This document shows, in pieces, positions 1-64,000 of a stretch of 64,000 bases of DNA. Positions within the stretch are counted from its first letter, which is position 1. Each line of letters begins with the position of its first letter. Source of the stretch: Capnocytophaga cynodegmi DSM 19736 (lineage in GTDB: Bacteria; Bacteroidota; Bacteroidia; Flavobacteriales; Flavobacteriaceae); the NCBI RefSeq assembly GCF_000379185.1, contig NZ_KB900738.1, positions 1 to 64,000 of the forward strand, read 5' to 3'. A program made the position numbers and the translations under genes. Below the pieces are notes generated by a model. That model was not told the origin of the DNA, made no database searches, and was given only the letters and a program-made list of their open reading frames with translations.

Positions 1-301
1 TTTTCTGAACTTTTTTTTCAAAAATATTTTTTTGAACTTTTTGCTTTATTACTAATCACTAATCCCTATTAACTAATGACTCTCTCAAAGCGGGTGCAAA
101 AGTAGTACTTTTTATGATATATCCAAAATATTTAACCATTTTTTTAAAATATTTTTTATCAAACAAAATAAAATACTGAAAAACAATAGTTTATAGTGAA
201 AAAATAATTTAAGTATATTATTCAAAAAACAATTTACGACATTCTACACTCTACTTACTTGAACAAAACCATATAATAATGGTACATTGCTATGGTGTGT
301 C
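1..301. other. Gene-free left edge
   Basis: No open frame of note lies in this AT-rich stretch. Positions 1-96 read as the leader of a transcript that leaves the window leftwards from the promoter at 97-127. Positions 128-301 lie downstream of purB and hold only a weak ACCAT/ATGGT hairpin near 270-285; I see no convincing purB terminator. Confidence 0.5.
97..127 (-). promoter_or_regulatory. Strong outward-reading promoter (leftwards)
   Basis: On the minus strand a -33 TTTG (127-124) is separated by 19 nt from a -7 TACTTTTG (104-97), a perfect match to the Bacteroidota promoter layout. The initial transcribed stretch begins with GCACCCGC followed by GA-rich sequence, a style often seen in front of stable RNA or ribosomal genes in flavobacteria. 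The gene it serves lies outside the window, so its identity is inference. Confidence 0.6.
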
Positions 302-1636
302 CTAAATTCCTGTATAATTTTCAGGAGCAATTGCTTTTAATTCTTTTTTAATTGTTTCGGAAACTTCCAAGGTTTCAATAAATGAGGCTATAGTCTGTTG
401 GTTAATTTTTTCGTTAGTCCTAGTCAGCCCTTTCAGAGCTTCATACGGATTAGGATAGCCTTCTCTACGAAGAATTGTTTGAATAGCTTCTGCTACTACT
501 GCCCAATTTTGCTCCAAATCCCAACGAATCTTTTCTTCGTTAAGTAACAATTTACCTATTCCTTTCAATGTAGACTTCAATCCTATTAATGTATGACCAA
601 ATGGAACCCCTATATTACGTAATACGGTGCTGTCTGTAAGGTCGCGTTGCAGACGAGAAATAGGAAGTTTTGCTGATAAATGTTCAAAAATAGCATTCGC
701 AATTCCTAAATTTCCTTCAGAATTCTCAAAGTCAATCGGGTTTACTTTGTGTGGCATTGCTGACGACCCCACTTCTCCTGCTTTTATCTTCTGTTTAAAA
801 TAATCCATTGAAATATATGTCCATATATCACGATTGAAATCTATTAATATGGTGTTGATACGTTTTAAAGAATCAAAAAGAGAAGCCAAATTATCGTAAT
901 GTTCAATCTGTGTGGTAGGAAAAGAATGGTGCAATCCTAATGTATTTTCAACAAATTTTGTACCAAAAGTTTTCCAGTTTACAGACGGATATGCCACGTT
1001 ATGAGCGTTATAGTTTCCTGTTGCCCCTCCAAATTTTGCGGAAAAAGGTATGTTTTTGAGTTGCTTCAATTGTTCTTCTATTCGAACTACAAAAACCTCA
1101 ATTTCCTTGCCTAAACGAGTTGGTGAAGCTGGTTGCCCGTGTGTACGTGCCAACAAAGGAATATCTTTCCATTGAGATGAAAGAGACTTTAAGTTATCAA
1201 TAATATTTTGTAAATCAACATAATAAACTCTATCCATAGCTTCTTTGATAGAAAGCGGAATTGCTGTATTATTAATATCTTGTGATGTAAGCCCAAAATG
1301 TATAAACTCCTTATATTCAGATATATTTAATTTATCAAAAGCATTTTTTATGAAATATTCGACCGCTTTTACGTCGTGATTCGTCGTCTTTTCAATTTCT
1401 TTAACCTTGGCAGCTGAAGTAGAATCAAAATTCTGATACAATTCACGAAGTTTTGGAAAAATATTTTTTGGAAAATTTTTCAATTGAGGCAATGGCAATT
1501 CACAAAGAGCAATAAAGTACTCCACCTCTACTAGAATTCGGTATTTAATCAATGCTTCTTCCGAGAAAAATGGTATTAATTCTTTTGTTTTATCGGCATA
1601 ACGTCCATCAATGGGAGAAATTGCTTGTAATGACAT
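302..1636 (-). CDS. purB: Adenylosuccinate lyase
   Basis: PurB carries out two steps of purine synthesis: cleavage of SAICAR to AICAR and of adenylosuccinate to AMP, each releasing fumarate, in the cytosol as a tetramer. The 444-residue protein has the usual length. The superfamily signature SSAMPHKVNP sits at residues 291-300 (flexible catalytic loop), ARTHGQP near 163-169 supplies the second catalytic region, and TTNHD near 84-88 the conserved histidine. The N-terminus (AISPIDGRYADK) is of the longer E. coli-like PurB type. ATG at 1636 is preceded on the minus strand by a -7 TATCTTTG at 1670-1663, giving a short leader. It is divergent from pbpC. Identification is firm. Confidence 0.97.
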   Translation of the reverse strand: MSLQAISPIDGRYADKTKELIPFFSEEALIKYRILVEVEYFIALCELPLPQLKNFPKNIFPKLRELYQNFDSTSAAKVKEIEKTTNHDVKAVEYFIKNAFDKLNISEYKEFIHFGLTSQDINNTAIPLSIKEAMDRVYYVDLQNIIDNLKSLSSQWKDIPLLARTHGQPASPTRLGKEIEVFVVRIEEQLKQLKNIPFSAKFGGATGNYNAHNVAYPSVNWKTFGTKFVENTLGLHHSFPTTQIEHYDNLASLFDSLKRINTILIDFNRDIWTYISMDYFKQKIKAGEVGSSAMPHKVNPIDFENSEGNLGIANAIFEHLSAKLPISRLQRDLTDSTVLRNIGVPFGHTLIGLKSTLKGIGKLLLNEEKIRWDLEQNWAVVAEAIQTILRREGYPNPYEALKGLTRTNEKINQQTIASFIETLEVSETIKKELKAIAPENYTGI

Positions 1637-1662
1637 CTTTATTTATAGTTTTCGGTAAGGGA

Positions 1663-1670
1663 CAAAGATA
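1663..1670 (-). promoter_or_regulatory. purB -7 promoter element
   Basis: TATCTTTG on the minus strand, matching TAnnTTTG, about 27 nt ahead of the purB ATG. No clear -33 TTTG was found at the expected spacing, so support is from the -7 box and its position only. Confidence 0.5.
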
Positions 1671-1700
1671 GGAATTTTTATGAATTACGAATTATGATTT

Positions 1701-4148
1701 ATGATTTATTTCGCTACCTTTGTGAAAGTAAAACAGAATACTTTCTTTAAAATTCATTTTTTTTTTACATTGAAAAATATCTTTTATCATATTAAACGTT
1801 TTATTCTCTGGAAATTTAAAAAAATTAAATCTAATCCTATTAAATATCTGATAATTACAGCCTTATTAATATGGTACTACTATTCACTCCCTAAACACTT
1901 ATTTTCAAATAATTACGCTACAATTGTGGAAAGTTCTGAAGGAAAACTTTTGGGAGCAAAAATTGCTGAAGATGGGCAATGGCGATTTCCAGAAAATGAT
2001 AGTATTCCTCATCGTTTTAAAACTTCTCTAATTCATTTTGAAGATGAATATTTTAATTATCATTGGGGAGTAAATCCTATTTCTGTTGGGAAAGCTTTAT
2101 TTGAAAATCTTAAAAAAGGTGAAATAATTCGTGGAGGAAGTACTATCACTCAGCAAGTTATTCGCCTTTCCAGAGAAAATCAAAAACGCACCTATTTTGA
2201 AAAACTTACCGAAATGATTTTGGCAACTCGTTTAGAGTTCAGATATTCGAAAGACAGAATTTTGTCTCTTTATGCCTCTCACGCTCCATTTGGCGGAAAT
2301 GTTGTTGGGTTAGATATGGCTTCTTGGCGTTATTTTGGAGTTGCTCCTCAACAATTGTCGTGGGGACAAAGTGCTACATTGGCTGTGCTTCCAAATGCTC
2401 CAAGTCTAATTTTTCCTGGAAAAAATCAGACAGCTTTGAAGAAAAAACGAGATAATCTTCTTAAAAAAATGTATGACAAAAAAGTTTTTGACAAAGAAAC
2501 TTATGAACTTGCTTTGTTGGAACCTCTTCCTCAGAAACCACACAAATTGCCTCAAATAGCACCACATTTCTTAGAATTTGTTGCAAAAAAACAACAAGGG
2601 CAACGTATTCGCTCAACTATTAAAGTTGTTATTCAGGAAAAAACAAATCAGATTGTAGCAAATTATCACAAACATTATTCACAATCCGAAGTGCATAATA
2701 TGGCTGCAATTGTGGTTGATGTAAAAACTCGCAACGTACTATCTTACGTAGGAAATACGCCTACCGATGAAAATCATCAGAAAGATGTAGATATTATTCA
2801 CGCTCCGAGAAGCACAGGAAGTATATTAAAACCAATACTTTATGCTGGAATGCTTGACAAAGGAGAATTACTACCTCAGGAATTAATCCCCGATGTTCCC
2901 ACTCAAATTTCAGGATATTCTCCCCAGAACTTTAGCAATACTTTTGAAGGAGCCGTCTCGGCTGATATGGCTTTAGCAAAATCATTGAATATTCCATTTG
3001 TTTGGCTATTGCAAAAATTTGGAATTTATCGATTTTACGATATTCTTCGGAAATTGAAGCTTTCAGATATAAAAAAACACCCTGACCATTACGGGCTATC
3101 AATCATTTTAGGTGGAGCAGAAAGCAATTTATGGGACTTGGCTCGTGCATACACTAACTTAGCATCTGAACTAACTATTTTCAGCCAAAGACAAGCATAT
3201 AGAACAGATGAGTTTCAAGAATTAAAATACAATTCAACGGAAGATATTTCTACTTTTGGAAGTTTCATTTCTGAACCTACTATTTTTAAAGCGGGTGCTA
3301 TCTGGAAAATGTTCGAAGCTATGAAAGAAGTAAATCGTCCTACTCAGGACATTGCTTGGAAATACTATGAATCTTCTCGAAAAATTGCTTGGAAAACAGG
3401 CACAAGTTTCGGTAATAAAGATGCTTGGACAATTGGTGTCACTCCAGAATTTGTAGTCGCCGTTTGGGTGGGAAATGCTACAGGAGAAGGAAGGCCCACA
3501 CTCACAGGAGCTTCCTATGCTGCACCTGTAATGTTTGAAATTTTCAATTCATTACCCTCTACTTCTTGGTTTTCAAAACCTTATGATGATTTAGAAGAAC
3601 TTATAGTATGTGAAACCTCGGGTTTTTTAGCAAAAGAGGAATGCCCCAAAAAGTCTGTTCTCACAACAATTACAACCAATGACCATACTATTTGCCCATA
3701 TCATAAAATCGTTCATCTTGACAAAAGCGAGAAATTTCAAGTAAATACTTCTTGCGAATCTTCAAACAATATAATTTCAAAGTCGTGGTTTATTCTCCCT
3801 CCAGTTATGGAATGGTACTACAAAAATAACCATATTGATTATCGAAATCTTCCTCCTTTTCGAGAAGATTGCTTGGAATTAAGCGGTTCTAAAAGGCTTG
3901 ACTTTGTCTATCCAAAACACAAAAGTATTATTTACACAACTAAAAATTTTGGCGGAGAATTACAACCTTTCATAGCAAAAGCAGTGTCCTCTGAAAAAGG
4001 AAATGTTTTTTGGTATTTGAATGAAACTTATTTAGGAACAACAAATCTTTTTCACGAAATGAACATATATGCTCCTAAAGGAGATAACATTTTACGAATC
4101 ATTAATACCAAAGGAGAAGAAAAAGTAATACAAATTATCATTCAGTAA
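1701..4148 (+). CDS. pbpC: Penicillin-binding protein 1C (glycosyltransferase/transpeptidase)
   Basis: A class A PBP1C-type enzyme that polymerises and cross-links peptidoglycan at the outer face of the inner membrane. In the 815-residue reading a membrane anchor lies near residues 48-62. The GT51 glycosyltransferase domain follows, with the catalytic-glutamate motif FEDEYF at 113-118 and RGGSTITQQ at 144-152. The transpeptidase has SILK (Ser374-Lys377), SLN at 428-430 and KTGTS at 565-569. The C-terminal ~110 residues resemble the BiPBP_C domain typical of PbpC. The start is doubtful: ATG 1701 lies upstream of a -7 promoter box at 1715-1722, so the mRNA probably begins after it; the in-frame TTG at 1770 (about 792 residues, keeping the whole anchor) is a plausible true start. 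Confidence 0.93.
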   Translation: MIYFATFVKVKQNTFFKIHFFFTLKNIFYHIKRFILWKFKKIKSNPIKYLIITALLIWYYYSLPKHLFSNNYATIVESSEGKLLGAKIAEDGQWRFPENDSIPHRFKTSLIHFEDEYFNYHWGVNPISVGKALFENLKKGEIIRGGSTITQQVIRLSRENQKRTYFEKLTEMILATRLEFRYSKDRILSLYASHAPFGGNVVGLDMASWRYFGVAPQQLSWGQSATLAVLPNAPSLIFPGKNQTALKKKRDNLLKKMYDKKVFDKETYELALLEPLPQKPHKLPQIAPHFLEFVAKKQQGQRIRSTIKVVIQEKTNQIVANYHKHYSQSEVHNMAAIVVDVKTRNVLSYVGNTPTDENHQKDVDIIHAPRSTGSILKPILYAGMLDKGELLPQELIPDVPTQISGYSPQNFSNTFEGAVSADMALAKSLNIPFVWLLQKFGIYRFYDILRKLKLSDIKKHPDHYGLSIILGGAESNLWDLARAYTNLASELTIFSQRQAYRTDEFQELKYNSTEDISTFGSFISEPTIFKAGAIWKMFEAMKEVNRPTQDIAWKYYESSRKIAWKTGTSFGNKDAWTIGVTPEFVVAVWVGNATGEGRPTLTGASYAAPVMFEIFNSLPSTSWFSKPYDDLEELIVCETSGFLAKEECPKKSVLTTITTNDHTICPYHKIVHLDKSEKFQVNTSCESSNNIISKSWFILPPVMEWYYKNNHIDYRNLPPFREDCLELSGSKRLDFVYPKHKSIIYTTKNFGGELQPFIAKAVSSEKGNVFWYLNETYLGTTNLFHEMNIYAPKGDNILRIINTKGEEKVIQIIIQ
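1715..1722 (+). promoter_or_regulatory. pbpC -7 promoter element
   Basis: TACCTTTG, a TAnnTTTG match, inside the first codons of the longest pbpC reading frame. It implies transcription starts near 1728 and so argues against ATG 1701 as the start codon. The -33 element is weak. Confidence 0.45.
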
Positions 4149-4168
4149 TATTCGTTCGAAAATAAACA

Positions 4169-4199
4169 AAAACAGGAGCAGATTAATCTACTCCTGTTT
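4169..4199. terminator. Bidirectional terminator between pbpC and infB
   Basis: A hairpin AAACAGGAG...CTCCTGTTT with an inner AGAT/ATCT extension lies between the convergent genes. T-rich tracts flank it on both strands, so it can end transcripts from either side. Confidence 0.85.
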
Positions 4200-4219
4200 C
4201 TTTATTGTACTTACAAATA

Positions 4220-7075
4220 TTATAATTTCTTTTTAACCGCCACCTCTTGGAAAGCTTCAACTACATCACCTTCTTTAATATCGTTGTAGTTCTTAATTTG
4301 CAATCCACAATCATAGCCTTTTGAAACTTCTTTAACATCATCTTTAAATCGTTTTAATGATGCTAACTCTCCAGTATAGATTACAACACCATCTCGGATA
4401 ATTCGTATTTTTGAATTTCGGAATATTTTTCCGTCAGTAACCATACATCCTGCAATAGTCCCTACTTTTGAAATTTTGAACAACTCACGAATTTCGACAG
4501 TTCCTGTAACTTCTTCTTTAAACACAGGAGAAAGCATTCCTTCCATAGCGTCTTTCAAATCATTAATAGCATCGTAAATGATTGAATACGTACGGATATC
4601 TATTTCCTCTTTATCTGCTAAGGTTCGTGCATTTGCCATCGGACGAACATTAAATCCAATAATAATCGCGTCCGAGGCTGACGCTAACAACACATCTGAT
4701 TCTGTAATTGCTCCGACTCCTTTATGAATTATAGAAACCTGAATTTCTTCTGTTGATAATTTTTGGAAAGAATCCGTCAAAGCTTCTACTGAACCATCTA
4801 CGTCTCCTTTTAAAATGATATTTAATTGTTTGAAATCTCCTAAAGCGATACGTCTTCCGATTTCATCAAGAGTGATATGACGTTGTGTACGTACAGATTG
4901 TTCACGTTGCAACTGAGCCCTTTTGGCAACAATTTGTTTTGCTTCACGCTCATCTTCAAATACATAGAATTTATCTCCTGCCTGAGGAGCTCCGTCCAAT
5001 CCTAAAATAGAAATCGGAGTTGAAGGTCCAGCACTTTTAACTTTTTTGCCTCGCTCATCGTGCATTGCACGGATTTTTCCGGAGTTTGTCCCAGCTAACA
5101 CATAATCACCTATGTTCAACGTTCCTGATTCAACCAATACTGTTGAAACATATCCTCGCCCTCTATCAAGCGATGCTTCAACAACAGTCCCCACAGCACG
5201 TTTGTTCGGGTTGGCTTTCAGCTCCAACAATTCAGCCTCCAGAAGTACTTTTTCTAAAAGCTCCTGAACACCAATCCCTTGCTTTGCTGAAATATCTTGT
5301 GATTGGATTTTTCCTCCCCAATCTTCCACCAATAGGTTCATTCCTGCCAAACGCTCTTTAATTTTTTCTGGATTTGCAGTAGGCTTATCTATCTTATTAA
5401 TTGCAAATATAATAGGAACGCCTGCTGCCTGTGCGTGGCTAATTGCCTCTTTTGTTTGTGGCATCACATCATCGTCGGCTGCTACAACAATAATGGCAAT
5501 ATCTGTAACTTTTGTACCACGTGCACGCATTGCGGTAAAAGCCTCGTGTCCAGGCGTATCCAAGAAAGTTATTCTTTCGCCACTTTCTAATTTAACTCTG
5601 TAAGCTCCAATATGTTGCGTGATACCTCCACTTTCTCCTGCTATTACATTTTCTTTACGAATATAATCTAGCAATGAAGTTTTTCCGTGGTCAACGTGTC
5701 CCATAACGGTAACTATAGGAGCTCTTGGCACCAAGTCCTCTTCTTTATCTTCTTCAATATGAATTGATTCTTCTATATCAGCGGTCGCAAACTCAACTTC
5801 AAAACCAAATTCATCTGCTACGATTGTTAGAGTTTCTGCGTCCAATCGTTGATTCATTGTAACCATAATACCCAATGACATACACGCTCCAATTACTCTA
5901 TTAATTGGCACATCCATCATTGTAGCTAACTCATTTACAGTAACAAATTCCGTTACTTTGAGTATTTTTTCTTCTTGTTCTAATTGTGCTAACTCGGTTT
6001 CTGTTTTCTGACGATGTAAATCACGCTTTTCCTTACGATATTTAGCTCCTTTTGATTTAGCAGCTTTTCCTTGCAGTTTTTCCAGAGTTTCACGGACTTG
6101 CTTTTGAACTTCCTCTTCAGTAGGTTCTACCTTTGTGAAAGTTTTTGCTTTTTTATTTTTTCCGTCCTTTTTGTTATTGTTAGCTGATGAAACGCTTGGC
6201 TCATCTTTTCGAATGCGTTTGCGTTTGCGTTTCTCAGCATTATCATCTTGTTTTGGAGTTTCTGTATTAGGTTTAGTATTTTCCTTTTCCTTCCCTCCTT
6301 TTTTCTTTTTCTTCTTCTTTTTCTCGAACTGGCTTAAGTCAATTTTTTCTCCGACCAATTTTGGACCAGTAAGTTTCTGATATTGAGTTTCAAGAACTTC
6401 AGGTTCCTCTGGTTCTTTTTCTTCAACCTTTTGTTTGGGGACTTCTTTTACTTTCTTGTAAATATCTTGCTGATTCTGAGGTTTGTCTTTTTGAGGTTTG
6501 TCTTTCGAGGGAAATTCTATTTTTTTCTTTTGTTGTTCTTTAACTTTTTCTACGATAGGTTCTACCTTTGCTACTGGAGCTTTTTCTTCAACAGATTCAG
6601 GTTTTGATTCCTTAATTTGTTGAGAAGTCTCAGGTTGAGCTAAGGTTTCGACATCTTTTTTCTCTACTTGTTGAGTAGGTTCTTCTTTTTCAGTCGGAAT
6701 TTCAACTGGCTTTTCTTCCTTTTTAGGCTCAAGGTCAATTTTGCCAACAGTTTTTATTCCTGCAACAGTTCCTTTAGCTCTAATAACTTCTTGTTCTTGT
6801 TGCTTACGTTTTTTCTCATTTTCTTTTTCTTGTTCAATACGGATAGCTTCACGCTCTTTACGCTGATCTTCAACAATTTCTTTTGAAGCTTCACGTTTAT
6901 TTTTATCCGCATTAAACTTATCAGAAAGAAGTTTCACAACTTCTCCCGAAATCTTTACATTGGGATTGGATTCAATTTCAACCCCCTTTTCTTTCTTAAG
7001 ATAATCAACAGCCGTATCCAAAGAAATGTTAAACTCCTTTAAAACCTTACTTAATCTTGTAGTTCCCTCACTCAT
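4220..7075 (-). CDS. infB: Translation initiation factor IF-2
   Basis: IF-2 is the GTPase that brings initiator tRNA to the 30S subunit and promotes subunit joining. I start it at the ATG giving [16 protein letters not shown] (951 residues), because the family begins this way; a TTG at 7096 would add seven residues. The order is IF2_N module, a very long charged linker (about residues 60-370, with a run of eight lysines near 252-259), a second IF2_N-like module, then the G domain with GHVDHGKT at 459-466, followed by the translation-factor beta-barrels and the C-terminal fMet-tRNA domain. It is the last gene of rimP-nusA-infB. The Lys/Glu-rich linker produces several spurious reading frames on the other strand. 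Confidence 0.97.
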
Positions 7076-7189
7076 ATATTTTTTATTTCGCCACAAGCAA
7101 ATAGCTTATAGCCTTGTAAACCTCAATTTTTTTGTTCTCACAAACGTTCAAAACCCTACCGAAAGCGAAAATTTCGGCAAAGATAATCA

Positions 7190-8425
7190 TTAATCTTCAA
7201 ATTCCTCTTCTAAAACCTTAATAACCTCACGAATTGTTTCTTCCTCAAGGTCTGTTCGTTTCATCAAATCAGAAACTTCTAATTCCAAAATACTTTTTGC
7301 TGTATCTAGCCCTGCTTTTTGGAACTCTTCAATAATCCAACCTTCAATTTCGTCATCAAACTCGCTAAGCTCAATATCTTCATCGTTAATTCCTTCTCGA
7401 TACACATCTATCTCATAACCAGTCAATTGACTTGCTAAACGAATATTGTATCCAGATTTTCCAATTGCTTTTGAAACTTCTTCTGTTTGAAGGAAAACTT
7501 CTGCTCGTTTTTCTTCTTCATTAATTGTGACTGAACTTACCTTAGCAGGAGCCAATGCACGAGCAATCAATAATGAAGCATTTGAAGTATAGTTAATTAC
7601 ATCAATATTTTCGTTTCCTAACTCACGTACAATTCCGTGAATACGCGACCCACGCACACCTACGCAAGCTCCCACAGCATCTATGCGATCATCAAAAGAA
7701 TCTACCGCAACTTTTGCTTTATCTCCTGGTATACGAACAACTTTACTAATCGTAATTAACCCGTCCATAACTTCGGGAATTTCCTGTTCAAACAAACGTT
7801 CCAAAAACACTGGCGACGTTCTTGACATTATGATAGAAGGCTTATTCCCTTTAAGTTCCACAGACTCAATAATACCGCGAACGTGTTCACCCTTTTTGAA
7901 AAAATCAGAAGGAATTTGCTTTTCTTTTGGTAAAACAATTTCATTTCCTTCATCATCTAATAATATTATCGCACGATGCCTAATATGATGAACCTCAGCT
8001 GTATATATTTGTCCTATTAAATCTTTGAATCTGCGATAGATGGTTGTACTATCGTATTCGTGTATTTTGGATATCAAGTTCTGACGTAACGCCAAAATTG
8101 CTCTACGTCCTAAACTTGCAATTTTTATTTCCTCAGAAACATCTTCTCCTACCTCAAAATCAGGCTCAATTTTTCGTGCTTCTGTTAATTCTATTTCCTG
8201 ATTTTCATTCACAACAGCCCCATCTTCAACAACCACTCGGTTTCTGAATATCTGTAAATCTCCTTTATCAGGATTAATAATTATGTCAAAATTATCATCT
8301 GAACCATATTTCTTTTTCAAAGTATTACGAAATACTTCTTCCAAAATCGCCATTAAAGTCTCACGGTTAATTAATTTGTCATCTTTAAACTCTGAAAAAG
8401 ACTCTATTAATTCAAGATTATCCAT
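7190..8425 (-). CDS. nusA: Transcription termination/antitermination protein NusA
   Basis: NusA binds RNA polymerase and nascent RNA and modulates pausing, termination and antitermination. The 411-residue protein shows the N-terminal polymerase-binding domain, then S1 (about residues 135-200), KH1 and KH2 (about 230-345, with GVRGSRIHGIVRELGNE and GKSGYNIRLASQLTGYEI). A short acidic C-terminal tail replaces the long acidic repeats of proteobacterial NusA. It lies 11 nt downstream of rimP and about 114 nt upstream of infB on the minus strand, the conserved operon order. Since the operon leader holds a terminator-like hairpin (8913-8938), NusA could influence its own expression; that is inference. 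Confidence 0.97.
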   Translation of the reverse strand: MDNLELIESFSEFKDDKLINRETLMAILEEVFRNTLKKKYGSDDNFDIIINPDKGDLQIFRNRVVVEDGAVVNENQEIELTEARKIEPDFEVGEDVSEEIKIASLGRRAILALRQNLISKIHEYDSTTIYRRFKDLIGQIYTAEVHHIRHRAIILLDDEGNEIVLPKEKQIPSDFFKKGEHVRGIIESVELKGNKPSIIMSRTSPVFLERLFEQEIPEVMDGLITISKVVRIPGDKAKVAVDSFDDRIDAVGACVGVRGSRIHGIVRELGNENIDVINYTSNASLLIARALAPAKVSSVTINEEEKRAEVFLQTEEVSKAIGKSGYNIRLASQLTGYEIDVYREGINDEDIELSEFDDEIEGWIIEEFQKAGLDTAKSILELEVSDLMKRTDLEEETIREVIKVLEEEFED

Positions 8426-8436
8426 AATAATTTTAA

Positions 8437-8904
8437 TTAAAATTTAATGATTACTTTTGTTTCTTTTATATCATTTAAAGCAAATAAATGCTCTCTTTTA
8501 ACGGTTATTTTACCTTTCCCTACAGGTTTGGGTTCACGCGTTTCCGTTTCAAGAGTTATATTACCTCCTTCTACATTCTTAAGTAGTCCTTCGTGCTTTT
8601 TCCCATCAGTGGTTTTAACTTCTACATTTCTGCCTATATTTTTGCGATATTGCCGCTCCAACTGAAAAGGCTCAGTAGCTCCGAAAGAAGTTACCTCAAT
8701 AGAAAAATCAACTTCTTCCCTATCTAAATTATGTTCAACCGCACGACTAATTGCTATACAATCATCAATTCCCACACCTTGATCACCGTCGATGACAATA
8801 CGTACTGCATTGTCATTTGAAATTGATAAATCAATCAAAAATAGTGTCGGATTTTCAGACAAAACACTGTCTATAAGTTCTTTAACTTTATCTTTAAAAT
8901 TCAT
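8437..8904 (-). CDS. rimP: Ribosome maturation factor RimP
   Basis: RimP assists late maturation of the 30S ribosomal subunit. I choose the ATG at 8904 (155 residues, starting MNFKDKVKELID) rather than the upstream start at 8940, because the extra 12 residues would be encoded by the hairpin in the leader. The two-domain RimP architecture is visible: an N-terminal alpha/beta domain with the DCxxxSRxxE-like block (DDCIAISRAVEHNLD) and the VTSxG-type motif (VTSFGATEPF), then the small Sm-like barrel ending VKREHLFALNDIKET. It is the first gene of rimP-nusA-infB. Confidence 0.93.
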   Translation of the reverse strand: MNFKDKVKELIDSVLSENPTLFLIDLSISNDNAVRIVIDGDQGVGIDDCIAISRAVEHNLDREEVDFSIEVTSFGATEPFQLERQYRKNIGRNVEVKTTDGKKHEGLLKNVEGGNITLETETREPKPVGKGKITVKREHLFALNDIKETKVIIKF

Positions 8905-8912
8905 TTTTCTAT

Positions 8913-8938
8913 AAAAAGAGGGGACTTTATGTCCCCTC
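8913..8938 (-). terminator. Terminator-like hairpin in the rimP-nusA-infB leader
   Basis: On the minus strand GAGGGGAC (8938-8931), loop ATAAA, GTCCCCTC (8925-8918) forms a perfect GC-rich 8-bp stem directly followed by TTTTT (8917-8913). It sits between the putative promoter (-7 box 8965-8958) and the rimP ATG (8904). The shape is that of an intrinsic terminator, so it may act as an attenuator of the operon; an alternative is a 5' stabilising stem or a structure masking the rimP start. Confidence 0.6.
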
Positions 8939-8957
8939 AATGCTCCATTCCACGAGG

Positions 8958-8965
8958 CAAAGATA
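8958..8965 (-). promoter_or_regulatory. rimP operon -7 promoter element
   Basis: TATCTTTG on the minus strand, matching TAnnTTTG, about 55 nt upstream of the rimP ATG. A poor -33 candidate (CTTG at 8986-8983) lies 17 nt upstream. Transcription would begin just before the hairpin at 8913-8938. Confidence 0.5.
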
Positions 8966-9188
8966 CAATTTTTTCAATAAATCAAGAAAAAAAACAAATT
9001 TATTTTGTCATATGGTTTTTATTCCATACCTTTACGGAAAGTTAATTGGCATTGAATTTATCAACTATAAAAATTCAAAACAAAAATTAATGGTATTCAA
9101 ATTATTCCACTCATAACACTCATAAACAATGGAATAAGGAATGTCAAAATAGTATAAAATTAATTATTTAACTCTAAAAGTAATAATC

Positions 9189-10010
9189 ATGAAAAAGATT
9201 CTCGTTACCACCGATTTTTCAGAAAAATCAATTGCTTCTTTGAAAGTTGCGATTGAATTGGCAAAACGCCAAAAAGCTGAAGTATTCTTGTTACACGCTC
9301 TTGAACTGCCTTTCCGATTAGCAACACAAGAGCATTCCTCCATACCTGAAGCGATGTATTTTTTAAATTTATCAAAACAACGTTTTGACAGCATCAAAAA
9401 AGAATTAGGAGGAGAAATTGAAATTAAAGACCTTATTGAAACAGCACCTTTGGCTGACGCAGTTGAGGATGTTGTTAAAAAGTATGGAATTGACCTAGTT
9501 TTTATGGGTTCAAATGGAGCATCAGGTACTAAGGAACTTTTTATTGGGTCGAATGCAGAGAAAGTTATTCGAACAGCAAGTGTTCCTGTACTTGTAATCA
9601 AAAATCCTGAAGAAAAGCTTAACATCAAGCATATTATGTTTGCGTGTGACTTCACGAAAAGATTTTTGAAACCATTTGAAAAAGCTGTAAAATTTGCAGA
9701 ACTTTTCAATGCAAAAATTGATTTGGTTTTTGTCAATACACCTTACCAATTCCTAACAACTTCAGAAATCAGAGAGCGTATGAATGAATTCTTAGAAAGT
9801 CAAAATTCAAATATTGAGGAATTTGAAACACACGTTTACAATGATATTCGCATTGAAACTGGAATTCTGAATTATGTAGCAGAAAACGATATTGATTTGA
9901 TTTGTATGTTCCCAAGCGGAAGAAAAGGAATTGCTCATTTCTTTAACGGAAGTATCAGTAGTGATTTAGTGAACCACGCAACAAAGCCTGTACTTACAAT
10001 AAAAATGTAA
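9189..10010 (+). CDS. Universal stress protein (tandem Usp domains)
   Basis: A 273-residue cytosolic protein made of two UspA-type domains (about residues 1-140 and 145-273). The first domain shows the nucleotide-loop pattern GSNGASGTKELFIGSNAEKV with VPVLVIK after it; the second ends in a similar but degenerate ASGRKGIAHFFNGSISSDLV / KPVLTIKM. Such proteins bind ATP or act in stress survival; the particular role cannot be told. It stands alone, preceded by a ~180-bp gap with a weak TACCTTTA box near 9030 and followed by a strong shared terminator. A 190-aa open frame on the opposite strand is a shadow of this gene. Confidence 0.9.
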   Translation: MKKILVTTDFSEKSIASLKVAIELAKRQKAEVFLLHALELPFRLATQEHSSIPEAMYFLNLSKQRFDSIKKELGGEIEIKDLIETAPLADAVEDVVKKYGIDLVFMGSNGASGTKELFIGSNAEKVIRTASVPVLVIKNPEEKLNIKHIMFACDFTKRFLKPFEKAVKFAELFNAKIDLVFVNTPYQFLTTSEIRERMNEFLESQNSNIEEFETHVYNDIRIETGILNYVAENDIDLICMFPSGRKGIAHFFNGSISSDLVNHATKPVLTIKM

Positions 10011-10037
10011 TCTTTTCAAAAGATTTAGTGATTTTCA

Positions 10038-10088
10038 AACTTTGCCAAAGAAAAATATAAAAAAAATTGACTTTGGCAAAGTTTTTTT
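10038..10088. terminator. Terminator between the Usp gene and dusB
   Basis: AACTTTGCCAAAG (10038-10050) pairs perfectly with CTTTGGCAAAGTT (10071-10083) across a 20-nt A-rich loop and is followed by a T run. It ends the plus-strand Usp transcript and may also serve convergent dusB. Confidence 0.85.
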
Positions 10089-10094
10089 ATACCC

Positions 10095-11069
10095 TTAAAA
10101 TTTATCTTTTATTTCCTCAAGTACTTCTAAAATTTGTTGCAACTCATCTAAAGTAACTAACTTCTGCCGATATTCTTTGAAATTGGGAATTCCTCGAAAA
10201 TAATTCGCATAATGGCGACGCATTTCCAACACACCTTGACGTTCTCCTTTCCACTCTGCTGACCAAGTTAAGTGATTTTTAACAGCTTCCACCCTATCCG
10301 AAATGGTTGGAGATGGTAATTTTTCTCCTGTTTTAAAATAATGTTTTATTTCATTGAAAATCCAAGGGTAGCCAATTGCTGCCCTACCTATCATTATACC
10401 ATCAACGCCATATGTATTCCTATATTCCAATGCTTTTTCAGGAGAATCAATATCTCCGTTGCCAAAAATAGGAATTTTAATGCGTGGATTTTCCTTAATT
10501 CGTGCAATATGAGACCAATCCGAATGTCCTTTGTAAAGCTGAGAACGTGTACGAGCGTGAATAGACAACGCCTGAATGCCAACATCTTGCAATCTTTCGG
10601 CTACTTCGTCAATATTTATTGAATTTTCGTCCCAGCCCAAGCGTGTTTTAACAGTAACAGGTAATTTTGTGCTATTAACCACCGCTTTAGTAAGCCTTAC
10701 CATCAGGTCGATATCTTTTAAAACTCCTGCACCTGCTCCTTTTGAAACCACTTTCTTTACAGGACAACCAAAGTTAATATCCAATAAATCAGGATTTACA
10801 GTCTCAACGATTCTAGCAGAAAGAGCCATTGCTTCTTCATCACCTCCAAAGATTTGAATTCCAACGGGACGTTCATAATCAAATATATCCAGCTTTTGTT
10901 TACTCTTTATAGCATCTCGGATTAATCCTTCTGAAGAAATAAATTCACTAAAAAGCATATCTGCTCCGTGAATTTTGCATAATCTGCGAAAAGGAGGGTC
11001 ACTCACATCTTCCATCGGAGCAAGTAACAACGGAAATTCTCCTAAATCTATGTTTCCTATTTTAACCAT
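10095..11069 (-). CDS. dusB: tRNA-dihydrouridine synthase
   Basis: A flavoprotein that reduces uridines in the tRNA D-loop to dihydrouridine. The 324-residue TIM barrel starts with LLLAPMEDVSDPPFRRLC and carries NFGCPVKKVVSKGAGAGVL, in which the cysteine is the catalytic proton donor of Dus enzymes. FMN-phosphate-binding glycines appear in GNGDIDSPE and GIMIGRAAIGYPW. The small C-terminal helical domain is present. It has its own promoter (11106-11136). DusB is the usual family assignment for the single Bacteroidota-type enzyme; the exact tRNA positions modified are not decidable here. Confidence 0.93.
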   Translation of the reverse strand: MVKIGNIDLGEFPLLLAPMEDVSDPPFRRLCKIHGADMLFSEFISSEGLIRDAIKSKQKLDIFDYERPVGIQIFGGDEEAMALSARIVETVNPDLLDINFGCPVKKVVSKGAGAGVLKDIDLMVRLTKAVVNSTKLPVTVKTRLGWDENSINIDEVAERLQDVGIQALSIHARTRSQLYKGHSDWSHIARIKENPRIKIPIFGNGDIDSPEKALEYRNTYGVDGIMIGRAAIGYPWIFNEIKHYFKTGEKLPSPTISDRVEAVKNHLTWSAEWKGERQGVLEMRRHYANYFRGIPNFKEYRQKLVTLDELQQILEVLEEIKDKF

Positions 11070-11105
11070 TTACAATTTAAAATATCTATGCCTTAAAAAA
11101 GACTG

Positions 11106-11136
11106 CAAAACTATTGCATTTAAGTGAAAATCCAAA
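11106..11136 (-). promoter_or_regulatory. dusB promoter
   Basis: On the minus strand -33 TTTG (11136-11133), 19-nt spacer, -7 TAGTTTTG (11113-11106), a full match to the Bacteroidota layout, about 40 nt before the dusB ATG. Confidence 0.7.
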
Positions 11137-11189
11137 ATGTTATTAAACCCCTACCCTAAAAAATCGATTTGTTTGTTCGCTAAAATCAA

Positions 11190-13988
11190 TTAATGTGCTT
11201 CAAGCCAGTTTGTTCCAACGCCCAAATCCACAACTAAAGGTACAATAAGCTTGAAAGCGTTTTCCATTTCGTATTTAATAGCATTTTTTACTTCTTCCAA
11301 TTCTATTTTTGGCACATCGAATACTAATTCATCGTGTACTTGTAGTAACATTTTGCTTTTAAAGCCTTCTTTTTCCAATCGGTTTTGAACACGAATCATT
11401 GCTATTTTTATAATATCGGCTGCACTTCCCTGAATAGGAGCATTGATAGCATTTCGTTCAGCTGCACCTTTAACTACTTGATTTCGAGAATTAATATCTG
11501 GCAGATAACGTCTTCTTCCTAAGATAGTTTCTACATATCCATTTTGTTGAGCAAAAAATATTTGCTTATTGATATAATTACGTAAGTTAGGATATGTAGC
11601 ATAATAAGTTTCTATGAGTTCTTTACTTTCTGTACGTGAAAGGTCGGTTTGGTTACTAAGCCCAAAAGCTGATACACCATAAATAATTCCGAAATTTATT
11701 GTTTTGGCGTGGCTTCGTTGTTCGCGTGTAACTTCTTCAATAGGAACATTAAAGACTTTAGCAGCTGTTGAGCGATGAATATCCTCATTATTCAAAAAGG
11801 CTTGAATCATATTTTGTTCTTCACTTAATGAGGCAATGATTCTGAGTTCAATTTGTGAGTAATCTGCTGCTAATAAAATGTGATTTTCATCTTTAGGAAT
11901 GAACGCCTTACGTATTTGTTGCCCTCTTTCTGTACGAATTGGAATATTTTGCAAATTTGGGTTGTTACTGCTCAAACGCCCAGTGGCTGCAACCGTTTGC
12001 ATATAGGTTGTGTGTACTCTTCCTGTTTTAGGATTTACTTCATTGGGGAGTGCATCAATGTAAGTTGATTTTAATTTTTGAAGTTGCCTCCATTCCAAAA
12101 TATCGGCTACGATTTTGTGTTTATCGGCAAAGTATGAGAGAACTTCTTCCGATGTTGCATATTGCCCTGTTTTGGTTTTTTTAGGTTTTTTATCAATTTT
12201 AAGTTTTTCGAATAAGATTTCGCCCAATTGCTTAGGAGAAGCCAAGTTAAAATCTTCTCCTGCAGCTGTTAAGATTTCTTTTTCGTAAGCGATAATATCT
12301 TCATCTAATTTTTCCGAAAGCCCTTTTAAGAAAGAAGTATCCAGATTAATTCCTTCCAACTCCATTTTTGCAAGTACTTGTACCAAAGGAGCTTCTAACT
12401 CACGATAAATTTTATCTGCATTTACCTTTTTGAGTTCTTCTGTAAAGATTTCTTTCAATTGCCAAGTAACATCGGCATCTTCAACGGCGTATTCTTTCTG
12501 GTCTTCAAGAGATACGGAACGCATCGAAAGCTGATTCTTGCCTTTTTTTCCTATTAATTTTTCAATAGGAATGGGAGTATAATCTAAATATGTTTCAGAA
12601 AGTACGTCCATATTGTGACGCATATCAGGATTAATGAGATAGTGAGCTACCATCGTGTCGAACAATTCGCCTTTTACCTCTATTCCATAATTGTACAATA
12701 CTTTTATATCGTATTTTAGATTTTGCCCTACCTTTGTAATTTGCTCCTTTTCAAAAAAAGGACGAAATTCTTGCAATAATTCAGAAGCTTCTGACCTATT
12801 TTCAGGAAACGGAACGTAATATCCTTTACCTTTATGCCACGAAAAAGCAATTCCAACCAATTCAGCATTCAAACTTTCAAGATTAGTTGTTTCTGTATCA
12901 AAACAAACTGCTTCTTGTTGCAATAAATTTTGAAGTAAAAGCCTACGAGCCATTGCTGTATCCGCCAATTGATAATGATGAGGCGTATCTTCAATAGTTT
13001 TTTTACCAGAAGATAGATTTTCTGCAAATAAATTACCTTGTACTGCAAATAAATCTGTTTGACCTTCCACTGATTTTGATTTTTGAACCACTATTTCAGG
13101 AGGTTGGTACGTACGCATAAAATTCTGAAGCAATTGCCTGAATTCCAATTCTTCAAAAAGTTTTGCGACAGACTCAAAGTCAGGTTTTGAAAGTTCAAAA
13201 TCAACCTCATCAAACTCAACAGGAACATCTAACATAATAGTTGCCAATTTTTTGGACAAAATTCCTTTTTCAGCATTATTTTCGATGTTTTCTTTCATCT
13301 TTCCTTTGAGCTTATCTGTATTTGCTAACAGATTTTCCATACTTCCGAACTCTGCCAGAAGTTTTTTAGCTGTCTTCTCACCCACTCCAGGAAGTCCAGG
13401 AATATTATCAACAGCATCGCCCATCATTCCAAGAAAATCAATTACTTGCTCGGGTGATTGTACTTCAAACTTTTCTTTGACCTGCTCCACTCCCCAAATC
13501 TCAACATCATTTCCATTACGAGGAGGACGATAAACAAAAATATTTTCAGAAACTAATTGTGCATAATCTTTATCTGGAGTAACCATATACACCAAATAAT
13601 TCTGCTTTTCAGCCTTTTTGGCAAGTGTACCAATAATATCATCAGCTTCATAACCTTCCTTTTCAATGATAGGAATGTGCAAAGCCTTTAGTATTTCGTG
13701 AATGTAAGGCACTGCAATACGAATAGCTTCGGGAGTTTCCTCTCGATTAGCTTTGTAATCCGTGAACATTTCCGTACGAGCCACACTTCCACCTTTGTCA
13801 AAGGCAACAGCCAGATGGTCAGGTCTTTCTTTTTTTATCACATCAAAAAGTGAATTCATAAAACCCATTATCGCCGAAGTATTCAATCCTTTTGAATTAA
13901 TTCTCGGATTTTTAATAAAAGCGTAATATCCTCTGAATATCAAAGCATACGCATCTAAAAGGAAAAGTTTCTTTTTCAAAATAATCAA
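11190..13988 (-). CDS. polA: DNA polymerase I
   Basis: A complete 932-residue Pol I for repair and Okazaki-fragment processing. The 5'-3' nuclease domain (residues 1-295) keeps its metal-binding acidic residues (AFDKGG near 62-67, GYEADDIIG near 112-120, DAVDNIPGLPGVGEKTA). The 3'-5' proofreading domain appears active, with FDTET at 363-367 (Asp364, Glu366) and a DxxxxYAVEDADVT block further on. Polymerase motifs are intact: DYSQIELR (motif A), the O-helix stretch RSHAKTINFGIIYG (motif B) and QVHDELVFD (motif C). The start is a TTG: 13988, or the in-frame TTG at 13979 that gives KKKLFLLDAYALIFRGYY, which fits relatives equally well; no ATG is available. Confidence 0.95.
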   Translation of the reverse strand: MIILKKKLFLLDAYALIFRGYYAFIKNPRINSKGLNTSAIMGFMNSLFDVIKKERPDHLAVAFDKGGSVARTEMFTDYKANREETPEAIRIAVPYIHEILKALHIPIIEKEGYEADDIIGTLAKKAEKQNYLVYMVTPDKDYAQLVSENIFVYRPPRNGNDVEIWGVEQVKEKFEVQSPEQVIDFLGMMGDAVDNIPGLPGVGEKTAKKLLAEFGSMENLLANTDKLKGKMKENIENNAEKGILSKKLATIMLDVPVEFDEVDFELSKPDFESVAKLFEELEFRQLLQNFMRTYQPPEIVVQKSKSVEGQTDLFAVQGNLFAENLSSGKKTIEDTPHHYQLADTAMARRLLLQNLLQQEAVCFDTETTNLESLNAELVGIAFSWHKGKGYYVPFPENRSEASELLQEFRPFFEKEQITKVGQNLKYDIKVLYNYGIEVKGELFDTMVAHYLINPDMRHNMDVLSETYLDYTPIPIEKLIGKKGKNQLSMRSVSLEDQKEYAVEDADVTWQLKEIFTEELKKVNADKIYRELEAPLVQVLAKMELEGINLDTSFLKGLSEKLDEDIIAYEKEILTAAGEDFNLASPKQLGEILFEKLKIDKKPKKTKTGQYATSEEVLSYFADKHKIVADILEWRQLQKLKSTYIDALPNEVNPKTGRVHTTYMQTVAATGRLSSNNPNLQNIPIRTERGQQIRKAFIPKDENHILLAADYSQIELRIIASLSEEQNMIQAFLNNEDIHRSTAAKVFNVPIEEVTREQRSHAKTINFGIIYGVSAFGLSNQTDLSRTESKELIETYYATYPNLRNYINKQIFFAQQNGYVETILGRRRYLPDINSRNQVVKGAAERNAINAPIQGSAADIIKIAMIRVQNRLEKEGFKSKMLLQVHDELVFDVPKIELEEVKNAIKYEMENAFKLIVPLVVDLGVGTNWLEAH

Positions 13989-14045
13989 AGTTTTTTAATG
14001 CAAAATGAAAAGCAAAACATCACTTTTTATTCCCTTCATTTTGGG

Positions 14046-14053
14046 CAAATATA
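14046..14053 (-). promoter_or_regulatory. polA -7 promoter element
   Basis: TATATTTG on the minus strand, matching TAnnTTTG, about 60 nt ahead of the TTG start of polA. No -33 box at the standard spacing was found. Confidence 0.4.
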
Positions 14054-14149
14054 ATCAAAATAATCAGAATTGGAGATTTCAAACTTCAAAAAATTAGCAA
14101 ATAACAGATTGATTATTAATACAAATCCGTAATTTTTAGATTTTTTTTA

Positions 14150-14338
14150 CTTCAGGAAGCTAAATTATTGTTTTAAGAAACTAAAATATTGCCTCAAGAA
14201 GCTAAATTATTGTTTCAGAAAACTAAAATATTGCCTCAAGAAGCTAAATTATTGTCTCAGAAAACTAAAATATTGTTTCAAGAAACTAAAATATTGCTTC
14301 AGGAAACTAAAATATTGATTCAAGAAACTAAATTATTG
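14150..14338. repeat. Nine-copy 21-bp tandem repeat
   Basis: Nine head-to-tail units of 21 bp end at 14170, 14191, 14212, 14233, 14254, 14275, 14296, 14317 and 14338. Each has the core AA(A/G)CTAAA(A/T)TATTG preceded by YTCARGA-like sequence. Two unit subtypes exist, one with GAAGCTAAATTATTG and one with AAACTAAAATATTG, and they alternate in the first half, which suggests past duplication of a 42-bp dimer. The period is a multiple of three, yet there is no start codon, so it is read as an intergenic minisatellite rather than protein-coding. Confidence 0.9.
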
Positions 14339-14398
14339 TATTTAAAATAAATAGTTTTTCTTCACAAACAAAAAAATAGCACACACAAGAATTAAAAA

Positions 14399-14429
14399 AA
14401 CTTCAAGAAGAGTACAATTCCTTGAAGTT
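14399..14429 (-). terminator. Terminator of the 14451-14918 gene
   Basis: AACTTCAAG (14399-14407) and CTTGAAGTT (14421-14429) form a 9-bp stem over a 13-nt loop. On the minus strand it is followed by a run of T, as for an intrinsic terminator just after the gene's stop codon. Confidence 0.75.
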
Positions 14430-14450
14430 TTTCATTTTTAAGAGTTTTCT

Positions 14451-14918
14451 TTATTCAGCAGGAGGCTGTGTTTTTATTTTTTTCTTTTCATATCGCTTTG
14501 CCATTTCATCTACTAAATTTTTAACTGAAGCATCTTTTTTGGCAGCCGTTTTCAGATAGGTATATACCTCATTACCTGTATGCATTACATCGGTAGAAGC
14601 TGCGTGTATGGTATCATCAATGTTTTCGAGGAGTGATGCTACCAAAATGCGAATATCCCAAAGCTGGTCGATAAGTTTTACATCATTGGCAAATTCCTCC
14701 TTATCAAATGATTGTAGCAAATACTGCGGAAAATTAGTTGCTCCACGCAAAGCGAGATTTACAAATTCCACACTTTTTTGCCCCATCGAAGCTCCTCCTC
14801 TTTTCTGATTGGCTGGAAGAGCAATCAAAAAAGGTAATAATTGCTGAATTTCTTGCAATTTTGCTTTTACTTGTTCTTTATCGGAATCCGATAGCTTTGC
14901 ACTTACTTGGTTACTCAT
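14451..14918 (-). CDS. Conserved hypothetical protein
   Basis: A 155-residue soluble, mostly helical protein with no signal peptide or membrane segment. It begins MSNQVSAKLSDSDKEQV, has a central block ANQKRGGASMGQKSVEFV and ends in a basic KRYEKKKIKTQ tail. It resembles small unnamed Bacteroidota proteins in which a similar 'KR..S.G.K...FV' block recurs; I do not recognise a function. It is transcribed alone between polA and a TlpA-like gene, with its own terminator. Confidence 0.75.
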   Translation of the reverse strand: MSNQVSAKLSDSDKEQVKAKLQEIQQLLPFLIALPANQKRGGASMGQKSVEFVNLALRGATNFPQYLLQSFDKEEFANDVKLIDQLWDIRILVASLLENIDDTIHAASTDVMHTGNEVYTYLKTAAKKDASVKNLVDEMAKRYEKKKIKTQPPAE

Positions 14919-15030
14919 AATTCTTTTATTTTTAAATATTTCTGTCCGAAAGATACTAATTTTTTTGATACAAAATTCTTTTTTAGCAAATGTTTAACTT
15001 TTAGGGGATTATCTCGTTAAAAGTAAAAAT

Positions 15031-15063
15031 GATTCCGAAAGCAAAAATATTGCTTTCGGAATC
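15031..15063 (-). terminator. Terminator downstream of the TlpA-like gene
   Basis: A perfect 14-bp stem, GATTCCGAAAGCAA (15031-15044) with TTGCTTTCGGAATC (15050-15063), 5-nt loop. A T-rich tail follows only on the minus strand, so it ends the 15145-17214 transcript. Confidence 0.85.
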
Positions 15064-15144
15064 AAAATAAATACTTTTAGAATATTCTAATTTTTAAAAC
15101 TAATCTTTTACAAACTTGATTGTTCCAAGTTAATAAAAAGAATT

Positions 15145-17214
15145 CTATTTTTCCAATGCTTTGAGTAATTCATTTTTTATTGTGTTTAAATTTGGAAAGC
15201 CTACACTTTGAAAGAAATGATTGCCCTCTTTATCAAAAATCACATAAGAAGGTAAACTTTTGATATTAAGTGTTTTTCCTAAGTACTCCCATTGATTTTT
15301 ATTAATGCGATAATGTTGCCCTTTGATGTCTGAAATCATATTTTTCCAAGTTTGTTCCGGTGAGTTTTCTCCTGCTAAATACAAGAATATCACATCTTTA
15401 TCGGCAAACTCTGCTTTAAGTGGCTCCATTTGTTTGTTGGCAGCCAAGCAAGGTCTACACCAAGTAGCCCACATATCTATCAAAATTACTTTGCCTTTAA
15501 AAGGCTTTAACATTTCTACCAAAAGTTGCTCATCACTGGTTTGAGGAACATTAAGCACAGTAAAACCTGTTTTCTTTTTATTTTCTTCAATTTGAGCCAA
15601 AAGTTCATCATTTCCATCTATTAAAATTTGCTGAATTTCAATAGGGAATGATTTTATTTCTTCTTTATTTTCTTCGGTAAGAGGCTTGTAATCTGAAAAC
15701 TGATTAGCAATATTTCGAGCTTTGATAAGGTCTAATAAAAGAGTCTTATCTGTACCCCAGATTTCTGCAAGAGCTGTTGTTCCCTGATTTTTTTTATTAT
15801 ATTCTTCAAGTAAATCTTTATTTTTTAGAAATACTTGTTGCAACTCTTTCGCCTTTTTAAATTCTTCTACATTTTGTTTCGATTCAACAAATTCTTTAAG
15901 TATAATTTTATCATCTTCAGTGGTTTTTGGGTGTTTTAAAACAAAATCAATAAATGTATAAATATCTCCTGAAACCTTACGAAATAATGATAAATTATGA
16001 ATCAAATTACTCACAACAGGTGATAGTAAAATATCATAATCGTTATATGGAATTTCTTTATAAATATTATAAAATTCATCTTTTCTAGGTTTGATAGAAA
16101 TTTGTTTAACAGCTTCTTCGAATGAAATATTATGTTTTTTGACATATGCTTTTATCACATAATCATAGGACATATTAATATCATACACTAAATGGTGAAT
16201 AGGTTGTAGATTCAAAATCTTTTTTGATAGAGCGTTTATTTTTAAACTATTATTTTTAAGAATAGCTTTTTTATATTCGTTTATTAAGTATTTTTCAAGT
16301 GTTTCTACTCCAAAATTGGCAACAGAATCAATCTTTTTTTCATCGTAACTACTTTTGTGTGAAAATTTATATACTTCATTGTTTATATCTGCCATAAAAC
16401 CAGAGAAATAAATTTCTTCTACTTTTGAAACTATATTTTTTTGTAAACGACTTTGTTTACGTTGTATTTCAGGCAAATTAATAAGTACCTTTAATTCTTT
16501 ATCAGGAGCAACCACTAACGGAATATTAAATGAATCAGAACGTAATATAAGTGAGGTAGGACTATAAATGGTAGTGTTAATTTTGAACGTGCCATCTTCC
16601 GAAATGGTTACGAGATTTTTATCTCGATTACCAGTAATAGGATTTGGGTAAATGAATACAACGTCCCCTAAATCGGGTTTATATCCTATGATTTTACCAC
16701 TAATTAAACCTTTCCCTTTTTGCCATTTTACCGAAAAGTTCTTCGTAACTTGATGTTTTTGCTGAAATTCTTTGGGAATATTGATTTTATGTGATTGTTT
16801 TTTGCTCAAATCAATATCATAGATTTTAAAGCAATCTTTACAATCACCCTCTATAAAGTCAAATTTTTCAGTTTTTAAGGGTAAAGGTTCGAAAACAAGT
16901 TTGAAAGAAGCTTCTCCTGACTTTGGCATCCAAAAAAGAGAATCCAATACGATACCTTCACCTTTTCGGATTTTGTATTTTTTGTCTCCTGCTTTTAAAT
17001 ATGTATCTGATGCAATTCTAATCCAATAACCTGGAGTAAAAAATGCATCAACTTCAAGTAAAGTTTCTTTTTCGGAAAGACTCACTTTACGGATTTCTAA
17101 CGTTTTAGTATTGGCAAACCCAAAAGGAGGTACATCTACAGTTTTGTTTTGAGCTTGTGTGTTTGCAATGTTAAAAGCAAACAAAATGATAAAAATTGAT
17201 GATAGTAATTTCAT
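15145..17214 (-). CDS. Large secreted TlpA-like thioredoxin-fold protein
   Basis: A 689-residue exported protein. A signal peptide spans about residues 1-21 (MKLLSSIFIILFAFNIANTQA). The first ~500 residues are unlike known enzymes: beta-rich segments (about 25-250), then a largely helical charged region (about 260-530). The last ~150 residues are a TlpA/ResA-type thioredoxin domain with WATWCRPC; the redox cysteines are 586 and 589, and the cis-proline region is KSLPSYVIF. Likely role: a periplasmic thiol-disulfide oxidoreductase or reductase delivering electrons to an unknown partner. A second protein of the same design lies at 53930-56527. Alone in its transcription unit. Confidence 0.85.
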   Translation of the reverse strand: MKLLSSIFIILFAFNIANTQAQNKTVDVPPFGFANTKTLEIRKVSLSEKETLLEVDAFFTPGYWIRIASDTYLKAGDKKYKIRKGEGIVLDSLFWMPKSGEASFKLVFEPLPLKTEKFDFIEGDCKDCFKIYDIDLSKKQSHKINIPKEFQQKHQVTKNFSVKWQKGKGLISGKIIGYKPDLGDVVFIYPNPITGNRDKNLVTISEDGTFKINTTIYSPTSLILRSDSFNIPLVVAPDKELKVLINLPEIQRKQSRLQKNIVSKVEEIYFSGFMADINNEVYKFSHKSSYDEKKIDSVANFGVETLEKYLINEYKKAILKNNSLKINALSKKILNLQPIHHLVYDINMSYDYVIKAYVKKHNISFEEAVKQISIKPRKDEFYNIYKEIPYNDYDILLSPVVSNLIHNLSLFRKVSGDIYTFIDFVLKHPKTTEDDKIILKEFVESKQNVEEFKKAKELQQVFLKNKDLLEEYNKKNQGTTALAEIWGTDKTLLLDLIKARNIANQFSDYKPLTEENKEEIKSFPIEIQQILIDGNDELLAQIEENKKKTGFTVLNVPQTSDEQLLVEMLKPFKGKVILIDMWATWCRPCLAANKQMEPLKAEFADKDVIFLYLAGENSPEQTWKNMISDIKGQHYRINKNQWEYLGKTLNIKSLPSYVIFDKEGNHFFQSVGFPNLNTIKNELLKALEK

Positions 17215-17402
17215 AAAATTAATGGTTTAGTTGATAGTCTATTGAACAATAATTACTTTTCGTTTTTATAAAATTTTGATACAAAGCTCAAAGGTAGTTA
17301 TTTTTTTATTAATCAGATAGATATAGAAGTCTAAATTTTAGCTTTAAAATTCAAAGTTTGATGTTTTTGGTTTATTATTGATTTTCACAAAGGCAAAAAA
17401 AG

Positions 17403-17435
17403 AAAAGCGATACACTATTTTTGTGCATCGCTTTT
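17403..17435 (-). terminator. htpG terminator
   Basis: AAAAGCGAT-CAC pairs with GTG-ATCGCTTTT around a 7-nt loop, 24 nt beyond the htpG stop. The minus-strand continuation is T-rich. Confidence 0.8.
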
Positions 17436-17458
17436 CAGTAGTTATGGAAAAAACAACA

Positions 17459-19342
17459 TTATTTCAATTCCTGAAAATTGCGTTTGATAAAATCGGTAAG
17501 TTCTTTTCCTTTCAAAAGTCCTTGCGAAAGTCGTGCTAAATCAAAAGCTTGTTTGATGAGGCTTTGTTTTTCGTTTTCGTCCGCTGTATTTAGTATCGAG
17601 GTTGCCAAAGGCGAATTGGTATTAACCACCAAATGATACATTTCAGGGAAATTCCCCATTCCGAACATTCCGCCACCGCCCGTAGCACTCATTTCTTTCA
17701 TACGACGCATAAATTCAGGCTGATTGATACTAAAAGGTGTGCTATCGCTGTCCAAATCTTCCAATTGCACCACAAAACCTTCACTCGAAATGCTTTTTTC
17801 GATGCTTTCTTTAAGCGATGTTTTTTCTTCTTCCGAAAATTTAGAAATTGTAGTGTCCTCTTTTTGAATCAGTTTGGAAATTGGAGCCGAATCCACTCGA
17901 GCAAAAGTCAAGTTTTCGTTATCGTATTCCAACTTCTGAATTAAATGCGACACAATAGGCGAATCCAAAAGCAACACTTGGTATCCTTTTTCTTTCGCCT
18001 GTTCAATAGCAGCGTGTTGTACCTCTTTATTTTGAGCGTAAAGCACCACTAATTTACCATCTTTATCGGTTTGTTGGTCTTTTAAGGCTTCTTTAAGCTC
18101 CGAAAGCGTATAATACTGGTCATCTACCGTTGGATAAAGCACAAAATCCCCTGCTTTTTCGTAGAATTTCGGCTCGGAAAGCATTCCATACTCCAAAACA
18201 ATCTTAATATCGTTCCATTTTGATTGAAAATCCTCACGATTTGTATTGAAAAGCGATTTTAATTTGTCGGAAACCTTTCTGGTAATATAATTTGCGATTT
18301 TTTTAACATTGCCATCGGCTTGTAAGTACGAACGCGACACGTTGAGCGGAATATCTGGCGAATCAATAACTCCTTTAAGCATTGTTAAAAATTCTGGAAC
18401 AATTCCCTCCACATTATCTGTTACAAAAACCTGATTTTGATACAACTGAATGCGGTCTTTTTGGATTTGCATATCCATTGATAGTTTTGGGAAATACAAA
18501 ATTCCCGTTAAATTGAACGGATAATCCACATTTAGGTGAATGTGAAACAAGGGGTCGTCAAACTGCATCGGATAAAGTTCACGATAGAAGTTTTTATAGT
18601 CCTCGTCTTGCAAATCGGCAGGTTGTTTTGTCCACGCCGGATTTGGGTTATTTACAATATTGTCAACGGTTTGATATTCGGTTTTGTAATTTTCGTCGGC
18701 ATTTTCAGGACGAGGAAGTGGCTCTTGTTTGGTTCCAAATTTAATCGGAATTGGCATAAATTTGTTGTACTTACGTAGCAATTCCTCAATGCGATGTTCT
18801 TCCAAAAATTCGGTAGAATCTTCGGCTATGTGTAAGATGATTTCCGTACCTCTTTCTGACTTTTCGGCAGGTTCAAGAGTATATTCAGGAGAGCCATCAC
18901 ACGTCCATTTTACGGCAGGAGCATCAGTGTACGATTTGGTGATGATTTCCACTTGGTTTGCCACCATAAAAGCAGAGTAAAACCCAAGCCCGAAATGCCC
19001 AATTACACCTGCATCTTTGGCAGTATCTTTGTATTTTTCTAAAAATTCTTCTGCTCCTGAAAAAGCAATCTGATTGATATACTTTTCCACCTCTTCACCC
19101 GACATCCCAATACCTTGGTCGATGATATGTAAGGTTTTATTTTCCTTATCAATCTTCACTTCGATGATAGGATTTCCGTACTCTACTTTTGCTTCGCCAA
19201 TTTGGGTTAAGTGCTTTAATTTCAGCGTAGCATCGGTAGCGTTAGAGATGAGTTCCCGAAGGAAAATTTCGTGGTCGCTGTATAAAAATTTCTTGATAAG
19301 TGGAAAAATATTTTCCACCGAAACATTAATATTTCCTTTCAT
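17459..19342 (-). CDS. htpG: Chaperone HtpG (Hsp90)
   Basis: Bacterial Hsp90, an ATP-driven dimeric chaperone. The 627-residue length is normal. The N-terminal GHKL ATPase shows the ELISNATDATLKLKHL helix, DQGIGM and the glycine-rich lid GHFGLGFYSAFMVA. The middle domain has the catalytic-loop arginine block LNVSRSYLQADGNVKKI and the C-terminal dimerisation domain follows, without the eukaryotic MEEVD tail. A Gly/Met-rich insertion (GGGGMFGMGNF) lies near residue 545. It is divergent from the trp leader across about 250 bp. Confidence 0.97.
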   Translation of the reverse strand: MKGNINVSVENIFPLIKKFLYSDHEIFLRELISNATDATLKLKHLTQIGEAKVEYGNPIIEVKIDKENKTLHIIDQGIGMSGEEVEKYINQIAFSGAEEFLEKYKDTAKDAGVIGHFGLGFYSAFMVANQVEIITKSYTDAPAVKWTCDGSPEYTLEPAEKSERGTEIILHIAEDSTEFLEEHRIEELLRKYNKFMPIPIKFGTKQEPLPRPENADENYKTEYQTVDNIVNNPNPAWTKQPADLQDEDYKNFYRELYPMQFDDPLFHIHLNVDYPFNLTGILYFPKLSMDMQIQKDRIQLYQNQVFVTDNVEGIVPEFLTMLKGVIDSPDIPLNVSRSYLQADGNVKKIANYITRKVSDKLKSLFNTNREDFQSKWNDIKIVLEYGMLSEPKFYEKAGDFVLYPTVDDQYYTLSELKEALKDQQTDKDGKLVVLYAQNKEVQHAAIEQAKEKGYQVLLLDSPIVSHLIQKLEYDNENLTFARVDSAPISKLIQKEDTTISKFSEEEKTSLKESIEKSISSEGFVVQLEDLDSDSTPFSINQPEFMRRMKEMSATGGGGMFGMGNFPEMYHLVVNTNSPLATSILNTADENEKQSLIKQAFDLARLSQGLLKGKELTDFIKRNFQELK

Positions 19343-19558
19343 TTCTTATGAGATAATTTAATGATTAAAAGATTAAAAAAGCTCAAAAAATCAAACGATT
19401 TTTGACTTACGAAAATTGCTTTGGCAAAAAAAATACCAATGTTTTAAAAATGTCAATTTGTCAGTAATCATCAATATAAGTTTCTTTCAAAAAAGCAGAA
19501 AGAAGGTTGTTTTGTTTTCATATTTACTTCACTTATTTTTTTAGATTGTGCGTATTTT

Positions 19559-19589
19559 TTTGCATATTTAAAAATCTTTTTTACATTTG
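19559..19589 (+). promoter_or_regulatory. trp operon promoter
   Basis: A -33 TTTG (19559-19562), 19-nt spacer and -7 TACATTTG (19582-19589) match the Bacteroidota layout. With a start site about 6-7 nt after the -7 box, transcription would begin essentially at the leader-peptide ATG (19595). The promoter strongly resembles that of sufE (39126-39156) along its whole length. Confidence 0.75.
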
Positions 19590-19594
19590 CCCCG

Positions 19595-19654
19595 ATGAAA
19601 TTATTTAGCAATACATATTGGTGGTGGCTTTCAAAATCTTGTTCAAGGTCTTGA
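19595..19654 (+). CDS. trpL: trp operon leader peptide
   Basis: A 19-residue open frame, MKLFSNTYWWWLSKSCSRS, lies between the trp promoter and trpE. Three consecutive TGG codons (19619-19627) form the regulatory Trp run. Just downstream lie segments able to form alternative hairpins, including a terminator (19708-19742), the hallmark of ribosome-mediated attenuation. When Trp-tRNA is scarce the ribosome would stall on WWW and favour the antiterminator; when it is plentiful the terminator would form. The ATG falls at the predicted start of transcription, so the mRNA may be leaderless. This is read from sequence only, but the combination is hard to explain by chance. Confidence 0.85.
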   Translation: MKLFSNTYWWWLSKSCSRS

Positions 19655-19656
19655 AA
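19640..19656 (+). promoter_or_regulatory. trp leader segment 2 (protector hairpin / antiterminator arm)
   Basis: The segment TGTTCAAGGTC (19640-19650) can pair with GGCTTTGACA (19708-19717), the first arm of the terminator, over ten base pairs with one bulged T and two G-T pairs. Locally TTCAA/TTGAA (19642-19646 with 19651-19655) can close a small hairpin that would sequester it. It begins 13 nt after the last Trp codon, just beyond the footprint of a stalled ribosome. Confidence 0.6.
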
Positions 19657-19707
19657 GGTTACTTATTGTTTTAAATTCCATAAGAAAATTAAACTTTTAA
19701 TAATATA

Positions 19708-19742
19708 GGCTTTGACATTAATTTGTTGAAGCCATTTTTTTT
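19708..19742 (+). terminator. trp attenuator terminator
   Basis: GGCTTTGACA (19708-19717), loop TTAATT, TGTTGAAGCC (19724-19733) form a 10-bp stem with two G-T pairs, followed by eight T (19735-19742), only 11 nt before the trpE ATG. Its location between a Trp-rich leader peptide and trpE marks it as the regulated terminator. Confidence 0.85.
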
Positions 19743-19753
19743 ATACAAAAATT

Positions 19754-21172
19754 ATGTTTGAAAGAAAAATACACTTAAAAACCATTGTGAAATCCGCGTT
19801 GGGAGATTTATTTACTCCTGTGGGAATTTATCTTAGGCTTCGTGACCAATTTCGAGATACAATTCTTTTAGAAAGTGCAGGAAAACAAGGAGAGGATAAC
19901 AATTTTTCCTTCATTGCTATCAACGCTATTGCTGGAATTGAAATACGCAACTATAATGAAGCAGAAATAAAATTTTCAAATGAGAATGCTGAAAAAATAA
20001 GCCTTAAAGGCGAAAAACTAACCGATATATTACAAGGTTTTTCGAGTAGTTTTATATGTGAAAAACCCAATCACGACATCGGAAAAACAGCACAGGGACT
20101 TTTCGGTTACACATCATACGATGCTATTCCTTTCTTTGAAGGAATAAAGTTTAAGGAACAATCACAGGAAAATAAAATCCCGTTGCTTCGTTATCGTCTT
20201 TATCAATACGTTATTGCAATTAATCATCATAACGATGAACTTTTTATAATAGAAAATATCATAAAAGGTTTAAATTCAGAAGTTTCAATTATTGAAAACA
20301 TTATTCATCAAAAGAATGCTCCTGTCTTTCCTTTTGAAAAAGTAGGTGAAGAAAAATCCAATTTAAGCGATACTGACTTTTTGGAAATGGTGGAAAAAGC
20401 ACAAATGCATTGTAAAAGAGGTGATGTTTTTCAGTTGGTTTTGAGCAGAAGATTTCATCAGAAATTCCGTGGAGATGAATTCAATGTGTATCGAGCCTTA
20501 CGTAACATCAATCCTTCTCCTTATTTATTTTTCTTTGATTATGGAGACTACAAACTCATTGGATCAAGCCCTGAAAGTCAGATTATTATAAAAGATAAAA
20601 AAGCTATAATTCACCCAATTGCAGGTACTTTTAAACGAACTCACAGCATCGAAAACGACTTAAAAGCAGCTGAAAGGTTAAAACAAGATCCTAAAGAGAA
20701 TGCCGAGCATATTATGTTGGTCGATTTGGCAAGAAATGACCTTAGCATCTACGGAAAAAACGTAAGAGTTTCAAAACTCAAAGAAATTCACTTTTTCTCA
20801 CACGTAATCCATATGGTAAGTGAAGTTGTCGCTGATGTTTCATCGGAGCAGAATCCTTACGAAATGATTTCCAGCACTTTCCCTCAAGGAACCCTCAGCG
20901 GAGCTCCCAAATTTCGGGCAATGGAACTCATCAATCAATATGAGAAAACATCTCGTTCTTACTACTCTGGGTGTATCGGTTTTGTAGGTTTCGATGGTAG
21001 TTGCAATCAGGCAATTATGATCCGTACTTTTTTGAGTAAAGAAAATACTCTTTTTTATCAGGCAGGAGCAGGAATTGTTTCAAAATCAGTACCTCATAAT
21101 GAACTTCAGGAAGTAAATAACAAACTTGAAGCCTTAAAGAAAGCCATTGAATTAGCACAGAAAATATATTAA
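19754..21172 (+). CDS. trpE: Anthranilate synthase component I
   Basis: TrpE converts chorismate to anthranilate using ammonia supplied by TrpG. The 472-residue protein shows the N-terminal regulatory motif LLESAG (residues about 38-43), the LLES block associated with tryptophan feedback binding. The chorismate-binding domain carries FQLVLSRRF, IGSSPE, HPIAGT, DLARNDLSIYG, FPQGTLSGAPKFRAMELI and QAGAGIV. ATG at 19754 follows the attenuator by 11 nt. First structural gene of trpEGDCFBA, with trpG 22 nt downstream. Confidence 0.97.
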   Translation: MFERKIHLKTIVKSALGDLFTPVGIYLRLRDQFRDTILLESAGKQGEDNNFSFIAINAIAGIEIRNYNEAEIKFSNENAEKISLKGEKLTDILQGFSSSFICEKPNHDIGKTAQGLFGYTSYDAIPFFEGIKFKEQSQENKIPLLRYRLYQYVIAINHHNDELFIIENIIKGLNSEVSIIENIIHQKNAPVFPFEKVGEEKSNLSDTDFLEMVEKAQMHCKRGDVFQLVLSRRFHQKFRGDEFNVYRALRNINPSPYLFFFDYGDYKLIGSSPESQIIIKDKKAIIHPIAGTFKRTHSIENDLKAAERLKQDPKENAEHIMLVDLARNDLSIYGKNVRVSKLKEIHFFSHVIHMVSEVVADVSSEQNPYEMISSTFPQGTLSGAPKFRAMELINQYEKTSRSYYSGCIGFVGFDGSCNQAIMIRTFLSKENTLFYQAGAGIVSKSVPHNELQEVNNKLEALKKAIELAQKIY

Positions 21173-21194
21173 TTTTTTCAAAATAGAAAAACGT

Positions 21195-21761
21195 ATGAAA
21201 ATCCTTGTTTTTGATAATTACGATAGTTTTACATATAATTTAGTTCAAATATTGGAACAAATTACTGATGGAGAAATAGATGTGGTTAGAAATGACCAAA
21301 TTTCATTGGAAGAAATAGCAAAATACGACAAAATTATTCTCTCTCCAGGACCAGGCATTCCACAGGAAGCAGGTATTCTGTTGGATTTAATAAAAACTTA
21401 CGCACCTACCAAACCCATCTTTGGCGTTTGCTTAGGGCAACAAGCAATTGCCGAAGCCTTTGGCGGAAGCCTCATAAATCTTTCAGAAACTTATCACGGG
21501 GTTGCAACAGAATCACATCAAATTAAAGAACACAACATTTTTAAAAATCTACCCAAAACTCTTGAAGTGGGCAGATATCACTCTTGGGCTGTAAATCCCG
21601 AGGATTTCCCCGATGAATTGGAAATCACCTCCATAGATGACAAAGGAATGATAATGAGCTTAAAACATAAAATCTATAACCTACACGCCGTTCAGTATCA
21701 CCCAGAGAGCATACTTACCCCTGAAGGTAAAGAAATCTTAAAAAATTTTATGGAAATTTGA
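21195..21761 (+). CDS. trpG: Anthranilate synthase component II (glutamine amidotransferase)
   Basis: A class I glutamine amidotransferase that releases ammonia from glutamine for TrpE. The 188-residue domain has SPGPGIP (oxyanion region), the nucleophile elbow GVCLGQQAIAE and the catalytic His-Glu in QYHPES. It is a stand-alone subunit, not fused to TrpD. Similar proteins can double as PabA for folate synthesis; the operon position favours TrpG. Confidence 0.95.
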   Translation: MKILVFDNYDSFTYNLVQILEQITDGEIDVVRNDQISLEEIAKYDKIILSPGPGIPQEAGILLDLIKTYAPTKPIFGVCLGQQAIAEAFGGSLINLSETYHGVATESHQIKEHNIFKNLPKTLEVGRYHSWAVNPEDFPDELEITSIDDKGMIMSLKHKIYNLHAVQYHPESILTPEGKEILKNFMEI

Positions 21762-21776
21762 TAATATGGTAATTTT

Positions 21777-22763
21777 ATGAAACAAATTTTAGGATATTTA
21801 TTTAATCACCAAACACTTACTCGAGCCGAAGCAAAGTCGATAATGCTTGAAATTTCTGAAAACAAATTCAATGAAAGTGAAGTTATGGCTTTCATTACCG
21901 TTTTTTTGATGCGAAACATCACAATTGATGAAATGGAAGGATTTCGTGAAGCTCTTTTAGAACTGGCTCTTCCTGTAGATTTACAAACTACTGATTTGAT
22001 TGATATTGTAGGAACAGGAGGTGACGGAAAAGATACATTTAATATTTCAACGTTAGCGAGTTTTGTAGTGGCTGGAGCTGGGCAAAAGGTTGCTAAACAA
22101 GGAAATTACGGAGCCTCATCTGTTAGTGGTTCTTCTAACGTATTGGAAAAAATTGGCTATCGCTTTAAGAACAACTCATCAGAATTACAAGAAGATTTAG
22201 AGAAAGCTAACATTTGTTTTCTACACGCTCCACTTTTTCACCCAGCTCTAAAAAGCGTTTCCGCACTTCGTAAAAACTTAGGAATAAAGACTTTTTTCAA
22301 CTTCTTAGGACCTTTGGTGAACCCTGCCAACGTTAATTTTTCCCTCATAGGTGTTGCGAATCTCGAAATAGCAAGGCTTTATCAGTATATCCTGCAAAGA
22401 CAAAATATTTTTTTCACCATTGTAAATAGCCTTGACGGATATGATGAAATTTCATTAACGAATGAAACAAAAATTATTAATAAAAATGGTGAGAAGATTT
22501 TTTCAGCCTCAGAACTTGGATTTGAAAACATATCACAAGAAAGCTTGTATTCAGGCGGAAGTCAAGAAGAATCCGCCAAAATTTTTATGAATATTTTGAA
22601 CGGAAAAGGAACGAAAGAACAAAATTCTGTAGTGATAGCAAATGCAGCAATGGCTCTTTTTTCAACCGAAAAGTTCGGTTCGTATTCAAATTGTATTGAA
22701 ATGGCGAAAGAGAGTTTGGAAAGTAAAAAAGCTTTGAATGTTTTGAATGCTCTAATAAATTAA
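21777..22763 (+). CDS. trpD: Anthranilate phosphoribosyltransferase
   Basis: Transfers phosphoribose from PRPP to anthranilate. The 328-residue protein shows the family hallmark GTGGDGKDTFNIST (PRPP and metal binding) and KQGNYGASSVSGSSNVLEKIG, then FLHAPLFHPALKSV and FFNFLGPLVNPAN. It lies 15 nt after trpG and 11 nt before trpC. Confidence 0.96.
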   Translation: MKQILGYLFNHQTLTRAEAKSIMLEISENKFNESEVMAFITVFLMRNITIDEMEGFREALLELALPVDLQTTDLIDIVGTGGDGKDTFNISTLASFVVAGAGQKVAKQGNYGASSVSGSSNVLEKIGYRFKNNSSELQEDLEKANICFLHAPLFHPALKSVSALRKNLGIKTFFNFLGPLVNPANVNFSLIGVANLEIARLYQYILQRQNIFFTIVNSLDGYDEISLTNETKIINKNGEKIFSASELGFENISQESLYSGGSQEESAKIFMNILNGKGTKEQNSVVIANAAMALFSTEKFGSYSNCIEMAKESLESKKALNVLNALIN

Positions 22764-22774
22764 AATCAACTAAA

Positions 22775-23551
22775 ATGAATATTTTAGACAAAATAATTCA
22801 GTACAAAAAAGAGGAAGTTTCTATTTCGAAAAAGCGTATATCAATTCAGGAACTAAAAAATTCGGAATTTTATGAAAGAGAGAGTTTCTCATTAAAACAA
22901 AGCATACAACAACGGACAGGAATTATAGCCGAATTTAAGCGAAAATCGCCCAGTAAAGGCATCATAAATAACGTTTCCAGTGTGCAAAATGTGTGTTTGG
23001 CATACGAAAAATTTGGAGCCAGTGGTGTTTCAATTCTTACTGATAAAAACTTTTTTGGTGGTAATTCGGAAGATATTTTACAGGTCAGAAAAAGCATTAA
23101 ACTGCCCATTCTTCGCAAAGATTTTATGATAGATGAATATCAATTTTATGAAGCTAAAGCAATGGGAGCTGATGTGGTTTTATTAATAGCTTCTTGTTTG
23201 TCAACTTCTCAAACACAGGAGTTTACACACATAGCCAAGGAATTAAATCTTGAAGTTTTACTTGAAATACACAACGAATATGAATTGAAACATATAAATC
23301 AAAATATTGACATTGTCGGTATTAACAACAGAAATTTAAAAGATTTTAAGGTAGATTTGCAACATTCAGTCATTTTAAAAAATAGTTTACCAAAGGATAA
23401 ACTTTCAGTTGCTGAGAGTGGCATCTATTCTGAAGAAGACTTTAAATTCCTCAGAAACAAAAGCTTCGATGCTTTTTTGATGGGAGAATATTTTATGAGA
23501 AATCAAAGTCCTGAAAAGGCATTCGAAAACTTTGTAAAGAACACAAAATGA
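22775..23551 (+). CDS. trpC: Indole-3-glycerol phosphate synthase
   Basis: Closes the indole ring from CdRP. The 258-residue TIM barrel contains IAEFKRKSPSKG (catalytic Lys and Glu region), GVSILTDKNFFGG, LPILRKDFMIDEYQ, INNRNLKDFKVD and AESGIYSEED, the standard phosphate-binding and active-site loops. It is monofunctional. Its stop overlaps the start of trpF by 4 nt (ATGA), suggesting translational coupling. Confidence 0.96.
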   Translation: MNILDKIIQYKKEEVSISKKRISIQELKNSEFYERESFSLKQSIQQRTGIIAEFKRKSPSKGIINNVSSVQNVCLAYEKFGASGVSILTDKNFFGGNSEDILQVRKSIKLPILRKDFMIDEYQFYEAKAMGADVVLLIASCLSTSQTQEFTHIAKELNLEVLLEIHNEYELKHINQNIDIVGINNRNLKDFKVDLQHSVILKNSLPKDKLSVAESGIYSEEDFKFLRNKSFDAFLMGEYFMRNQSPEKAFENFVKNTK

Positions 23552-24189
23552 GCTTAAAACTAAAGGTTTGCGGACTTACTCTCGAAAATCAAATCGAAGA
23601 TTTGATAGCCTTAAACATCAATTTTTTAGGATTTATTTTCTATGAAAAGTCTCCCAGATTTGCACTTAAAAAACTATCTTTAAACAAATTAAGAAATTTT
23701 GAGCATACAGGAAAAGTCGGAGTTTTTGTTAATGAGAGTTTAGAAAAAGTTTTAGAAATTTCGGAAAAATCATCGCTTAACTTTGTACAGCTCCACGGCG
23801 ATGAAACTCCAAATTTCGTAGAAAATTTACGCAAGAAATTAAATCCTGAAATAAAAATCATAAAGGTTGTACGAGTTAATAGTGCAGGAATAAAAATTCC
23901 TGAAAATATTGATGAAATCAATTTTTTACTTTTTGACACGGATAGCAAGAGTTACGGCGGAACAGGAAAAACTTTTCCTTGGCAATGGCTTGGCAACATT
24001 GAAATTCCTTTACCTTTTTTCTTAAGCGGAGGAATTTCTTTAGGAAACATTAAAAATATAGAAAAAATAACTACAAAACCTTTTTCATTGGATATAAACT
24101 CTAAATTTGAAAGTGAAGCAGGAATAAAAGATTTAACAAAGATAAAGCAAATAAAACATTACATAGACAACTTCAACAAGCTAAAATAA
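23548..24189 (+). CDS. trpF: Phosphoribosylanthranilate isomerase
   Basis: Isomerises PRA to CdRP. The 213-residue TIM barrel starts with KVCGLT (the catalytic Cys motif KxCG) and shows FIFYEKSPR, VGVFVNE, QLHGDE, the catalytic Asp in LLFDTDSKSYGGTGKTF, SGGIS and DINSKFESEAGIKD. The ATG overlaps the trpC stop (ATGA). Substitution of the usual VDSSSGVE by LDINSKFES is within family variation. Confidence 0.95.
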   Translation: MSLKLKVCGLTLENQIEDLIALNINFLGFIFYEKSPRFALKKLSLNKLRNFEHTGKVGVFVNESLEKVLEISEKSSLNFVQLHGDETPNFVENLRKKLNPEIKIIKVVRVNSAGIKIPENIDEINFLLFDTDSKSYGGTGKTFPWQWLGNIEIPLPFFLSGGISLGNIKNIEKITTKPFSLDINSKFESEAGIKDLTKIKQIKHYIDNFNKLK

Positions 24190-24198
24190 ATTGAACTT

Positions 24199-25383
24199 AT
24201 GGACTTTAAAAACCCCGATAAATACGGCTATTACGGAGATTTTGGAGGAGCTTTTATCCCCGAAATGCTCCATCCGAATGTGGAAGAATTAGAAAATAAA
24301 TATTTGGAAATTATTGAAAGTAAAGAATTTAATAAAGAGTTCAACCAACTTTTAAAGGATTATGTTGGTCGCGAAACACCACTGTATTTTGCTGAAAATC
24401 TCAGTAAAAAGTATCAAACTCAAATTTATCTTAAAAGAGAAGACCTCAACCATACAGGAGCTCATAAAATCAACAACGCTTTAGGACAAGCTCTTTTAGC
24501 AAAAAAACTGGGAAAAAATCGTATCATTGCCGAAACAGGGGCTGGGCAGCACGGAGTAGCAACAGCCACAGTTACAGCTCTTTTAGGATTAGAATGCATC
24601 GTTTATATGGGAGAAACAGACATAAAACGACAAGCATTAAATGTAGCACGAATGAAAATGCTTGGTGCAGAAGTTCGCTCCGTAACATCAGGTTCAAAAA
24701 CACTAAAAGACGCTGTTAATGAAGCCCTTAGAGATTGGATAAATAACCCAACACCAACACATTACATTATTGGAAGTGCCGTAGGTCCTCATCCTTTTCC
24801 AGATATGGTTGCTCGGTTTCAATCCGTTATTTCACAAGAAATAAAACTTCAGTTGAAAGCCAAAATTGGTAGAGAAAATCCCGATTATATAATTGCCTGT
24901 GTAGGAGGTGGAAGCAATGCTGCTGGGTCGTTCTATCATTTTGTAAATGAGCCAAATGTAAAAATTATTGCTACTGAGGCCGCTGGGTTAGGATTGGAGT
25001 CTGGCAAATCAGCTGCTACAACTCAGCTTGGTTCGTTAGGAATTTTACACGGAAGTCAAAGCCTTGTAATGCAAGATAATGATGGGCAAGTAATTGAACC
25101 TCACTCAATTTCCGCTGGACTAGACTACCCAGGTATAGGACCTTTTCACGCCAATCTCTTCAAACAAAAAAGAGCCGAATTTTTGAGTATTACCGATGAA
25201 GAAGCCTTAAAATCAGCATTCGAAATTACCCAAATGGAAGGAATCATTCCTGCTTTGGAAAGTTCACACGCACTTGCTGTTTTATCAAAAAAGAAATTCA
25301 AAAAAGACGATGTTGTGGTTATAACGCTTAGCGGAAGAGGCGATAAGGACATCGAAATTTATTCTAAAAACGTAGATTTTTAA
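24199..25383 (+). CDS. trpB: Tryptophan synthase beta chain
   Basis: PLP enzyme condensing indole with serine. The 394-residue protein has [16 protein letters not shown] at the N-terminus, the PLP lysine in [28 protein letters not shown], the phosphate-binding loop [12 protein letters not shown] and the C-terminal LSGRGDKDI. Normal length, adjacent to trpA as expected for the alpha2beta2 channelled complex. Confidence 0.97.
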
Positions 25384-25393
25384 ATATTTAAAA

Positions 25394-26131
25394 ATGAAAA
25401 AGTTAAATATATATTTCACAGCAGGAATTCCGAAGTTGGAAGACACAGCTAAAGTAGCAAAATTGATACAAGAAGCGGGAGCAGATATGATGGAAATTGG
25501 AATACCTTATTCCGACCCAGTTGCCGATGGAAATGTAATCCAAAATGCACACGCACTCGCTCTGCAAAACGGAATGAATATCAACACATTATTTAAAGTC
25601 TTGGAAGATATAAAGGAGTCAGTAAAAATTCCTAAAATATTAATGGGATATTTGAATTCTGTAATTCAATATGGTTTTGAAGATTTCTGCATAAAATGCA
25701 AAGAAGTAGGCGTTTACGGGCTCATCTTACCAGATTTACCTCCAATCGAATTTGAAAGAAAGTACAAAAAAATTGTAGAAAAATACGGACTGAATTTCAC
25801 ATTTTTAGTAACTCCTGAAACATCAATTGAAAGAATAAAATATCTGGACTCAATTTCTTCAGGATTTTTGTATGCCGTTAGTAGTTCTTCAACAACAGGT
25901 AAAGTAGATAATAATTTAGAAAATAGTCCGTATTTGAAAAAGTTAGCTGAGTTGAAACTTAAAAATCCTATTTTTGTAGGATTTGGCATTAAAAACAAAG
26001 TTGATTTCTCAAATGCTACTAAACATACACAAGGAGCAATAATTGGCACTTCTTTTGTGAAAATTCTATTGGAAAATCCAACAAATTGGGAAGAAAAAGC
26101 CGAAAGTTTTATAAAATCAATAAGAGAATAA
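25394..26131 (+). CDS. trpA: Tryptophan synthase alpha chain
   Basis: Cleaves indole-3-glycerol phosphate to indole, which is channelled to TrpB. The 245-residue TIM barrel has FTAGIPKLEDT, the catalytic Glu and Asp in MEIGIPYSDPVADG, GLILPDLPPIE and GFGIKNK; the C-terminus is slightly shorter than in E. coli. Last gene of the operon. No clear terminator follows before asnA, so read-through into asnA is possible. Confidence 0.96.
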   Translation: MKKLNIYFTAGIPKLEDTAKVAKLIQEAGADMMEIGIPYSDPVADGNVIQNAHALALQNGMNINTLFKVLEDIKESVKIPKILMGYLNSVIQYGFEDFCIKCKEVGVYGLILPDLPPIEFERKYKKIVEKYGLNFTFLVTPETSIERIKYLDSISSGFLYAVSSSSTTGKVDNNLENSPYLKKLAELKLKNPIFVGFGIKNKVDFSNATKHTQGAIIGTSFVKILLENPTNWEEKAESFIKSIRE

Positions 26132-26207
26132 TTTTAGAAAAATATAGTTACTAAAGATTTTATCATCTTTTAAAGAATTTAATAAATTATCAACTAAAAA
26201 ATTAATC

Positions 26208-27242
26208 GTGAGTTACTTAATAAAACCTAACAATTACAAACCTCTTTTGGACTTGCAACAAACTGAATTAGGTATTCAGAAAATTAAAGACTTTTTCCAA
26301 GTAAATTTATCATCTGAGCTTCGTTTACGACGAGTAACAGCTCCGCTATTTGTTCTGCAAGGTACAGGATTAAACGACGATTTAAGCGGAACCGAACGTG
26401 CCGTCAATTTTCCTATCAAAGATATGAACGAACAACGTGCTGAAGTGGTACATTCACTCGCCAAATGGAAACGCGTAATGCTTGCTGACTATGGAATTGA
26501 AAAAGGTTATGGAATTTATACCGATATGAATGCCATTCGCGCTGATGAAGAACTCGGAAATTTACACTCTCTTTATGTTGACCAGTGGGATTGGGAAATG
26601 GTAATTTCAGAACAGCAACGTAATGTTACATTTCTCAAGAATATTGTTCAACGTATTTACGCCACACTATTGCGGACAGAATATTTGGTTTGTGAGAGTT
26701 TTTCCAAAATTAAACCCATATTACCTCCAGAAATTCATTTTATCCATTCGGAAGAACTATTACAACGTTACCCACAACTAACACCTAAAGAACGAGAAGC
26801 AGCTATTGCTAAGGAATTTGGAGCTGTTTTCATTATAGGGATTGGAGGAAAACTTTCCAATGGAGAAAAACACGACGGACGTGCACCCGACTATGACGAT
26901 TGGACTACATCAACAGGAAATTATGCGGGTTTAAATGGCGATATTATACTTTGGAATCCTATACTGGAACTTCCTTTTGAAATTTCCTCAATGGGAATAC
27001 GTGTAGACAAAGAAACTCTATTACGACAATTGCAATTAGAAGGTAAAGAAGACCGACTGAATTTATATTTTCACAAGAGATTAATAAACAATACCTTACC
27101 TCTTTCCATTGGTGGAGGCATCGGGCAATCCAGATTGTGTATGTTTTTGCTACATAAAGCTCATATTGGTGAAATTCAAGCAAGTATATGGCCAGATGAT
27201 ATGCGTAAAGAATGTAACAAACACAATATCCCGCTGATATAA
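26208..27242 (+). CDS. asnA: Aspartate-ammonia ligase (asparagine synthetase A)
   Basis: Makes asparagine from aspartate, ATP and ammonia, without glutamine. The 344-residue protein has class II synthetase-like blocks: RRVTAPLFVLQGTGLNDDLSG, HSLAKWKR, GIYTDMNAIRADE, HSLYVDQWDWE, and near the C-terminus GGGIGQSRLCMFLLHKAHIGEIQ. The start is GTG (26208). It lies 76 bp after trpA with no strong terminator between, so partial co-transcription with trp is possible. AsnA rather than the glutamine-dependent AsnB is clear from the sequence. Confidence 0.95.
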   Translation: MSYLIKPNNYKPLLDLQQTELGIQKIKDFFQVNLSSELRLRRVTAPLFVLQGTGLNDDLSGTERAVNFPIKDMNEQRAEVVHSLAKWKRVMLADYGIEKGYGIYTDMNAIRADEELGNLHSLYVDQWDWEMVISEQQRNVTFLKNIVQRIYATLLRTEYLVCESFSKIKPILPPEIHFIHSEELLQRYPQLTPKEREAAIAKEFGAVFIIGIGGKLSNGEKHDGRAPDYDDWTTSTGNYAGLNGDIILWNPILELPFEISSMGIRVDKETLLRQLQLEGKEDRLNLYFHKRLINNTLPLSIGGGIGQSRLCMFLLHKAHIGEIQASIWPDDMRKECNKHNIPLI

Positions 27243-27298
27243 GTAAGTTTTTCAATCTCAAGTTCGATGGTTCTGTTTTTTAATTCATAATAAATTTG

Positions 27299-27306
27299 TA
27301 TCTTTG
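27299..27306 (+). promoter_or_regulatory. ssrA -7 promoter element
   Basis: TATCTTTG (TAnnTTTG) lies 27 nt upstream of the mature tmRNA 5' end. The -33 region is only a T run. The short spacer leaves a precursor leader of about 20 nt to be trimmed. Confidence 0.5.
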
Positions 27307-27333
27307 CCTCAAGTTCATACAAAGAACCTGAAT

Positions 27334-27733
27334 GGGGTCGATCGGTTTTGACAGTAAGTCGAATTGAAATGTAAGCATACCGAGCTATGAAATTAATGCT
27401 CGTTAATCTCTATTTCAAACTTTTTAAATGGCGAGAATAACTACGCTCTTGCTGCCTAATCTGAAGTTTAGTAAGATTTCTGGCTAAGTCTCTACAAGGT
27501 AGGGAAGCGAGATGTCTCTGAAAAGCCCTTGTTGACGGCGATTCGTACAGAGGCACCATAAAAGTCAACATTGAATCGGATGATGGTTTCCGCTGAAGAT
27601 TTGGATTTTAGGGAACTAAGCGTGTTGTGGGCGGTTTTTGGTCAGCAACCCGACGAAAATCAAACAAAAACTAAGTATGTAGAAAGCCTTTGAATTGCTT
27701 ATTTGGACGAGAGTTCGATTCTCTCCGACTCCA
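27334..27733 (+). ncRNA. ssrA: Transfer-messenger RNA
   Basis: tmRNA rescues stalled ribosomes and tags the unfinished protein. The acceptor arms GGGGTCG (27334-27340) and CGACTCC (27726-27732) pair over 7 bp with one G-U, followed by discriminator A at 27733; the T-arm GAGAG-TTCGATT-CTCTC lies just inside. The tag frame at 27430-27459 reads GENNYALAA then TAA, typical of Bacteroidota. After the discriminator the genome reads CAT, so CCA is not encoded and must be added. One-piece, not permuted. Confidence 0.96.
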
Positions 27734-27767
27734 CATTACAAACTGTGTATAAAACTATTAAAAAATG

Positions 27768-27799
27768 AAACAGGAACTACTATTAGTTCCTGTTTTTCT
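27768..27799 (+). terminator. ssrA terminator
   Basis: AAACAGGAACTA (27768-27779) with TAGTTCCTGTTT (27784-27795), 4-nt loop and a T-rich tail, 35 nt beyond the tmRNA 3' end. Confidence 0.85.
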
Positions 27800-27948
27800 T
27801 TTATTATGTACAAATTTATCTTCAATTGCTTAAAAACAAAGAAAATTTACTTAATCAATAAGTATTCTCCTTAACTTTCACAGCTTTAAAACTTGTTATT
27901 TTGTTACTTTTCTGCTATTTTTGCCAGGAAACCAACATTTTTCTTGTT

Positions 27949-29892
27949 ATGAAGCATTCTATAATTATCGCTTTTTGTCTATTTTTTGGCATCAGCACGG
28001 CACAAAACACCAAACCTTTTGTAATTCCTGAACTTAGCCAGTGGCAACAGGGTAAGGGGAGCTTCACAATTTCCGAAAAAACATCTATTTCAGCAGATAT
28101 GAAATCGGCAGAGGTGGCACAAGCCTTTACTGATGATTTCAAAACGATGTTTGGAAAAAATCTGAAAATAAACAACTCAAAATCAGACATTCATTTTGAA
28201 ATACATTCAGATATTTTGAAGGATAAAGGGGAAGAAGCCTACCAAATTGAAATTGGGAAACAGGTAAAAGTTAGTGCAAATTCCACCAAAGGGCTGTATT
28301 GGGCCACACGTACTTTGTTGCAACTTTCCGAACAATCTTTTGACTTGCCCTGCGGAACCATCATAGACTATCCGCAATATCCCCTTCGTGGTTTTATGCT
28401 CGATGTTGGCAGAAAGTTCTTTACCATTGATTACCTCAAATCGGTAGTGAAATTGATGGCTTACTACAAGATGAATACCTTTCAAATTCACTTGAATGAC
28501 AATGGGTTCAAGAAATTTTTCAATGAGGATTGGGACAAAACCTATTCCGCGTTTCGGTTGGAAAGCACCTCTTTCCCTGGTCTTGCTGCAAAAGATGGGC
28601 ATTACACCAAAGATGAATTCCGTGAACTTCAAATAGATGCTCTAAAACAGGGAGTTACCATCATTCCAGAAATTGATGCTCCTGCACACACATTGGCTTT
28701 TGCTCATTATCTGCCCGAAATCGGAAGTGATAAATACGGTAAAGACCACGTCGACTTATTCAATCCGAAAACTTATGAATTTCTTAATCAGTTATTTAAA
28801 GAATATCTGGAAGGCGAAAATCCCGTTTTTGTAAATCCGCTAGTACATATCGGCACAGACGAATACAACAATGAAGACCCCGAAGTGGTAGAGAAATTTC
28901 GCTATTTTACAGACTATTACATCAAATATATCGAAAGTTTCGGAAAAAAAGCAGCACTTTGGGGAGCTTTGACTCACGCCAAGGGCAAAACTCCTGTAAA
29001 AGTGGAAGATGTACTGATGTTTTGCTGGTACAACGGATATGCCGAACCTCGCGATATGATTGCTTTGGGATATGATGTGGTTAGCATTCCTGATGGATTG
29101 GTGTACATTGTCCCACAAGCAGGATATTATTACGATTACTTGAATATTAAAAAGTTATATGAAAGTTGGACGCCAGCTACCATCGGAAAAGAAGTTTTTG
29201 AAGAAAATCATCCTCAAATTAAAGGTGGAATGTTTGCCGTTTGGAACGACCATTGCGGAAACGGAATCAGTCAGCAAGATGTTTATCATCGAGTATTTCC
29301 AGCAATACAAACGCTTTCTGTAAAGATGTGGAACGGAAAAAACACAACGCTCCCTTTTGCTGACTTCAACAAGAAACGCCTCTTGCTTAGTGAAGCTCCT
29401 TCGGTAAACGTATTAGGACGTCCTGAAAAAAACGAAAAAGGTGTGGTTTTTGAAATCAAAAATCCTGAAAAAGGTAAAGAATTGGGGCAAAAACTGACCG
29501 ATATCGGCTATGATTACCGAGTAACTTTCTACATCAATGCCAAGAGTAATCCAAAAGGAACTGCTTTATTTACTTCTGATTACGCAACTTTCTATTTATC
29601 AGATCCTAAAAGTGGAAAAGTAGGTTTTAGCCGTGATGGATACGACTATCAATTCAATTATTTTCTGCCGACAAACAAAAAGCTGAAAATCATTGTTAAG
29701 GGAACTAATAAATCGACTTCATTGTACGTAAACGATGAACTTATCGAAACCTTAGAAATTGTTCCGCATAAAGATGATGCTCATTTGGACAAACCCAGAA
29801 AATGGGTACAAACCTTAGTTTTCCCACTCAAAAAATTAGAACACTTCAACGGAAAAATCACCGATTTAAAAGTAGAATATTTGAAAGATTGA
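27949..29892 (+). CDS. Secreted GH20 beta-N-acetylhexosaminidase
   Basis: A 647-residue glycoside hydrolase predicted to remove terminal GlcNAc or GalNAc from host or dietary glycans. I use ATG 27949, which gives a clean signal peptide (MKHSIIIAFCLFFGISTAQ), rather than the TTG at 27901 whose extension overlaps promoter-like sequence. The order is a GH20b-like N-terminal domain (about 20-140), the catalytic barrel (about 145-470, with RGFMLDVGRKF, HLNDNG and IPEIDAPAHT) and a C-terminal beta-sandwich (about 490-645). The acid/base pair is Asp304-Glu305 in HIGTDE, where most relatives have GGDE or GADE. No lipoprotein cysteine follows the signal. Single-gene unit. Confidence 0.88.
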   Translation: MKHSIIIAFCLFFGISTAQNTKPFVIPELSQWQQGKGSFTISEKTSISADMKSAEVAQAFTDDFKTMFGKNLKINNSKSDIHFEIHSDILKDKGEEAYQIEIGKQVKVSANSTKGLYWATRTLLQLSEQSFDLPCGTIIDYPQYPLRGFMLDVGRKFFTIDYLKSVVKLMAYYKMNTFQIHLNDNGFKKFFNEDWDKTYSAFRLESTSFPGLAAKDGHYTKDEFRELQIDALKQGVTIIPEIDAPAHTLAFAHYLPEIGSDKYGKDHVDLFNPKTYEFLNQLFKEYLEGENPVFVNPLVHIGTDEYNNEDPEVVEKFRYFTDYYIKYIESFGKKAALWGALTHAKGKTPVKVEDVLMFCWYNGYAEPRDMIALGYDVVSIPDGLVYIVPQAGYYYDYLNIKKLYESWTPATIGKEVFEENHPQIKGGMFAVWNDHCGNGISQQDVYHRVFPAIQTLSVKMWNGKNTTLPFADFNKKRLLLSEAPSVNVLGRPEKNEKGVVFEIKNPEKGKELGQKLTDIGYDYRVTFYINAKSNPKGTALFTSDYATFYLSDPKSGKVGFSRDGYDYQFNYFLPTNKKLKIIVKGTNKSTSLYVNDELIETLEIVPHKDDAHLDKPRKWVQTLVFPLKKLEHFNGKITDLKVEYLKD

Positions 29893-29920
29893 TAAGAAAG
29901 CATATGGTATCAAGTATTTT

Positions 29921-29948
29921 GTCAGACTGAGCGAAGTCACAGCCTGAC
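29921..29948. repeat. REP-like imperfect palindrome
   Basis: GTCAG...CTGAC with an inner CTG/CAG and GACTTCGCTC-type core (GACTGAGCGAAGTCACAGCC) downstream of the GH20 gene. Such GACTTCGCTCAG elements recur in many Bacteroidota genomes; only one copy is in this window, so the repeat status is inferred. Confidence 0.4.
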
Positions 29949-29960
29949 AATGAAAATTGA

Positions 29961-30000
29961 AAAACAAAGGGAATGTAGTTAATCACATTCCCTTTGTTTT
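29961..30000. terminator. Bidirectional terminator after the GH20 gene
   Basis: A perfect 16-bp stem (29961-29976 with 29985-30000, core CAAAGGGAATGT) with an 8-nt loop between convergent genes; T runs occur on both strands. Confidence 0.85.
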
Positions 30001-30210
30001 TTAAAGTTCTTCTTTATATTCCAAAATATCAGCAGGTTGGCAGTCAAGTGCTTTACAAATAGCTTCGAGGGTGCTAAATCGGATGGCTTTGGCTTTTCCT
30101 GTTTTCAAAATGGAAAGGTTGGAAAGCGTTAAACCCACTTTTTCCGAAAGCTCATTTAACGATATTTTTCGCTTTGCCATCATTACATCTAAATTTACAA
30201 TAATTGGCAT
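30001..30210 (-). CDS. XRE-type transcriptional regulator
   Basis: A 69-residue protein that is just one helix-turn-helix domain of the Cro/CI (YozG-like) type: MMAKRKISLNELSEKVGLTL, SNLSILKTGKAKAIRF recognition region and STLEAICKALDCQPADILEY. It follows the DUF2975 gene by 4 nt in the same transcript. Such a pair, membrane protein plus minimal repressor, is widespread, and the regulator probably controls its own operon; the signal is unknown. Confidence 0.9.
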   Translation of the reverse strand: MPIIVNLDVMMAKRKISLNELSEKVGLTLSNLSILKTGKAKAIRFSTLEAICKALDCQPADILEYKEEL

Positions 30211-30214
30211 AATA

Positions 30215-30754
30215 TCAAATAGTTAAATCGTTTTCTTCTTGTAAATCTGTTCCTTTTTTAAAAATGTAAGCAAGTACATACATCGTTGACCCTAAAAGAA
30301 GTATTATTCCCATATCCGATGCCATTCTACGGTTAAATTCTTGGTATGACGAGGTGTTAATAAAAATAAAATCACTTATGGCTTGAAAAATAAATATGAA
30401 GCAACTCAAAGAAATAGCTATTTTGCTGATTTTTAAAAAATTGTCAGCCAATTTCTCTTTAAAAAACGAGTTGTTCACATTTAATTTTGAGACAGATTTA
30501 GCCGCTATCAAACTCATATAAATTTTTGATAAGGCAATAATTAACTCAAAAAAAACAATAATTCCGTAATAAATTGGGTGATTTTGGAAGAACATCAATT
30601 TTCTACCCCAGCTTGATGTGCTGTTCTCTCTCGAAAAAATGAAAGGAGATATGAATTCGAACAACATTCGTATTGCATCAAAAGAAAATATCACTAATAT
30701 CAACCAAACAGTTAATTTAATGAGTTGAAAATCGGAAGATGTAATCTTTTTCAT
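30215..30754 (-). CDS. DUF2975 family membrane protein
   Basis: A 179-residue integral membrane protein with four hydrophobic segments (about residues 12-35, 55-80, 105-130, 145-165). It matches the DUF2975 pattern, a family almost always adjacent to a small XRE regulator like the one at 30001-30210. The function is not known. A -7-like TATATTTG lies at 30787-30780 on the minus strand, about 25 nt before the ATG. Confidence 0.8.
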   Translation of the reverse strand: MKKITSSDFQLIKLTVWLILVIFSFDAIRMLFEFISPFIFSRENSTSSWGRKLMFFQNHPIYYGIIVFFELIIALSKIYMSLIAAKSVSKLNVNNSFFKEKLADNFLKISKIAISLSCFIFIFQAISDFIFINTSSYQEFNRRMASDMGIILLLGSTMYVLAYIFKKGTDLQEENDLTI

Positions 30755-30871
30755 TGTATCTGATTTTAAAATTATGATGCAAATATAATAAATATTTATT
30801 GAAAAACAATAAATAGTTTTTATTTTTCATTGAATATGTGATTTTCAAATTTTTCTTTGAAAGGAAATATT

Positions 30872-30879
30872 TATCTTTG
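30872..30879 (+). promoter_or_regulatory. -7 promoter element ahead of the truncated acyltransferase gene
   Basis: TATCTTTG (TAnnTTTG). A CTTTG lies only 12 nt upstream, shorter than usual, so the -33 is doubtful. It sits about 98 nt ahead of the first usable ATG of the 30977-31711 frame. Confidence 0.4.
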
Positions 30880-30976
30880 CCTAATCTTGAAATAGCTGCA
30901 GTTCAGTGCGGTGTAGATTTGATTAACAACATATTTTATCAGGAATAAATGAGAATAGGGATTTTCAGAGCCTACG

Positions 30977-31711
30977 ATGCTCATTACCAATTGTAGTTTT
31001 GAGTATATGAAGATTTTTATTGAAAAAGCTGGTTTTGAATCTTTTGTAAGACTATGTCAATATCAAGTTCCGCTAACAGAAAATGTTCTGGAACGTTACC
31101 AAAAATTCACTCAACGTGTAGAAGCCCAACAAAATATCACCGTTCACGAATTTACCCGGACCAGACAGGTACGTCCCTTTATCGCAGGAGTTTTTGAATT
31201 GATAAACAATTCGTATAAAGATATTTACGGATTTTCACCTGTAACAAAAAAAGAAACCGAGGAGTTTGCCAATCGCTTCTTACCACTGCTTAATCCCAAA
31301 CTTATAAAAATTATTTGTGACCTTAGCGGAAAAGTCATCGCCTTTGTAATTGCAATGCCCGATTTGAGCGAAGGTATCCGTAAAGCTAAAGGACGTTTAC
31401 TTCCATTAGGTTGGTCTCATATATTACAAGCTTCCCGAAAATCAAAAAAATTGATGTTGCTTCTGGGTGCTATCGCCCCCGAAATGCAAAACAAAGGCTT
31501 AGATGCCGTATTAGCGACCAAATTGTTTACCTCTGCCCTGACACTTGGTTTTCAAGAAATAGACAGCCACCTGATTATGGAGAAAAACCTAAAAATGCGT
31601 AGTGAAACAGAACGTCTGTCCAATCATAAATTATATAAAGAATATACGATTTATAAAAAATCCATTGAATTTATAAAAAAGAAAGTCTTGAAAATTCAAG
31701 ACTTCTTTTAA
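30977..31711 (+). CDS. N-terminally truncated GNAT-like protein (possible pseudogene)
   Basis: A 244-residue frame that corresponds to the C-terminal two thirds of a ~370-390-residue family of GNAT-fold proteins. Landmarks of the family are visible: FELINNSYKDIYGFSPVT, FLPLLNPKLIKII, FVIAMPDLSEGIRKAKGRLLPLGW and LGAIAPEMQNKGLDAVL. The N-terminal third is missing: the frame is closed upstream by TAG at 30956, and no matching coding sequence is visible before it. The first ATG follows a short out-of-frame ORF (30949-30996). It may still be expressed as a half-protein, as a promoter-like box is retained. Confidence 0.6.
   Translation: MLITNCSFEYMKIFIEKAGFESFVRLCQYQVPLTENVLERYQKFTQRVEAQQNITVHEFTRTRQVRPFIAGVFELINNSYKDIYGFSPVTKKETEEFANRFLPLLNPKLIKIICDLSGKVIAFVIAMPDLSEGIRKAKGRLLPLGWSHILQASRKSKKLMLLLGAIAPEMQNKGLDAVLATKLFTSALTLGFQEIDSHLIMEKNLKMRSETERLSNHKLYKEYTIYKKSIEFIKKKVLKIQDFF
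31683..31709 (+). terminator. Terminator overlapping the end of the 30977-31711 frame
   Basis: AAGTCTTGA and TCAAGACTT with a 4-nt loop, then CTTTTAA; the stop codon falls in the T tail. Overlap of stop and terminator is compact but not rare. Confidence 0.65.
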
Positions 31712-31743
31712 GTATTTATTTATAATAACATCAATTTATTCAC

Positions 31744-34473
31744 TTATGACTTCTTTCTTTTATTTAGAAAACGACCTATTTCACCTAACCAAAGTACAAA
31801 GCTCGTTCCTCCTATAATTATAAGCCAATCAACTGTTTTCAAAGGTGTTACGCTAAACATTTCTCCTCCAAAAGTAGTGATAAAAATCTGCCCCAAAATA
31901 ATTATAAAAGCAATTAACATAAATCCTTGACTTTTTCCCATTTGGTTCAAGGTGCTTTTTCCTGTTCGGTAGGCCTTAGCGTTGAACATATTCCAAAATT
32001 GAAGCATTACAAAAATGGAGAAAAACAATGATAATTCATAAGCAGTAAGACCATTAGGTACTTTTGAAAAATCAAGGAAATATCGGAAATAATCCGAAAT
32101 AGAAAATTGTGTAAGCGATTGGATATCCGTATGTTTAAAATATTGCACAAATCCAAAAAGCAATACTACAAAAAATCCTCCCACTCCAAAAATAATTCGG
32201 GACATTACTGGAGTTACAATGTTTGTATTTCTCTTTCTTGGGAGGTCATTCATCACTTCTTTACTTGGTGGCAGTGATGCCAATGCCAACGCTGCAAAAG
32301 TATCCATAATCAAGTTTACCCAGAGCATTTGTGTAACCGTAAGTGGCGATTCTGTTCCCAAAAAAGCTCCAAGAAGCACTATAATACAAGCTACAACATT
32401 GATTGTCAATTGAAATAAAATAAATCGTTGGATATTCAAATACAGAGAACGCCCCCACATAACTGCTTTTCCGATACTTGTAAATGAATTATCCAAAATG
32501 GTAATATCACTGGCTTCCTTAGCCACTGAAGTTCCATCACCCATTGAAAGCCCTACCTGTGCTGCTTTGAGAGCAGGAGCGTCATTGGTTCCATCACCTG
32601 TTACAGCTACTACCTCATTTTTCTGTTGTAGTAAATTAACTAAACGAGCTTTATCCAGCGGACGAGCCCTTGAAAGTACTCGTAAATCACCTAATCTCTT
32701 TATTAATTCCTCATCATTCATCTCAGCAAACTCTGCCCCTGTTAGCATATTTTTATCGGAACAAGTTTCGTCCCAAAGCCCTATTTGTCGAGCAATTTCT
32801 TTAGCCGTTCCTGAGGTATCACCCGTTACTATTTTCACCTGAATTCCAGCATTTAAGCACTCTTCTATTGCTTGTGGCACATCATCTCTTACAGGGTCAC
32901 TTATAGCACAAATACCGATGAATTGCAAATCGTTCACAGCTAATTTTCCGTTTTCAAAAACAGTTGTTTTTTCATCAAAAACTTTGTAAGCAAAACCGAT
33001 GGTTCGCATTGCTTGTGACTGATACTGCAACAATCGCTCTTCAAAATCCTTTTGTGAAACGGAAGAATTTAATCCACTGGCTGAATGACAGAAGTTCATC
33101 ACAATTTCAGGAGCTCCTTTTACGTACAATATTCCTTTTCCAGCCTCGGGTGACTTCACAAAAGTTGCCATATACTTACGTTCCGTAGAAAAGGTTAACT
33201 GATTGATAATCTCTGCTTCTTCTCGAATAGGAAGATAATTTTTTCCTTGTTTATTTAACCAAAGTAGTAATGCTCCTTCGGTAGGATTTCCCAAAACTTG
33301 TGGTTTTTCTTTCTCTGAAAAATCAATATAAGCAGTAGAATTTATCGCCATTGACTCGGCTATAAGTTGAGAAAGCTTATCGTCTCCCATTTCTTTGAAA
33401 TTGGGAAAGAAAACTTCATAGATTTTCATTTGATTTTGAGTAAGCGTTCCCGTTTTATCAGTACAAATAACGGTAGTAGCTCCCATAGTTTCGCAAGCAT
33501 GCATTTTACGAACTAAATTATTGGTAGCCATCATACTACGCATACTATATGCCAAACTTAAAGTAACACTCATAGGCAACCCTTCTGGTACAGCTACCAC
33601 AATGATAGTAATAGCAATCATCACAGTATTAAGGAAATATCCTCCAAAACTAATCCAATCAATTGGCAAGTTTGATGAGTTTGAGAAATAAACCAATAAT
33701 CGACCAACGATTACCATAAGTGCTATACCATAACTCAACTTGGTAATGATACCTGCAAGTCTGTCAAGTTGTTCATTCAAAGGCGTTTTTATTGAATTAT
33801 CTATTTGAACTCCCTCAAAAACTTTTCCGTACTCTGTATTATCTCCTACTTGTTTTACCTCAAAAATGCAATGTCCATCTACAACCGAAGTGCCTCTACA
33901 AACATAATTGGAAGGATACGTAGCCTCCGATTCAAATTCCTCAGGATTTGTCGTTTTATGTACAACGGGTTCTCCTGTGAGAGTTGATTCATTGATTTGC
34001 AGAGAAATAGCTTCCAGAAGTTCACCATCAGCGGGGACTTCTTCACCTGTTTCTAAAACAACAACATCTCCTACAACAATATCATTCTTAAGAACTTGCG
34101 TAATATTATCATTACGAATAACTTTGTATAAAATATCGTCATTCACTTTATTGAGAATTTCAAATTGCTTATTGGCTTTTAGTTCAAAATAAAAAGCCAC
34201 ACCCGTTGCTAAAAAAATAGCAAACAGAATTCCTATAGGCTCTAAAAATACGTGAAAACCTTCACCCCCCGCAAAAAATTCATAACACGAAACTCCAAAA
34301 GAAGCAACTAAAGCTACAAGCAAAATAATTATGATTGGGTCGGAAAGTTTTTCTAAAAATTGCTTCCAAAGAGGCTCTCCTTGCACTGAAGTAAGCGAGT
34401 TACTACCAAATTTTTGACGACTTTCAAGCACTTGTGCATCTGAAAGACCTTTGTAATGTTTTTTTTCTGTCAT
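31744..34473 (-). CDS. Calcium-transporting P-type ATPase
   Basis: A 909-residue P2-type cation ATPase pumping Ca2+ (or a similar divalent ion) out of the cytosol. The A-domain TGEP is at 167-170; the membrane ion-site motif VPEGLP ends at residue 300; the phosphorylated aspartate is Asp339 in CTDKTGTLTQ; the nucleotide domain has KGAPE; the hinge has TGD and GDGTNDAPALK. Ten membrane segments can be traced, with NLIMDTFAALALA in M6. The PMCA-like spacing suggests a plasma-membrane calcium pump, but substrate identity from sequence alone is inference. It is downstream of the kinase cassette on the same strand, separated by about 60 bp. Confidence 0.9.
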   Translation of the reverse strand: MTEKKHYKGLSDAQVLESRQKFGSNSLTSVQGEPLWKQFLEKLSDPIIIILLVALVASFGVSCYEFFAGGEGFHVFLEPIGILFAIFLATGVAFYFELKANKQFEILNKVNDDILYKVIRNDNITQVLKNDIVVGDVVVLETGEEVPADGELLEAISLQINESTLTGEPVVHKTTNPEEFESEATYPSNYVCRGTSVVDGHCIFEVKQVGDNTEYGKVFEGVQIDNSIKTPLNEQLDRLAGIITKLSYGIALMVIVGRLLVYFSNSSNLPIDWISFGGYFLNTVMIAITIIVVAVPEGLPMSVTLSLAYSMRSMMATNNLVRKMHACETMGATTVICTDKTGTLTQNQMKIYEVFFPNFKEMGDDKLSQLIAESMAINSTAYIDFSEKEKPQVLGNPTEGALLLWLNKQGKNYLPIREEAEIINQLTFSTERKYMATFVKSPEAGKGILYVKGAPEIVMNFCHSASGLNSSVSQKDFEERLLQYQSQAMRTIGFAYKVFDEKTTVFENGKLAVNDLQFIGICAISDPVRDDVPQAIEECLNAGIQVKIVTGDTSGTAKEIARQIGLWDETCSDKNMLTGAEFAEMNDEELIKRLGDLRVLSRARPLDKARLVNLLQQKNEVVAVTGDGTNDAPALKAAQVGLSMGDGTSVAKEASDITILDNSFTSIGKAVMWGRSLYLNIQRFILFQLTINVVACIIVLLGAFLGTESPLTVTQMLWVNLIMDTFAALALASLPPSKEVMNDLPRKRNTNIVTPVMSRIIFGVGGFFVVLLFGFVQYFKHTDIQSLTQFSISDYFRYFLDFSKVPNGLTAYELSLFFSIFVMLQFWNMFNAKAYRTGKSTLNQMGKSQGFMLIAFIIILGQIFITTFGGEMFSVTPLKTVDWLIIIGGTSFVLWLGEIGRFLNKRKKS

Positions 34474-34532
34474 TGTTAATTTAATTTTCGCAAATAGTTT
34501 TTGAAAGATAGAGAACTAAAAAACTCTATAAA

Positions 34533-36308
34533 TTATTTAATAAAGAAATTTGTCATTTTTTGAACAATAGAAGTCTGTTTATCAACACTTATCTTGTGAC
34601 TTTCTATGGTAAAGCATTTATTTTTAGCTTCAATCCAATATTTTGTTTTTTTGGTTGGATTTATCACTATTTCCTTCACAGTAGACACATTTTGGTCTAG
34701 TTCTTTATCCGATTTTAAAATAACTTCAGAAGCATTCATCACATTCCAACGAAGCTTCATTCGTGTTTCTCCTTTTGATACATCACCATAAATCAATTCA
34801 AAATCAATTATTTGAACTTTATGATGTACCGCTATTTCAATTTCTTTTTCAAGTTTTGTTTCATTATCAAAAGCGATGGCTTCAAGTTTATATTTGGTAT
34901 TTCTTGCCAAATTAATTTTGATTTCATCTCTGTTTTTGACAGTATTGCACACACCTCCAGACCATATGTACACTTTCATAGCGTTTTTAATATCCCAAGC
35001 CAAATCAACTGTTTCTCCGTATGTTATATCAAATTTATTTGGCTCAAAATCAATTATTTCAGGTCGTGGATATACATCTACTTCAATAGCCTTATGGGAA
35101 TTTTCTTTCTGACCCTCAAAATATTGAATTGGAATACAATAGAGAGAGAACAAAGTGGTTTTACTCATTTTTTTGCGAACGCCTCCACGCGAAGGAACTA
35201 TTTTTTCCGAAATTGATTCTAAATCATTATTTTTAAATGCATTAATCTCTTGTTCATTTTCTAAAAGATATACTTTTGAAGCATTTTTTACTTTCCAATT
35301 TAGCTCAATTTCATCTCCCTCAAGCACAACAATTTTGGAAGTTAGAAACTGAATCATCACTGGTCGAGGAGTATTCAACTCGAATGACAAAATCTCATTT
35401 TTAACTTTCTGATTTAGCTCTAAGAAAGAATATTCGTCAATGGGGCGAATTGTTAAATAGTTCGTATTTCTGACATAAACATCAAGAACGAACAATAAAT
35501 CCTTAATCATTGGCGATAAATTCTGTAAATCTTTGTAAATCTCAGAAGATTTCAGATTTAAGAAATCATTTTCTGAAAAAAGCAAATATTCACTTTCTTC
35601 CAATCGGTATTTTTCCCACAAATCAGGATTTTCGATAATTGCTAAAACTGACAGATATATAATTAGTTCGGAAAAATAATCAGTTACCAAAGACGATTTT
35701 TTACTCTCAAAACGTGATGGGTGTTGGTATCCTTTAAGCCCTGAAACAACCTCTTCTTGCCCTTCCATCTCTGGCACACAAACAGAGTCATAATCAATCA
35801 AACTAATATTATTATTGCTATCAATCAGTATGTTACCGTGCTGCAAATCGCCGTGAGAAATTTTATTTCTGTGAAGCGTTTTCACCATTTGCAGAAATTT
35901 TTCAGCAAAATCAAGTAATTTCTCTTTATCATAAAGATTTTCTTTAATATAATCTTTAAGAAGCTGACCATCAACCCATTCCATCCGAATTGTATCGTGT
36001 AAAACACCATTTACCAGCAATCCTTTGGGGTCATAGAAAAACTCTCCAAAATAAGGTAATTTTTTACTATTCAGATAATTAGAAATTGCCTGAAAACGCT
36101 CTTTTTCTCCGTAAGGAGTATGCCACACCCGAAAAGCCCATTTTCTACCTTGATGTTCCAATTTAAAAACCATATTAAAGCCTCCCGTATAGCAGAAAGG
36201 TTGCCCGTTTGCTTTTTTAATAGCAACAGCCCCCTGCAATTCAGGAACTTTAAGAAATTTCTCCAGATTTTTAACTGAAGTGATTATATTTTGCATATTG
36301 AAAGCCAT
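34533..36308 (-). CDS. Atypical protein kinase with three C-terminal Ig-like modules
   Basis: A 591-residue cytosolic protein with no signal peptide. Residues about 35-290 form a kinase-like domain: the catalytic loop is HGDLQHGN (152-159, Asp154, Asn159) and the metal motif is DYD (172-174) instead of DFG, followed by GLKGYQHPSRF. The N-lobe lacks an obvious glycine-rich loop and has AFRVW where VAIK would place its lysine. After residue 315 come three similar beta-sandwich modules (about 316-412, 416-495, 498-576), each opening with I.F....GE...L.W.V.NA..V. It starts 3 nt after the PP2C gene in the VWA-PP2C-kinase cassette. Known relatives are kinases of TerY-P/YegI-type triads. Confidence 0.82.
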   Translation of the reverse strand: MAFNMQNIITSVKNLEKFLKVPELQGAVAIKKANGQPFCYTGGFNMVFKLEHQGRKWAFRVWHTPYGEKERFQAISNYLNSKKLPYFGEFFYDPKGLLVNGVLHDTIRMEWVDGQLLKDYIKENLYDKEKLLDFAEKFLQMVKTLHRNKISHGDLQHGNILIDSNNNISLIDYDSVCVPEMEGQEEVVSGLKGYQHPSRFESKKSSLVTDYFSELIIYLSVLAIIENPDLWEKYRLEESEYLLFSENDFLNLKSSEIYKDLQNLSPMIKDLLFVLDVYVRNTNYLTIRPIDEYSFLELNQKVKNEILSFELNTPRPVMIQFLTSKIVVLEGDEIELNWKVKNASKVYLLENEQEINAFKNNDLESISEKIVPSRGGVRKKMSKTTLFSLYCIPIQYFEGQKENSHKAIEVDVYPRPEIIDFEPNKFDITYGETVDLAWDIKNAMKVYIWSGGVCNTVKNRDEIKINLARNTKYKLEAIAFDNETKLEKEIEIAVHHKVQIIDFELIYGDVSKGETRMKLRWNVMNASEVILKSDKELDQNVSTVKEIVINPTKKTKYWIEAKNKCFTIESHKISVDKQTSIVQKMTNFFIK

Positions 36309-36311
36309 CGC

Positions 36312-37187
36312 CTAAAACTTATCAAATACACTTAATTCTTGATTTTCTTTTTGCTTATTCGGAATCTGCTCATCAATTTTTTGTTCTTTGAAATCTCTGT
36401 TTTTCAGATTGGTAAAATGAGCTACAGAATAGCTAAACTCCTCCTGCTCATCGTTTGTAACTTCAATGATTAAAACAGTAGAGTCATCATTTTTTAGGAA
36501 ATTTTCATCTCTTTGTTCTTGAATAATTTTCAAGAAATCTTCCTGATTTTCAATATTTACTAATAAATCTACAGCACTTTTGATATCTTTTTTCATTTCT
36601 GAGATGAACCATTCCGAAAGAGCATCTGTCATAAGAAAGAAAGTTCCTTCCTTGATTTTTTCTTCAACTGAAGTATATAATTCTCCTCGCTGATTGTTTT
36701 CGGTACTTGCCAAATAATCGGGGTAGTTATCAAAAACGAAATCTCTTTTGCTGGGATATTTTAATACGTATTGAAAATCAGAACAATTCTTCGGAACAAA
36801 GAATAAAAAACTATCACCTATGAATTGTGCAATCCACTTCTTTTCGTCTTGTAAAAACTCCAAACCAATAAAGGTTGCTGCTGCGAAATCTTTTTTACTA
36901 TACTTCGTCTTTACAAACCATTTCACATTTGGCAAGTGAACAATTTCTTCAATTTTTTCTTGCCATTCTTTCTGGCATTCACTTATAAATTCCGAATTTA
37001 CTTCACAACTATCTTTCACATAGTTATCAACCAAAATTTGCGACCATATTTCGGAAAAAAAAGAAATTGATACCCCATCAGAAATTGCAAAACGATGCTT
37101 TTTCGTATCAAAAGCATAACTATCTGCACAATCTGAATAAAGCTCTGATTGCTTATTAGTTACAAATCCTTTTATGGTAAATTTCAT
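36312..37187 (-). CDS. PP2C-type serine/threonine phosphatase
   Basis: A 291-residue phosphatase of the PPM/PP2C fold, predicted to reverse phosphorylation by the neighbouring kinase. Metal-binding residues are present: SDCADSYAF near residue 20, AISDGVS near 34-40, FIGDSF near 120, LMTDALSEW near 190 and LKNDDSTVLI near 230. The last ~45 residues are a charged, probably disordered tail rich in Gln/Lys/Glu. It lies 15 nt after the VWA gene and 3 nt before the kinase gene, so the three are co-transcribed. Confidence 0.85.
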   Translation of the reverse strand: MKFTIKGFVTNKQSELYSDCADSYAFDTKKHRFAISDGVSISFFSEIWSQILVDNYVKDSCEVNSEFISECQKEWQEKIEEIVHLPNVKWFVKTKYSKKDFAAATFIGLEFLQDEKKWIAQFIGDSFLFFVPKNCSDFQYVLKYPSKRDFVFDNYPDYLASTENNQRGELYTSVEEKIKEGTFFLMTDALSEWFISEMKKDIKSAVDLLVNIENQEDFLKIIQEQRDENFLKNDDSTVLIIEVTNDEQEEFSYSVAHFTNLKNRDFKEQKIDEQIPNKQKENQELSVFDKF

Positions 37188-37202
37188 TATGAAATGTATG
37201 AA

Positions 37203-38042
37203 TTATTTGGAGCTTGAACCGAAGCTAATAAATTTGATAAAACTATCAGCACTTGCATTGGAAATAAAACCTCGAGAATTAGGACGTATGTCGAAATCAT
37301 ATCTTCTTCCTACTTCTTTATAAGCTCTTGGTACTTTACTTGAAATACTGAACAGAAATTTTGCATTTTCATCAGGTAATTCCAATGAACTTTCCTCAAA
37401 TCGACATTCTTTTCCTATTCCTAAATGAATATTGAAAACCAAAGGATTACCATCTTCCATATGCATACTCATTATCTCGTAAGCCTTGTTGGTTGTATTG
37501 CGAATATCCTCATCATCATCGTCTTTACCGGTAAAAGGAAAACCATCTGAAATATTGATAATTACAGGAGCAGGATTTTTTGGTTTCTTTTCTATCCAAG
37601 CAGTAACAAGTTGTTTTGCAAATTCAAATGCCTCTGCCATAGGAGTAAGCCCATTTTCAGGACAAGTAGGTTCGATAAAAATTGGAACCTCTTCCTCTAT
37701 CTCTATAAAGCCACCATCACCATCAGGAATATTCTTTTTAACAGCCTCAAAACGCAAAGGACTTTCAGCGAAAGAGCCTATGTAACCAGAACGAATATCA
37801 TCTACTGAAGTTCCTCCCTTGCCTCCGTAGCCTATCAAAGAAACAAACAAACGATCCTTTACCATATTACCACTGCTACATTGCAAAATCAAATCATTAA
37901 TTGTTTCATTGATTACAGAAGCCGTAAATTCAGCTTTGTTTTTATCTGCGGTAAACTCCTCTTGCATTGAGGCAGATTGGTCTATCAAAAAAATAATGAA
38001 ACCTGGTGTGGCTGAACTCCACATTGTAGTATAATTATTCAT
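37203..38042 (-). CDS. VWA-domain protein (TerY/YegL-like)
   Basis: A 279-residue cytosolic von Willebrand factor A protein, first gene of the cassette. The MIDAS metal site is complete: DQSASM (DxSxS) near residue 21, the conserved threonine in PENGLTPM near 140 and the aspartate in NISDGFPFTG near 170. This composition matches TerY-type VWA proteins, which in known systems act with a PP2C phosphatase and a kinase. No tellurite-resistance genes (terZABCDE) are in the window, so the partner is unknown. A -7 box (38070-38063) is immediately upstream. Confidence 0.85.
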   Translation of the reverse strand: MNNYTTMWSSATPGFIIFLIDQSASMQEEFTADKNKAEFTASVINETINDLILQCSSGNMVKDRLFVSLIGYGGKGGTSVDDIRSGYIGSFAESPLRFEAVKKNIPDGDGGFIEIEEEVPIFIEPTCPENGLTPMAEAFEFAKQLVTAWIEKKPKNPAPVIINISDGFPFTGKDDDDEDIRNTTNKAYEIMSMHMEDGNPLVFNIHLGIGKECRFEESSLELPDENAKFLFSISSKVPRAYKEVGRRYDFDIRPNSRGFISNASADSFIKFISFGSSSK

Positions 38043-38062
38043 AATCTTCTTTTAAAATACCA

Positions 38063-38070
38063 CAAAGGTA
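38063..38070 (-). promoter_or_regulatory. VWA-PP2C-kinase cassette -7 promoter element
   Basis: TACCTTTG on the minus strand, matching TAnnTTTG, 21 nt from the VWA start codon. No -33 TTTG at standard spacing. A very short 5' leader is implied. Confidence 0.5.
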
Positions 38071-38125
38071 GAAATATTTTTTGAAATATCATCTTATTTT
38101 ATTTTTTAATTCACTTTCAAGTATA

Positions 38126-38133
38126 TATCTTTG
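38126..38133 (+). promoter_or_regulatory. DUF4476 gene -7 promoter element
   Basis: TATCTTTG (TAnnTTTG) divergent from the cassette promoter; about 108 nt of leader before the ATG at 38241. No good -33. Confidence 0.45.
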
Positions 38134-38240
38134 TCAAAAATGTTAAACGATAAAGAAAAAGATTTTTGTAAAAAATAATAAAATCACAGGATTTGGCATA
38201 GATTTAGATACTTCTTAAATAAACCAAAAAGAACATTTTT

Positions 38241-39032
38241 ATGCAAAAATTAAGTTTACTTCTATTATTGTTGTTTACCACTATTTTCGGGAATGCTCAG
38301 GAAATAGGTAGTGCAGGACGTTGGTTGAAAAATGAAAACCGAAGAGATGTAGCCATCGAACACGAACTAAATAAAAATCACGCCTATCGGTGGGAAATGA
38401 ATTATGATGCTGGTTACGCCGAAGTTTTCATTCGCATACCTGAGATGGGACGTTTTACCATCAGTTTGGGAGAACAAGAGATTTCCAGCAGTACAGGAAT
38501 GTTTCGTTTTTTTGATGTGTATGCCAAAAATCAGGAACTTAACATTTGGTACGGACGTAGGCTAATATATCGTGTTACAATAACTCCACGTAATAACACG
38601 CGTTTGGTATTGGACTTTTTCTCTCAAAGAGGATTGTTCCTTCTGGAGGAAATAGACCTTACTAATGTACAAGAAGTATATTATGGCAGAAGATGGAATG
38701 ATGTCTGGAATAATGCTTACGGAATGAGAAATATGATGAGTAACAATAATTTCCATTCTTTCTTAAAAATGTTTGAAGACCAATCATTTGATGATGATAA
38801 GCTAAAATTCTTCAGAATGCAGAAAAATACTACGTCTTTTACTTCAAAACAAATTGCTGATATGATGGAATGTTTAAGTTTTGATAGCAATAAACTGACT
38901 TTAGCTAAAGAAGCATTTCACAATGTGGTTGACCCTGAAAATTACTACAAATTACACGAAAACTTTTCTTTCAGAAGTACAGCTAACGAATTTACTGATT
39001 TTTTGACACAACAAAATAACAACCAAAGATAG
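38241..39032 (+). CDS. Secreted DUF4476 protein
   Basis: A 263-residue exported protein. Signal peptide about residues 1-19 (LSLLLLLLFTTIFGNA, cleavage before QEIGS). A beta-rich first half (about 30-135) is followed by the helical DUF4476 domain (about 160-250), with the repeated F..F.M.KN..SFTSKQIADMMECLSFDSNKL pattern. The function is unknown; relatives occur mostly in Bacteroidota, often as secreted proteins. Single-gene unit. Confidence 0.82.
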   Translation: MQKLSLLLLLLFTTIFGNAQEIGSAGRWLKNENRRDVAIEHELNKNHAYRWEMNYDAGYAEVFIRIPEMGRFTISLGEQEISSSTGMFRFFDVYAKNQELNIWYGRRLIYRVTITPRNNTRLVLDFFSQRGLFLLEEIDLTNVQEVYYGRRWNDVWNNAYGMRNMMSNNNFHSFLKMFEDQSFDDDKLKFFRMQKNTTSFTSKQIADMMECLSFDSNKLTLAKEAFHNVVDPENYYKLHENFSFRSTANEFTDFLTQQNNNQR

Positions 39033-39125
39033 AACAAAAAATAAGCTTCCTAACCTTATTACTGATAAGCAAAAAACGATAAGGTTAGGTTTTTATTTTT
39101 TGAATTTCACGTTTTTTGTTAATTT

Positions 39126-39156
39126 TTTGCGTACTTAAAAAATTTTATTACATTTG
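39126..39156 (+). promoter_or_regulatory. sufE operon promoter
   Basis: -33 TTTG (39126-39129), 19-nt spacer, -7 TACATTTG (39149-39156), followed by CCC. Spacer and flanks closely resemble the trp promoter at 19559-19589. Confidence 0.75.
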
Positions 39157-39172
39157 CCCACAAATTTTTAAT

Positions 39173-39595
39173 ATGTCAATTCAACAAATTCAGAATGAAA
39201 TTGTAGAAGAATTTTCCTTCTTTGATGATTGGATGCAACGATATGAGTATCTGATTGAACTTGGAAAATCCTTACCTTTGATTGATGATACTTATAAAAC
39301 CGATGATTACACAATCAAAGGTTGCCAAAGCAAAGTTTGGTTATTTGCTAACTTGCAGGACGGAAAAGTAGTGTACACAGCTGATAGTGATGCTATTATC
39401 ACAAAAGGAATTATAGCGTTGCTTATCCGTGTTTTTTCAAACCAAAAACCAGAAGACATTGTAAAGGCAAACACTGCTTTTATTGACCAAATAGGATTAA
39501 AAGAGCATCTTTCGCCCACACGTGCCAATGGTTTGGTAAGTATGATTGAGCAAATGAAGCAATATGCTCTTGTTTATCAACTAAAAGAATCTTAA
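39173..39595 (+). CDS. sufE: Cysteine desulfuration protein SufE
   Basis: SufE accepts sulfane sulfur from the cysteine desulfurase SufS for Fe-S assembly. I start at ATG 39173 (140 residues, MSIQQIQNEIVEEF), since an upstream TTG at 39116 lies before the promoter. The acceptor cysteine is in IKGCQSKVWL near residue 51. The family core FDDWMQRYEYLIELGKSLP and the late block LSPTRANGLVSMIEQMK are present. First gene of sufE-DUF59-DUF2480; SufBCDS are not in the window. Confidence 0.94.
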   Translation: MSIQQIQNEIVEEFSFFDDWMQRYEYLIELGKSLPLIDDTYKTDDYTIKGCQSKVWLFANLQDGKVVYTADSDAIITKGIIALLIRVFSNQKPEDIVKANTAFIDQIGLKEHLSPTRANGLVSMIEQMKQYALVYQLKES

Positions 39596-39601
39596 AAAAA
39601 T

Positions 39602-39925
39602 ATGTCAAATACCATTGATACAGAAGCCTTAGGAGAAAAAATTGTTGAAACATTGAAAACAATTTATGACCCAGAAATTCCTGTTGACATCTATGAATTA
39701 GGACTTATTTATGACGTGTTCGTAAATGAAAATTTTGATGTAAAAATCTTGATGACGCTTACTACACCTAACTGCCCTGTAGCAGAAATCTTACCAGTGG
39801 AAGTTCAGGAAAAAGTCAAAAGCATTGACCAAATCAATGATGTGGAAGTAGAAATCACATTCGATCCACCTTGGCATCAGGATATGATGAGTGAAGTGGC
39901 TAAGTTAGAGTTAGGATTTTTATAA
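39602..39925 (+). CDS. DUF59 / MIP18-family Fe-S assembly protein (SufT-like)
   Basis: A 107-residue protein of the DUF59 family involved in Fe-S cluster maturation. It shows the family core TIYDPEIPVDIYELGLIY and TTPNCPVAEILPVEV with its conserved cysteine, then ITFDPPWHQDMMSEVAKLELG. It lies 6 nt downstream of sufE, supporting a role in cluster assembly. Confidence 0.9.
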   Translation: MSNTIDTEALGEKIVETLKTIYDPEIPVDIYELGLIYDVFVNENFDVKILMTLTTPNCPVAEILPVEVQEKVKSIDQINDVEVEITFDPPWHQDMMSEVAKLELGFL

Positions 39926-39937
39926 ATATTATTTTCT

Positions 39938-40447
39938 TTGACTGACGAGATTATAAATAGAGTTTCCAAAAGTCCGTTGGAAGTTTTTGATTTGGAAGAC
40001 TTTTATCCAACAGAAAAACGTGTGTTATTCGACTTGAAAGATTTTCTTTTTGAAGGACTTATCCTGAGAGAAAAAGACTTCAGAGAGCAGTTAGAAAATC
40101 ACCCTTGGACTGATTATGACAATTGTTTTGTAGCAATTGACAACTCTGCCGACGCGATTATTCCTGCGTGGGCTTTCATACTCGTAACTTCAAAATTGCA
40201 GCCTTACGCCAAAAAAATAGTACAAGGAAGCCTGAAAGATTTAGAAAATTCTATTTTTCAAGAAATTGTTTCTCAGATAGATTTTTCGATTTTCGAAGGA
40301 AAACCTGTAATAATCAAAGGATGTTCAAAAAAATCAATTCCTGAAAGTGCTTATGTTGCAGCTTTGCAAAAAATTCAACCTGTTGCAAAAAGTATAATGT
40401 ATGGAGAGGCTTGTTCAACAGTGCCTATTTTCAAAAAAAGTAAATAA
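39938..40447 (+). CDS. DUF2480 family protein
   Basis: A 169-residue soluble protein of a Bacteroidota-restricted family. The start is TTG (39938), 12 nt after the DUF59 gene; no ATG gives an alternative. Features: a conserved central block YDNCFVAIDNSADAIIPAWAF and KGCSKKSIPESAY near the C-terminus, holding a conserved-looking cysteine. Its fixed place after sufE and DUF59 suggests a role in Fe-S biogenesis, which is inference. Confidence 0.8.
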   Translation: MTDEIINRVSKSPLEVFDLEDFYPTEKRVLFDLKDFLFEGLILREKDFREQLENHPWTDYDNCFVAIDNSADAIIPAWAFILVTSKLQPYAKKIVQGSLKDLENSIFQEIVSQIDFSIFEGKPVIIKGCSKKSIPESAYVAALQKIQPVAKSIMYGEACSTVPIFKKSK

Positions 40448-40474
40448 ACTAAATTAATTTAAATATTTTAACAG

Positions 40475-41344
40475 ATGAAAAAAATTTTATTATCAGTTTT
40501 ATTTTTATCTTCATTGAGCGGCTTTGCTCAAGAAATGACAGAACCCACATCAAATTGGACACGTGGTGGGAATGTATCGTTAATGTTCAGCCAAGCTGCT
40601 TTCAACAATGAGTGGCAAGGCGGAGGAACTAATAACGTTGCAGCAAACTTAGCCGTTAGTTATGCTTTCAATTACAAAAAAGATAGCTGGACTTGGGACA
40701 ACAACCTTTTCGTTGATTACGGAATTACAAAATTAAAAGGTGATGAGTACACTAGAAAAACTACAGACCGTTTGGAATTCAATTCAGTTTTAGGAAAACA
40801 AGCTTCTGAAACTTGGTTTTATTCACTTTTATTCAATTTCAAAACACAATTTGATAAAGGATACAACTACGGAAAAACAGACAGAAAGCTTATTAGCAAG
40901 TTCTTCTCTCCTGCTTTCATTCAAGTAGGTCCAGGTATGTTATGGAAAAAAAGCGATAACTTGAAAGTAAATATCGCTCCACTTACATCAAAATTTGTTT
41001 TTGTTAACAAAGATTTCACGACTCCAGGAAATGCAATCTATAAAAAAGATTACTACGGAGTGAAAGACAACAAAACTTTCCGTTATGAAATGGGTCTTTC
41101 ATTGGCTGGTTATGCAAAATTCAATTTGATGGAAAATGTTTCAATGGAGAATATTTTGACATTGTATAGCAACTATTTAGAAAAACCACAAAATGTTGAT
41201 ATTGATTACACAGCAAATGTGGCTATGGCAATCAACAAATATTTATCAGCAAACTTCACGTTCCAAGCTATCTATGATGATAATGCTGCTAAAGGATTCC
41301 AAATCCGTGAAGTATTAGGTTTAGGATTAACTTATAAACTATAA
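40475..41344 (+). CDS. DUF3078 family outer-membrane-like protein
   Basis: A 289-residue exported protein. Signal peptide about 1-18 (MKKILLSVLFLSSLSGFA). The rest alternates amphipathic beta strands (for example NLAVSYAFNYKKDSWTWDN, YSLLFNFKTQFDKGYN) and ends in the aromatic/hydrophobic REVLGLGLTYKL, as for an outer-membrane beta-barrel. The early block WTRGGNVSLMFSQAAFNNEW is typical of DUF3078. The substrate or function is not known. Last before a strong terminator. Confidence 0.82.
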   Translation: MKKILLSVLFLSSLSGFAQEMTEPTSNWTRGGNVSLMFSQAAFNNEWQGGGTNNVAANLAVSYAFNYKKDSWTWDNNLFVDYGITKLKGDEYTRKTTDRLEFNSVLGKQASETWFYSLLFNFKTQFDKGYNYGKTDRKLISKFFSPAFIQVGPGMLWKKSDNLKVNIAPLTSKFVFVNKDFTTPGNAIYKKDYYGVKDNKTFRYEMGLSLAGYAKFNLMENVSMENILTLYSNYLEKPQNVDIDYTANVAMAINKYLSANFTFQAIYDDNAAKGFQIREVLGLGLTYKL

Positions 41345-41363
41345 TACGAATTCATCACTCGTA

Positions 41364-41402
41364 AAAAAGCTCAAAACTTTATAAAGTTTTGAGCTTTTTT
41401 AT
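41364..41402 (+). terminator. Terminator after the DUF3078 gene
   Basis: AAAAAGCTCAAAACTT (41364-41379), loop TATA, AAGTTTTGAGCTTTTT, then further T. A near-perfect 16-bp stem. Confidence 0.9.
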
Positions 41403-41433
41403 TACATCCATTTAGTGAGTTTTTCAAAAAAAC

Positions 41434-41464
41434 TTTGATTAGTCTGATTTTTATTTTACCTTTG
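41434..41464 (+). promoter_or_regulatory. M20 dipeptidase promoter
   Basis: -33 TTTG (41434-41437), 19-nt spacer, -7 TACCTTTG (41457-41464), 26 nt before the ATG at 41490. Confidence 0.75.
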
Positions 41465-41489
41465 GGAAATTATTTTCATCTCAAATTTT

Positions 41490-42872
41490 ATGGATTCAGT
41501 AAAAAATTATATCGAAGAAAACAAAGAAAGGTTCATTTCAGAACTTATCGACTTGCTAAAACTTCCATCAATAAGTGCCGATTCAGCTTATTCACAAGAT
41601 GTTATAAATACAGCTGAAGCAGTAAAGAAAGCATTATCTGAAGCGGGTTGTGACGTAACTGAAATCTGTGAAACTCCTGGATATCCAATTGTTTACGGAG
41701 AAAAAATCATCGACCCAAAATTGCCTACTGTACTAGTATATGGGCATTATGACGTGCAACCTGCCGACCCACTTGATTTGTGGCATTCCGACCCATTCGA
41801 ACCCGTTATAAAAACCACAGAGAAACACCCACAAGGAGCTATCTTCGCACGAGGAGCTTGTGATGATAAGGGACAAATGTATATGCACGTAAAAGCTCTG
41901 GAGTATATGGTAAAAACCAATAATCTACCTTGTAATGTGAAGTTTATGATTGAAGGCGAAGAGGAAGTTGGTTCAGAAAGCTTAGGTTGGTTTGTGAAAA
42001 GAAATCACGAAAAGCTTAAAAATGATATCATTTTAATTTCAGACACAGGAATGATTGCTAACGACACGCCCTCCATAACTACGGGACTTCGTGGAATTAG
42101 CTACGTTGAAGTAGAAGTTACAGGTCCTAATCGTGATTTACATTCAGGACTTTACGGAGGAGCAGTAGCAAATCCCATCAATATTTTAACTAAAATGATA
42201 GCTTCTCTGCACGATAAAAACAACAAAGTTACAGTTCCTGGTTTTTATGACAAAGTAGAAGAACTTACTCAAGAAGAACGCAACGAAATGGCAAAAGCTC
42301 CATTTTCACTAGAAAATTACAAAAAAGCCTTGGATATCGCAGATGTTTACGGAGAAGCAGGGTACTCAACCAATGAACGTAACTCAATTCGCCCAACCTT
42401 AGATGTTAATGGAATTTGGGGTGGCTACACAGGAGAAGGTGCAAAAACTGTAATTCCGAGCAAAGCTTTTGCAAAAATATCAATGCGTTTAGTCCCCAAT
42501 CAAGACTGGGAAGAAATTACGGAACTTTTTAAAAAACATTTTGAAAGTATCGCTCCAACAGGAGTAAAAGTAACTGTTAAACCTCATCACGGAGGACAAG
42601 GTTATGTAACCCCTACAAATTCTGCAGGATATAAGGCTGCAGCAAGAGCTTATAAACAGAGTTTCGGGAAAGCCCCAATTCCTGTGCGTTCGGGAGGAAG
42701 TATCCCAATTGTAGCTCTTTTTGAAAAAGAATTAGGAAGCAAGTCAATCCTAATGGGATTTGGTTTGGATAGCGATGCTATTCACTCACCTAATGAACAT
42801 TTCGGAGTTTTCAATTTCTTGAAAGGAATCGAAACTATTCCGTGGTTTTATCATTATTTTGCTAATAAATAG
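41490..42872 (+). CDS. M20-family dipeptidase
   Basis: A 460-residue zinc dipeptidase or carboxypeptidase of the M20 (PepV/CNDP-like) family, predicted cytosolic as no signal peptide is seen. Metal and catalytic residues are recognisable: GHYDVQPADP (His and Asp), ARGACDDKGQ (bridging Asp), EGEEEVGS (catalytic Glu and ligand), SDTGM and a late PNEHFG histidine. The lid dimerisation domain occupies about residues 205-360. The preferred dipeptides cannot be told. Confidence 0.92.
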   Translation: MDSVKNYIEENKERFISELIDLLKLPSISADSAYSQDVINTAEAVKKALSEAGCDVTEICETPGYPIVYGEKIIDPKLPTVLVYGHYDVQPADPLDLWHSDPFEPVIKTTEKHPQGAIFARGACDDKGQMYMHVKALEYMVKTNNLPCNVKFMIEGEEEVGSESLGWFVKRNHEKLKNDIILISDTGMIANDTPSITTGLRGISYVEVEVTGPNRDLHSGLYGGAVANPINILTKMIASLHDKNNKVTVPGFYDKVEELTQEERNEMAKAPFSLENYKKALDIADVYGEAGYSTNERNSIRPTLDVNGIWGGYTGEGAKTVIPSKAFAKISMRLVPNQDWEEITELFKKHFESIAPTGVKVTVKPHHGGQGYVTPTNSAGYKAAARAYKQSFGKAPIPVRSGGSIPIVALFEKELGSKSILMGFGLDSDAIHSPNEHFGVFNFLKGIETIPWFYHYFANK

Positions 42873-42984
42873 TTTTATAACAAGTCAAGACATTTTTTGG
42901 ATTAATATTATTTCGGACATCTTTTCTTTTTGGGAGAAGATGTCTGATTTATTAATTTTACAGCTAACACGTTTTACCATAAAG

Positions 42985-44082
42985 ATGAAAGAAGAGGAAC
43001 TTCTGTACCTAATAGCTTTGAAAAAAACACCTCTGATAGGTGACATCACTGCCAAAAAACTCATTACTCACTTCAAAAGTGCGAAAAATATTTTTTCTCA
43101 AAAGAAAAGTACATTCGAAAACATTGATGGTATTGGAGAAAAAATTTCCCGAAACTTATTAAAATCAGAATACTTACACGAAGCAGAAACTGAACTAAAT
43201 CTCGCTCAGAAAAATAATATCAAAATTTGTTGCTTCACAGACGACGACTATCCTGATTTGTTAAAACAGTGTGTCGATGGTCCTATTTTTTTCTACCAAC
43301 GTGGTAATATTGATTTGAAAAACAAACGAATTTTAAGCATCGTTGGAACCCGAAATATAACTCCTTATGGAAAAGCCTTTTGCGAAAAACTAATAGAAGA
43401 TTTGGCTCCCTTAGATGTTGTGATTGTCAGTGGTTTTGCCTATGGCGTTGATATTACCGCTCACAAAGCTGCTATCGACCAAAACCTACAAACTATTGCT
43501 TGTTTGGCTCACGGGTTAAATATGGTCTATCCACAAGTACATAGTAAATATTGTGAGGCAATAGAAGAATATGGCGGATTCATTACAGATTTCGGATTTC
43601 AATGTAAATTTGATAGGAAAAATTTTCTCAGTCGCAACCGAATTATTGCAGGATTATCAGAAGCAACCATTGTTATTGAATCAGGTGCCAAAGGAGGAAG
43701 TCTGGTAACTGCAGATATTGCTTTCTCCTACAATCGTGAAGTTTTTGCTGTACCTGGAAGAGCAACAGACACTTATAGCGTGGGGTGTAATGATTTAATC
43801 CGCGTGGAAAAGGCTCGAATTTTAACATCCGCCAAAGATTTGTTATATCATCTGAATTGGGATAAACCTACATCAAAACCTATACAACAACAACTTTTTA
43901 TAGAACTTTCTTTTGAAGAAGAAAAAATCCATAATTACCTAAAAAACAACGGAAAACAGCAACTTGATATAATTGCTTTTGAATGTCAAATTCCTGTTTA
44001 TCAAACTTCTAATTTACTATTTCAACTTGAAATGAAGAATGTAATTCGCCCATTACCCGGTAAAATGTTTGAAGTTATATAA
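42985..44082 (+). CDS. dprA: DNA processing protein DprA
   Basis: DprA protects incoming single-stranded DNA and loads RecA during natural transformation. I choose ATG 42985 (365 residues, MKEEELLYLIALKK) rather than the frame's earliest start at 42859, which overlaps the M20 gene. Order: an N-terminal SAM/HhH-like region (about 1-65, with GIGEKISRNLL), the Rossmann core with VGTRNITPYG, SGFAYGVDITAHKAA, FLSRNRIIAGLS and ESGAKGGSLVTADIA, then a C-terminal winged helix (about 290-365). A hairpin at about 42916-42945 separates it from the previous gene. Confidence 0.94.
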   Translation: MKEEELLYLIALKKTPLIGDITAKKLITHFKSAKNIFSQKKSTFENIDGIGEKISRNLLKSEYLHEAETELNLAQKNNIKICCFTDDDYPDLLKQCVDGPIFFYQRGNIDLKNKRILSIVGTRNITPYGKAFCEKLIEDLAPLDVVIVSGFAYGVDITAHKAAIDQNLQTIACLAHGLNMVYPQVHSKYCEAIEEYGGFITDFGFQCKFDRKNFLSRNRIIAGLSEATIVIESGAKGGSLVTADIAFSYNREVFAVPGRATDTYSVGCNDLIRVEKARILTSAKDLLYHLNWDKPTSKPIQQQLFIELSFEEEKIHNYLKNNGKQQLDIIAFECQIPVYQTSNLLFQLEMKNVIRPLPGKMFEVI

Positions 44083-44091
44083 TTAAAAAAA

Positions 44092-44130
44092 AGAGTCAAA
44101 GACGAACGATTTTCTTTGGCTCTTGTTTTT
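44092..44130. terminator. dprA terminator (bidirectional)
   Basis: AGAGTCAAAGA (44092-44102) pairs with TCTTTGGCTCT (44113-44123) over 11 bp with one G-T; T tract on the plus strand and A8 ahead of the stem, allowing use from both sides (dprA and the convergent galE). Confidence 0.8.
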
Positions 44131-44242
44131 ACTAAAATCTCGCTATCTGCAACATAATCATCTTCATCATACAACACTACAAAAATTATCAATTTCAATA
44201 ATTTTATCTGATAATTATATAGTTTTCAATTGATTAAGATTA

Positions 44243-45265
44243 TTATTTACCTCTAACTTTCTTTTCCCATTTCCAAGCTGAAGCCATCGCTTCGTCCAAT
44301 GTAGATTTTGATTTCCAGCCGAGTACGTTATTAGCTTTATCCGTATTTGCGTAAGCAGCGGTAATATCACCCGCACGTCTACCCACGATTTGATAATTCA
44401 GTTTCTCGCCTGAAACTCGCTCAAAACTATTGATTACTTCCAAAACGCTACTTCCTGTTCCTGTTCCAACGTTGAAAACTTCGTAATTTTCAGTGTTTTT
44501 GCCTTCCAACAAGCGTTGTAGAGCCACCACGTGAGCTTTTGCCAAATCCACCACGTGAATATAATCACGAATACAAGTTCCGTCAGGTGTTGGATAGTCA
44601 TCACCAAAAACAGACAATTTTTCACGTAAACCGATACCTGTTTGGGTAATGAAAGGCACTAAATTTTGTGGAACTCCTATGGGCAATTCGCCAATTTCGG
44701 CAGAAGGATGTGCTCCAATCGGATTAAAATATCGTAAAGAAATTGCCTGTAAATGAGGGGTTACCTTACAAGTATCAGCAATGATTTCTTCCCCGATTTG
44801 TTTGGTATTTCCGTAAGGAGATTCCGCTTTTTTCACAGGTGCATTTTCTGTAATCGGAAGTTCATCAGCCTGACCGTAAACCGTACAAGATGAACTAAAT
44901 ATAAAATGTGCTTTTTCTTTTTTGCTTAATTCTTGCAGAAGATAAACCAAAGTCGTTAAGTTATTTTCATAATACAACAAAGGTTTTTCCACACTTTCTC
45001 CAACTGCTTTCGATGCTGCAAAGTGAATCATTCCAGCAATATCGTGATGTCTTTGGAAAAAATCAATAACTGCCTGTTTATCACGCAAATCGAACTTTTC
45101 AAAAATTGGCTTTTTCCCCGTGATGTTTACAATACGTGGAAGTACATCTTCCGATGAATTTGATAAATTATCAATAATAACTACTTCAAAACCTGAGTTT
45201 TGCAATTCTACTACTGTATGCGAACCGATAAATCCCAATCCGCCAGTTACAACTATTTTTTTCAT
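44243..45265 (-). CDS. galE: UDP-glucose 4-epimerase
   Basis: Interconverts UDP-glucose and UDP-galactose. The 340-residue extended SDR has the NAD motif VTGGLGFIGSHT at the N-terminus, the catalytic triad SSSCTVYG plus YGNTK (Tyr and Lys), and SLRYFNPIGAHPSAEIGE, the GalE-specific block. I start at ATG 45265; a TTG at 45274 would add three residues. Full length. A related UDP-GlcNAc epimerase activity cannot be excluded. Confidence 0.94.
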   Translation of the reverse strand: MKKIVVTGGLGFIGSHTVVELQNSGFEVVIIDNLSNSSEDVLPRIVNITGKKPIFEKFDLRDKQAVIDFFQRHHDIAGMIHFAASKAVGESVEKPLLYYENNLTTLVYLLQELSKKEKAHFIFSSSCTVYGQADELPITENAPVKKAESPYGNTKQIGEEIIADTCKVTPHLQAISLRYFNPIGAHPSAEIGELPIGVPQNLVPFITQTGIGLREKLSVFGDDYPTPDGTCIRDYIHVVDLAKAHVVALQRLLEGKNTENYEVFNVGTGTGSSVLEVINSFERVSGEKLNYQIVGRRAGDITAAYANTDKANNVLGWKSKSTLDEAMASAWKWEKKVRGK

Positions 45266-45299
45266 ATCTGTCAAAAATATATTTTATTTCCGTTTTTTT

Positions 45300-46142
45300 T
45301 TAAGATTTGCTGGTATCGCTCACAATATTGAGAACCCTTTGTGGGAAAGGAATTTCGATACCTTCAGCATCAAATCGTGTCTTAACTGATTCAATAGCAT
45401 TGAAATAGCAATCCCAATAGTCATCATTATTACACCAAAAACGTACCGAAATGTTTACCGAACTATCTGCCAATTCTTCAACAAAAACAGACGGAGCAGG
45501 TTCCTCAAAAGCACGTTTATCACTTTTGGCGATATCCAACAAAATTTCCTTAGCTTTCTGAAGGTCAGAATTATATCCAATGCCGACTAATACCTTAACC
45601 CTTCTTTTGTCTTCACGGGTATAGTTGATGATACTATCTCCAAAAAGAGGACCATTAGGGATGATAACTTCTTCATTATTAAATTTATTTAATGTGGTAG
45701 AAACCAACCCAATACGCTTTACAGTACCTCTTTCGCCTTTGGCTTCAATGTTATCTCCTACCTTAAAAGGTTTAAAAATCAATATCATAATCCCTCCTGC
45801 AAAATTTGATAAGGAACCTTGTAAAGCCAAACCAATAGCAACACCCGCACTGGCTAAAATGGCAAAAAATTGTGTTGCAGGAACCCCAATAATCTGAATA
45901 ATTATTAAAAACAATGCTATATGAAGAGTCCATTTAATTAATTGTAAAAGAAAGGTTTGTAAAGTAACATCAACCTCTCTTCTTATCATTAACTTTTTAG
46001 TGAGATTTAACAAAAAACGAATTATATATCTACCCGCAATAAAAGCGACGATTGCTCCAACTAATGCTGGAACAAAATTAATGAGTTCAGTAATCCACCC
46101 CTTCAATAATTTTTCAAAATCTTCTGCTGTAAAATGATTCAT
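45300..46142 (-). CDS. Small-conductance mechanosensitive channel (MscS family)
   Basis: A 280-residue MscS-type channel that opens under membrane tension during osmotic downshock. Three N-terminal membrane segments (about 20-42, 62-88, 92-118) end in the pore helix ASAGVAIGLALQGSLSNFAGG. The beta-domain shows FKVGDNIEAKGERGTV and EEVIIPNGPLFGDSIINYT, and the alpha/beta C-terminal domain follows. The spacing fits the minimal E. coli MscS size. Confidence 0.93.
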   Translation of the reverse strand: MNHFTAEDFEKLLKGWITELINFVPALVGAIVAFIAGRYIIRFLLNLTKKLMIRREVDVTLQTFLLQLIKWTLHIALFLIIIQIIGVPATQFFAILASAGVAIGLALQGSLSNFAGGIMILIFKPFKVGDNIEAKGERGTVKRIGLVSTTLNKFNNEEVIIPNGPLFGDSIINYTREDKRRVKVLVGIGYNSDLQKAKEILLDIAKSDKRAFEEPAPSVFVEELADSSVNISVRFWCNNDDYWDCYFNAIESVKTRFDAEGIEIPFPQRVLNIVSDTSKS

Positions 46143-46190
46143 TGTTTTTATTCTTATTCTATAATTAATTGTTATTATTCAAATGTAACT

Positions 46191-46409
46191 CTATTTCTTC
46201 AAAAAAATTAGAAAAAACGGAATGATAAACATTAGTACCAAACCCCAGCGAACTTGCTTTCGGTAATCTTTAAAATGAGCATAAAATACTGATATAAAGA
46301 CCAAAATTCCAAATAGTGAAAGTATAATATCGTAGTGAGGCAAATTAAAAAAACTGAAAAAAGTGAAACATAAAACCAAAAGGTAAAAAATATTCAATAC
46401 TCTTTCCAT
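46191..46409 (-). CDS. Small hypothetical membrane protein
   Basis: A 72-residue protein (start ATG 46409; an upstream TTG at 46433 is less likely) with three hydrophobic segments at about residues 3-20, 26-42 and 53-70 and a short basic loop HFKDYRKQVR. I do not recognise a family. It lies about 50 bp upstream of mscS on the same strand and could be co-transcribed. Confidence 0.6.
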   Translation of the reverse strand: MERVLNIFYLLVLCFTFFSFFNLPHYDIILSLFGILVFISVFYAHFKDYRKQVRWGLVLMFIIPFFLIFLKK

Positions 46410-46476
46410 AGCTATTTTAATTGGAGCAAACAAAAGTAATTAATTAATATTTATTTCACAAACCTATCAAAAAAAT

Positions 46477-46512
46477 AATTCAGCAAGAAAGATAATTCTC
46501 TCTTGCTGAATT
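46477..46512 (-). terminator. SPFH gene terminator
   Basis: AATTCAGCAAGA (46477-46488) pairs with TCTTGCTGAATT (46501-46512) over a 12-nt loop, followed on the minus strand by ATTTTTTT. Confidence 0.85.
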
Positions 46513-46533
46513 ACTTGTTATTAAATTTGAGTA

Positions 46534-47454
46534 TTATGAGTTCTTATCCTTATTTTTCATTTTTTCTGCAATCTGATTTGATGCAGTAAATGAAGTAATC
46601 ATATTATTAAGCATATCACTTCCTGCTTGTGGAGAATTTGGCAACAGAATTAAATTGCTGTTAGTTTCTTGACCTACAGCCTGTAATGTATCATAATGTT
46701 GCGTAACCACAATCAATGCTGATGCTTCTTGTGAACTGATACCCACTTTGTTAAGTACATCAACACTTTCCACTAAACCACGAGCAATCTCTCGGCGCTG
46801 GTCGGCGATACCTTGCCCTTGTAAACGCTTACTTTCGGCTTCGGCTTTTGCCTTTTCTACAATCAAAATACGTTGTGCATCTCCTTCATACTGAGCAGCA
46901 ACTTTCTCACGTTCAGCAGCATTAATCCTATTCATCGCGGCTTTTACCTGTGCATCGGGGTCAATATCTGTTACCAAAGTTTTTATGATATCATACCCGT
47001 ATGTTTCCATAGCTTCTTGAACCTCACGCTTTACAGCAATGGCGATATCATCTTTCTTAACAAAAACATCATCTAAACGCATTTTTGGAACTTCGGCACG
47101 TACCACATCGAACACGTAACTAGTTATCTGATCGTGAGGATATTCCAACCTGTAAATAGCATCATAAACTTTATCTTTAATTACCACATACTGTACCGAA
47201 ACTTTTATTTTCACGAAAACATCATCAAGTGTTTTTGTTTCCACAATAACATCTAACTGCTGAATTTTCAAACTGATACGTGCAGCTACTTTATCAATTA
47301 TTGGAATTTTTATCTGCAACCCCGAATGACGAATACTTTGAAATTTACCAAAACGCTCAACTGAAACGGCGGTTTGTTGCTTCACCGTAAAAAATGCTCC
47401 TAAAACAATGATTAGGATAATAGCAAAAGGAATAAATGTTGTTAACTCTCCCAT
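46534..47454 (-). CDS. SPFH/band 7 (stomatin-like) protein
   Basis: A 306-residue membrane-anchored protein: one N-terminal transmembrane helix (about 6-24), then a band-7/SPFH domain (about 25-180; QTAVSVERFGKFQSIRHSGL, QQLDVIVETKTLDDVFV) and a coiled-coil rich in Ala/Glu/Lys (about 180-240) leading to a variable tail. Relatives form ring- or cage-like oligomers in membrane microdomains and assist proteases such as HflB/FtsH. No NfeD partner gene is adjacent. The specific role is unknown. Confidence 0.9.
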   Translation of the reverse strand: MGELTTFIPFAIILIIVLGAFFTVKQQTAVSVERFGKFQSIRHSGLQIKIPIIDKVAARISLKIQQLDVIVETKTLDDVFVKIKVSVQYVVIKDKVYDAIYRLEYPHDQITSYVFDVVRAEVPKMRLDDVFVKKDDIAIAVKREVQEAMETYGYDIIKTLVTDIDPDAQVKAAMNRINAAEREKVAAQYEGDAQRILIVEKAKAEAESKRLQGQGIADQRREIARGLVESVDVLNKVGISSQEASALIVVTQHYDTLQAVGQETNSNLILLPNSPQAGSDMLNNMITSFTASNQIAEKMKNKDKNS

Positions 47455-47544
47455 AGATTCTTGATTTTAAAAATTTCACTTGGCTAATGTACAAAATTCT
47501 TAAAAACTTGCAAATATTCCTAATGAAATTTAACTTTTTAATTT

Positions 47545-48966
47545 CTAAATATTTTCCTCTTTCTTCAAAAAATGATATAATAATCGAATGCCCACACCAG
47601 TTGCACCTGCTTTAAAATAACGATAAGGAGCTGTAAGAAAGGCTGTTCCTGCAATATCTATATGCAACCAAGGATAGTTAGTGAAGTGTTCCAAGAATTT
47701 TCCGGCGGAAGAAGCTCCACCTTCAGGTTTACCCAAATTTTTAATGTCGGCAATAGGCGACTCTAAATCTTCTGCAAATTCATCCCAGAAAGGAAGTTCT
47801 GTCAATCTTTCAAATACCATTTCCCCAGATTGTTGCAAACTTTGCTTAATTTCTGTGGAAGCATTCCCCATAAAAGCACTTCCGTAATGACCTGTAACCC
47901 GAGCAGCTGCACCAGTCAGTGTTGCCAAATCAATCACTATTTTAGGATTCAAGTTCTGAGCGTACACCAAAGCATCTGCCAAAATAAGACGACCTTCCGC
48001 ATCTGTATTTTTCACCTCTACGGTAGTGCCGTTCATCATTGTGAGCACATCATCAGATACAAAAGCGTTACTATTAATTCGGTTATCTGTTGCAGGAATT
48101 AATCCTATAACGTGAATAGGTAATTTATTTTGAGCCACAGCACAAAGTAATCCAACCACAGCAGCAGCTCCTGCCATATCCGATTTCATCGTATCCATAT
48201 AGCTACCAGGCTTCACGTTATATCCTCCTGTATCATAAACGACTCCTTTTCCTACAAAAATATAAGGCTGTTGATTTTTAGCGTTTTGCGGTCTCCACGT
48301 CAGAATATTAAATGTTGGTGGCACATCACTTCCAGCATTAACACCAAGTAATCCTCCCATTCTGAGTTTCTTAATTTGTGATTTACTTAGCACATTAACG
48401 TCAAATCCGTAGTGATTTCCTAAAGCCTGAATTTCTTCTGAAAAACGTGTTGTTGTTAAAACAGAAGGCGGCTCATTTACCAAATCACGAGCAATAGAAA
48501 CCGTTTCCAACAAGCCAACAAGTTCATCTATCTTAGTTTCGTCAATTTCTGCGTAAATCTGAATATCTTTTTCCTTTTTATCTTCTTCTTTGGTTTTGTA
48601 CTTCGTAAAATGATAATCTCCTAAAAGCATTCCTTCCAGAGTCGTCAAAGTAATCTGCTCTCCCACTGTTGAAACAAGACTTACTGTAGAATAATCTTCT
48701 TTTTTTAACAAAGTAAGAATCTCATTTCCAAGAATTCTCACTTTTTCATTGGTAACACTCTGTTTTTCTGAATTCTCCAAGAACAAAGCAATTATCAAAG
48801 GTTGTTCCAATGTTGGAATTGAAATAACAACATTTTTCTTCTTCTCAAAATACTTTTCAAGATACGGATAAAGTGTAGCTGGTAGACTGTTCAAACTTTC
48901 TGTAAGATATACCGTTACATCTACAGGTTGTTCTTCGTTGATGTTTTTAAACGATTGAATTTTCAT
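47545..48966 (-). CDS. pepA: Leucyl aminopeptidase (M17)
   Basis: A 473-residue cytosolic M17 metallopeptidase releasing N-terminal amino acids. The catalytic domain (about 170-473) shows VGKGVVYDTGGYNVKPG (metal-binding Lys and Asp), MKSDMAGAAAV, and the family signature NTDAEGRLILADAL. TGAAARVTGHYGSAFMGN and the C-terminal TGVGIRLL follow. The N-terminal macro-like domain is diverged. pepA is used as a family label; PepA-style DNA-binding roles are not implied. Confidence 0.94.
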   Translation of the reverse strand: MKIQSFKNINEEQPVDVTVYLTESLNSLPATLYPYLEKYFEKKKNVVISIPTLEQPLIIALFLENSEKQSVTNEKVRILGNEILTLLKKEDYSTVSLVSTVGEQITLTTLEGMLLGDYHFTKYKTKEEDKKEKDIQIYAEIDETKIDELVGLLETVSIARDLVNEPPSVLTTTRFSEEIQALGNHYGFDVNVLSKSQIKKLRMGGLLGVNAGSDVPPTFNILTWRPQNAKNQQPYIFVGKGVVYDTGGYNVKPGSYMDTMKSDMAGAAAVVGLLCAVAQNKLPIHVIGLIPATDNRINSNAFVSDDVLTMMNGTTVEVKNTDAEGRLILADALVYAQNLNPKIVIDLATLTGAAARVTGHYGSAFMGNASTEIKQSLQQSGEMVFERLTELPFWDEFAEDLESPIADIKNLGKPEGGASSAGKFLEHFTNYPWLHIDIAGTAFLTAPYRYFKAGATGVGIRLLYHFLKKEENI

Positions 48967-48988
48967 ACTTTTTCTTTTTCAAAATTAC

Positions 48989-49016
48989 AAAAAAAGACGA
49001 TGCATTACATCGTCTT
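48989..49016 (-). terminator. Terminator after the DUF5606 gene
   Basis: AAGACGATG (48994-49002), 5-nt loop, CATCGTCTT (49008-49016); on the minus strand a T run follows. It separates the def-DUF5606 transcript from pepA. Confidence 0.85.
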
Positions 49017-49024
49017 ATAATAAA

Positions 49025-49459
49025 TTATTCTTTAACAACTTCTTCTTTTTCAGAAACATTCTCTTCTTCTGAAGTTTCTTCCAGATACCCTTTTTCAAGA
49101 AGTAAGTTGTACCATTGTATTACTTTTTTGATATCGCTTACATACACACGATTTTCATCATAATTAGGCAAAACATTGAAGAAATATTCTTCCAATGCAG
49201 TATCATCAGATTTATGAGAAATACTTGTTTTTCCGTTATTTTCTTTCTCCTTAATATTTTTAAATACCTCTCTTAGAGGAACTTCTGTTTCCAATGTATA
49301 GATAGCAATTTCCGAGAGCAAACTCACATTACTTCGTATTCCTACTGAAATACGTTTTCCGTCCAGCAACGATGTAGCTAAAAATCCTGTACGTGTTTGC
49401 GATTCCAAATGATATAATCCTGGTTTGCCCGAAATGGCTAAAATTTTGTTTAAATTCAT
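49025..49459 (-). CDS. DUF5606 domain protein
   Basis: A 144-residue protein starting with the DUF5606 block LNKILAISGKPGLYHLESQTRTG, followed by DGKRISVGIRSNVSLLSEIAIYT and a C-terminal acidic low-complexity tail. The beta-rich N-terminal half looks like a small SH3-like or plug domain. Its function is not established. It lies 68 bp downstream of def on the same strand, a conserved pairing in Bacteroidota as far as I know. Confidence 0.8.
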   Translation of the reverse strand: MNLNKILAISGKPGLYHLESQTRTGFLATSLLDGKRISVGIRSNVSLLSEIAIYTLETEVPLREVFKNIKEKENNGKTSISHKSDDTALEEYFFNVLPNYDENRVYVSDIKKVIQWYNLLLEKGYLEETSEEENVSEKEEVVKE

Positions 49460-49527
49460 TTTCTTGTACTATAAAAATTAACTTCTTATTTCTTGTATAT
49501 CAAACTTTTATGTTTATAATTCCTTTC

Positions 49528-50115
49528 TTATCTCTTTTTCGCATCAGGGAAACGCATTCTGTAATCCACATTTACTTTCCCTTTGCTAATATCTGTAAGC
49601 TTTCCTTTCAACAATCGTTTTTTAAAAGCCGAAAGCTTGTCTGTGAATAAAATTCCCTCAATATGGTCGTATTCGTGTTGAATAATTCGTGCGGCAAGTC
49701 CATCAACCGTTAGCTCTTGAGGAACAAAATTTTCATCTAAATAACTAATTGTAAGTTGCTTATGTCTCAATATATCTTCCCTCACTCCAGGAATACTCAA
49801 ACAACCTTCATTGAAGCTCCACTTATCCCCTGTTTCTTCAATAATTTTAGCATTTATGAATGTTTTTCTAAAACTTTTTAGAAATTCCTGTTCTTCTGCA
49901 CTTAAATCCTCATCCTCTCCAAATGGTGATGCATCAATAACAAACAAACGAATTGGTAAACCAATTTGAGGAGCAGCCAACCCAACTCCGTGACTTGCTT
50001 CCATCGTCTCGAACATATTGGTTATCAATTCCTTCAAATTTGGATAATCTGCTGTAATATCTGTACCTACTTTTCTAAGTACAGCATCTCCATAAGCTAC
50101 AATAGGTAGAACCAT
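49528..50115 (-). CDS. def: Peptide deformylase
   Basis: Removes the formyl group from nascent proteins. The 195-residue enzyme has all three motifs: GVGLAAPQIG (motif 1), EGCLSIPG (motif 2, Cys metal ligand) and QHEYDHIEG (motif 3, HExxH). A 20-residue insertion rich in Glu/Asp after ASPFGE lies between motifs 1 and 2. A minus-strand -7 box TACTTTTG is at 50145-50138. Confidence 0.96.
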   Translation of the reverse strand: MVLPIVAYGDAVLRKVGTDITADYPNLKELITNMFETMEASHGVGLAAPQIGLPIRLFVIDASPFGEDEDLSAEEQEFLKSFRKTFINAKIIEETGDKWSFNEGCLSIPGVREDILRHKQLTISYLDENFVPQELTVDGLAARIIQHEYDHIEGILFTDKLSAFKKRLLKGKLTDISKGKVNVDYRMRFPDAKKR

Positions 50116-50190
50116 AGTTTTTCAGTATTAAAGACTGCAAAAGTAATAAATAAAGTTGATATTTGTAATATTACATACTCAAGTTTCTAA

Positions 50191-51468
50191 TTAATCTGAG
50201 AGCTTATCAGTTTCATCTTCCTTATTCTTAGCCTTTTTGATTACTCTATCTCCTTTTTTCAACGTTTTACCTACCAAGCTATAAGGTCCTACTATTATTT
50301 GCTCTCCTTTTTCAATTCCTGATAAAACTTCAATATTTGTATTATCCTGAATCCCAGTAGAAACGGCTTTTAGTTCTGCTTTTCCATCTTTTAAGACAAA
50401 AACCGCTTCTTGCCGTTTTTCGGCTTCCTCTTTTGGCGATTCAGGATTAATCTCTGACATTTTTTTAACAACTATGGCACTTATCGGCACCGCAAGTACA
50501 TCTTTCTTAGTTTCGGTAAGGATATCCACTGTGGCTGTCATTCCTGGTCGGAAAGGCGAATAACCAGCTTTTTTATCCTTTAACAAATCCTGATAGGAAC
50601 TTTCTTCAATACGAATTTTTACTTTAAAATTAGTAACTTGGTCAACACTCGTTGTTGCATTGGCTGTGTTTGCAATGTTAGTTACAGTTCCTTTGAAAAC
50701 TTTCTTCAAATATGCATCAACCTCAACATTAACACTATCTCCTACACTCACTTTAACTATATCGTTCTCATTTACATCAACTTCCACTTCCATACGGCTC
50801 AAGTCAGCAACACGCATAATTTCCGTTCCAGTCATTTGCACTGTACCAACCACACGTTCTCCCAACTCCACGCCAAGCTTAGAAATGGTTCCATCAGTTG
50901 GTGAAAAAATAGTTGTTTTTCTCAAATTATCCCTTGACTCTGTTACACTTGCCATTGCACTTTGAACATTGAAACGAGCTGATTCTCTGTTCGCTTTTGC
51001 AATATCATAGGCAGATGTAGCTTTTTCCCAATCTGATTTTGAAATCACACCTTTTTCATATAAAACTTTGCTACGCTTGTAGCTTTCCTCGCTTTCTTTT
51101 AAACTTGCTTCAGCTTGTTGTAATGAGGCTTTCACGGTCTCAAGCCCTGCAATACTTCTGCTCACAACAGATTCATACACATTGGGATTGACACGCACCA
51201 AAAGGTCCCCTTTTTTTACCATTTGTCCCTCAACTACAGGAAGCTCAATAATCTCACCTGAAACTTCGGAAGATAATTTGATTTCCAATTCAGGCTGAAT
51301 TTTACCCGTTGCCGAAACCTTTTGCGTTAGCGTTTTCAATAAAACCTCCTGAGTTTCCACTTCTTTGCCTTCTGGCTCACCTCCAAACCATCCAGCTTTT
51401 TTGCCAACAATTAGCAATATTAAGCCCAAAACAATAGCTATTATTATGAATAAAGTCTTTCTTTTCAT
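50191..51468 (-). CDS. Efflux RND/ABC periplasmic adaptor (HlyD/MacA-like)
   Basis: A 425-residue membrane fusion protein linking an inner-membrane pump to a TolC channel. One N-terminal membrane anchor (about 5-22), then the biotinyl-lipoyl half-motif ELPVVEGQMVKKGDLLVRVNP, a long coiled-coil hairpin (about 95-190), the second lipoyl half IFSPTDGTISKLGVELGE and the beta-barrel and MP domains. Its shape is closest to MacA-like adaptors. It follows the TolC gene by 58 bp; no pump gene (MacB or RND) is adjacent downstream, where def lies on the same strand. Confidence 0.9.
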   Translation of the reverse strand: MKRKTLFIIIAIVLGLILLIVGKKAGWFGGEPEGKEVETQEVLLKTLTQKVSATGKIQPELEIKLSSEVSGEIIELPVVEGQMVKKGDLLVRVNPNVYESVVSRSIAGLETVKASLQQAEASLKESEESYKRSKVLYEKGVISKSDWEKATSAYDIAKANRESARFNVQSAMASVTESRDNLRKTTIFSPTDGTISKLGVELGERVVGTVQMTGTEIMRVADLSRMEVEVDVNENDIVKVSVGDSVNVEVDAYLKKVFKGTVTNIANTANATTSVDQVTNFKVKIRIEESSYQDLLKDKKAGYSPFRPGMTATVDILTETKKDVLAVPISAIVVKKMSEINPESPKEEAEKRQEAVFVLKDGKAELKAVSTGIQDNTNIEVLSGIEKGEQIIVGPYSLVGKTLKKGDRVIKKAKNKEDETDKLSD

Positions 51469-51526
51469 AGTTTTATCAACTTAAGGACAATTTTTATTAA
51501 TATGAAAATCTCAAAATAATTATTCT

Positions 51527-52840
51527 CTATCTATTGATATTCAATCCATTAAAATAATATTGCAAAACTTTTATTTTAAATATATATTGATATTTCGCTC
51601 TAATACTTTCATTTTCAGCATTCTCATACTGATATTTTGCTTGATTAAAATCAAAAGTATTCATCAAGCCTACTGCGTGACGTTCGTTAGCATAAACGTA
51701 CGATTGTTTCTTAGCCTGTAAGGTTTTCTCTGTAGCTTCAAATAATTTTTTAGCATTTGATGCATCTGTATAAGCCTGATATACATTCTTTTCTATAGTG
51801 AGTTCTGCCTGTTGCTTATTCCATTGACTTCTGAGTAAATTGATTTCCTGACGTTTGATGTTTCCTACTGTTGAAAAGCCGTTGAATACTGGAATTGTGA
51901 GAGATAGCCCCGCGTACATTCCTTTATTTTGGTCTATCTGTCTCCAAAAATTTTCAGGATAATTTTTCGACCAACGTGAGTTATATCCCCATTGTGCAGA
52001 AAGTCTTGGAGAGTATGCAGAACGAGCCAACTTCAAATTACTTTCTGCTAAATCCACATTTGCTTGAGCAATTTTCACATCTTGAGTGACTTCTTTCGCT
52101 CTTTCAAGAATTTCAGTTGGAGTTTTTGAAAGAATATCTGTTATAGGAATTTCGAGAGATGTATCTGCGATTTGAAAATCCTGATAATTTTTCAGCAATA
52201 GCAACTGAGCCAATCCCATTTTTGAAATAAAAAGAGCATTTTCGGTAGCAATAATTTGTTGTTCCTGCGAAAAAAACTGCGATTCAGCCTCATATAAATC
52301 CCCTTTAGGCAAAGAACCCGCTTCGATTAAGTCCTGAGTTTTTTTCAAATTTTCTTTAGAAACTTCAAGCTGAATATTTAATTTTTTAATTTGTTCTTTG
52401 TTGGATAAAATTTCAAGATATGCATTGATTATCATCAAAATAATATCATCTTTCATTTTATCAAGTTTATACTGAGATGCTATCTTATTAAGCTCTGCAA
52501 GTTTTAATCTACGCCAATTCTGCAAACCAGCAAAAACCGTTACATCGATATTTACCCCTCCAGAAGCTGATTGAAAAAAAGCATTTTCATACTGGTTGGT
52601 AACAGGATTAATGTTCTTTCCCTCATTAAGATTGTAAGTGACATTCCCATTGAATGAAGGAAAAAAAGCACCTCTTGCCTGTAATTTATCAATATCAGTC
52701 GTTTTTAAATCAATTTCTGATTGTTTGATAGATATGTTATTTTGCAGGGCATATTCAATACAGTCTTCCAAAGTCCAAAGTTTTTGCGAATGTATTGAAA
52801 AAGATGATATTAGTAAAAATATAAACAATAAATTCTTCAT
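51527..52840 (-). CDS. TolC-family outer-membrane efflux protein
   Basis: A 437-residue TolC-like protein. I start at ATG 52840, which yields a clean signal peptide (KNLLFIFLLISSFSIHS) ahead of QKLWTLEDCIEYALQNN, the standard N-terminal motif; a longer start at 52897 would bury the signal. Two OEP repeats (about 25-215 and 235-430) provide the alpha-barrel and beta-barrel. The second gene of the operon is the adaptor at 50191-51468. Confidence 0.92.
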   Translation of the reverse strand: MKNLLFIFLLISSFSIHSQKLWTLEDCIEYALQNNISIKQSEIDLKTTDIDKLQARGAFFPSFNGNVTYNLNEGKNINPVTNQYENAFFQSASGGVNIDVTVFAGLQNWRRLKLAELNKIASQYKLDKMKDDIILMIINAYLEILSNKEQIKKLNIQLEVSKENLKKTQDLIEAGSLPKGDLYEAESQFFSQEQQIIATENALFISKMGLAQLLLLKNYQDFQIADTSLEIPITDILSKTPTEILERAKEVTQDVKIAQANVDLAESNLKLARSAYSPRLSAQWGYNSRWSKNYPENFWRQIDQNKGMYAGLSLTIPVFNGFSTVGNIKRQEINLLRSQWNKQQAELTIEKNVYQAYTDASNAKKLFEATEKTLQAKKQSYVYANERHAVGLMNTFDFNQAKYQYENAENESIRAKYQYIFKIKVLQYYFNGLNINR

Positions 52841-52995
52841 TTTCAATAATAAAAAAGTAAGAAATGATGATAAATAATTAAGATTTTTACCTCCCAAATC
52901 AAAATCTGTCTGCCAAGATATTAATTTTTTTCAGTATTGATTATATTTTTTGAAATTATTTTTAGGATTTTTTTGTAATAGACTATAAATCAAAT

Positions 52996-53026
52996 AAAAA
53001 AAGAAGCCACCCTCACGGATAGCTTC
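52996..53026 (-). terminator. rpmF terminator
   Basis: On the minus strand GAAGCTATCC, loop GTGA, GGGTGGCTTC, then seven T. The stem has two G-T pairs. It ends the yceD-rpmF transcript. Confidence 0.85.
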
Positions 53027-53069
53027 TTCGAGTTTAATTTTAAAAATGTTTATTATGAAATCAAAATCT

Positions 53070-53264
53070 TTATTCGCTTTTTTCAGTGTTATCCACCAAC
53101 ACTTGACCACGATAGTACAATTTTCCTTCGTGCCAGTGAGCTCTGTGATATAAGTGATTTTCACCCGTTGTTGGGTCTTTTGCAATTTGAGGAACTACTG
53201 CTTTATCGTGTGTTCTTCTCTTATCTCTTCTTGTTCTTGACTGTCTTCTCTTAGGATGTGCCAT
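53070..53264 (-). CDS. rpmF: 50S ribosomal protein L32
   Basis: A 64-residue ribosomal protein with the basic N-terminal stretch [19 protein letters not shown] and the late block [15 protein letters not shown]. It lacks the zinc-binding cysteine pairs of some L32 forms, as is usual in this phylum. It follows yceD by 3 nt, the conserved yceD-rpmF order. Confidence 0.96.
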
Positions 53265-53267
53265 TTC

Positions 53268-53810
53268 TTATTTTTCTTTATCAGTTATTATTATTTTTTT
53301 CAAACTTTCCCATCTCGGGTCTATATATTCACTTTCTTCAAGTTCTTCTTTAGGGGTTAACTCCTCTAATTTATCTAAAATATCGGAGTGTAATGTTCCT
53401 TTTTCAACCTCAGGATGAACACGCTTTACTGGTATTGAAAGCACAATAAGTTCATAAATGTATTGGGCTACATTAAGCAAATGTTCTCCGTGTGGCAAAA
53501 TGAGTAGCTCATCATCTTCATCATTGTACTCCTCCCCAAATTTTACCACCAAAAAAAGTTCTCCCTCAACTTTCATATCAAAAGGCTCATTGGATAAATC
53601 ACAATTAACATTCACAACTCCCTCATTTCTAAAATGCAACTCAAGTAAAGTACTTTTTTTATCCAACTCAACAGTTACAATTTGATGAAGATTGTTCACA
53701 TCATCATACCCAAATGAATCCAAGAACTTTTTATCAACCTCATAAACGAATTGATGTTTTCCTTGTTTCAATCCCGCAAAAGAGATATCATATTCCTTTA
53801 ACTTCCTCAT
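53268..53810 (-). CDS. yceD: DUF177 / YceD family protein
   Basis: A 180-residue protein of the YceD (DUF177) family, the near-universal upstream partner of rpmF; members are linked to 23S rRNA accumulation. Features: LKQGKHQFVYEVDKKFLDSF, the beta-rich NCDLSNEPFDMKVEGELFLVVKFGE and the acidic EEYNDEDDELLILPHGEHLLNVAQYIYELIVLS-type core. The C(x)nC cysteines of some YceD proteins are reduced to one. Promoter at 53852-53881. Confidence 0.88.
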   Translation of the reverse strand: MRKLKEYDISFAGLKQGKHQFVYEVDKKFLDSFGYDDVNNLHQIVTVELDKKSTLLELHFRNEGVVNVNCDLSNEPFDMKVEGELFLVVKFGEEYNDEDDELLILPHGEHLLNVAQYIYELIVLSIPVKRVHPEVEKGTLHSDILDKLEELTPKEELEESEYIDPRWESLKKIIITDKEK

Positions 53811-53851
53811 TTCCTACAAGTTTACAAAACCAAATCGTTTTTTAGCGAGTG

Positions 53852-53881
53852 CAAATATACAACTTTATTCTGAATATCAAA
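53852..53881 (-). promoter_or_regulatory. yceD-rpmF promoter
   Basis: On the minus strand -33 TTTG (53881-53878), 18-nt spacer, -7 TATATTTG (53859-53852), followed by CACTCGC, a ribosomal-gene-style initial transcribed sequence very like that at the left edge (GCACCCGC). Confidence 0.7.
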
Positions 53882-53929
53882 TATTTTTGAAAGAAAATTA
53901 CTATTTTTTGGATTTGACTTATTTGATAA

Positions 53930-56527
53930 TTATTTCTCAATCCACTTGATGAGTTCTTGAACTAATACTTCTTGTTGGATAGGCATTGGGGGCTTTGTTG
54001 AAACAATATTTCCCTGTTTATCAATTATCATATACGTGGGAAAACTCTTAACTCCTAAACGACGTTCTAACATACTTTGTTGCTCATCAGGAAGATTGTA
54101 ATGCACTACACTTTCGCCCGTCAGATTATATTGTTTTATAATATTTTTCCAAGAATCTTCTGGGGAACGATTGGCAAAATACATAAATACTACATCTTTT
54201 CCTTTTAATTCTTCTTTTACTTTACCAATATACTTCATTTGTTCACGACAAGGTGCACACCAAGTGCCCCAAAAATCAATGTAAATCACTTTTCCCAGAT
54301 AAGGTTCTGTTAGTTTTTTGAAAAGCTCATCGGCATTTTTAGCATCTTTTAAATGTTCAGTGCGTTTTAATGATTCTGAATATTTAACATCTTGACCTTG
54401 AATAGTATTGTATTTACTTTGTTCATCCTCTAAAATACTCAATATTTCACTACTTTTTATATTCGAAGCGAAAAAATCCCACTCTTTTTGCGTCAAAGAG
54501 CGACTTTCTCCTTCGTAAATGTTATACGCTCTTCCTGCATACATTATTTCCTTAACTTCTGGCGAGACTTTCAATGAATCCAAAGTTGAAAGCTCTCTTT
54601 TTAGCATTGGGATATACACAACTTCATCTTTTATTTTAGGAAATTGCTCAGCAAACAGCTTTTCATATGGTTTTGTAAAAGCAAAAGCATTAAAATCATC
54701 AATATAAGGTTTAAATAAGGCAAAATGATTCGCAAGTGTTGTTGAATCCGCTTTTTGCTGACGTAACTCAAATGTTTTCTGAGCCATTTCTTCTAATTTA
54801 TGTATTGCTATATGTTCTTTTTCAGACAAAGTAACCATTTTATGCTTATCGAAATACTTCATTACCTCCAAATTACCTATAAAATCTGGTTTTAGGAATA
54901 CTTTTTCATTATAATAAGCTGTATAATCATTCAAAAAGGTATTTGATCGCATTAATGTTAATGGTTTCGGCATATTTTGAAATACAGAATCAGCAAGTGC
55001 CATATAATCAGCACTAAAATTACCCTCTTTACTTCTTTCTAAGTCAAATTTTCGTTGCATCATATCTCTTGCCATCACCGTAAGCTTAAACTTCTCAATA
55101 AAATACAAAGTTCTTTTAGAAATTTTATTCAACTCTGAAAACTGTTTTACCACCTTTAATTCATTTCTTAATGCCTCTCTACTTTTGCTTAGAAATACAT
55201 CTGAAGGAAGATTTTTGTCAATATGAGGGAAAAAGTCTGATTTCGCAAAAGAAAAATAGCTTGTGAGTTCCCTATGAAGGCGTGCATTTTTACCCATTTG
55301 CCAAACAATAGCCTCTTTATTACCTCTAAAATCTTTATTTTTATAATCAATATATAAAAAATATTCTTCTCCAGGTTCAACTACATCAGGCAAATAAGTT
55401 CTCCCCCAATCCATCAAAATAAATGAAGTGTTCAATACTTCAAAAGTGATTGAAAAACAACCATTTTTATCAATATCAGCAAAAAATTCATCCTCTTCAT
55501 CTGTAATTAAATTCGGAATAGTTATTTTAAAAGGCTTTTTATGAGGCATATTCTGTAAAAACCCTCTAATCGTTACTTTTTCTTTTTTGTAATTGTTATT
55601 CAAAAACGATCGATTATCCTCTGTTAAATACGGTTGAGGACGATTTTCGTATTTTAAATCTATTTTTTGATTCCCATCAAGAAGCGTAAGTTCATTTTTG
55701 TCTTTTCCTATAAAAGAACACGTTATCGTTTGCTTTTTATCTTCTTGTGATAAAGTAATTTGATATGTATTTTCGTCTTTCTTACTATACTGATATGTCC
55801 AAGCTTCATTTTTATACACAACTATCTTATCAAAGAAACCAATGACCCATTCATTGGTCGTAGGGTTGCACCACGTTCCGTAAAGATAGTTCGACTGAAT
55901 TTTTTCCCCTATTTTATATATTTCATCATTGTTTTCAGTTCTGAATTTTATGTTATTATCAGAATGTGTAATATACACCATCTTGAAAGAATTATTATAT
56001 TCAATCAAAGCACGATATTCCTTATCCAAGTATTTTCCTAACCAATGTATTTTCCAATCAGCATTATTCCAATGAAGTTTATTTTTTGTAATAGAAAGCT
56101 GTTTTCGAGGATTGTTTTCCCCTGTCCAGATTCCTTTAATTACTTTTTTATAATTTGAAGGTTTTAATAAAACAATATCAGGGTCAGCATTGTATTTTGT
56201 ACACTCAAATTCTTTGTTGCCAAAAACGAACTTTGCCTTATCTTGTTCTATTAAAGTTATACTTGCATCTAAAAATCTCCCATAAGCATTTAAAACTAAT
56301 TCATACCTATTATCTTTTTGCTTTATACTTTCTATTAGAACAAGATTATAAAGCACTTCCACATAATTTTTACCTATGTGAATTCCATTCCAATCACCTT
56401 TCTTTTCCACTTGAAATTTCCAAAATCCGTGAAGATTTTCAGGAATTTCATTCAGAGATTGTGCTTTTATATTACATTGAAAAATGAAACATAAAAGCAT
56501 TGTTTTAATTAAAAATAAGTGTTTCAT
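53930..56527 (-). CDS. Very large secreted TlpA-like thioredoxin-fold protein
   Basis: An 865-residue exported protein, an enlarged cousin of the one at 15145-17214. Signal peptide about 1-22 (MKHLFLIKTMLLCFIFQCNIKA). Residues about 25-300 look like beta-rich lipocalin-like repeats (GNxxWNG-type turns, NPTTNEWVIGFFDK), 310-420 a second beta region, 425-690 helical, and the final ~150 a TlpA thioredoxin domain with WGTWCAPC (Cys757, Cys760) and the cis-proline KSFPTYMII. The likely role is a periplasmic disulfide reductase with an unknown partner; the N-terminal part is unrecognised. Confidence 0.83.
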   Translation of the reverse strand: MKHLFLIKTMLLCFIFQCNIKAQSLNEIPENLHGFWKFQVEKKGDWNGIHIGKNYVEVLYNLVLIESIKQKDNRYELVLNAYGRFLDASITLIEQDKAKFVFGNKEFECTKYNADPDIVLLKPSNYKKVIKGIWTGENNPRKQLSITKNKLHWNNADWKIHWLGKYLDKEYRALIEYNNSFKMVYITHSDNNIKFRTENNDEIYKIGEKIQSNYLYGTWCNPTTNEWVIGFFDKIVVYKNEAWTYQYSKKDENTYQITLSQEDKKQTITCSFIGKDKNELTLLDGNQKIDLKYENRPQPYLTEDNRSFLNNNYKKEKVTIRGFLQNMPHKKPFKITIPNLITDEEDEFFADIDKNGCFSITFEVLNTSFILMDWGRTYLPDVVEPGEEYFLYIDYKNKDFRGNKEAIVWQMGKNARLHRELTSYFSFAKSDFFPHIDKNLPSDVFLSKSREALRNELKVVKQFSELNKISKRTLYFIEKFKLTVMARDMMQRKFDLERSKEGNFSADYMALADSVFQNMPKPLTLMRSNTFLNDYTAYYNEKVFLKPDFIGNLEVMKYFDKHKMVTLSEKEHIAIHKLEEMAQKTFELRQQKADSTTLANHFALFKPYIDDFNAFAFTKPYEKLFAEQFPKIKDEVVYIPMLKRELSTLDSLKVSPEVKEIMYAGRAYNIYEGESRSLTQKEWDFFASNIKSSEILSILEDEQSKYNTIQGQDVKYSESLKRTEHLKDAKNADELFKKLTEPYLGKVIYIDFWGTWCAPCREQMKYIGKVKEELKGKDVVFMYFANRSPEDSWKNIIKQYNLTGESVVHYNLPDEQQSMLERRLGVKSFPTYMIIDKQGNIVSTKPPMPIQQEVLVQELIKWIEK

Positions 56528-56760
56528 AATTTAATTTTTTATTTTATTGATTAATTTAATCCTTAAATTCAGAAAAATTATTTTATTTCATTCGTAGTAT
56601 ATTTAAAGAAAACATCTTTTTAATCGTGAAATAAAATTAATAACTTTTGACATTGTTCTATCTTAATTTATACTAAATAAGAATATCTTATTTGTTATTT
56701 TGAAATAAATCAGATGATTTTTGTATAAGTAGCTTATTTTTATTTATAATTAAGAAAGAG

Positions 56761-57510
56761 TTATTCAAATTTTATATTATCTTTTTTACTATTATAGTAA
56801 TCTATTTTGGTTTCTTTGCTTATATTTCCTAAAATATCCTTATAAATAGCTTTTGAAGAGAATATCGAGTTTCCTTTAATATCGACTTTAATCGTGTCGC
56901 TTGTTATTTCATTTAATATAAATTCGCTATCTATCCCATTTAGGATTATTTTTTGATAAGACATTTCATTTTTAACATTATGATATTTATAATCTTCTCC
57001 ACTAAAGTCATATACATCAAAATAAATTCTACTTTTATTTAAATTAAATGTTGTAGTTGTTTTATTTCTGTATTTTGAAAGTGTATTAACTCTAAGCCAT
57101 ACATTATCAAGGGATACTGATTCTAAAACAGGAGAATGAATACCAATAAAATGTAAATTTTTCCAATTACCTCCTATATTTTTATCAATTTTAAGTGTTA
57201 ATGTATCGTTATTTGAAGTAAATGATATGCTTTCTTTATTCAAACTATTATCAATAAATGCATACGAAGTATCTTTATATACAAATAAAATTTCACCAAT
57301 GCTATCTAACATTCCTCCTTCTCCTGTTATTTTTAAATGTTTAAAGTCAGGAAGTTTTTTTATCTCTAACGAATCTTTCACATAGCTCCATCTATACTTC
57401 ACAGAAGGTTTTTTTACTTCTTTCATTGATTTTATAATGAAAAATTCTACTATTGGAAATATAATAATTATTGAGAAAGCCAATAATAATAATTTATTAC
57501 TTGTTTTCAT
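56761..57510 (-). CDS. Hypothetical membrane-anchored protein (last gene of ABC operon)
   Basis: A 249-residue protein: one N-terminal membrane segment (about 6-26) and an extracytoplasmic beta-rich domain with the pattern LPDFKHLKITG, LTLKIDKN, LESVSLDNVWLRV and LNKSRIYFDV, recalling auto-transporter-adhesin-like (GIN/DUF2807) repeats, though too weakly to name. It overlaps the gntR gene by 14 bp, so it belongs to the ABC operon and may sense or scaffold at the envelope. Confidence 0.55.
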   Translation of the reverse strand: MKTSNKLLLLAFSIIIIFPIVEFFIIKSMKEVKKPSVKYRWSYVKDSLEIKKLPDFKHLKITGEGGMLDSIGEILFVYKDTSYAFIDNSLNKESISFTSNNDTLTLKIDKNIGGNWKNLHFIGIHSPVLESVSLDNVWLRVNTLSKYRNKTTTTFNLNKSRIYFDVYDFSGEDYKYHNVKNEMSYQKIILNGIDSEFILNEITSDTIKVDIKGNSIFSSKAIYKDILGNISKETKIDYYNSKKDNIKFE

Positions 57511-57895
57511 TCTGTTTTTGATTTAAATTGTTTTTAAAATTTTCGTAATGTTGTTGTAATTCATCAAGTTCAATACCTAATACATAAAGCGTATTGAATA
57601 AAACAGGAAGTTCGTTTTGTAAAAATTCTTGTTGGCGGTATTTTCGTGCTTGTTCTATTCCATTTTTTTCCACAAAATACCCAATTCCACGTTTGTCAAT
57701 GATAATTCCATTATTTTTTAAGAACTCATAACTTCGGGCTATCGTATTCGGATTGACACTAACCTGTATTGCCAATTCACGAACACTTGGTATTTTAGTT
57801 TCGGGCTGCCATTCATCTAATAATATCTTTTGGCAAACAAAATCAACGATTTGAAGGTAAATGGCTTGACCATTATTTTTAATTTCCATAGTCAT
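57497..57895 (-). CDS. GntR-family (YtrA-type) transcriptional regulator
   Basis: A 132-residue regulator with an N-terminal winged helix (AIYLQIVDFVCQKILLDEWQ, IPSVRELAIQVSVNPNTIARSYEFLKNNG) and a short helical C-terminus, the YtrA subfamily. It overlaps the permease stop by 4 nt (ATGA) and is co-transcribed with the ABC transporter it presumably represses. The palindromes at 59528-59563, overlapping the operon's -7 box, are its probable operator. Confidence 0.9.
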   Translation of the reverse strand: MTMEIKNNGQAIYLQIVDFVCQKILLDEWQPETKIPSVRELAIQVSVNPNTIARSYEFLKNNGIIIDKRGIGYFVEKNGIEQARKYRQQEFLQNELPVLFNTLYVLGIELDELQQHYENFKNNLNQKQNENK

Positions 57896-58668
57896 CGTGC
57901 TTCTTTTTCTTTAAATTTAAAATAAGAAACCATATAAAATAGTAAAGGAAGCCCTACTACAAACAAATTACTCTTCAAAATATAAAAAGCATAAGATGCT
58001 TTATAATAAACTTCATAAGAACCGTATGAATCTATTGTTATTCTATCTGTAACAAAGAAAATATCTTCTCTGCCTAAAATACCTGTAAGATAAAGATTAA
58101 AGATTATAAATAAAAATATACTTAACGAAACTGCTAAAAGGGATTTTAAAAAGGTAAAACGTTTAAATGTAAGTATTGATGAATAGAAAAAAGATTGTAT
58201 CATAAAATAAGTAATAATAGATGCGACAATAAAACCTTCCAACGAATCTTTATCAAAAACACTATAAGGTTCTATGCTAATATTATTTTTTTCTATTATA
58301 AAAATACCTATTTTATACATCAGAAAGAATAATAACGAATAAGATATCAAATGAAAAACAGTATATATAATAAATTTGACTAACCACTTTTGAAAAATAC
58401 TTGCCGGAAGGCTTATTTCTGCAATAATTTTGTTTTTCTTTTCTACAAAACGAAATGCCAAATAAGAAGATAAGATTCCAATAATTAAAATTGTAAAGGG
58501 ATATATTGATATAAAATTTACTTCATAAAAAACTTCTTCTTTTGCTCTTATAAAATAAGAATATGCCATAATAGCAGGTACTATTAAGGTTGTAGCAATG
58601 AAAATATAAGTCAAATTCTTTGCATTTTCATTTAATTCTTTCTTAAATAACTTGTAAAATTGTTTCAT
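57892..58668 (-). CDS. ABC transporter permease-like membrane protein
   Basis: A 258-residue integral membrane protein with about six hydrophobic segments (near 20-38, 52-70, 95-118, 145-165, 175-200, 228-246). It has no strong sequence motif, but its overlap (ATGA, 58665-58668) with the upstream ATPase and its size fit an ABC-2-type permease of YtrA-regulated exporters. Substrate unknown. Confidence 0.75.
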   Translation of the reverse strand: MKQFYKLFKKELNENAKNLTYIFIATTLIVPAIMAYSYFIRAKEEVFYEVNFISIYPFTILIIGILSSYLAFRFVEKKNKIIAEISLPASIFQKWLVKFIIYTVFHLISYSLLFFLMYKIGIFIIEKNNISIEPYSVFDKDSLEGFIVASIITYFMIQSFFYSSILTFKRFTFLKSLLAVSLSIFLFIIFNLYLTGILGREDIFFVTDRITIDSYGSYEVYYKASYAFYILKSNLFVVGLPLLFYMVSYFKFKEKEAR

Positions 58669-59513
58669 ATTTTTGTAGCATTAGAGTTAAACCAATCATT
58701 TATCTTTTTAGGATTTGAAATAACAGCTTTATAAAGCAATTCCAAATCTACTCTGTTTTCAATATCATCTTCATTGGGCAAAACGAGGATATTTCCAAAG
58801 AAATTTTCCTCGGCATAGAAGGCTTTTTCCATTTCTGATTTTTCGGAAGCTATTTTGAATGCTAATCGCCTCGAAATTTGCTCCATAGATTCGTTAAAGA
58901 GTACATTTTTTTCATCTAAAACAATCACTCGATCGATGAGGCTTTCCAAATCCTTCGCCTGATGCGTACTGATGACAAAAGAACGCTCATCACCCATTAT
59001 TTCAGCCATAATTTTCCGGAATTGGGTTTTTCCCATAATGTCGAGTCCATTAGTAGGCTCATCCATAAGTACTACTGAGGTATTTGTAGCTAAAGCAAGA
59101 GCAACGAGTACTTTTTTTCTTTGTCCGTAACTCAATTGGTGAAGTTTTGCATTTTTTTGGATTTCAAATCCTTCTAAAAATCTATGGAATTGCTCTAAGC
59201 TAAATTTCGGATAAAAACACGATAGCCTTTGTTGGTATTTTTCCACCGAGGTATCAGGCAGATAAACCTCATCAGGGATTACAAAAATTTCTTGTAAAAA
59301 GCTCGTTTTTCGCTCCTTTGGAACAAATCCTAAAACTTGAATTGTCCCTCGATTAGGGAAAAGCAACCCTGCGATGTTGTACAAAAACGTGGTTTTCCCT
59401 ACTCCATTTTTCCCAAACAAACCACAGATTTGTCCTCGCTCAATATGCAAATTCAAATCTGTAAAGATGGTTTTCTTACGAAAAGAAAAATCTAAATTTT
59501 TAACCGTTATCAT
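58665..59513 (-). CDS. ABC transporter ATP-binding protein
   Basis: A 282-residue ATPase. Walker A GLFGKNGVGKTTF (about 33-45), signature LSYGQRKKV (about 128-136) in place of the canonical LSGGQ, Walker B VVLMDEPTNGLD (about 150-161) and the H-loop STHQAKDLESL. The C-terminal ~70 residues lack a recognisable domain. First gene of ATPase-permease-gntR-hypothetical, on an operator-controlled promoter (59528-59582). Confidence 0.93.
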   Translation of the reverse strand: MITVKNLDFSFRKKTIFTDLNLHIERGQICGLFGKNGVGKTTFLYNIAGLLFPNRGTIQVLGFVPKERKTSFLQEIFVIPDEVYLPDTSVEKYQQRLSCFYPKFSLEQFHRFLEGFEIQKNAKLHQLSYGQRKKVLVALALATNTSVVLMDEPTNGLDIMGKTQFRKIMAEIMGDERSFVISTHQAKDLESLIDRVIVLDEKNVLFNESMEQISRRLAFKIASEKSEMEKAFYAEENFFGNILVLPNEDDIENRVDLELLYKAVISNPKKINDWFNSNATKI

Positions 59514-59527
59514 AAAAAAGTGTTTTG

Positions 59528-59582
59528 GTGTATTACTTTACTATTACACTGCAAAAGTAATACAAAAAATCATACCTACAAA
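59528..59582 (-). promoter_or_regulatory. ABC operon promoter with GntR operator palindromes
   Basis: On the minus strand -33 TTTG (59582-59579), 19-nt spacer, -7 TACTTTTG (59559-59552). Overlapping the -7 box, GTATTACTTT (59530-59539) and AAAGTAATAC (59554-59563) form a perfect 10-bp inverted repeat, and GTGTA (59528) with TACAC (59545-59549) forms another. Such an arrangement suits autorepression by the operon's own GntR regulator. Confidence 0.7.
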
Positions 59583-59871
59583 TTTTTGAGTAAAAAAATA
59601 GTTTTTATTCGCTTCCAACACCTCGAACAGAAAGATTATCAGCATATTATTTTCTACAAAGGTTAAAAAATAATTCAATAAATTTCATTTCAAATTTTAA
59701 CTCATTTAACTTTTGTTTTGCATCAAACAAAAACATCAAACAACTAAAAACTAAACAGTTAAACAAAAACACGCAAACAATTTAAGATTAATTTTACGAA
59801 AAATTTAACTAAATACTTAATTATGAATGTTTTGGTTGTTACATTCCAAAAGAAAAAACTTATCAACAATG
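59583..59871. other. AT-rich gap before mraZ
   Basis: No gene is supported. It contains CAAAC-rich, T-poor sequence (about 59715-59785) with no perfect repeat unit and a scatter of TAA/TTA; I see no terminator, tRNA or conserved element. It separates the divergent ABC and mraZ promoters. Confidence 0.5.
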
Positions 59872-59913
59872 TGGGAAAAAGTGGTAGAATGTGGGATTTT
59901 TTTTCTACTTTTG
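59872..59913 (+). promoter_or_regulatory. MraZ boxes and mraZ promoter
   Basis: Three direct repeats, TGGGA (59872-59876), TGGTA (59882-59886) and TGGGA (59892-59896), are spaced by exactly 5 nt, the layout of MraZ-binding sites in E. coli and others. A -7 TACTTTTG follows at 59906-59913; the -33 position falls within the boxes. MraZ binding here would block its own operon. Confidence 0.8.
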
Positions 59914-59941
59914 TCCTGTGATTATTTAGAAATGTATTACA

Positions 59942-60397
59942 GTGGGAATTCTTATAGGCACATACGAATGTAAAATAGACGCAAAGGGACGGATAACACT
60001 TCCAGCTCCTCTCAAAAAACAATTGGGAGATTTGGAAGCGGGGTTCGTACTTAAACGCTCTGATTTTCAAAGATGTATAGACTTTTATACAATGACCGAA
60101 TGGAATTTGGAAATGCAAAAAGTAAATAGCCTAAACAGATACGTAAAAGAGAATAATGATTTCATCAGAAAGTTTATGTCAGGTGTAAAACTCATTGAAA
60201 TAGACTCTGTTGGAAGAATGTTAATTCCGAAGGATTTACTGGAATACGCACAAATTGACAAAGAAATCGTTATGTCAGCATTAGGAAACCGAGTTGAAAT
60301 TTGGGACAAAATAGCTTATGAAAAAGCCATTTATACAAGTCCAGAGGATTTCTCGGCATTGGCTGAAAAAGTTATGGGAGGCTTAGGAAATGATTAA
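59942..60397 (+). CDS. mraZ: Transcriptional regulator MraZ
   Basis: A 151-residue DNA-binding autorepressor of the dcw cluster. The two tandem SpoVT-AbrB-like halves carry the conserved DAKGRITLPAPLKKQL (N-terminal, about 13-28) and DSVGRMLIPKDLLEYA (C-terminal, about 88-103). The start is GTG (59942), 28 nt after the -7 box. It overlaps rsmH by 8 nt. Three MraZ boxes are just upstream. Confidence 0.95.
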   Translation: MGILIGTYECKIDAKGRITLPAPLKKQLGDLEAGFVLKRSDFQRCIDFYTMTEWNLEMQKVNSLNRYVKENNDFIRKFMSGVKLIEIDSVGRMLIPKDLLEYAQIDKEIVMSALGNRVEIWDKIAYEKAIYTSPEDFSALAEKVMGGLGND

Positions 60398-61298
60398 TAC
60401 AGAAGGATATCACAAACCTGTACTACTTACAGAAAGTATTGATGGGCTGTCAATTAAGAAAGATGGAATCTATGTAGATGTTACTTTTGGAGGTGGCGGA
60501 CATTCGCGTGAAATCTTAAATCAACTGGGTGAAAACGGACGATTATACGCCTTTGACCAAGATGCCGATGCTGCTAACAATGTTATTGATGACGAGCGTT
60601 TTACACTTATAAATCAGAATTTCAGATACATAAAACGATTTTTGAAATTCTATGGAGTTAAAAAAGTAGATGGTATTTTAGGGGATTTTGGAGTTTCATC
60701 TCATCAGTTTGATGTTCCCGAGCGAGGATTTTCAACACGTTTTGACGGCGTTTTAGATATGCGAATGAACCAAAATGCGACAATTTCGGCTCAAAACATA
60801 CTGAACGAATATTCTGAAAGCGAATTAGTTATTCTATTTTCAAAATATGGAGAGCTGAAAAATGCTAAAGCTATTGCCAAAGCCATTGTTACCGCTCGTG
60901 TAGAACAAAAAATAGTTACTGGCAATCAATTACAGCAAATTCTAAAGCCTTTCTTGCAGAAATTTAAAGAAAATAAAACTCTCGCTCAAATCTATCAAGC
61001 CATTCGCATTGAAGTAAATGAGGAAATACAGGTTTTGGAAGAATTCTTATTACAACTTCCTGATATTGTGAAAACAGGCGGACGTATTAGCCTCATCAGT
61101 TATCATTCGTTAGAAGACCGATTGGTAAAACGTTTCATTCGTGATGGGCAATTTGAAGGAAGTCCCGAGAAAGATTTTTACGGCAATGTTGCTGTTCCTT
61201 TTAAAAAAGTAGGCGGATTAATCGTCCCGACAGAGAGCGAAATTGCTGAAAATAGCCGTGCCAGAAGTGCTAAACTCCGAATAGCTGAAAGACAATAA
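60390..61298 (+). CDS. rsmH: 16S rRNA m4C1402 methyltransferase
   Basis: RsmH (MraW) methylates C1402 of 16S rRNA in the decoding site. The 302-residue protein shows HKPVLLTESIDGLSI, the SAM motif VDVTFGGGGHSREIL, LGDFGVSSHQFDVPERGFS and ISYHSLEDRLVKRF, a set diagnostic of the family. It overlaps mraZ by 8 nt and precedes ftsL by 3 nt. Confidence 0.97.
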   Translation: MINTEGYHKPVLLTESIDGLSIKKDGIYVDVTFGGGGHSREILNQLGENGRLYAFDQDADAANNVIDDERFTLINQNFRYIKRFLKFYGVKKVDGILGDFGVSSHQFDVPERGFSTRFDGVLDMRMNQNATISAQNILNEYSESELVILFSKYGELKNAKAIAKAIVTARVEQKIVTGNQLQQILKPFLQKFKENKTLAQIYQAIRIEVNEEIQVLEEFLLQLPDIVKTGGRISLISYHSLEDRLVKRFIRDGQFEGSPEKDFYGNVAVPFKKVGGLIVPTESEIAENSRARSAKLRIAERQ

Positions 61299-61301
61299 AA
61301 A

Positions 61302-61631
61302 ATGGGAAAAGCTACAAATGAAATAAAAAATATCCTCAGAGGAAAGTTTTTGGTGGAAGGCAAAGAAGCTACCAAGAATTGGACGTTCATCGCTTTTCTG
61401 TTTGTTTTAGGAGTAGTTATGATTACAAGTTCTCATAATGCAGATAATAAAGTACATCAAATTGCAAAACTCAATGAAGAGGTAAATGAACTGAAAAGTC
61501 AATTTGTTGATGTTCGTTCACAATTGCAAAAGGTAAAATTAGAGTCTTCATTACTTAACAAACTTAAAAACAAAGGATTAAAACAACCTGAAAAACCACC
61601 TCAAAAAATAAAAGTAATTATTAAAGAATAA
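61302..61631 (+). CDS. ftsL: Cell-division protein FtsL-like
   Basis: A 109-residue bitopic membrane protein: cytosolic N-terminus (about 1-25), one membrane helix (FIAFLFVLGVVMITS, about 29-45) and a periplasmic leucine-rich coiled coil (about 50-90). It sits between rsmH and ftsI, the FtsL position, and probably links to FtsB/FtsQ in the divisome. Sequence similarity in this family is low, so the name rests on topology and position. Confidence 0.85.
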   Translation: MGKATNEIKNILRGKFLVEGKEATKNWTFIAFLFVLGVVMITSSHNADNKVHQIAKLNEEVNELKSQFVDVRSQLQKVKLESSLLNKLKNKGLKQPEKPPQKIKVIIKE

Positions 61632-61668
61632 CATTTGAAATTTTAAACCAAACTTAATTCATACAAAA

Positions 61669-63684
61669 ATGGCAACAAAAAATGACAAAAGGATATTATC
61701 TCGCACATACATTGTTGCGACTGCTATGCTTTTGTTAGCGATTGTCATTTCTGTAAAACTTGTAAAAATTCAGATTGAAGGTGATGAATATCGGGCAAAA
61801 GCAGATGAAACTACACTTCGAGAAGCTGAAATAATTCCTAATCAAGGAAATCTATATTCTGATGATGGAAGCCTACTTGCCACGTCAGTAGTACGTTATG
61901 ATATCCGATGGGACGGAATTGCTCCTTCAGAAAAAAACTTCAATACGCACATAAAACCCCTAAGTGATTCTCTTTCAAAGATGTTTGGCAAACCAAGCTC
62001 ATACTATCAAAATTTACTCAAAAAAGAACGCAAACTAAAAAATCGCTACCTACTAATTGCACCACAATTGGGGTATAGCGATTATCTGCGTATTAAAAAA
62101 TTTCCTCTTTTTGAGAAAGGTCCATACAAAGGAGGCCTTATTATTGATAAAAAAGTAAAACGCGAATATCCTTTAGGTGGAATCGCTCACCGAAGTATTG
62201 GTTACGAACGAACTGATGAAAACGGATACACTATTCGTGTGGGATTAGAAGGAGCCTATTCTAACTATCTCTTGGGTACAAAAGGGCGTCGTTTGGAACA
62301 AAAAATAGCCAAAGGGCAATGGAAACTTGCTAGTGGTTTCAATATCATCGAGCCAAAAGATGGATACGATGTAGTTTCAACCATAAATATTAATATTCAA
62401 GACATTGCTCATCACGCTTTACTTGCTCAGTTGGAAAAATTTAAAGCAAAGCACGGCTGTGTGATAGTAATGGAAGTTAATTCAGGAGAAATAAAAGCTA
62501 TTTCAAATTTAGAATTGAATTCAAAAACAAATACTTATTCAGAACGATACAATTACGCAATTGGAGAAGTTCACGAACCTGGTTCAATCTTTAAATTAAT
62601 GTCGGTTGTCGCTGCTATCGAAGAGCGTGGCATTGACACTACATACGTGGTTGATATCAAAAACGGAAGAGCGAATTACTACAAAGAAACCGTTGATGAT
62701 TCACAAAAAAGATTTACAGGAAAGATAAATATTGCTAAAGCCTTTGCTGTTTCGTCAAATGTTGGTATGACCGAAATGGTTCATCATTTATTTTCTAAAA
62801 ATCCAAAAGAATTTACCGATAAGCTATCGCAAATGGGATTAGACCAACCTTTAGGATTACCCATCAAAGGTGAAAGGACTCCGTACATTCCAAAACCCAA
62901 GGACAAAAACTGGAGCGGTATTTCCCTCGAATGGATGGCTTTTGGCTATGGCTTACATTTAACTCCTTTGCAAACATTAGCTTTTTATAACGCAATTGCA
63001 AACAATGGAGTAATGGTTAAGCCTCGACTCATAAAGGAAGTACGTGAATGGAATAAAACCATCGAAAAATTCAATGTGGAAATCATCAACGGAAAAATTT
63101 GTTCAAAAGAAACCGCACAAAAAGCAAAAGGATTACTCGCCAGCGTTGTAGAAAAACCATACGGAACTGCACATAAATTATACTCTTCCGACTTTTCAAT
63201 GGCAGGAAAAACAGGAACTGCAAGAAAAAATTATGGTAGCAACGACAAATCGAAATGGAGTTACATCTCCTCTTTTGCGGGATTTTTCCCTGTTGAAAAC
63301 CCAAAGTATTCGTGCATCGTGGTAATTCACGAACCTGACAGAAACGTGGGATACTACGGAGCTGATGTTTCAGGACCCGTATTTAAAAGTATCGCTCAGA
63401 AAATTTACACAAATTCACTGCTTATTGATACAATCGAAGATGTAGACAACGCTTCAGAGAAAACCAACACAAACTACAATCAATATTATACAAAAGCTCA
63501 AAAATATAAAACCATAATGCCCGATGTTATAGGAATGGCTGCAATGGATGCCGTTGCTTTACTCGAAAATATGGGACTAAAAGTTCGATTAATTGGCGAA
63601 GGAAAAGTGACAAACCAGTCGATTACAAGTGGACAAAAAATAGGAACGAACAAAAATATCGTTCTTACGTTAGAAAATAGCTAA
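61669..63684 (+). CDS. ftsI: Penicillin-binding protein 3 (FtsI-type) with PASTA domain
   Basis: The septal transpeptidase of the divisome. A 671-residue bitopic protein: membrane anchor (about 12-32), PBP dimerisation domain (about 50-230), transpeptidase (about 245-585) with SIFK at 306-309 (Ser306 nucleophile), SSN at 362-364 and KTGT at 514-517, and one C-terminal PASTA domain (about 616-670). Many proteobacterial FtsI proteins lack PASTA, but Bacteroidota ones often have it. Start ATG 61669. After it the cluster stops: no murE follows within the window. Confidence 0.95.
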   Translation: MATKNDKRILSRTYIVATAMLLLAIVISVKLVKIQIEGDEYRAKADETTLREAEIIPNQGNLYSDDGSLLATSVVRYDIRWDGIAPSEKNFNTHIKPLSDSLSKMFGKPSSYYQNLLKKERKLKNRYLLIAPQLGYSDYLRIKKFPLFEKGPYKGGLIIDKKVKREYPLGGIAHRSIGYERTDENGYTIRVGLEGAYSNYLLGTKGRRLEQKIAKGQWKLASGFNIIEPKDGYDVVSTININIQDIAHHALLAQLEKFKAKHGCVIVMEVNSGEIKAISNLELNSKTNTYSERYNYAIGEVHEPGSIFKLMSVVAAIEERGIDTTYVVDIKNGRANYYKETVDDSQKRFTGKINIAKAFAVSSNVGMTEMVHHLFSKNPKEFTDKLSQMGLDQPLGLPIKGERTPYIPKPKDKNWSGISLEWMAFGYGLHLTPLQTLAFYNAIANNGVMVKPRLIKEVREWNKTIEKFNVEIINGKICSKETAQKAKGLLASVVEKPYGTAHKLYSSDFSMAGKTGTARKNYGSNDKSKWSYISSFAGFFPVENPKYSCIVVIHEPDRNVGYYGADVSGPVFKSIAQKIYTNSLLIDTIEDVDNASEKTNTNYNQYYTKAQKYKTIMPDVIGMAAMDAVALLENMGLKVRLIGEGKVTNQSITSGQKIGTNKNIVLTLENS

Positions 63685-63826
63685 TCTAATGTATTTTCAT
63701 TAGAAAGGCTAAAAGTTCTTTGACATAATGGGAATTTAAAGTGATGCAAGACAGATTATTTATCGTGTTGGCTTATAACAAAATAGGCTAACACTATTCA
63801 TTACACATATATAGAAATTAATTTTT
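63685..63826 (+). other. Non-coding stretch after ftsI; possible small RNA or leader
   Basis: No open frame. GTTCTTTGACA at 63715-63725 resembles the boxA antitermination element of rRNA leaders. A hairpin GTGTTGGCTT (63765-63774) with AGGCTAACAC (63785-63794) has 10 pairs (two G-T). With the terminator at 63827-63861, this would be a ~150-nt transcript or the 3' end of the ftsI mRNA. Which is not decidable from sequence. Confidence 0.45.
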
Positions 63827-63861
63827 AACTGCGGTTGGATAATTTCTGACCGCAGTTTTTT
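63827..63861 (+). terminator. Terminator in the dcw cluster after ftsI
   Basis: AACTGCGGT (63827-63835) and ACCGCAGTT (63849-63857) form a perfect 9-bp stem over a 13-nt loop, followed by six T. It would end transcription about 143 nt past ftsI. Confidence 0.85.
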
Positions 63862-63964
63862 AATTTCAAGTCTTAAAAAGTAGAATTCTGAAAAAAAAGT
63901 AATGTTTTTCATCTTTATAGCTTCTACTTTATCAAATTTCATATGATTTTATATAGTAATTATT

Positions 63965-64000
63965 CCATTTCTATCAGATGATGCTCCATTTCTATCAGAT
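63965..64000. repeat. Start of a 21-bp tandem repeat at the right edge
   Basis: One full 21-bp unit (63965-63985) opens with CCATTTCTATCAGATG and a second copy (63986-64000) matches it exactly as far as the window goes. The array probably continues outside. The period equals that of the unrelated array at 14150-14338. Confidence 0.65.

Follow-up and report, generated by a model that had tools for sequence, protein, structure and literature searches.

The described system closest to the element analyzed here is Bacteroid-trp (RF01692), a cis-regulatory RNA described by Weinberg et al. in 2010 (PMC2864571) and named the tryptophan peptide leader in Rfam. A transcriptome study of Flavobacterium psychrophilum reports strong clues for leader-peptide attenuation in front of amino acid biosynthesis operons (PMC9723704), and attenuation was surveyed comparatively by Lopatovskaya et al. 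(2010), as cited in PMC4833913. The trpL leader of Sinorhizobium meliloti is leaderless, its mRNA beginning at the ATG (PMC7298713). Our search of the open library yielded no experimental work specific to trp in Bacteroidota.

Here we analyzed a stretch of DNA of 64,000 nucleotides (the window, meaning the whole of that stretch) from a Bacteroidota genome of 2.66 Mb. Like RF01692, it carries a Bacteroidota leader RNA with a Trp-codon leader ORF directly upstream of trpE. From the arrangement of its parts, their conservation in relatives and folding models, we conclude that trpEGDCFBA is very probably controlled by a classical ribosome-mediated (leader-peptide) transcription attenuator.

Leader ORF and competing stems upstream of trpE

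The trp genes of the window are arranged in the order trpE-G-D-C-F-B-A, ending at 26131 and followed by asnA, and all seven are open. The genes were assigned as follows.

17459-19342, minus strand: htpG, upstream neighbor of the promoter, leader and trpE
19754-21172, plus strand: trpE, anthranilate synthase component I (NCBIfam trpE models, best E value 5e-121, below curated cut-offs; TrpE tree)
21195-21761, plus strand: trpG (TIGR00566, above cut-off)
21777-22763, plus strand: trpD (TIGR01245, above cut-off)
22775-23551, plus strand: trpC (NF001377, above cut-off)
23548-24189, plus strand: trpF (PF00697, above cut-off)
24199-25383, plus strand: trpB (TIGR00263, above cut-off)
25394-26131, plus strand: trpA (TIGR00262, above cut-off)

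Despite the sub-cut-off model scores, the product of trpE is clearly placed among TrpE proteins. Elsewhere in the window, a region lying between polA and the gene next to it (14132-14357) contains tandem-like repeats which gave overlapping, multi-register BLAST matches in genomes G003, G008 and G016.

Between htpG and trpE, the following elements were recognized.

19559-19562, plus strand: -33-like element TTTG of a Bacteroidota sigma-A promoter, predicted from the sequence, 19 nt from the -7 element
19582-19589, plus strand: -7 element TACATTTG (consensus TAnnTTTG), predicted from the sequence, separated from the leader ATG by 5 nt
19595-19654, plus strand: leader peptide ORF MKLFSNTYWWWLSKSCSRS, 19 residues, ATG at 19595 and stop TGA at 19652-19654 (direct reading)
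19619-19627, plus strand: control codons TGG TGG TGG, three consecutive Trp (direct reading)
19628-19657, plus strand: protector (1:2) hairpin, CTTTCAA 19628-19634 with TTGAAAG 19651-19657 and inner pairs (RNAalifold consensus and free fold of the window)
19640-19650, plus strand: antiterminator 5' segment (segment 2), pairing with 19708-19717 when the ribosome is at the Trp codons (folding)
19708-19717, plus strand: segment 3, the terminator 5' arm, common to the antiterminator (terminator scan and folding)
19708-19733, plus strand: terminator hairpin of 10 pairs (19708-19717 with 19724-19733), loop of 6, -12.1 kcal/mol
19735-19742, plus strand: T8 run of the intrinsic terminator, after one A (direct reading)

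The TTTG/TAnnTTTG promoter consensus is known for the phylum Bacteroidota. The preliminary description had placed a 19-residue leader peptide with three consecutive Trp codons between the promoter and trpE, and a 10-bp terminator with eight T at 19708-19742. Both were read directly in the sequence, and the terminator was also picked up by a terminator scan, in which the 1.2-kb region held 2 terminator-like sites compared with 0.5 expected from shuffles. The coordinates proposed for a competing 10-pair antiterminator (19640-19650 with 19708-19717) were likewise right, this being the minimum-energy fold with the ribosome placed at the second Trp codon. Its pairs run from T19640-A19717 through G-C and T-A to a bulge at T19643 and then from C19644-G19714 to C19650-G19708, giving 10 pairs that include two G-U, with one bulged T.

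A short ORF containing WWW is rare by chance, being found in 1/360 control 500-bp stretches and 1/254 stretches of the window (about 1 in 300) and in 0/5000 shuffles of the trpE upstream region. Genome-wide, a search for the WWW-leader pattern returned 11 sites (forward and reverse) versus 6 in the control and, when the matched letters were read, only the site in the window was recognizable as a leader.

We infer that the leader is translated, that ribosomes stall within it, that termination depends on Trp and that transcription starts near its first codon. RNA polymerase would start at the leader ATG or a few bases away. With charged tRNA-Trp scarce, the ribosome would stall at the three Trp codons and leave 19640-19650 free to pair with 19708-19717, so that the terminator would be blocked and the operon transcribed. 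With charged tRNA-Trp present, the ribosome would instead reach the stop at 19652-19654 and cover 19640-19650, 19708-19717 would pair with 19724-19733, and the polymerase would terminate at 19735-19742.

Origin of the operon and a second leader

HtpG, encoded next to the operon, is 98-99% identical in four same-genus genomes. At the threshold used, TrpE was found in 2/20 genomes of the genus, namely, that of the window and one other (49% identity). Compared with Kaistella/Epilithonimonas-type proteins, the window TrpE, TrpG and TrpD show 79%, 83% and 73% identity, respectively; within the genome's own family, the corresponding values reach no more than 54%, 64% and 60%. In a quick TrpE tree, the window sequence fell within the Weeksellaceae clade, a strongly supported placement, and lay at a distance from its same-genus counterpart. 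The term flavobacterial, used in the preliminary description for this control, is thus accurate at the level of the order only, since the operon clusters with Weeksellaceae (Kaistella/Epilithonimonas) and not with the genome's own family. Homology to two close relatives (G003 and G008) extends up to 19465 and begins again at 26209, delimiting one further feature.

19466-26208, plus strand: block of promoter, attenuator and trpEGDCFBA, not present at this site in close relatives (comparison with G003 and G008)

In G003 and G008, htpG and asnA are separated by other DNA of about 3.7 kb, whose genes look by eye like metF and metE. The GC content of the block is 33.4%, compared with 33.1-34.9% in the flanks, and composition therefore argues neither for nor against acquisition. 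The block looks acquired and is most simply read as a joint arrival of promoter, attenuator and operon from a Kaistella/Epilithonimonas-like donor. Such an apparent transfer of operon and attenuator would mean that leader-peptide control can change families as a unit.

An operon that appears to have been horizontally acquired could have brought with it an attenuator that is now a non-functional remnant, and in its 3' half the window leader does diverge more than any other of its clade. However, the start, the stop, the Trp run, the T8 run and both alternative stems are all intact, the promoter fits the phylum consensus, and the seven trp genes are open; we therefore consider decay of the attenuator very improbable.

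A separate trpB is retained by most of the genus, a TrpB match being present in 17/20 genomes. Several of the same-genus solo trpB genes (L141, L143, L144, L145 and L146) lie behind a leader ORF with WW or WWW; a conventional terminator was recovered by script at two of these leaders, and a different hairpin was picked at the three others. One of them is the second trpB of the window's own genome (G000:C14:520-1644, L146), which has the leader VSFIDVNNAWWSSHNLMRRKCD and a GTG start. In two same-genus genomes, Bacteroid-trp-type leaders were found before trpB rather than trpE (L132 in G018 and L133 in G011). These arrangements suggest that tryptophan attenuation may also control indole salvage (trpB) in the genus.

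Conservation of the leader and folding of its stems

Bacterial genomes were searched with TrpE and the best 80 loci were kept, mostly from Weeksellaceae and Chitinophagaceae, a set that is weighted to near relatives because the search keeps the best 80 loci. Two were left out since their sequence ends too near trpE to judge. Among the remaining loci of this set, all 78 had, in the equivalent position, a leader ORF containing one or more Trp codons, and 76/78 had adjacent Trp codons (WW or WWW). The two others, near-identical loci of Chitinophagaceae MAGs (L057 and L063), have only one Trp codon (MNTINISNNGWHTYSSLG), and all other parts of the device are intact. In a separate, smaller and even sample of the phylum, 35 of the 158 genomes had a strong TrpE match; 29 loci of this sample fetched beyond the window, together with one same-genus locus, gave 30 further upstream regions. 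A Trp-rich leader ORF was present upstream of trpE in 30/30 of these, versus 1/360 and 1/254 control stretches. The Trp run of the window is therefore kept in relatives, as the preliminary description had asked to be checked. Nearly always, 7-9 residues precede the first Trp codon in the leaders of relatives. Many Chitinophagaceae-set leaders (L037-L083) end in TAATG, the stop overlapping a new ATG.

The same description had called for compensating changes in the stems, and these were found. In the Weeksellaceae set, RNAalifold (33 leaders) gave two-sided changes at 5/8 pairs of the protector hairpin. For the Chitinophagaceae set it returned no pairs at all, since the spacer, variable in length, did not align, and it missed the long-range antiterminator on MAFFT alignments of both sets, again because spacer length varies. 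Changes in the long-range stems were counted instead with anchors on conserved segments, the window row being read by hand. Several terminator pairs of the Chitinophagaceae set were compensated, for example, C-G 34/T-A 3/T-G 3 and C-G 24/T-A 9. In the antiterminator, Riemerella columbina and Cloacibacterium rupense (L030 and L035) have GCT:AGC in place of GTC:GAC; for most antiterminator pairs, any variation is confined to one of the two bases, so that covariation in this stem is thin.

The direction of the switch was examined by folding each leader only to the terminator loop, before the 3' arm exists, with the ribosome represented by a mask extending 13 nt downstream of the start of the A-site codon. 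Across 73 leaders, the terminator 5' arm was paired upstream with a mean probability of 0.77 when the ribosome was at the Trp codons versus 0.20 when it was at the stop, and this sequestration was higher at the Trp codons in 73/73 (Wilcoxon P value of 1e-13). The window leader gave 0.95 versus 0.45, and a control with the E. coli trpL sequence gave 0.71 versus 0.00. Shuffles reached the Trp-versus-stop difference of the window in 2.5% of cases, a modest result alone, and part of this signal could reflect coding constraint because shuffling reorders bases inside the leader ORF. When complete leaders carrying the ribosome masks were folded at full equilibrium (window and 72 relatives), no switch was seen, the terminator winning nearly always. 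The switch must therefore be kinetic, as in the textbook model of attenuation, which relies on the succession of steps in transcription.

The nucleotides after the first Trp codon vary between clades and track the stems, not a motif of the peptide. This bears on the idea that the leader peptide senses free tryptophan in the ribosome (TnaC-like stalling), or acts by translational coupling, in place of stalling on a shortage of charged tRNA. The residues after WWW are kept within each clade (WWWHTNS and WWWLSNS), which could mean a peptide-level function, but they are encoded by protector and antiterminator nucleotides, which is enough to explain their conservation, and they are not the same across clades. 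Moreover, the polarity, with a biosynthetic operon and a terminator that forms once the ribosome is at the stop, agrees with stalling on starvation, and we regard sensing of free tryptophan or coupling as highly improbable. T-box (tRNA-sensing) and TRAP-type protein-binding leaders regulate trp genes in Firmicutes and also end in a terminator, but that such a leader works the terminator here, the short ORF being incidental, is improbable in the extreme: tmRNA, at a different place, was the only Rfam family to reach its cut-off in the window, and no T-box model did, the GAG/UAG triplet series of TRAP is absent from the leader by direct reading, and the element conserved across families is a Trp-codon run in a translatable frame, contrary to either reading.

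For the classical attenuator, the position of the promoter raises a further point. The gap between the -7 box and the leader ATG is 4-5 nt in 28/33 Weeksellaceae-set leaders and 4-7 nt in 35/41 Chitinophagaceae-set leaders, and 16-20 nt in most sampled trpE loci of the genome's own family. In Bacteroidota, transcription start sites lie a few bases after the -7 box. We therefore predict a leaderless or nearly leaderless leader mRNA in the Weeksellaceae and Chitinophagaceae sets. Such a start is relevant because Bacteroidota mostly lack Shine-Dalgarno sequences and leaderless mRNAs are reported to be rare. Their share is 3.7% in Bacteroides thetaiotaomicron (5' UTR under 10 nt) (PMC7366714) and is given as 5.5% in the F. 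psychrophilum transcriptome study (PMC9723704). An attenuator that needs prompt ribosome loading would be a good test case for how loading is achieved.

Comparison with described trp leaders

The window element has the parts of a ribosome-mediated trp attenuator, namely, a leader ORF, an intrinsic terminator, a protector hairpin and an antiterminator exclusive of the terminator (the last computationally, in 73/73 leaders). RF01692 Bacteroid-trp is the same device, and the window copy likewise lies before trpE in a Bacteroidota genome and includes a Trp-codon leader. Against the RF01692 model, the window scored 21 bits (E value of 4.4), below the gathering cut-off of 49 bits. The window copy is not filed under the family because of this score, although position, gene context and design match. 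The model ends at the terminator 5' arm, and the middle of the window leader differs from it in sequence and pairing. The cut-off was exceeded in 13/60 relatives, 12 times before trpE and once before a solo trpB (L132 in G018), and there was no match at 12 other TrpE loci searched, L019 giving only a tRNA. Our description of the leaders is clear enough to be used for extending the model.

E. coli trpL resembles the window in having consecutive Trp codons, protector, antiterminator and terminator in the same order and in giving the same response to masked folding. It differs in having two adjacent Trp codons rather than three and a normal 5' leader, whereas the start in the window is predicted at or near the leader ATG, and no sequence relationship between the two is shown. 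S. meliloti trpL likewise has Trp codons and a terminator before trpE, with an mRNA start at the ATG that was mapped there and is only predicted in the window, and it is alphaproteobacterial. The attenuators suggested for F. psychrophilum are of the same class and order as that of the window, and the main text of that study names no trp case (PMC9723704).

The proposal in the preliminary description that trp attenuation is established in flavobacteria is supported by conservation and folding, but it is not new for the phylum (RF01692, PMC2864571; PMC9723704). We lean, cautiously, towards a wider picture that joins a leaderless or nearly leaderless leader mRNA of the Weeksellaceae/Chitinophagaceae type with movement of a promoter-attenuator-operon block between families, here into a mostly trpE-less lineage whose solo trpB often lies behind a Trp-codon leader, giving two attenuators of different descent per genome. 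Attenuation outside the proteobacteria was already known; what is added here is the near-universality of the device before trpE in the sampled Bacteroidia, subtypes that had been missed, the predicted near-leaderless start and the apparent transfer. In the sampled Bacteroidia, control of trp by a leader-peptide device is the rule before trpE, well past the reach of the present Rfam model.
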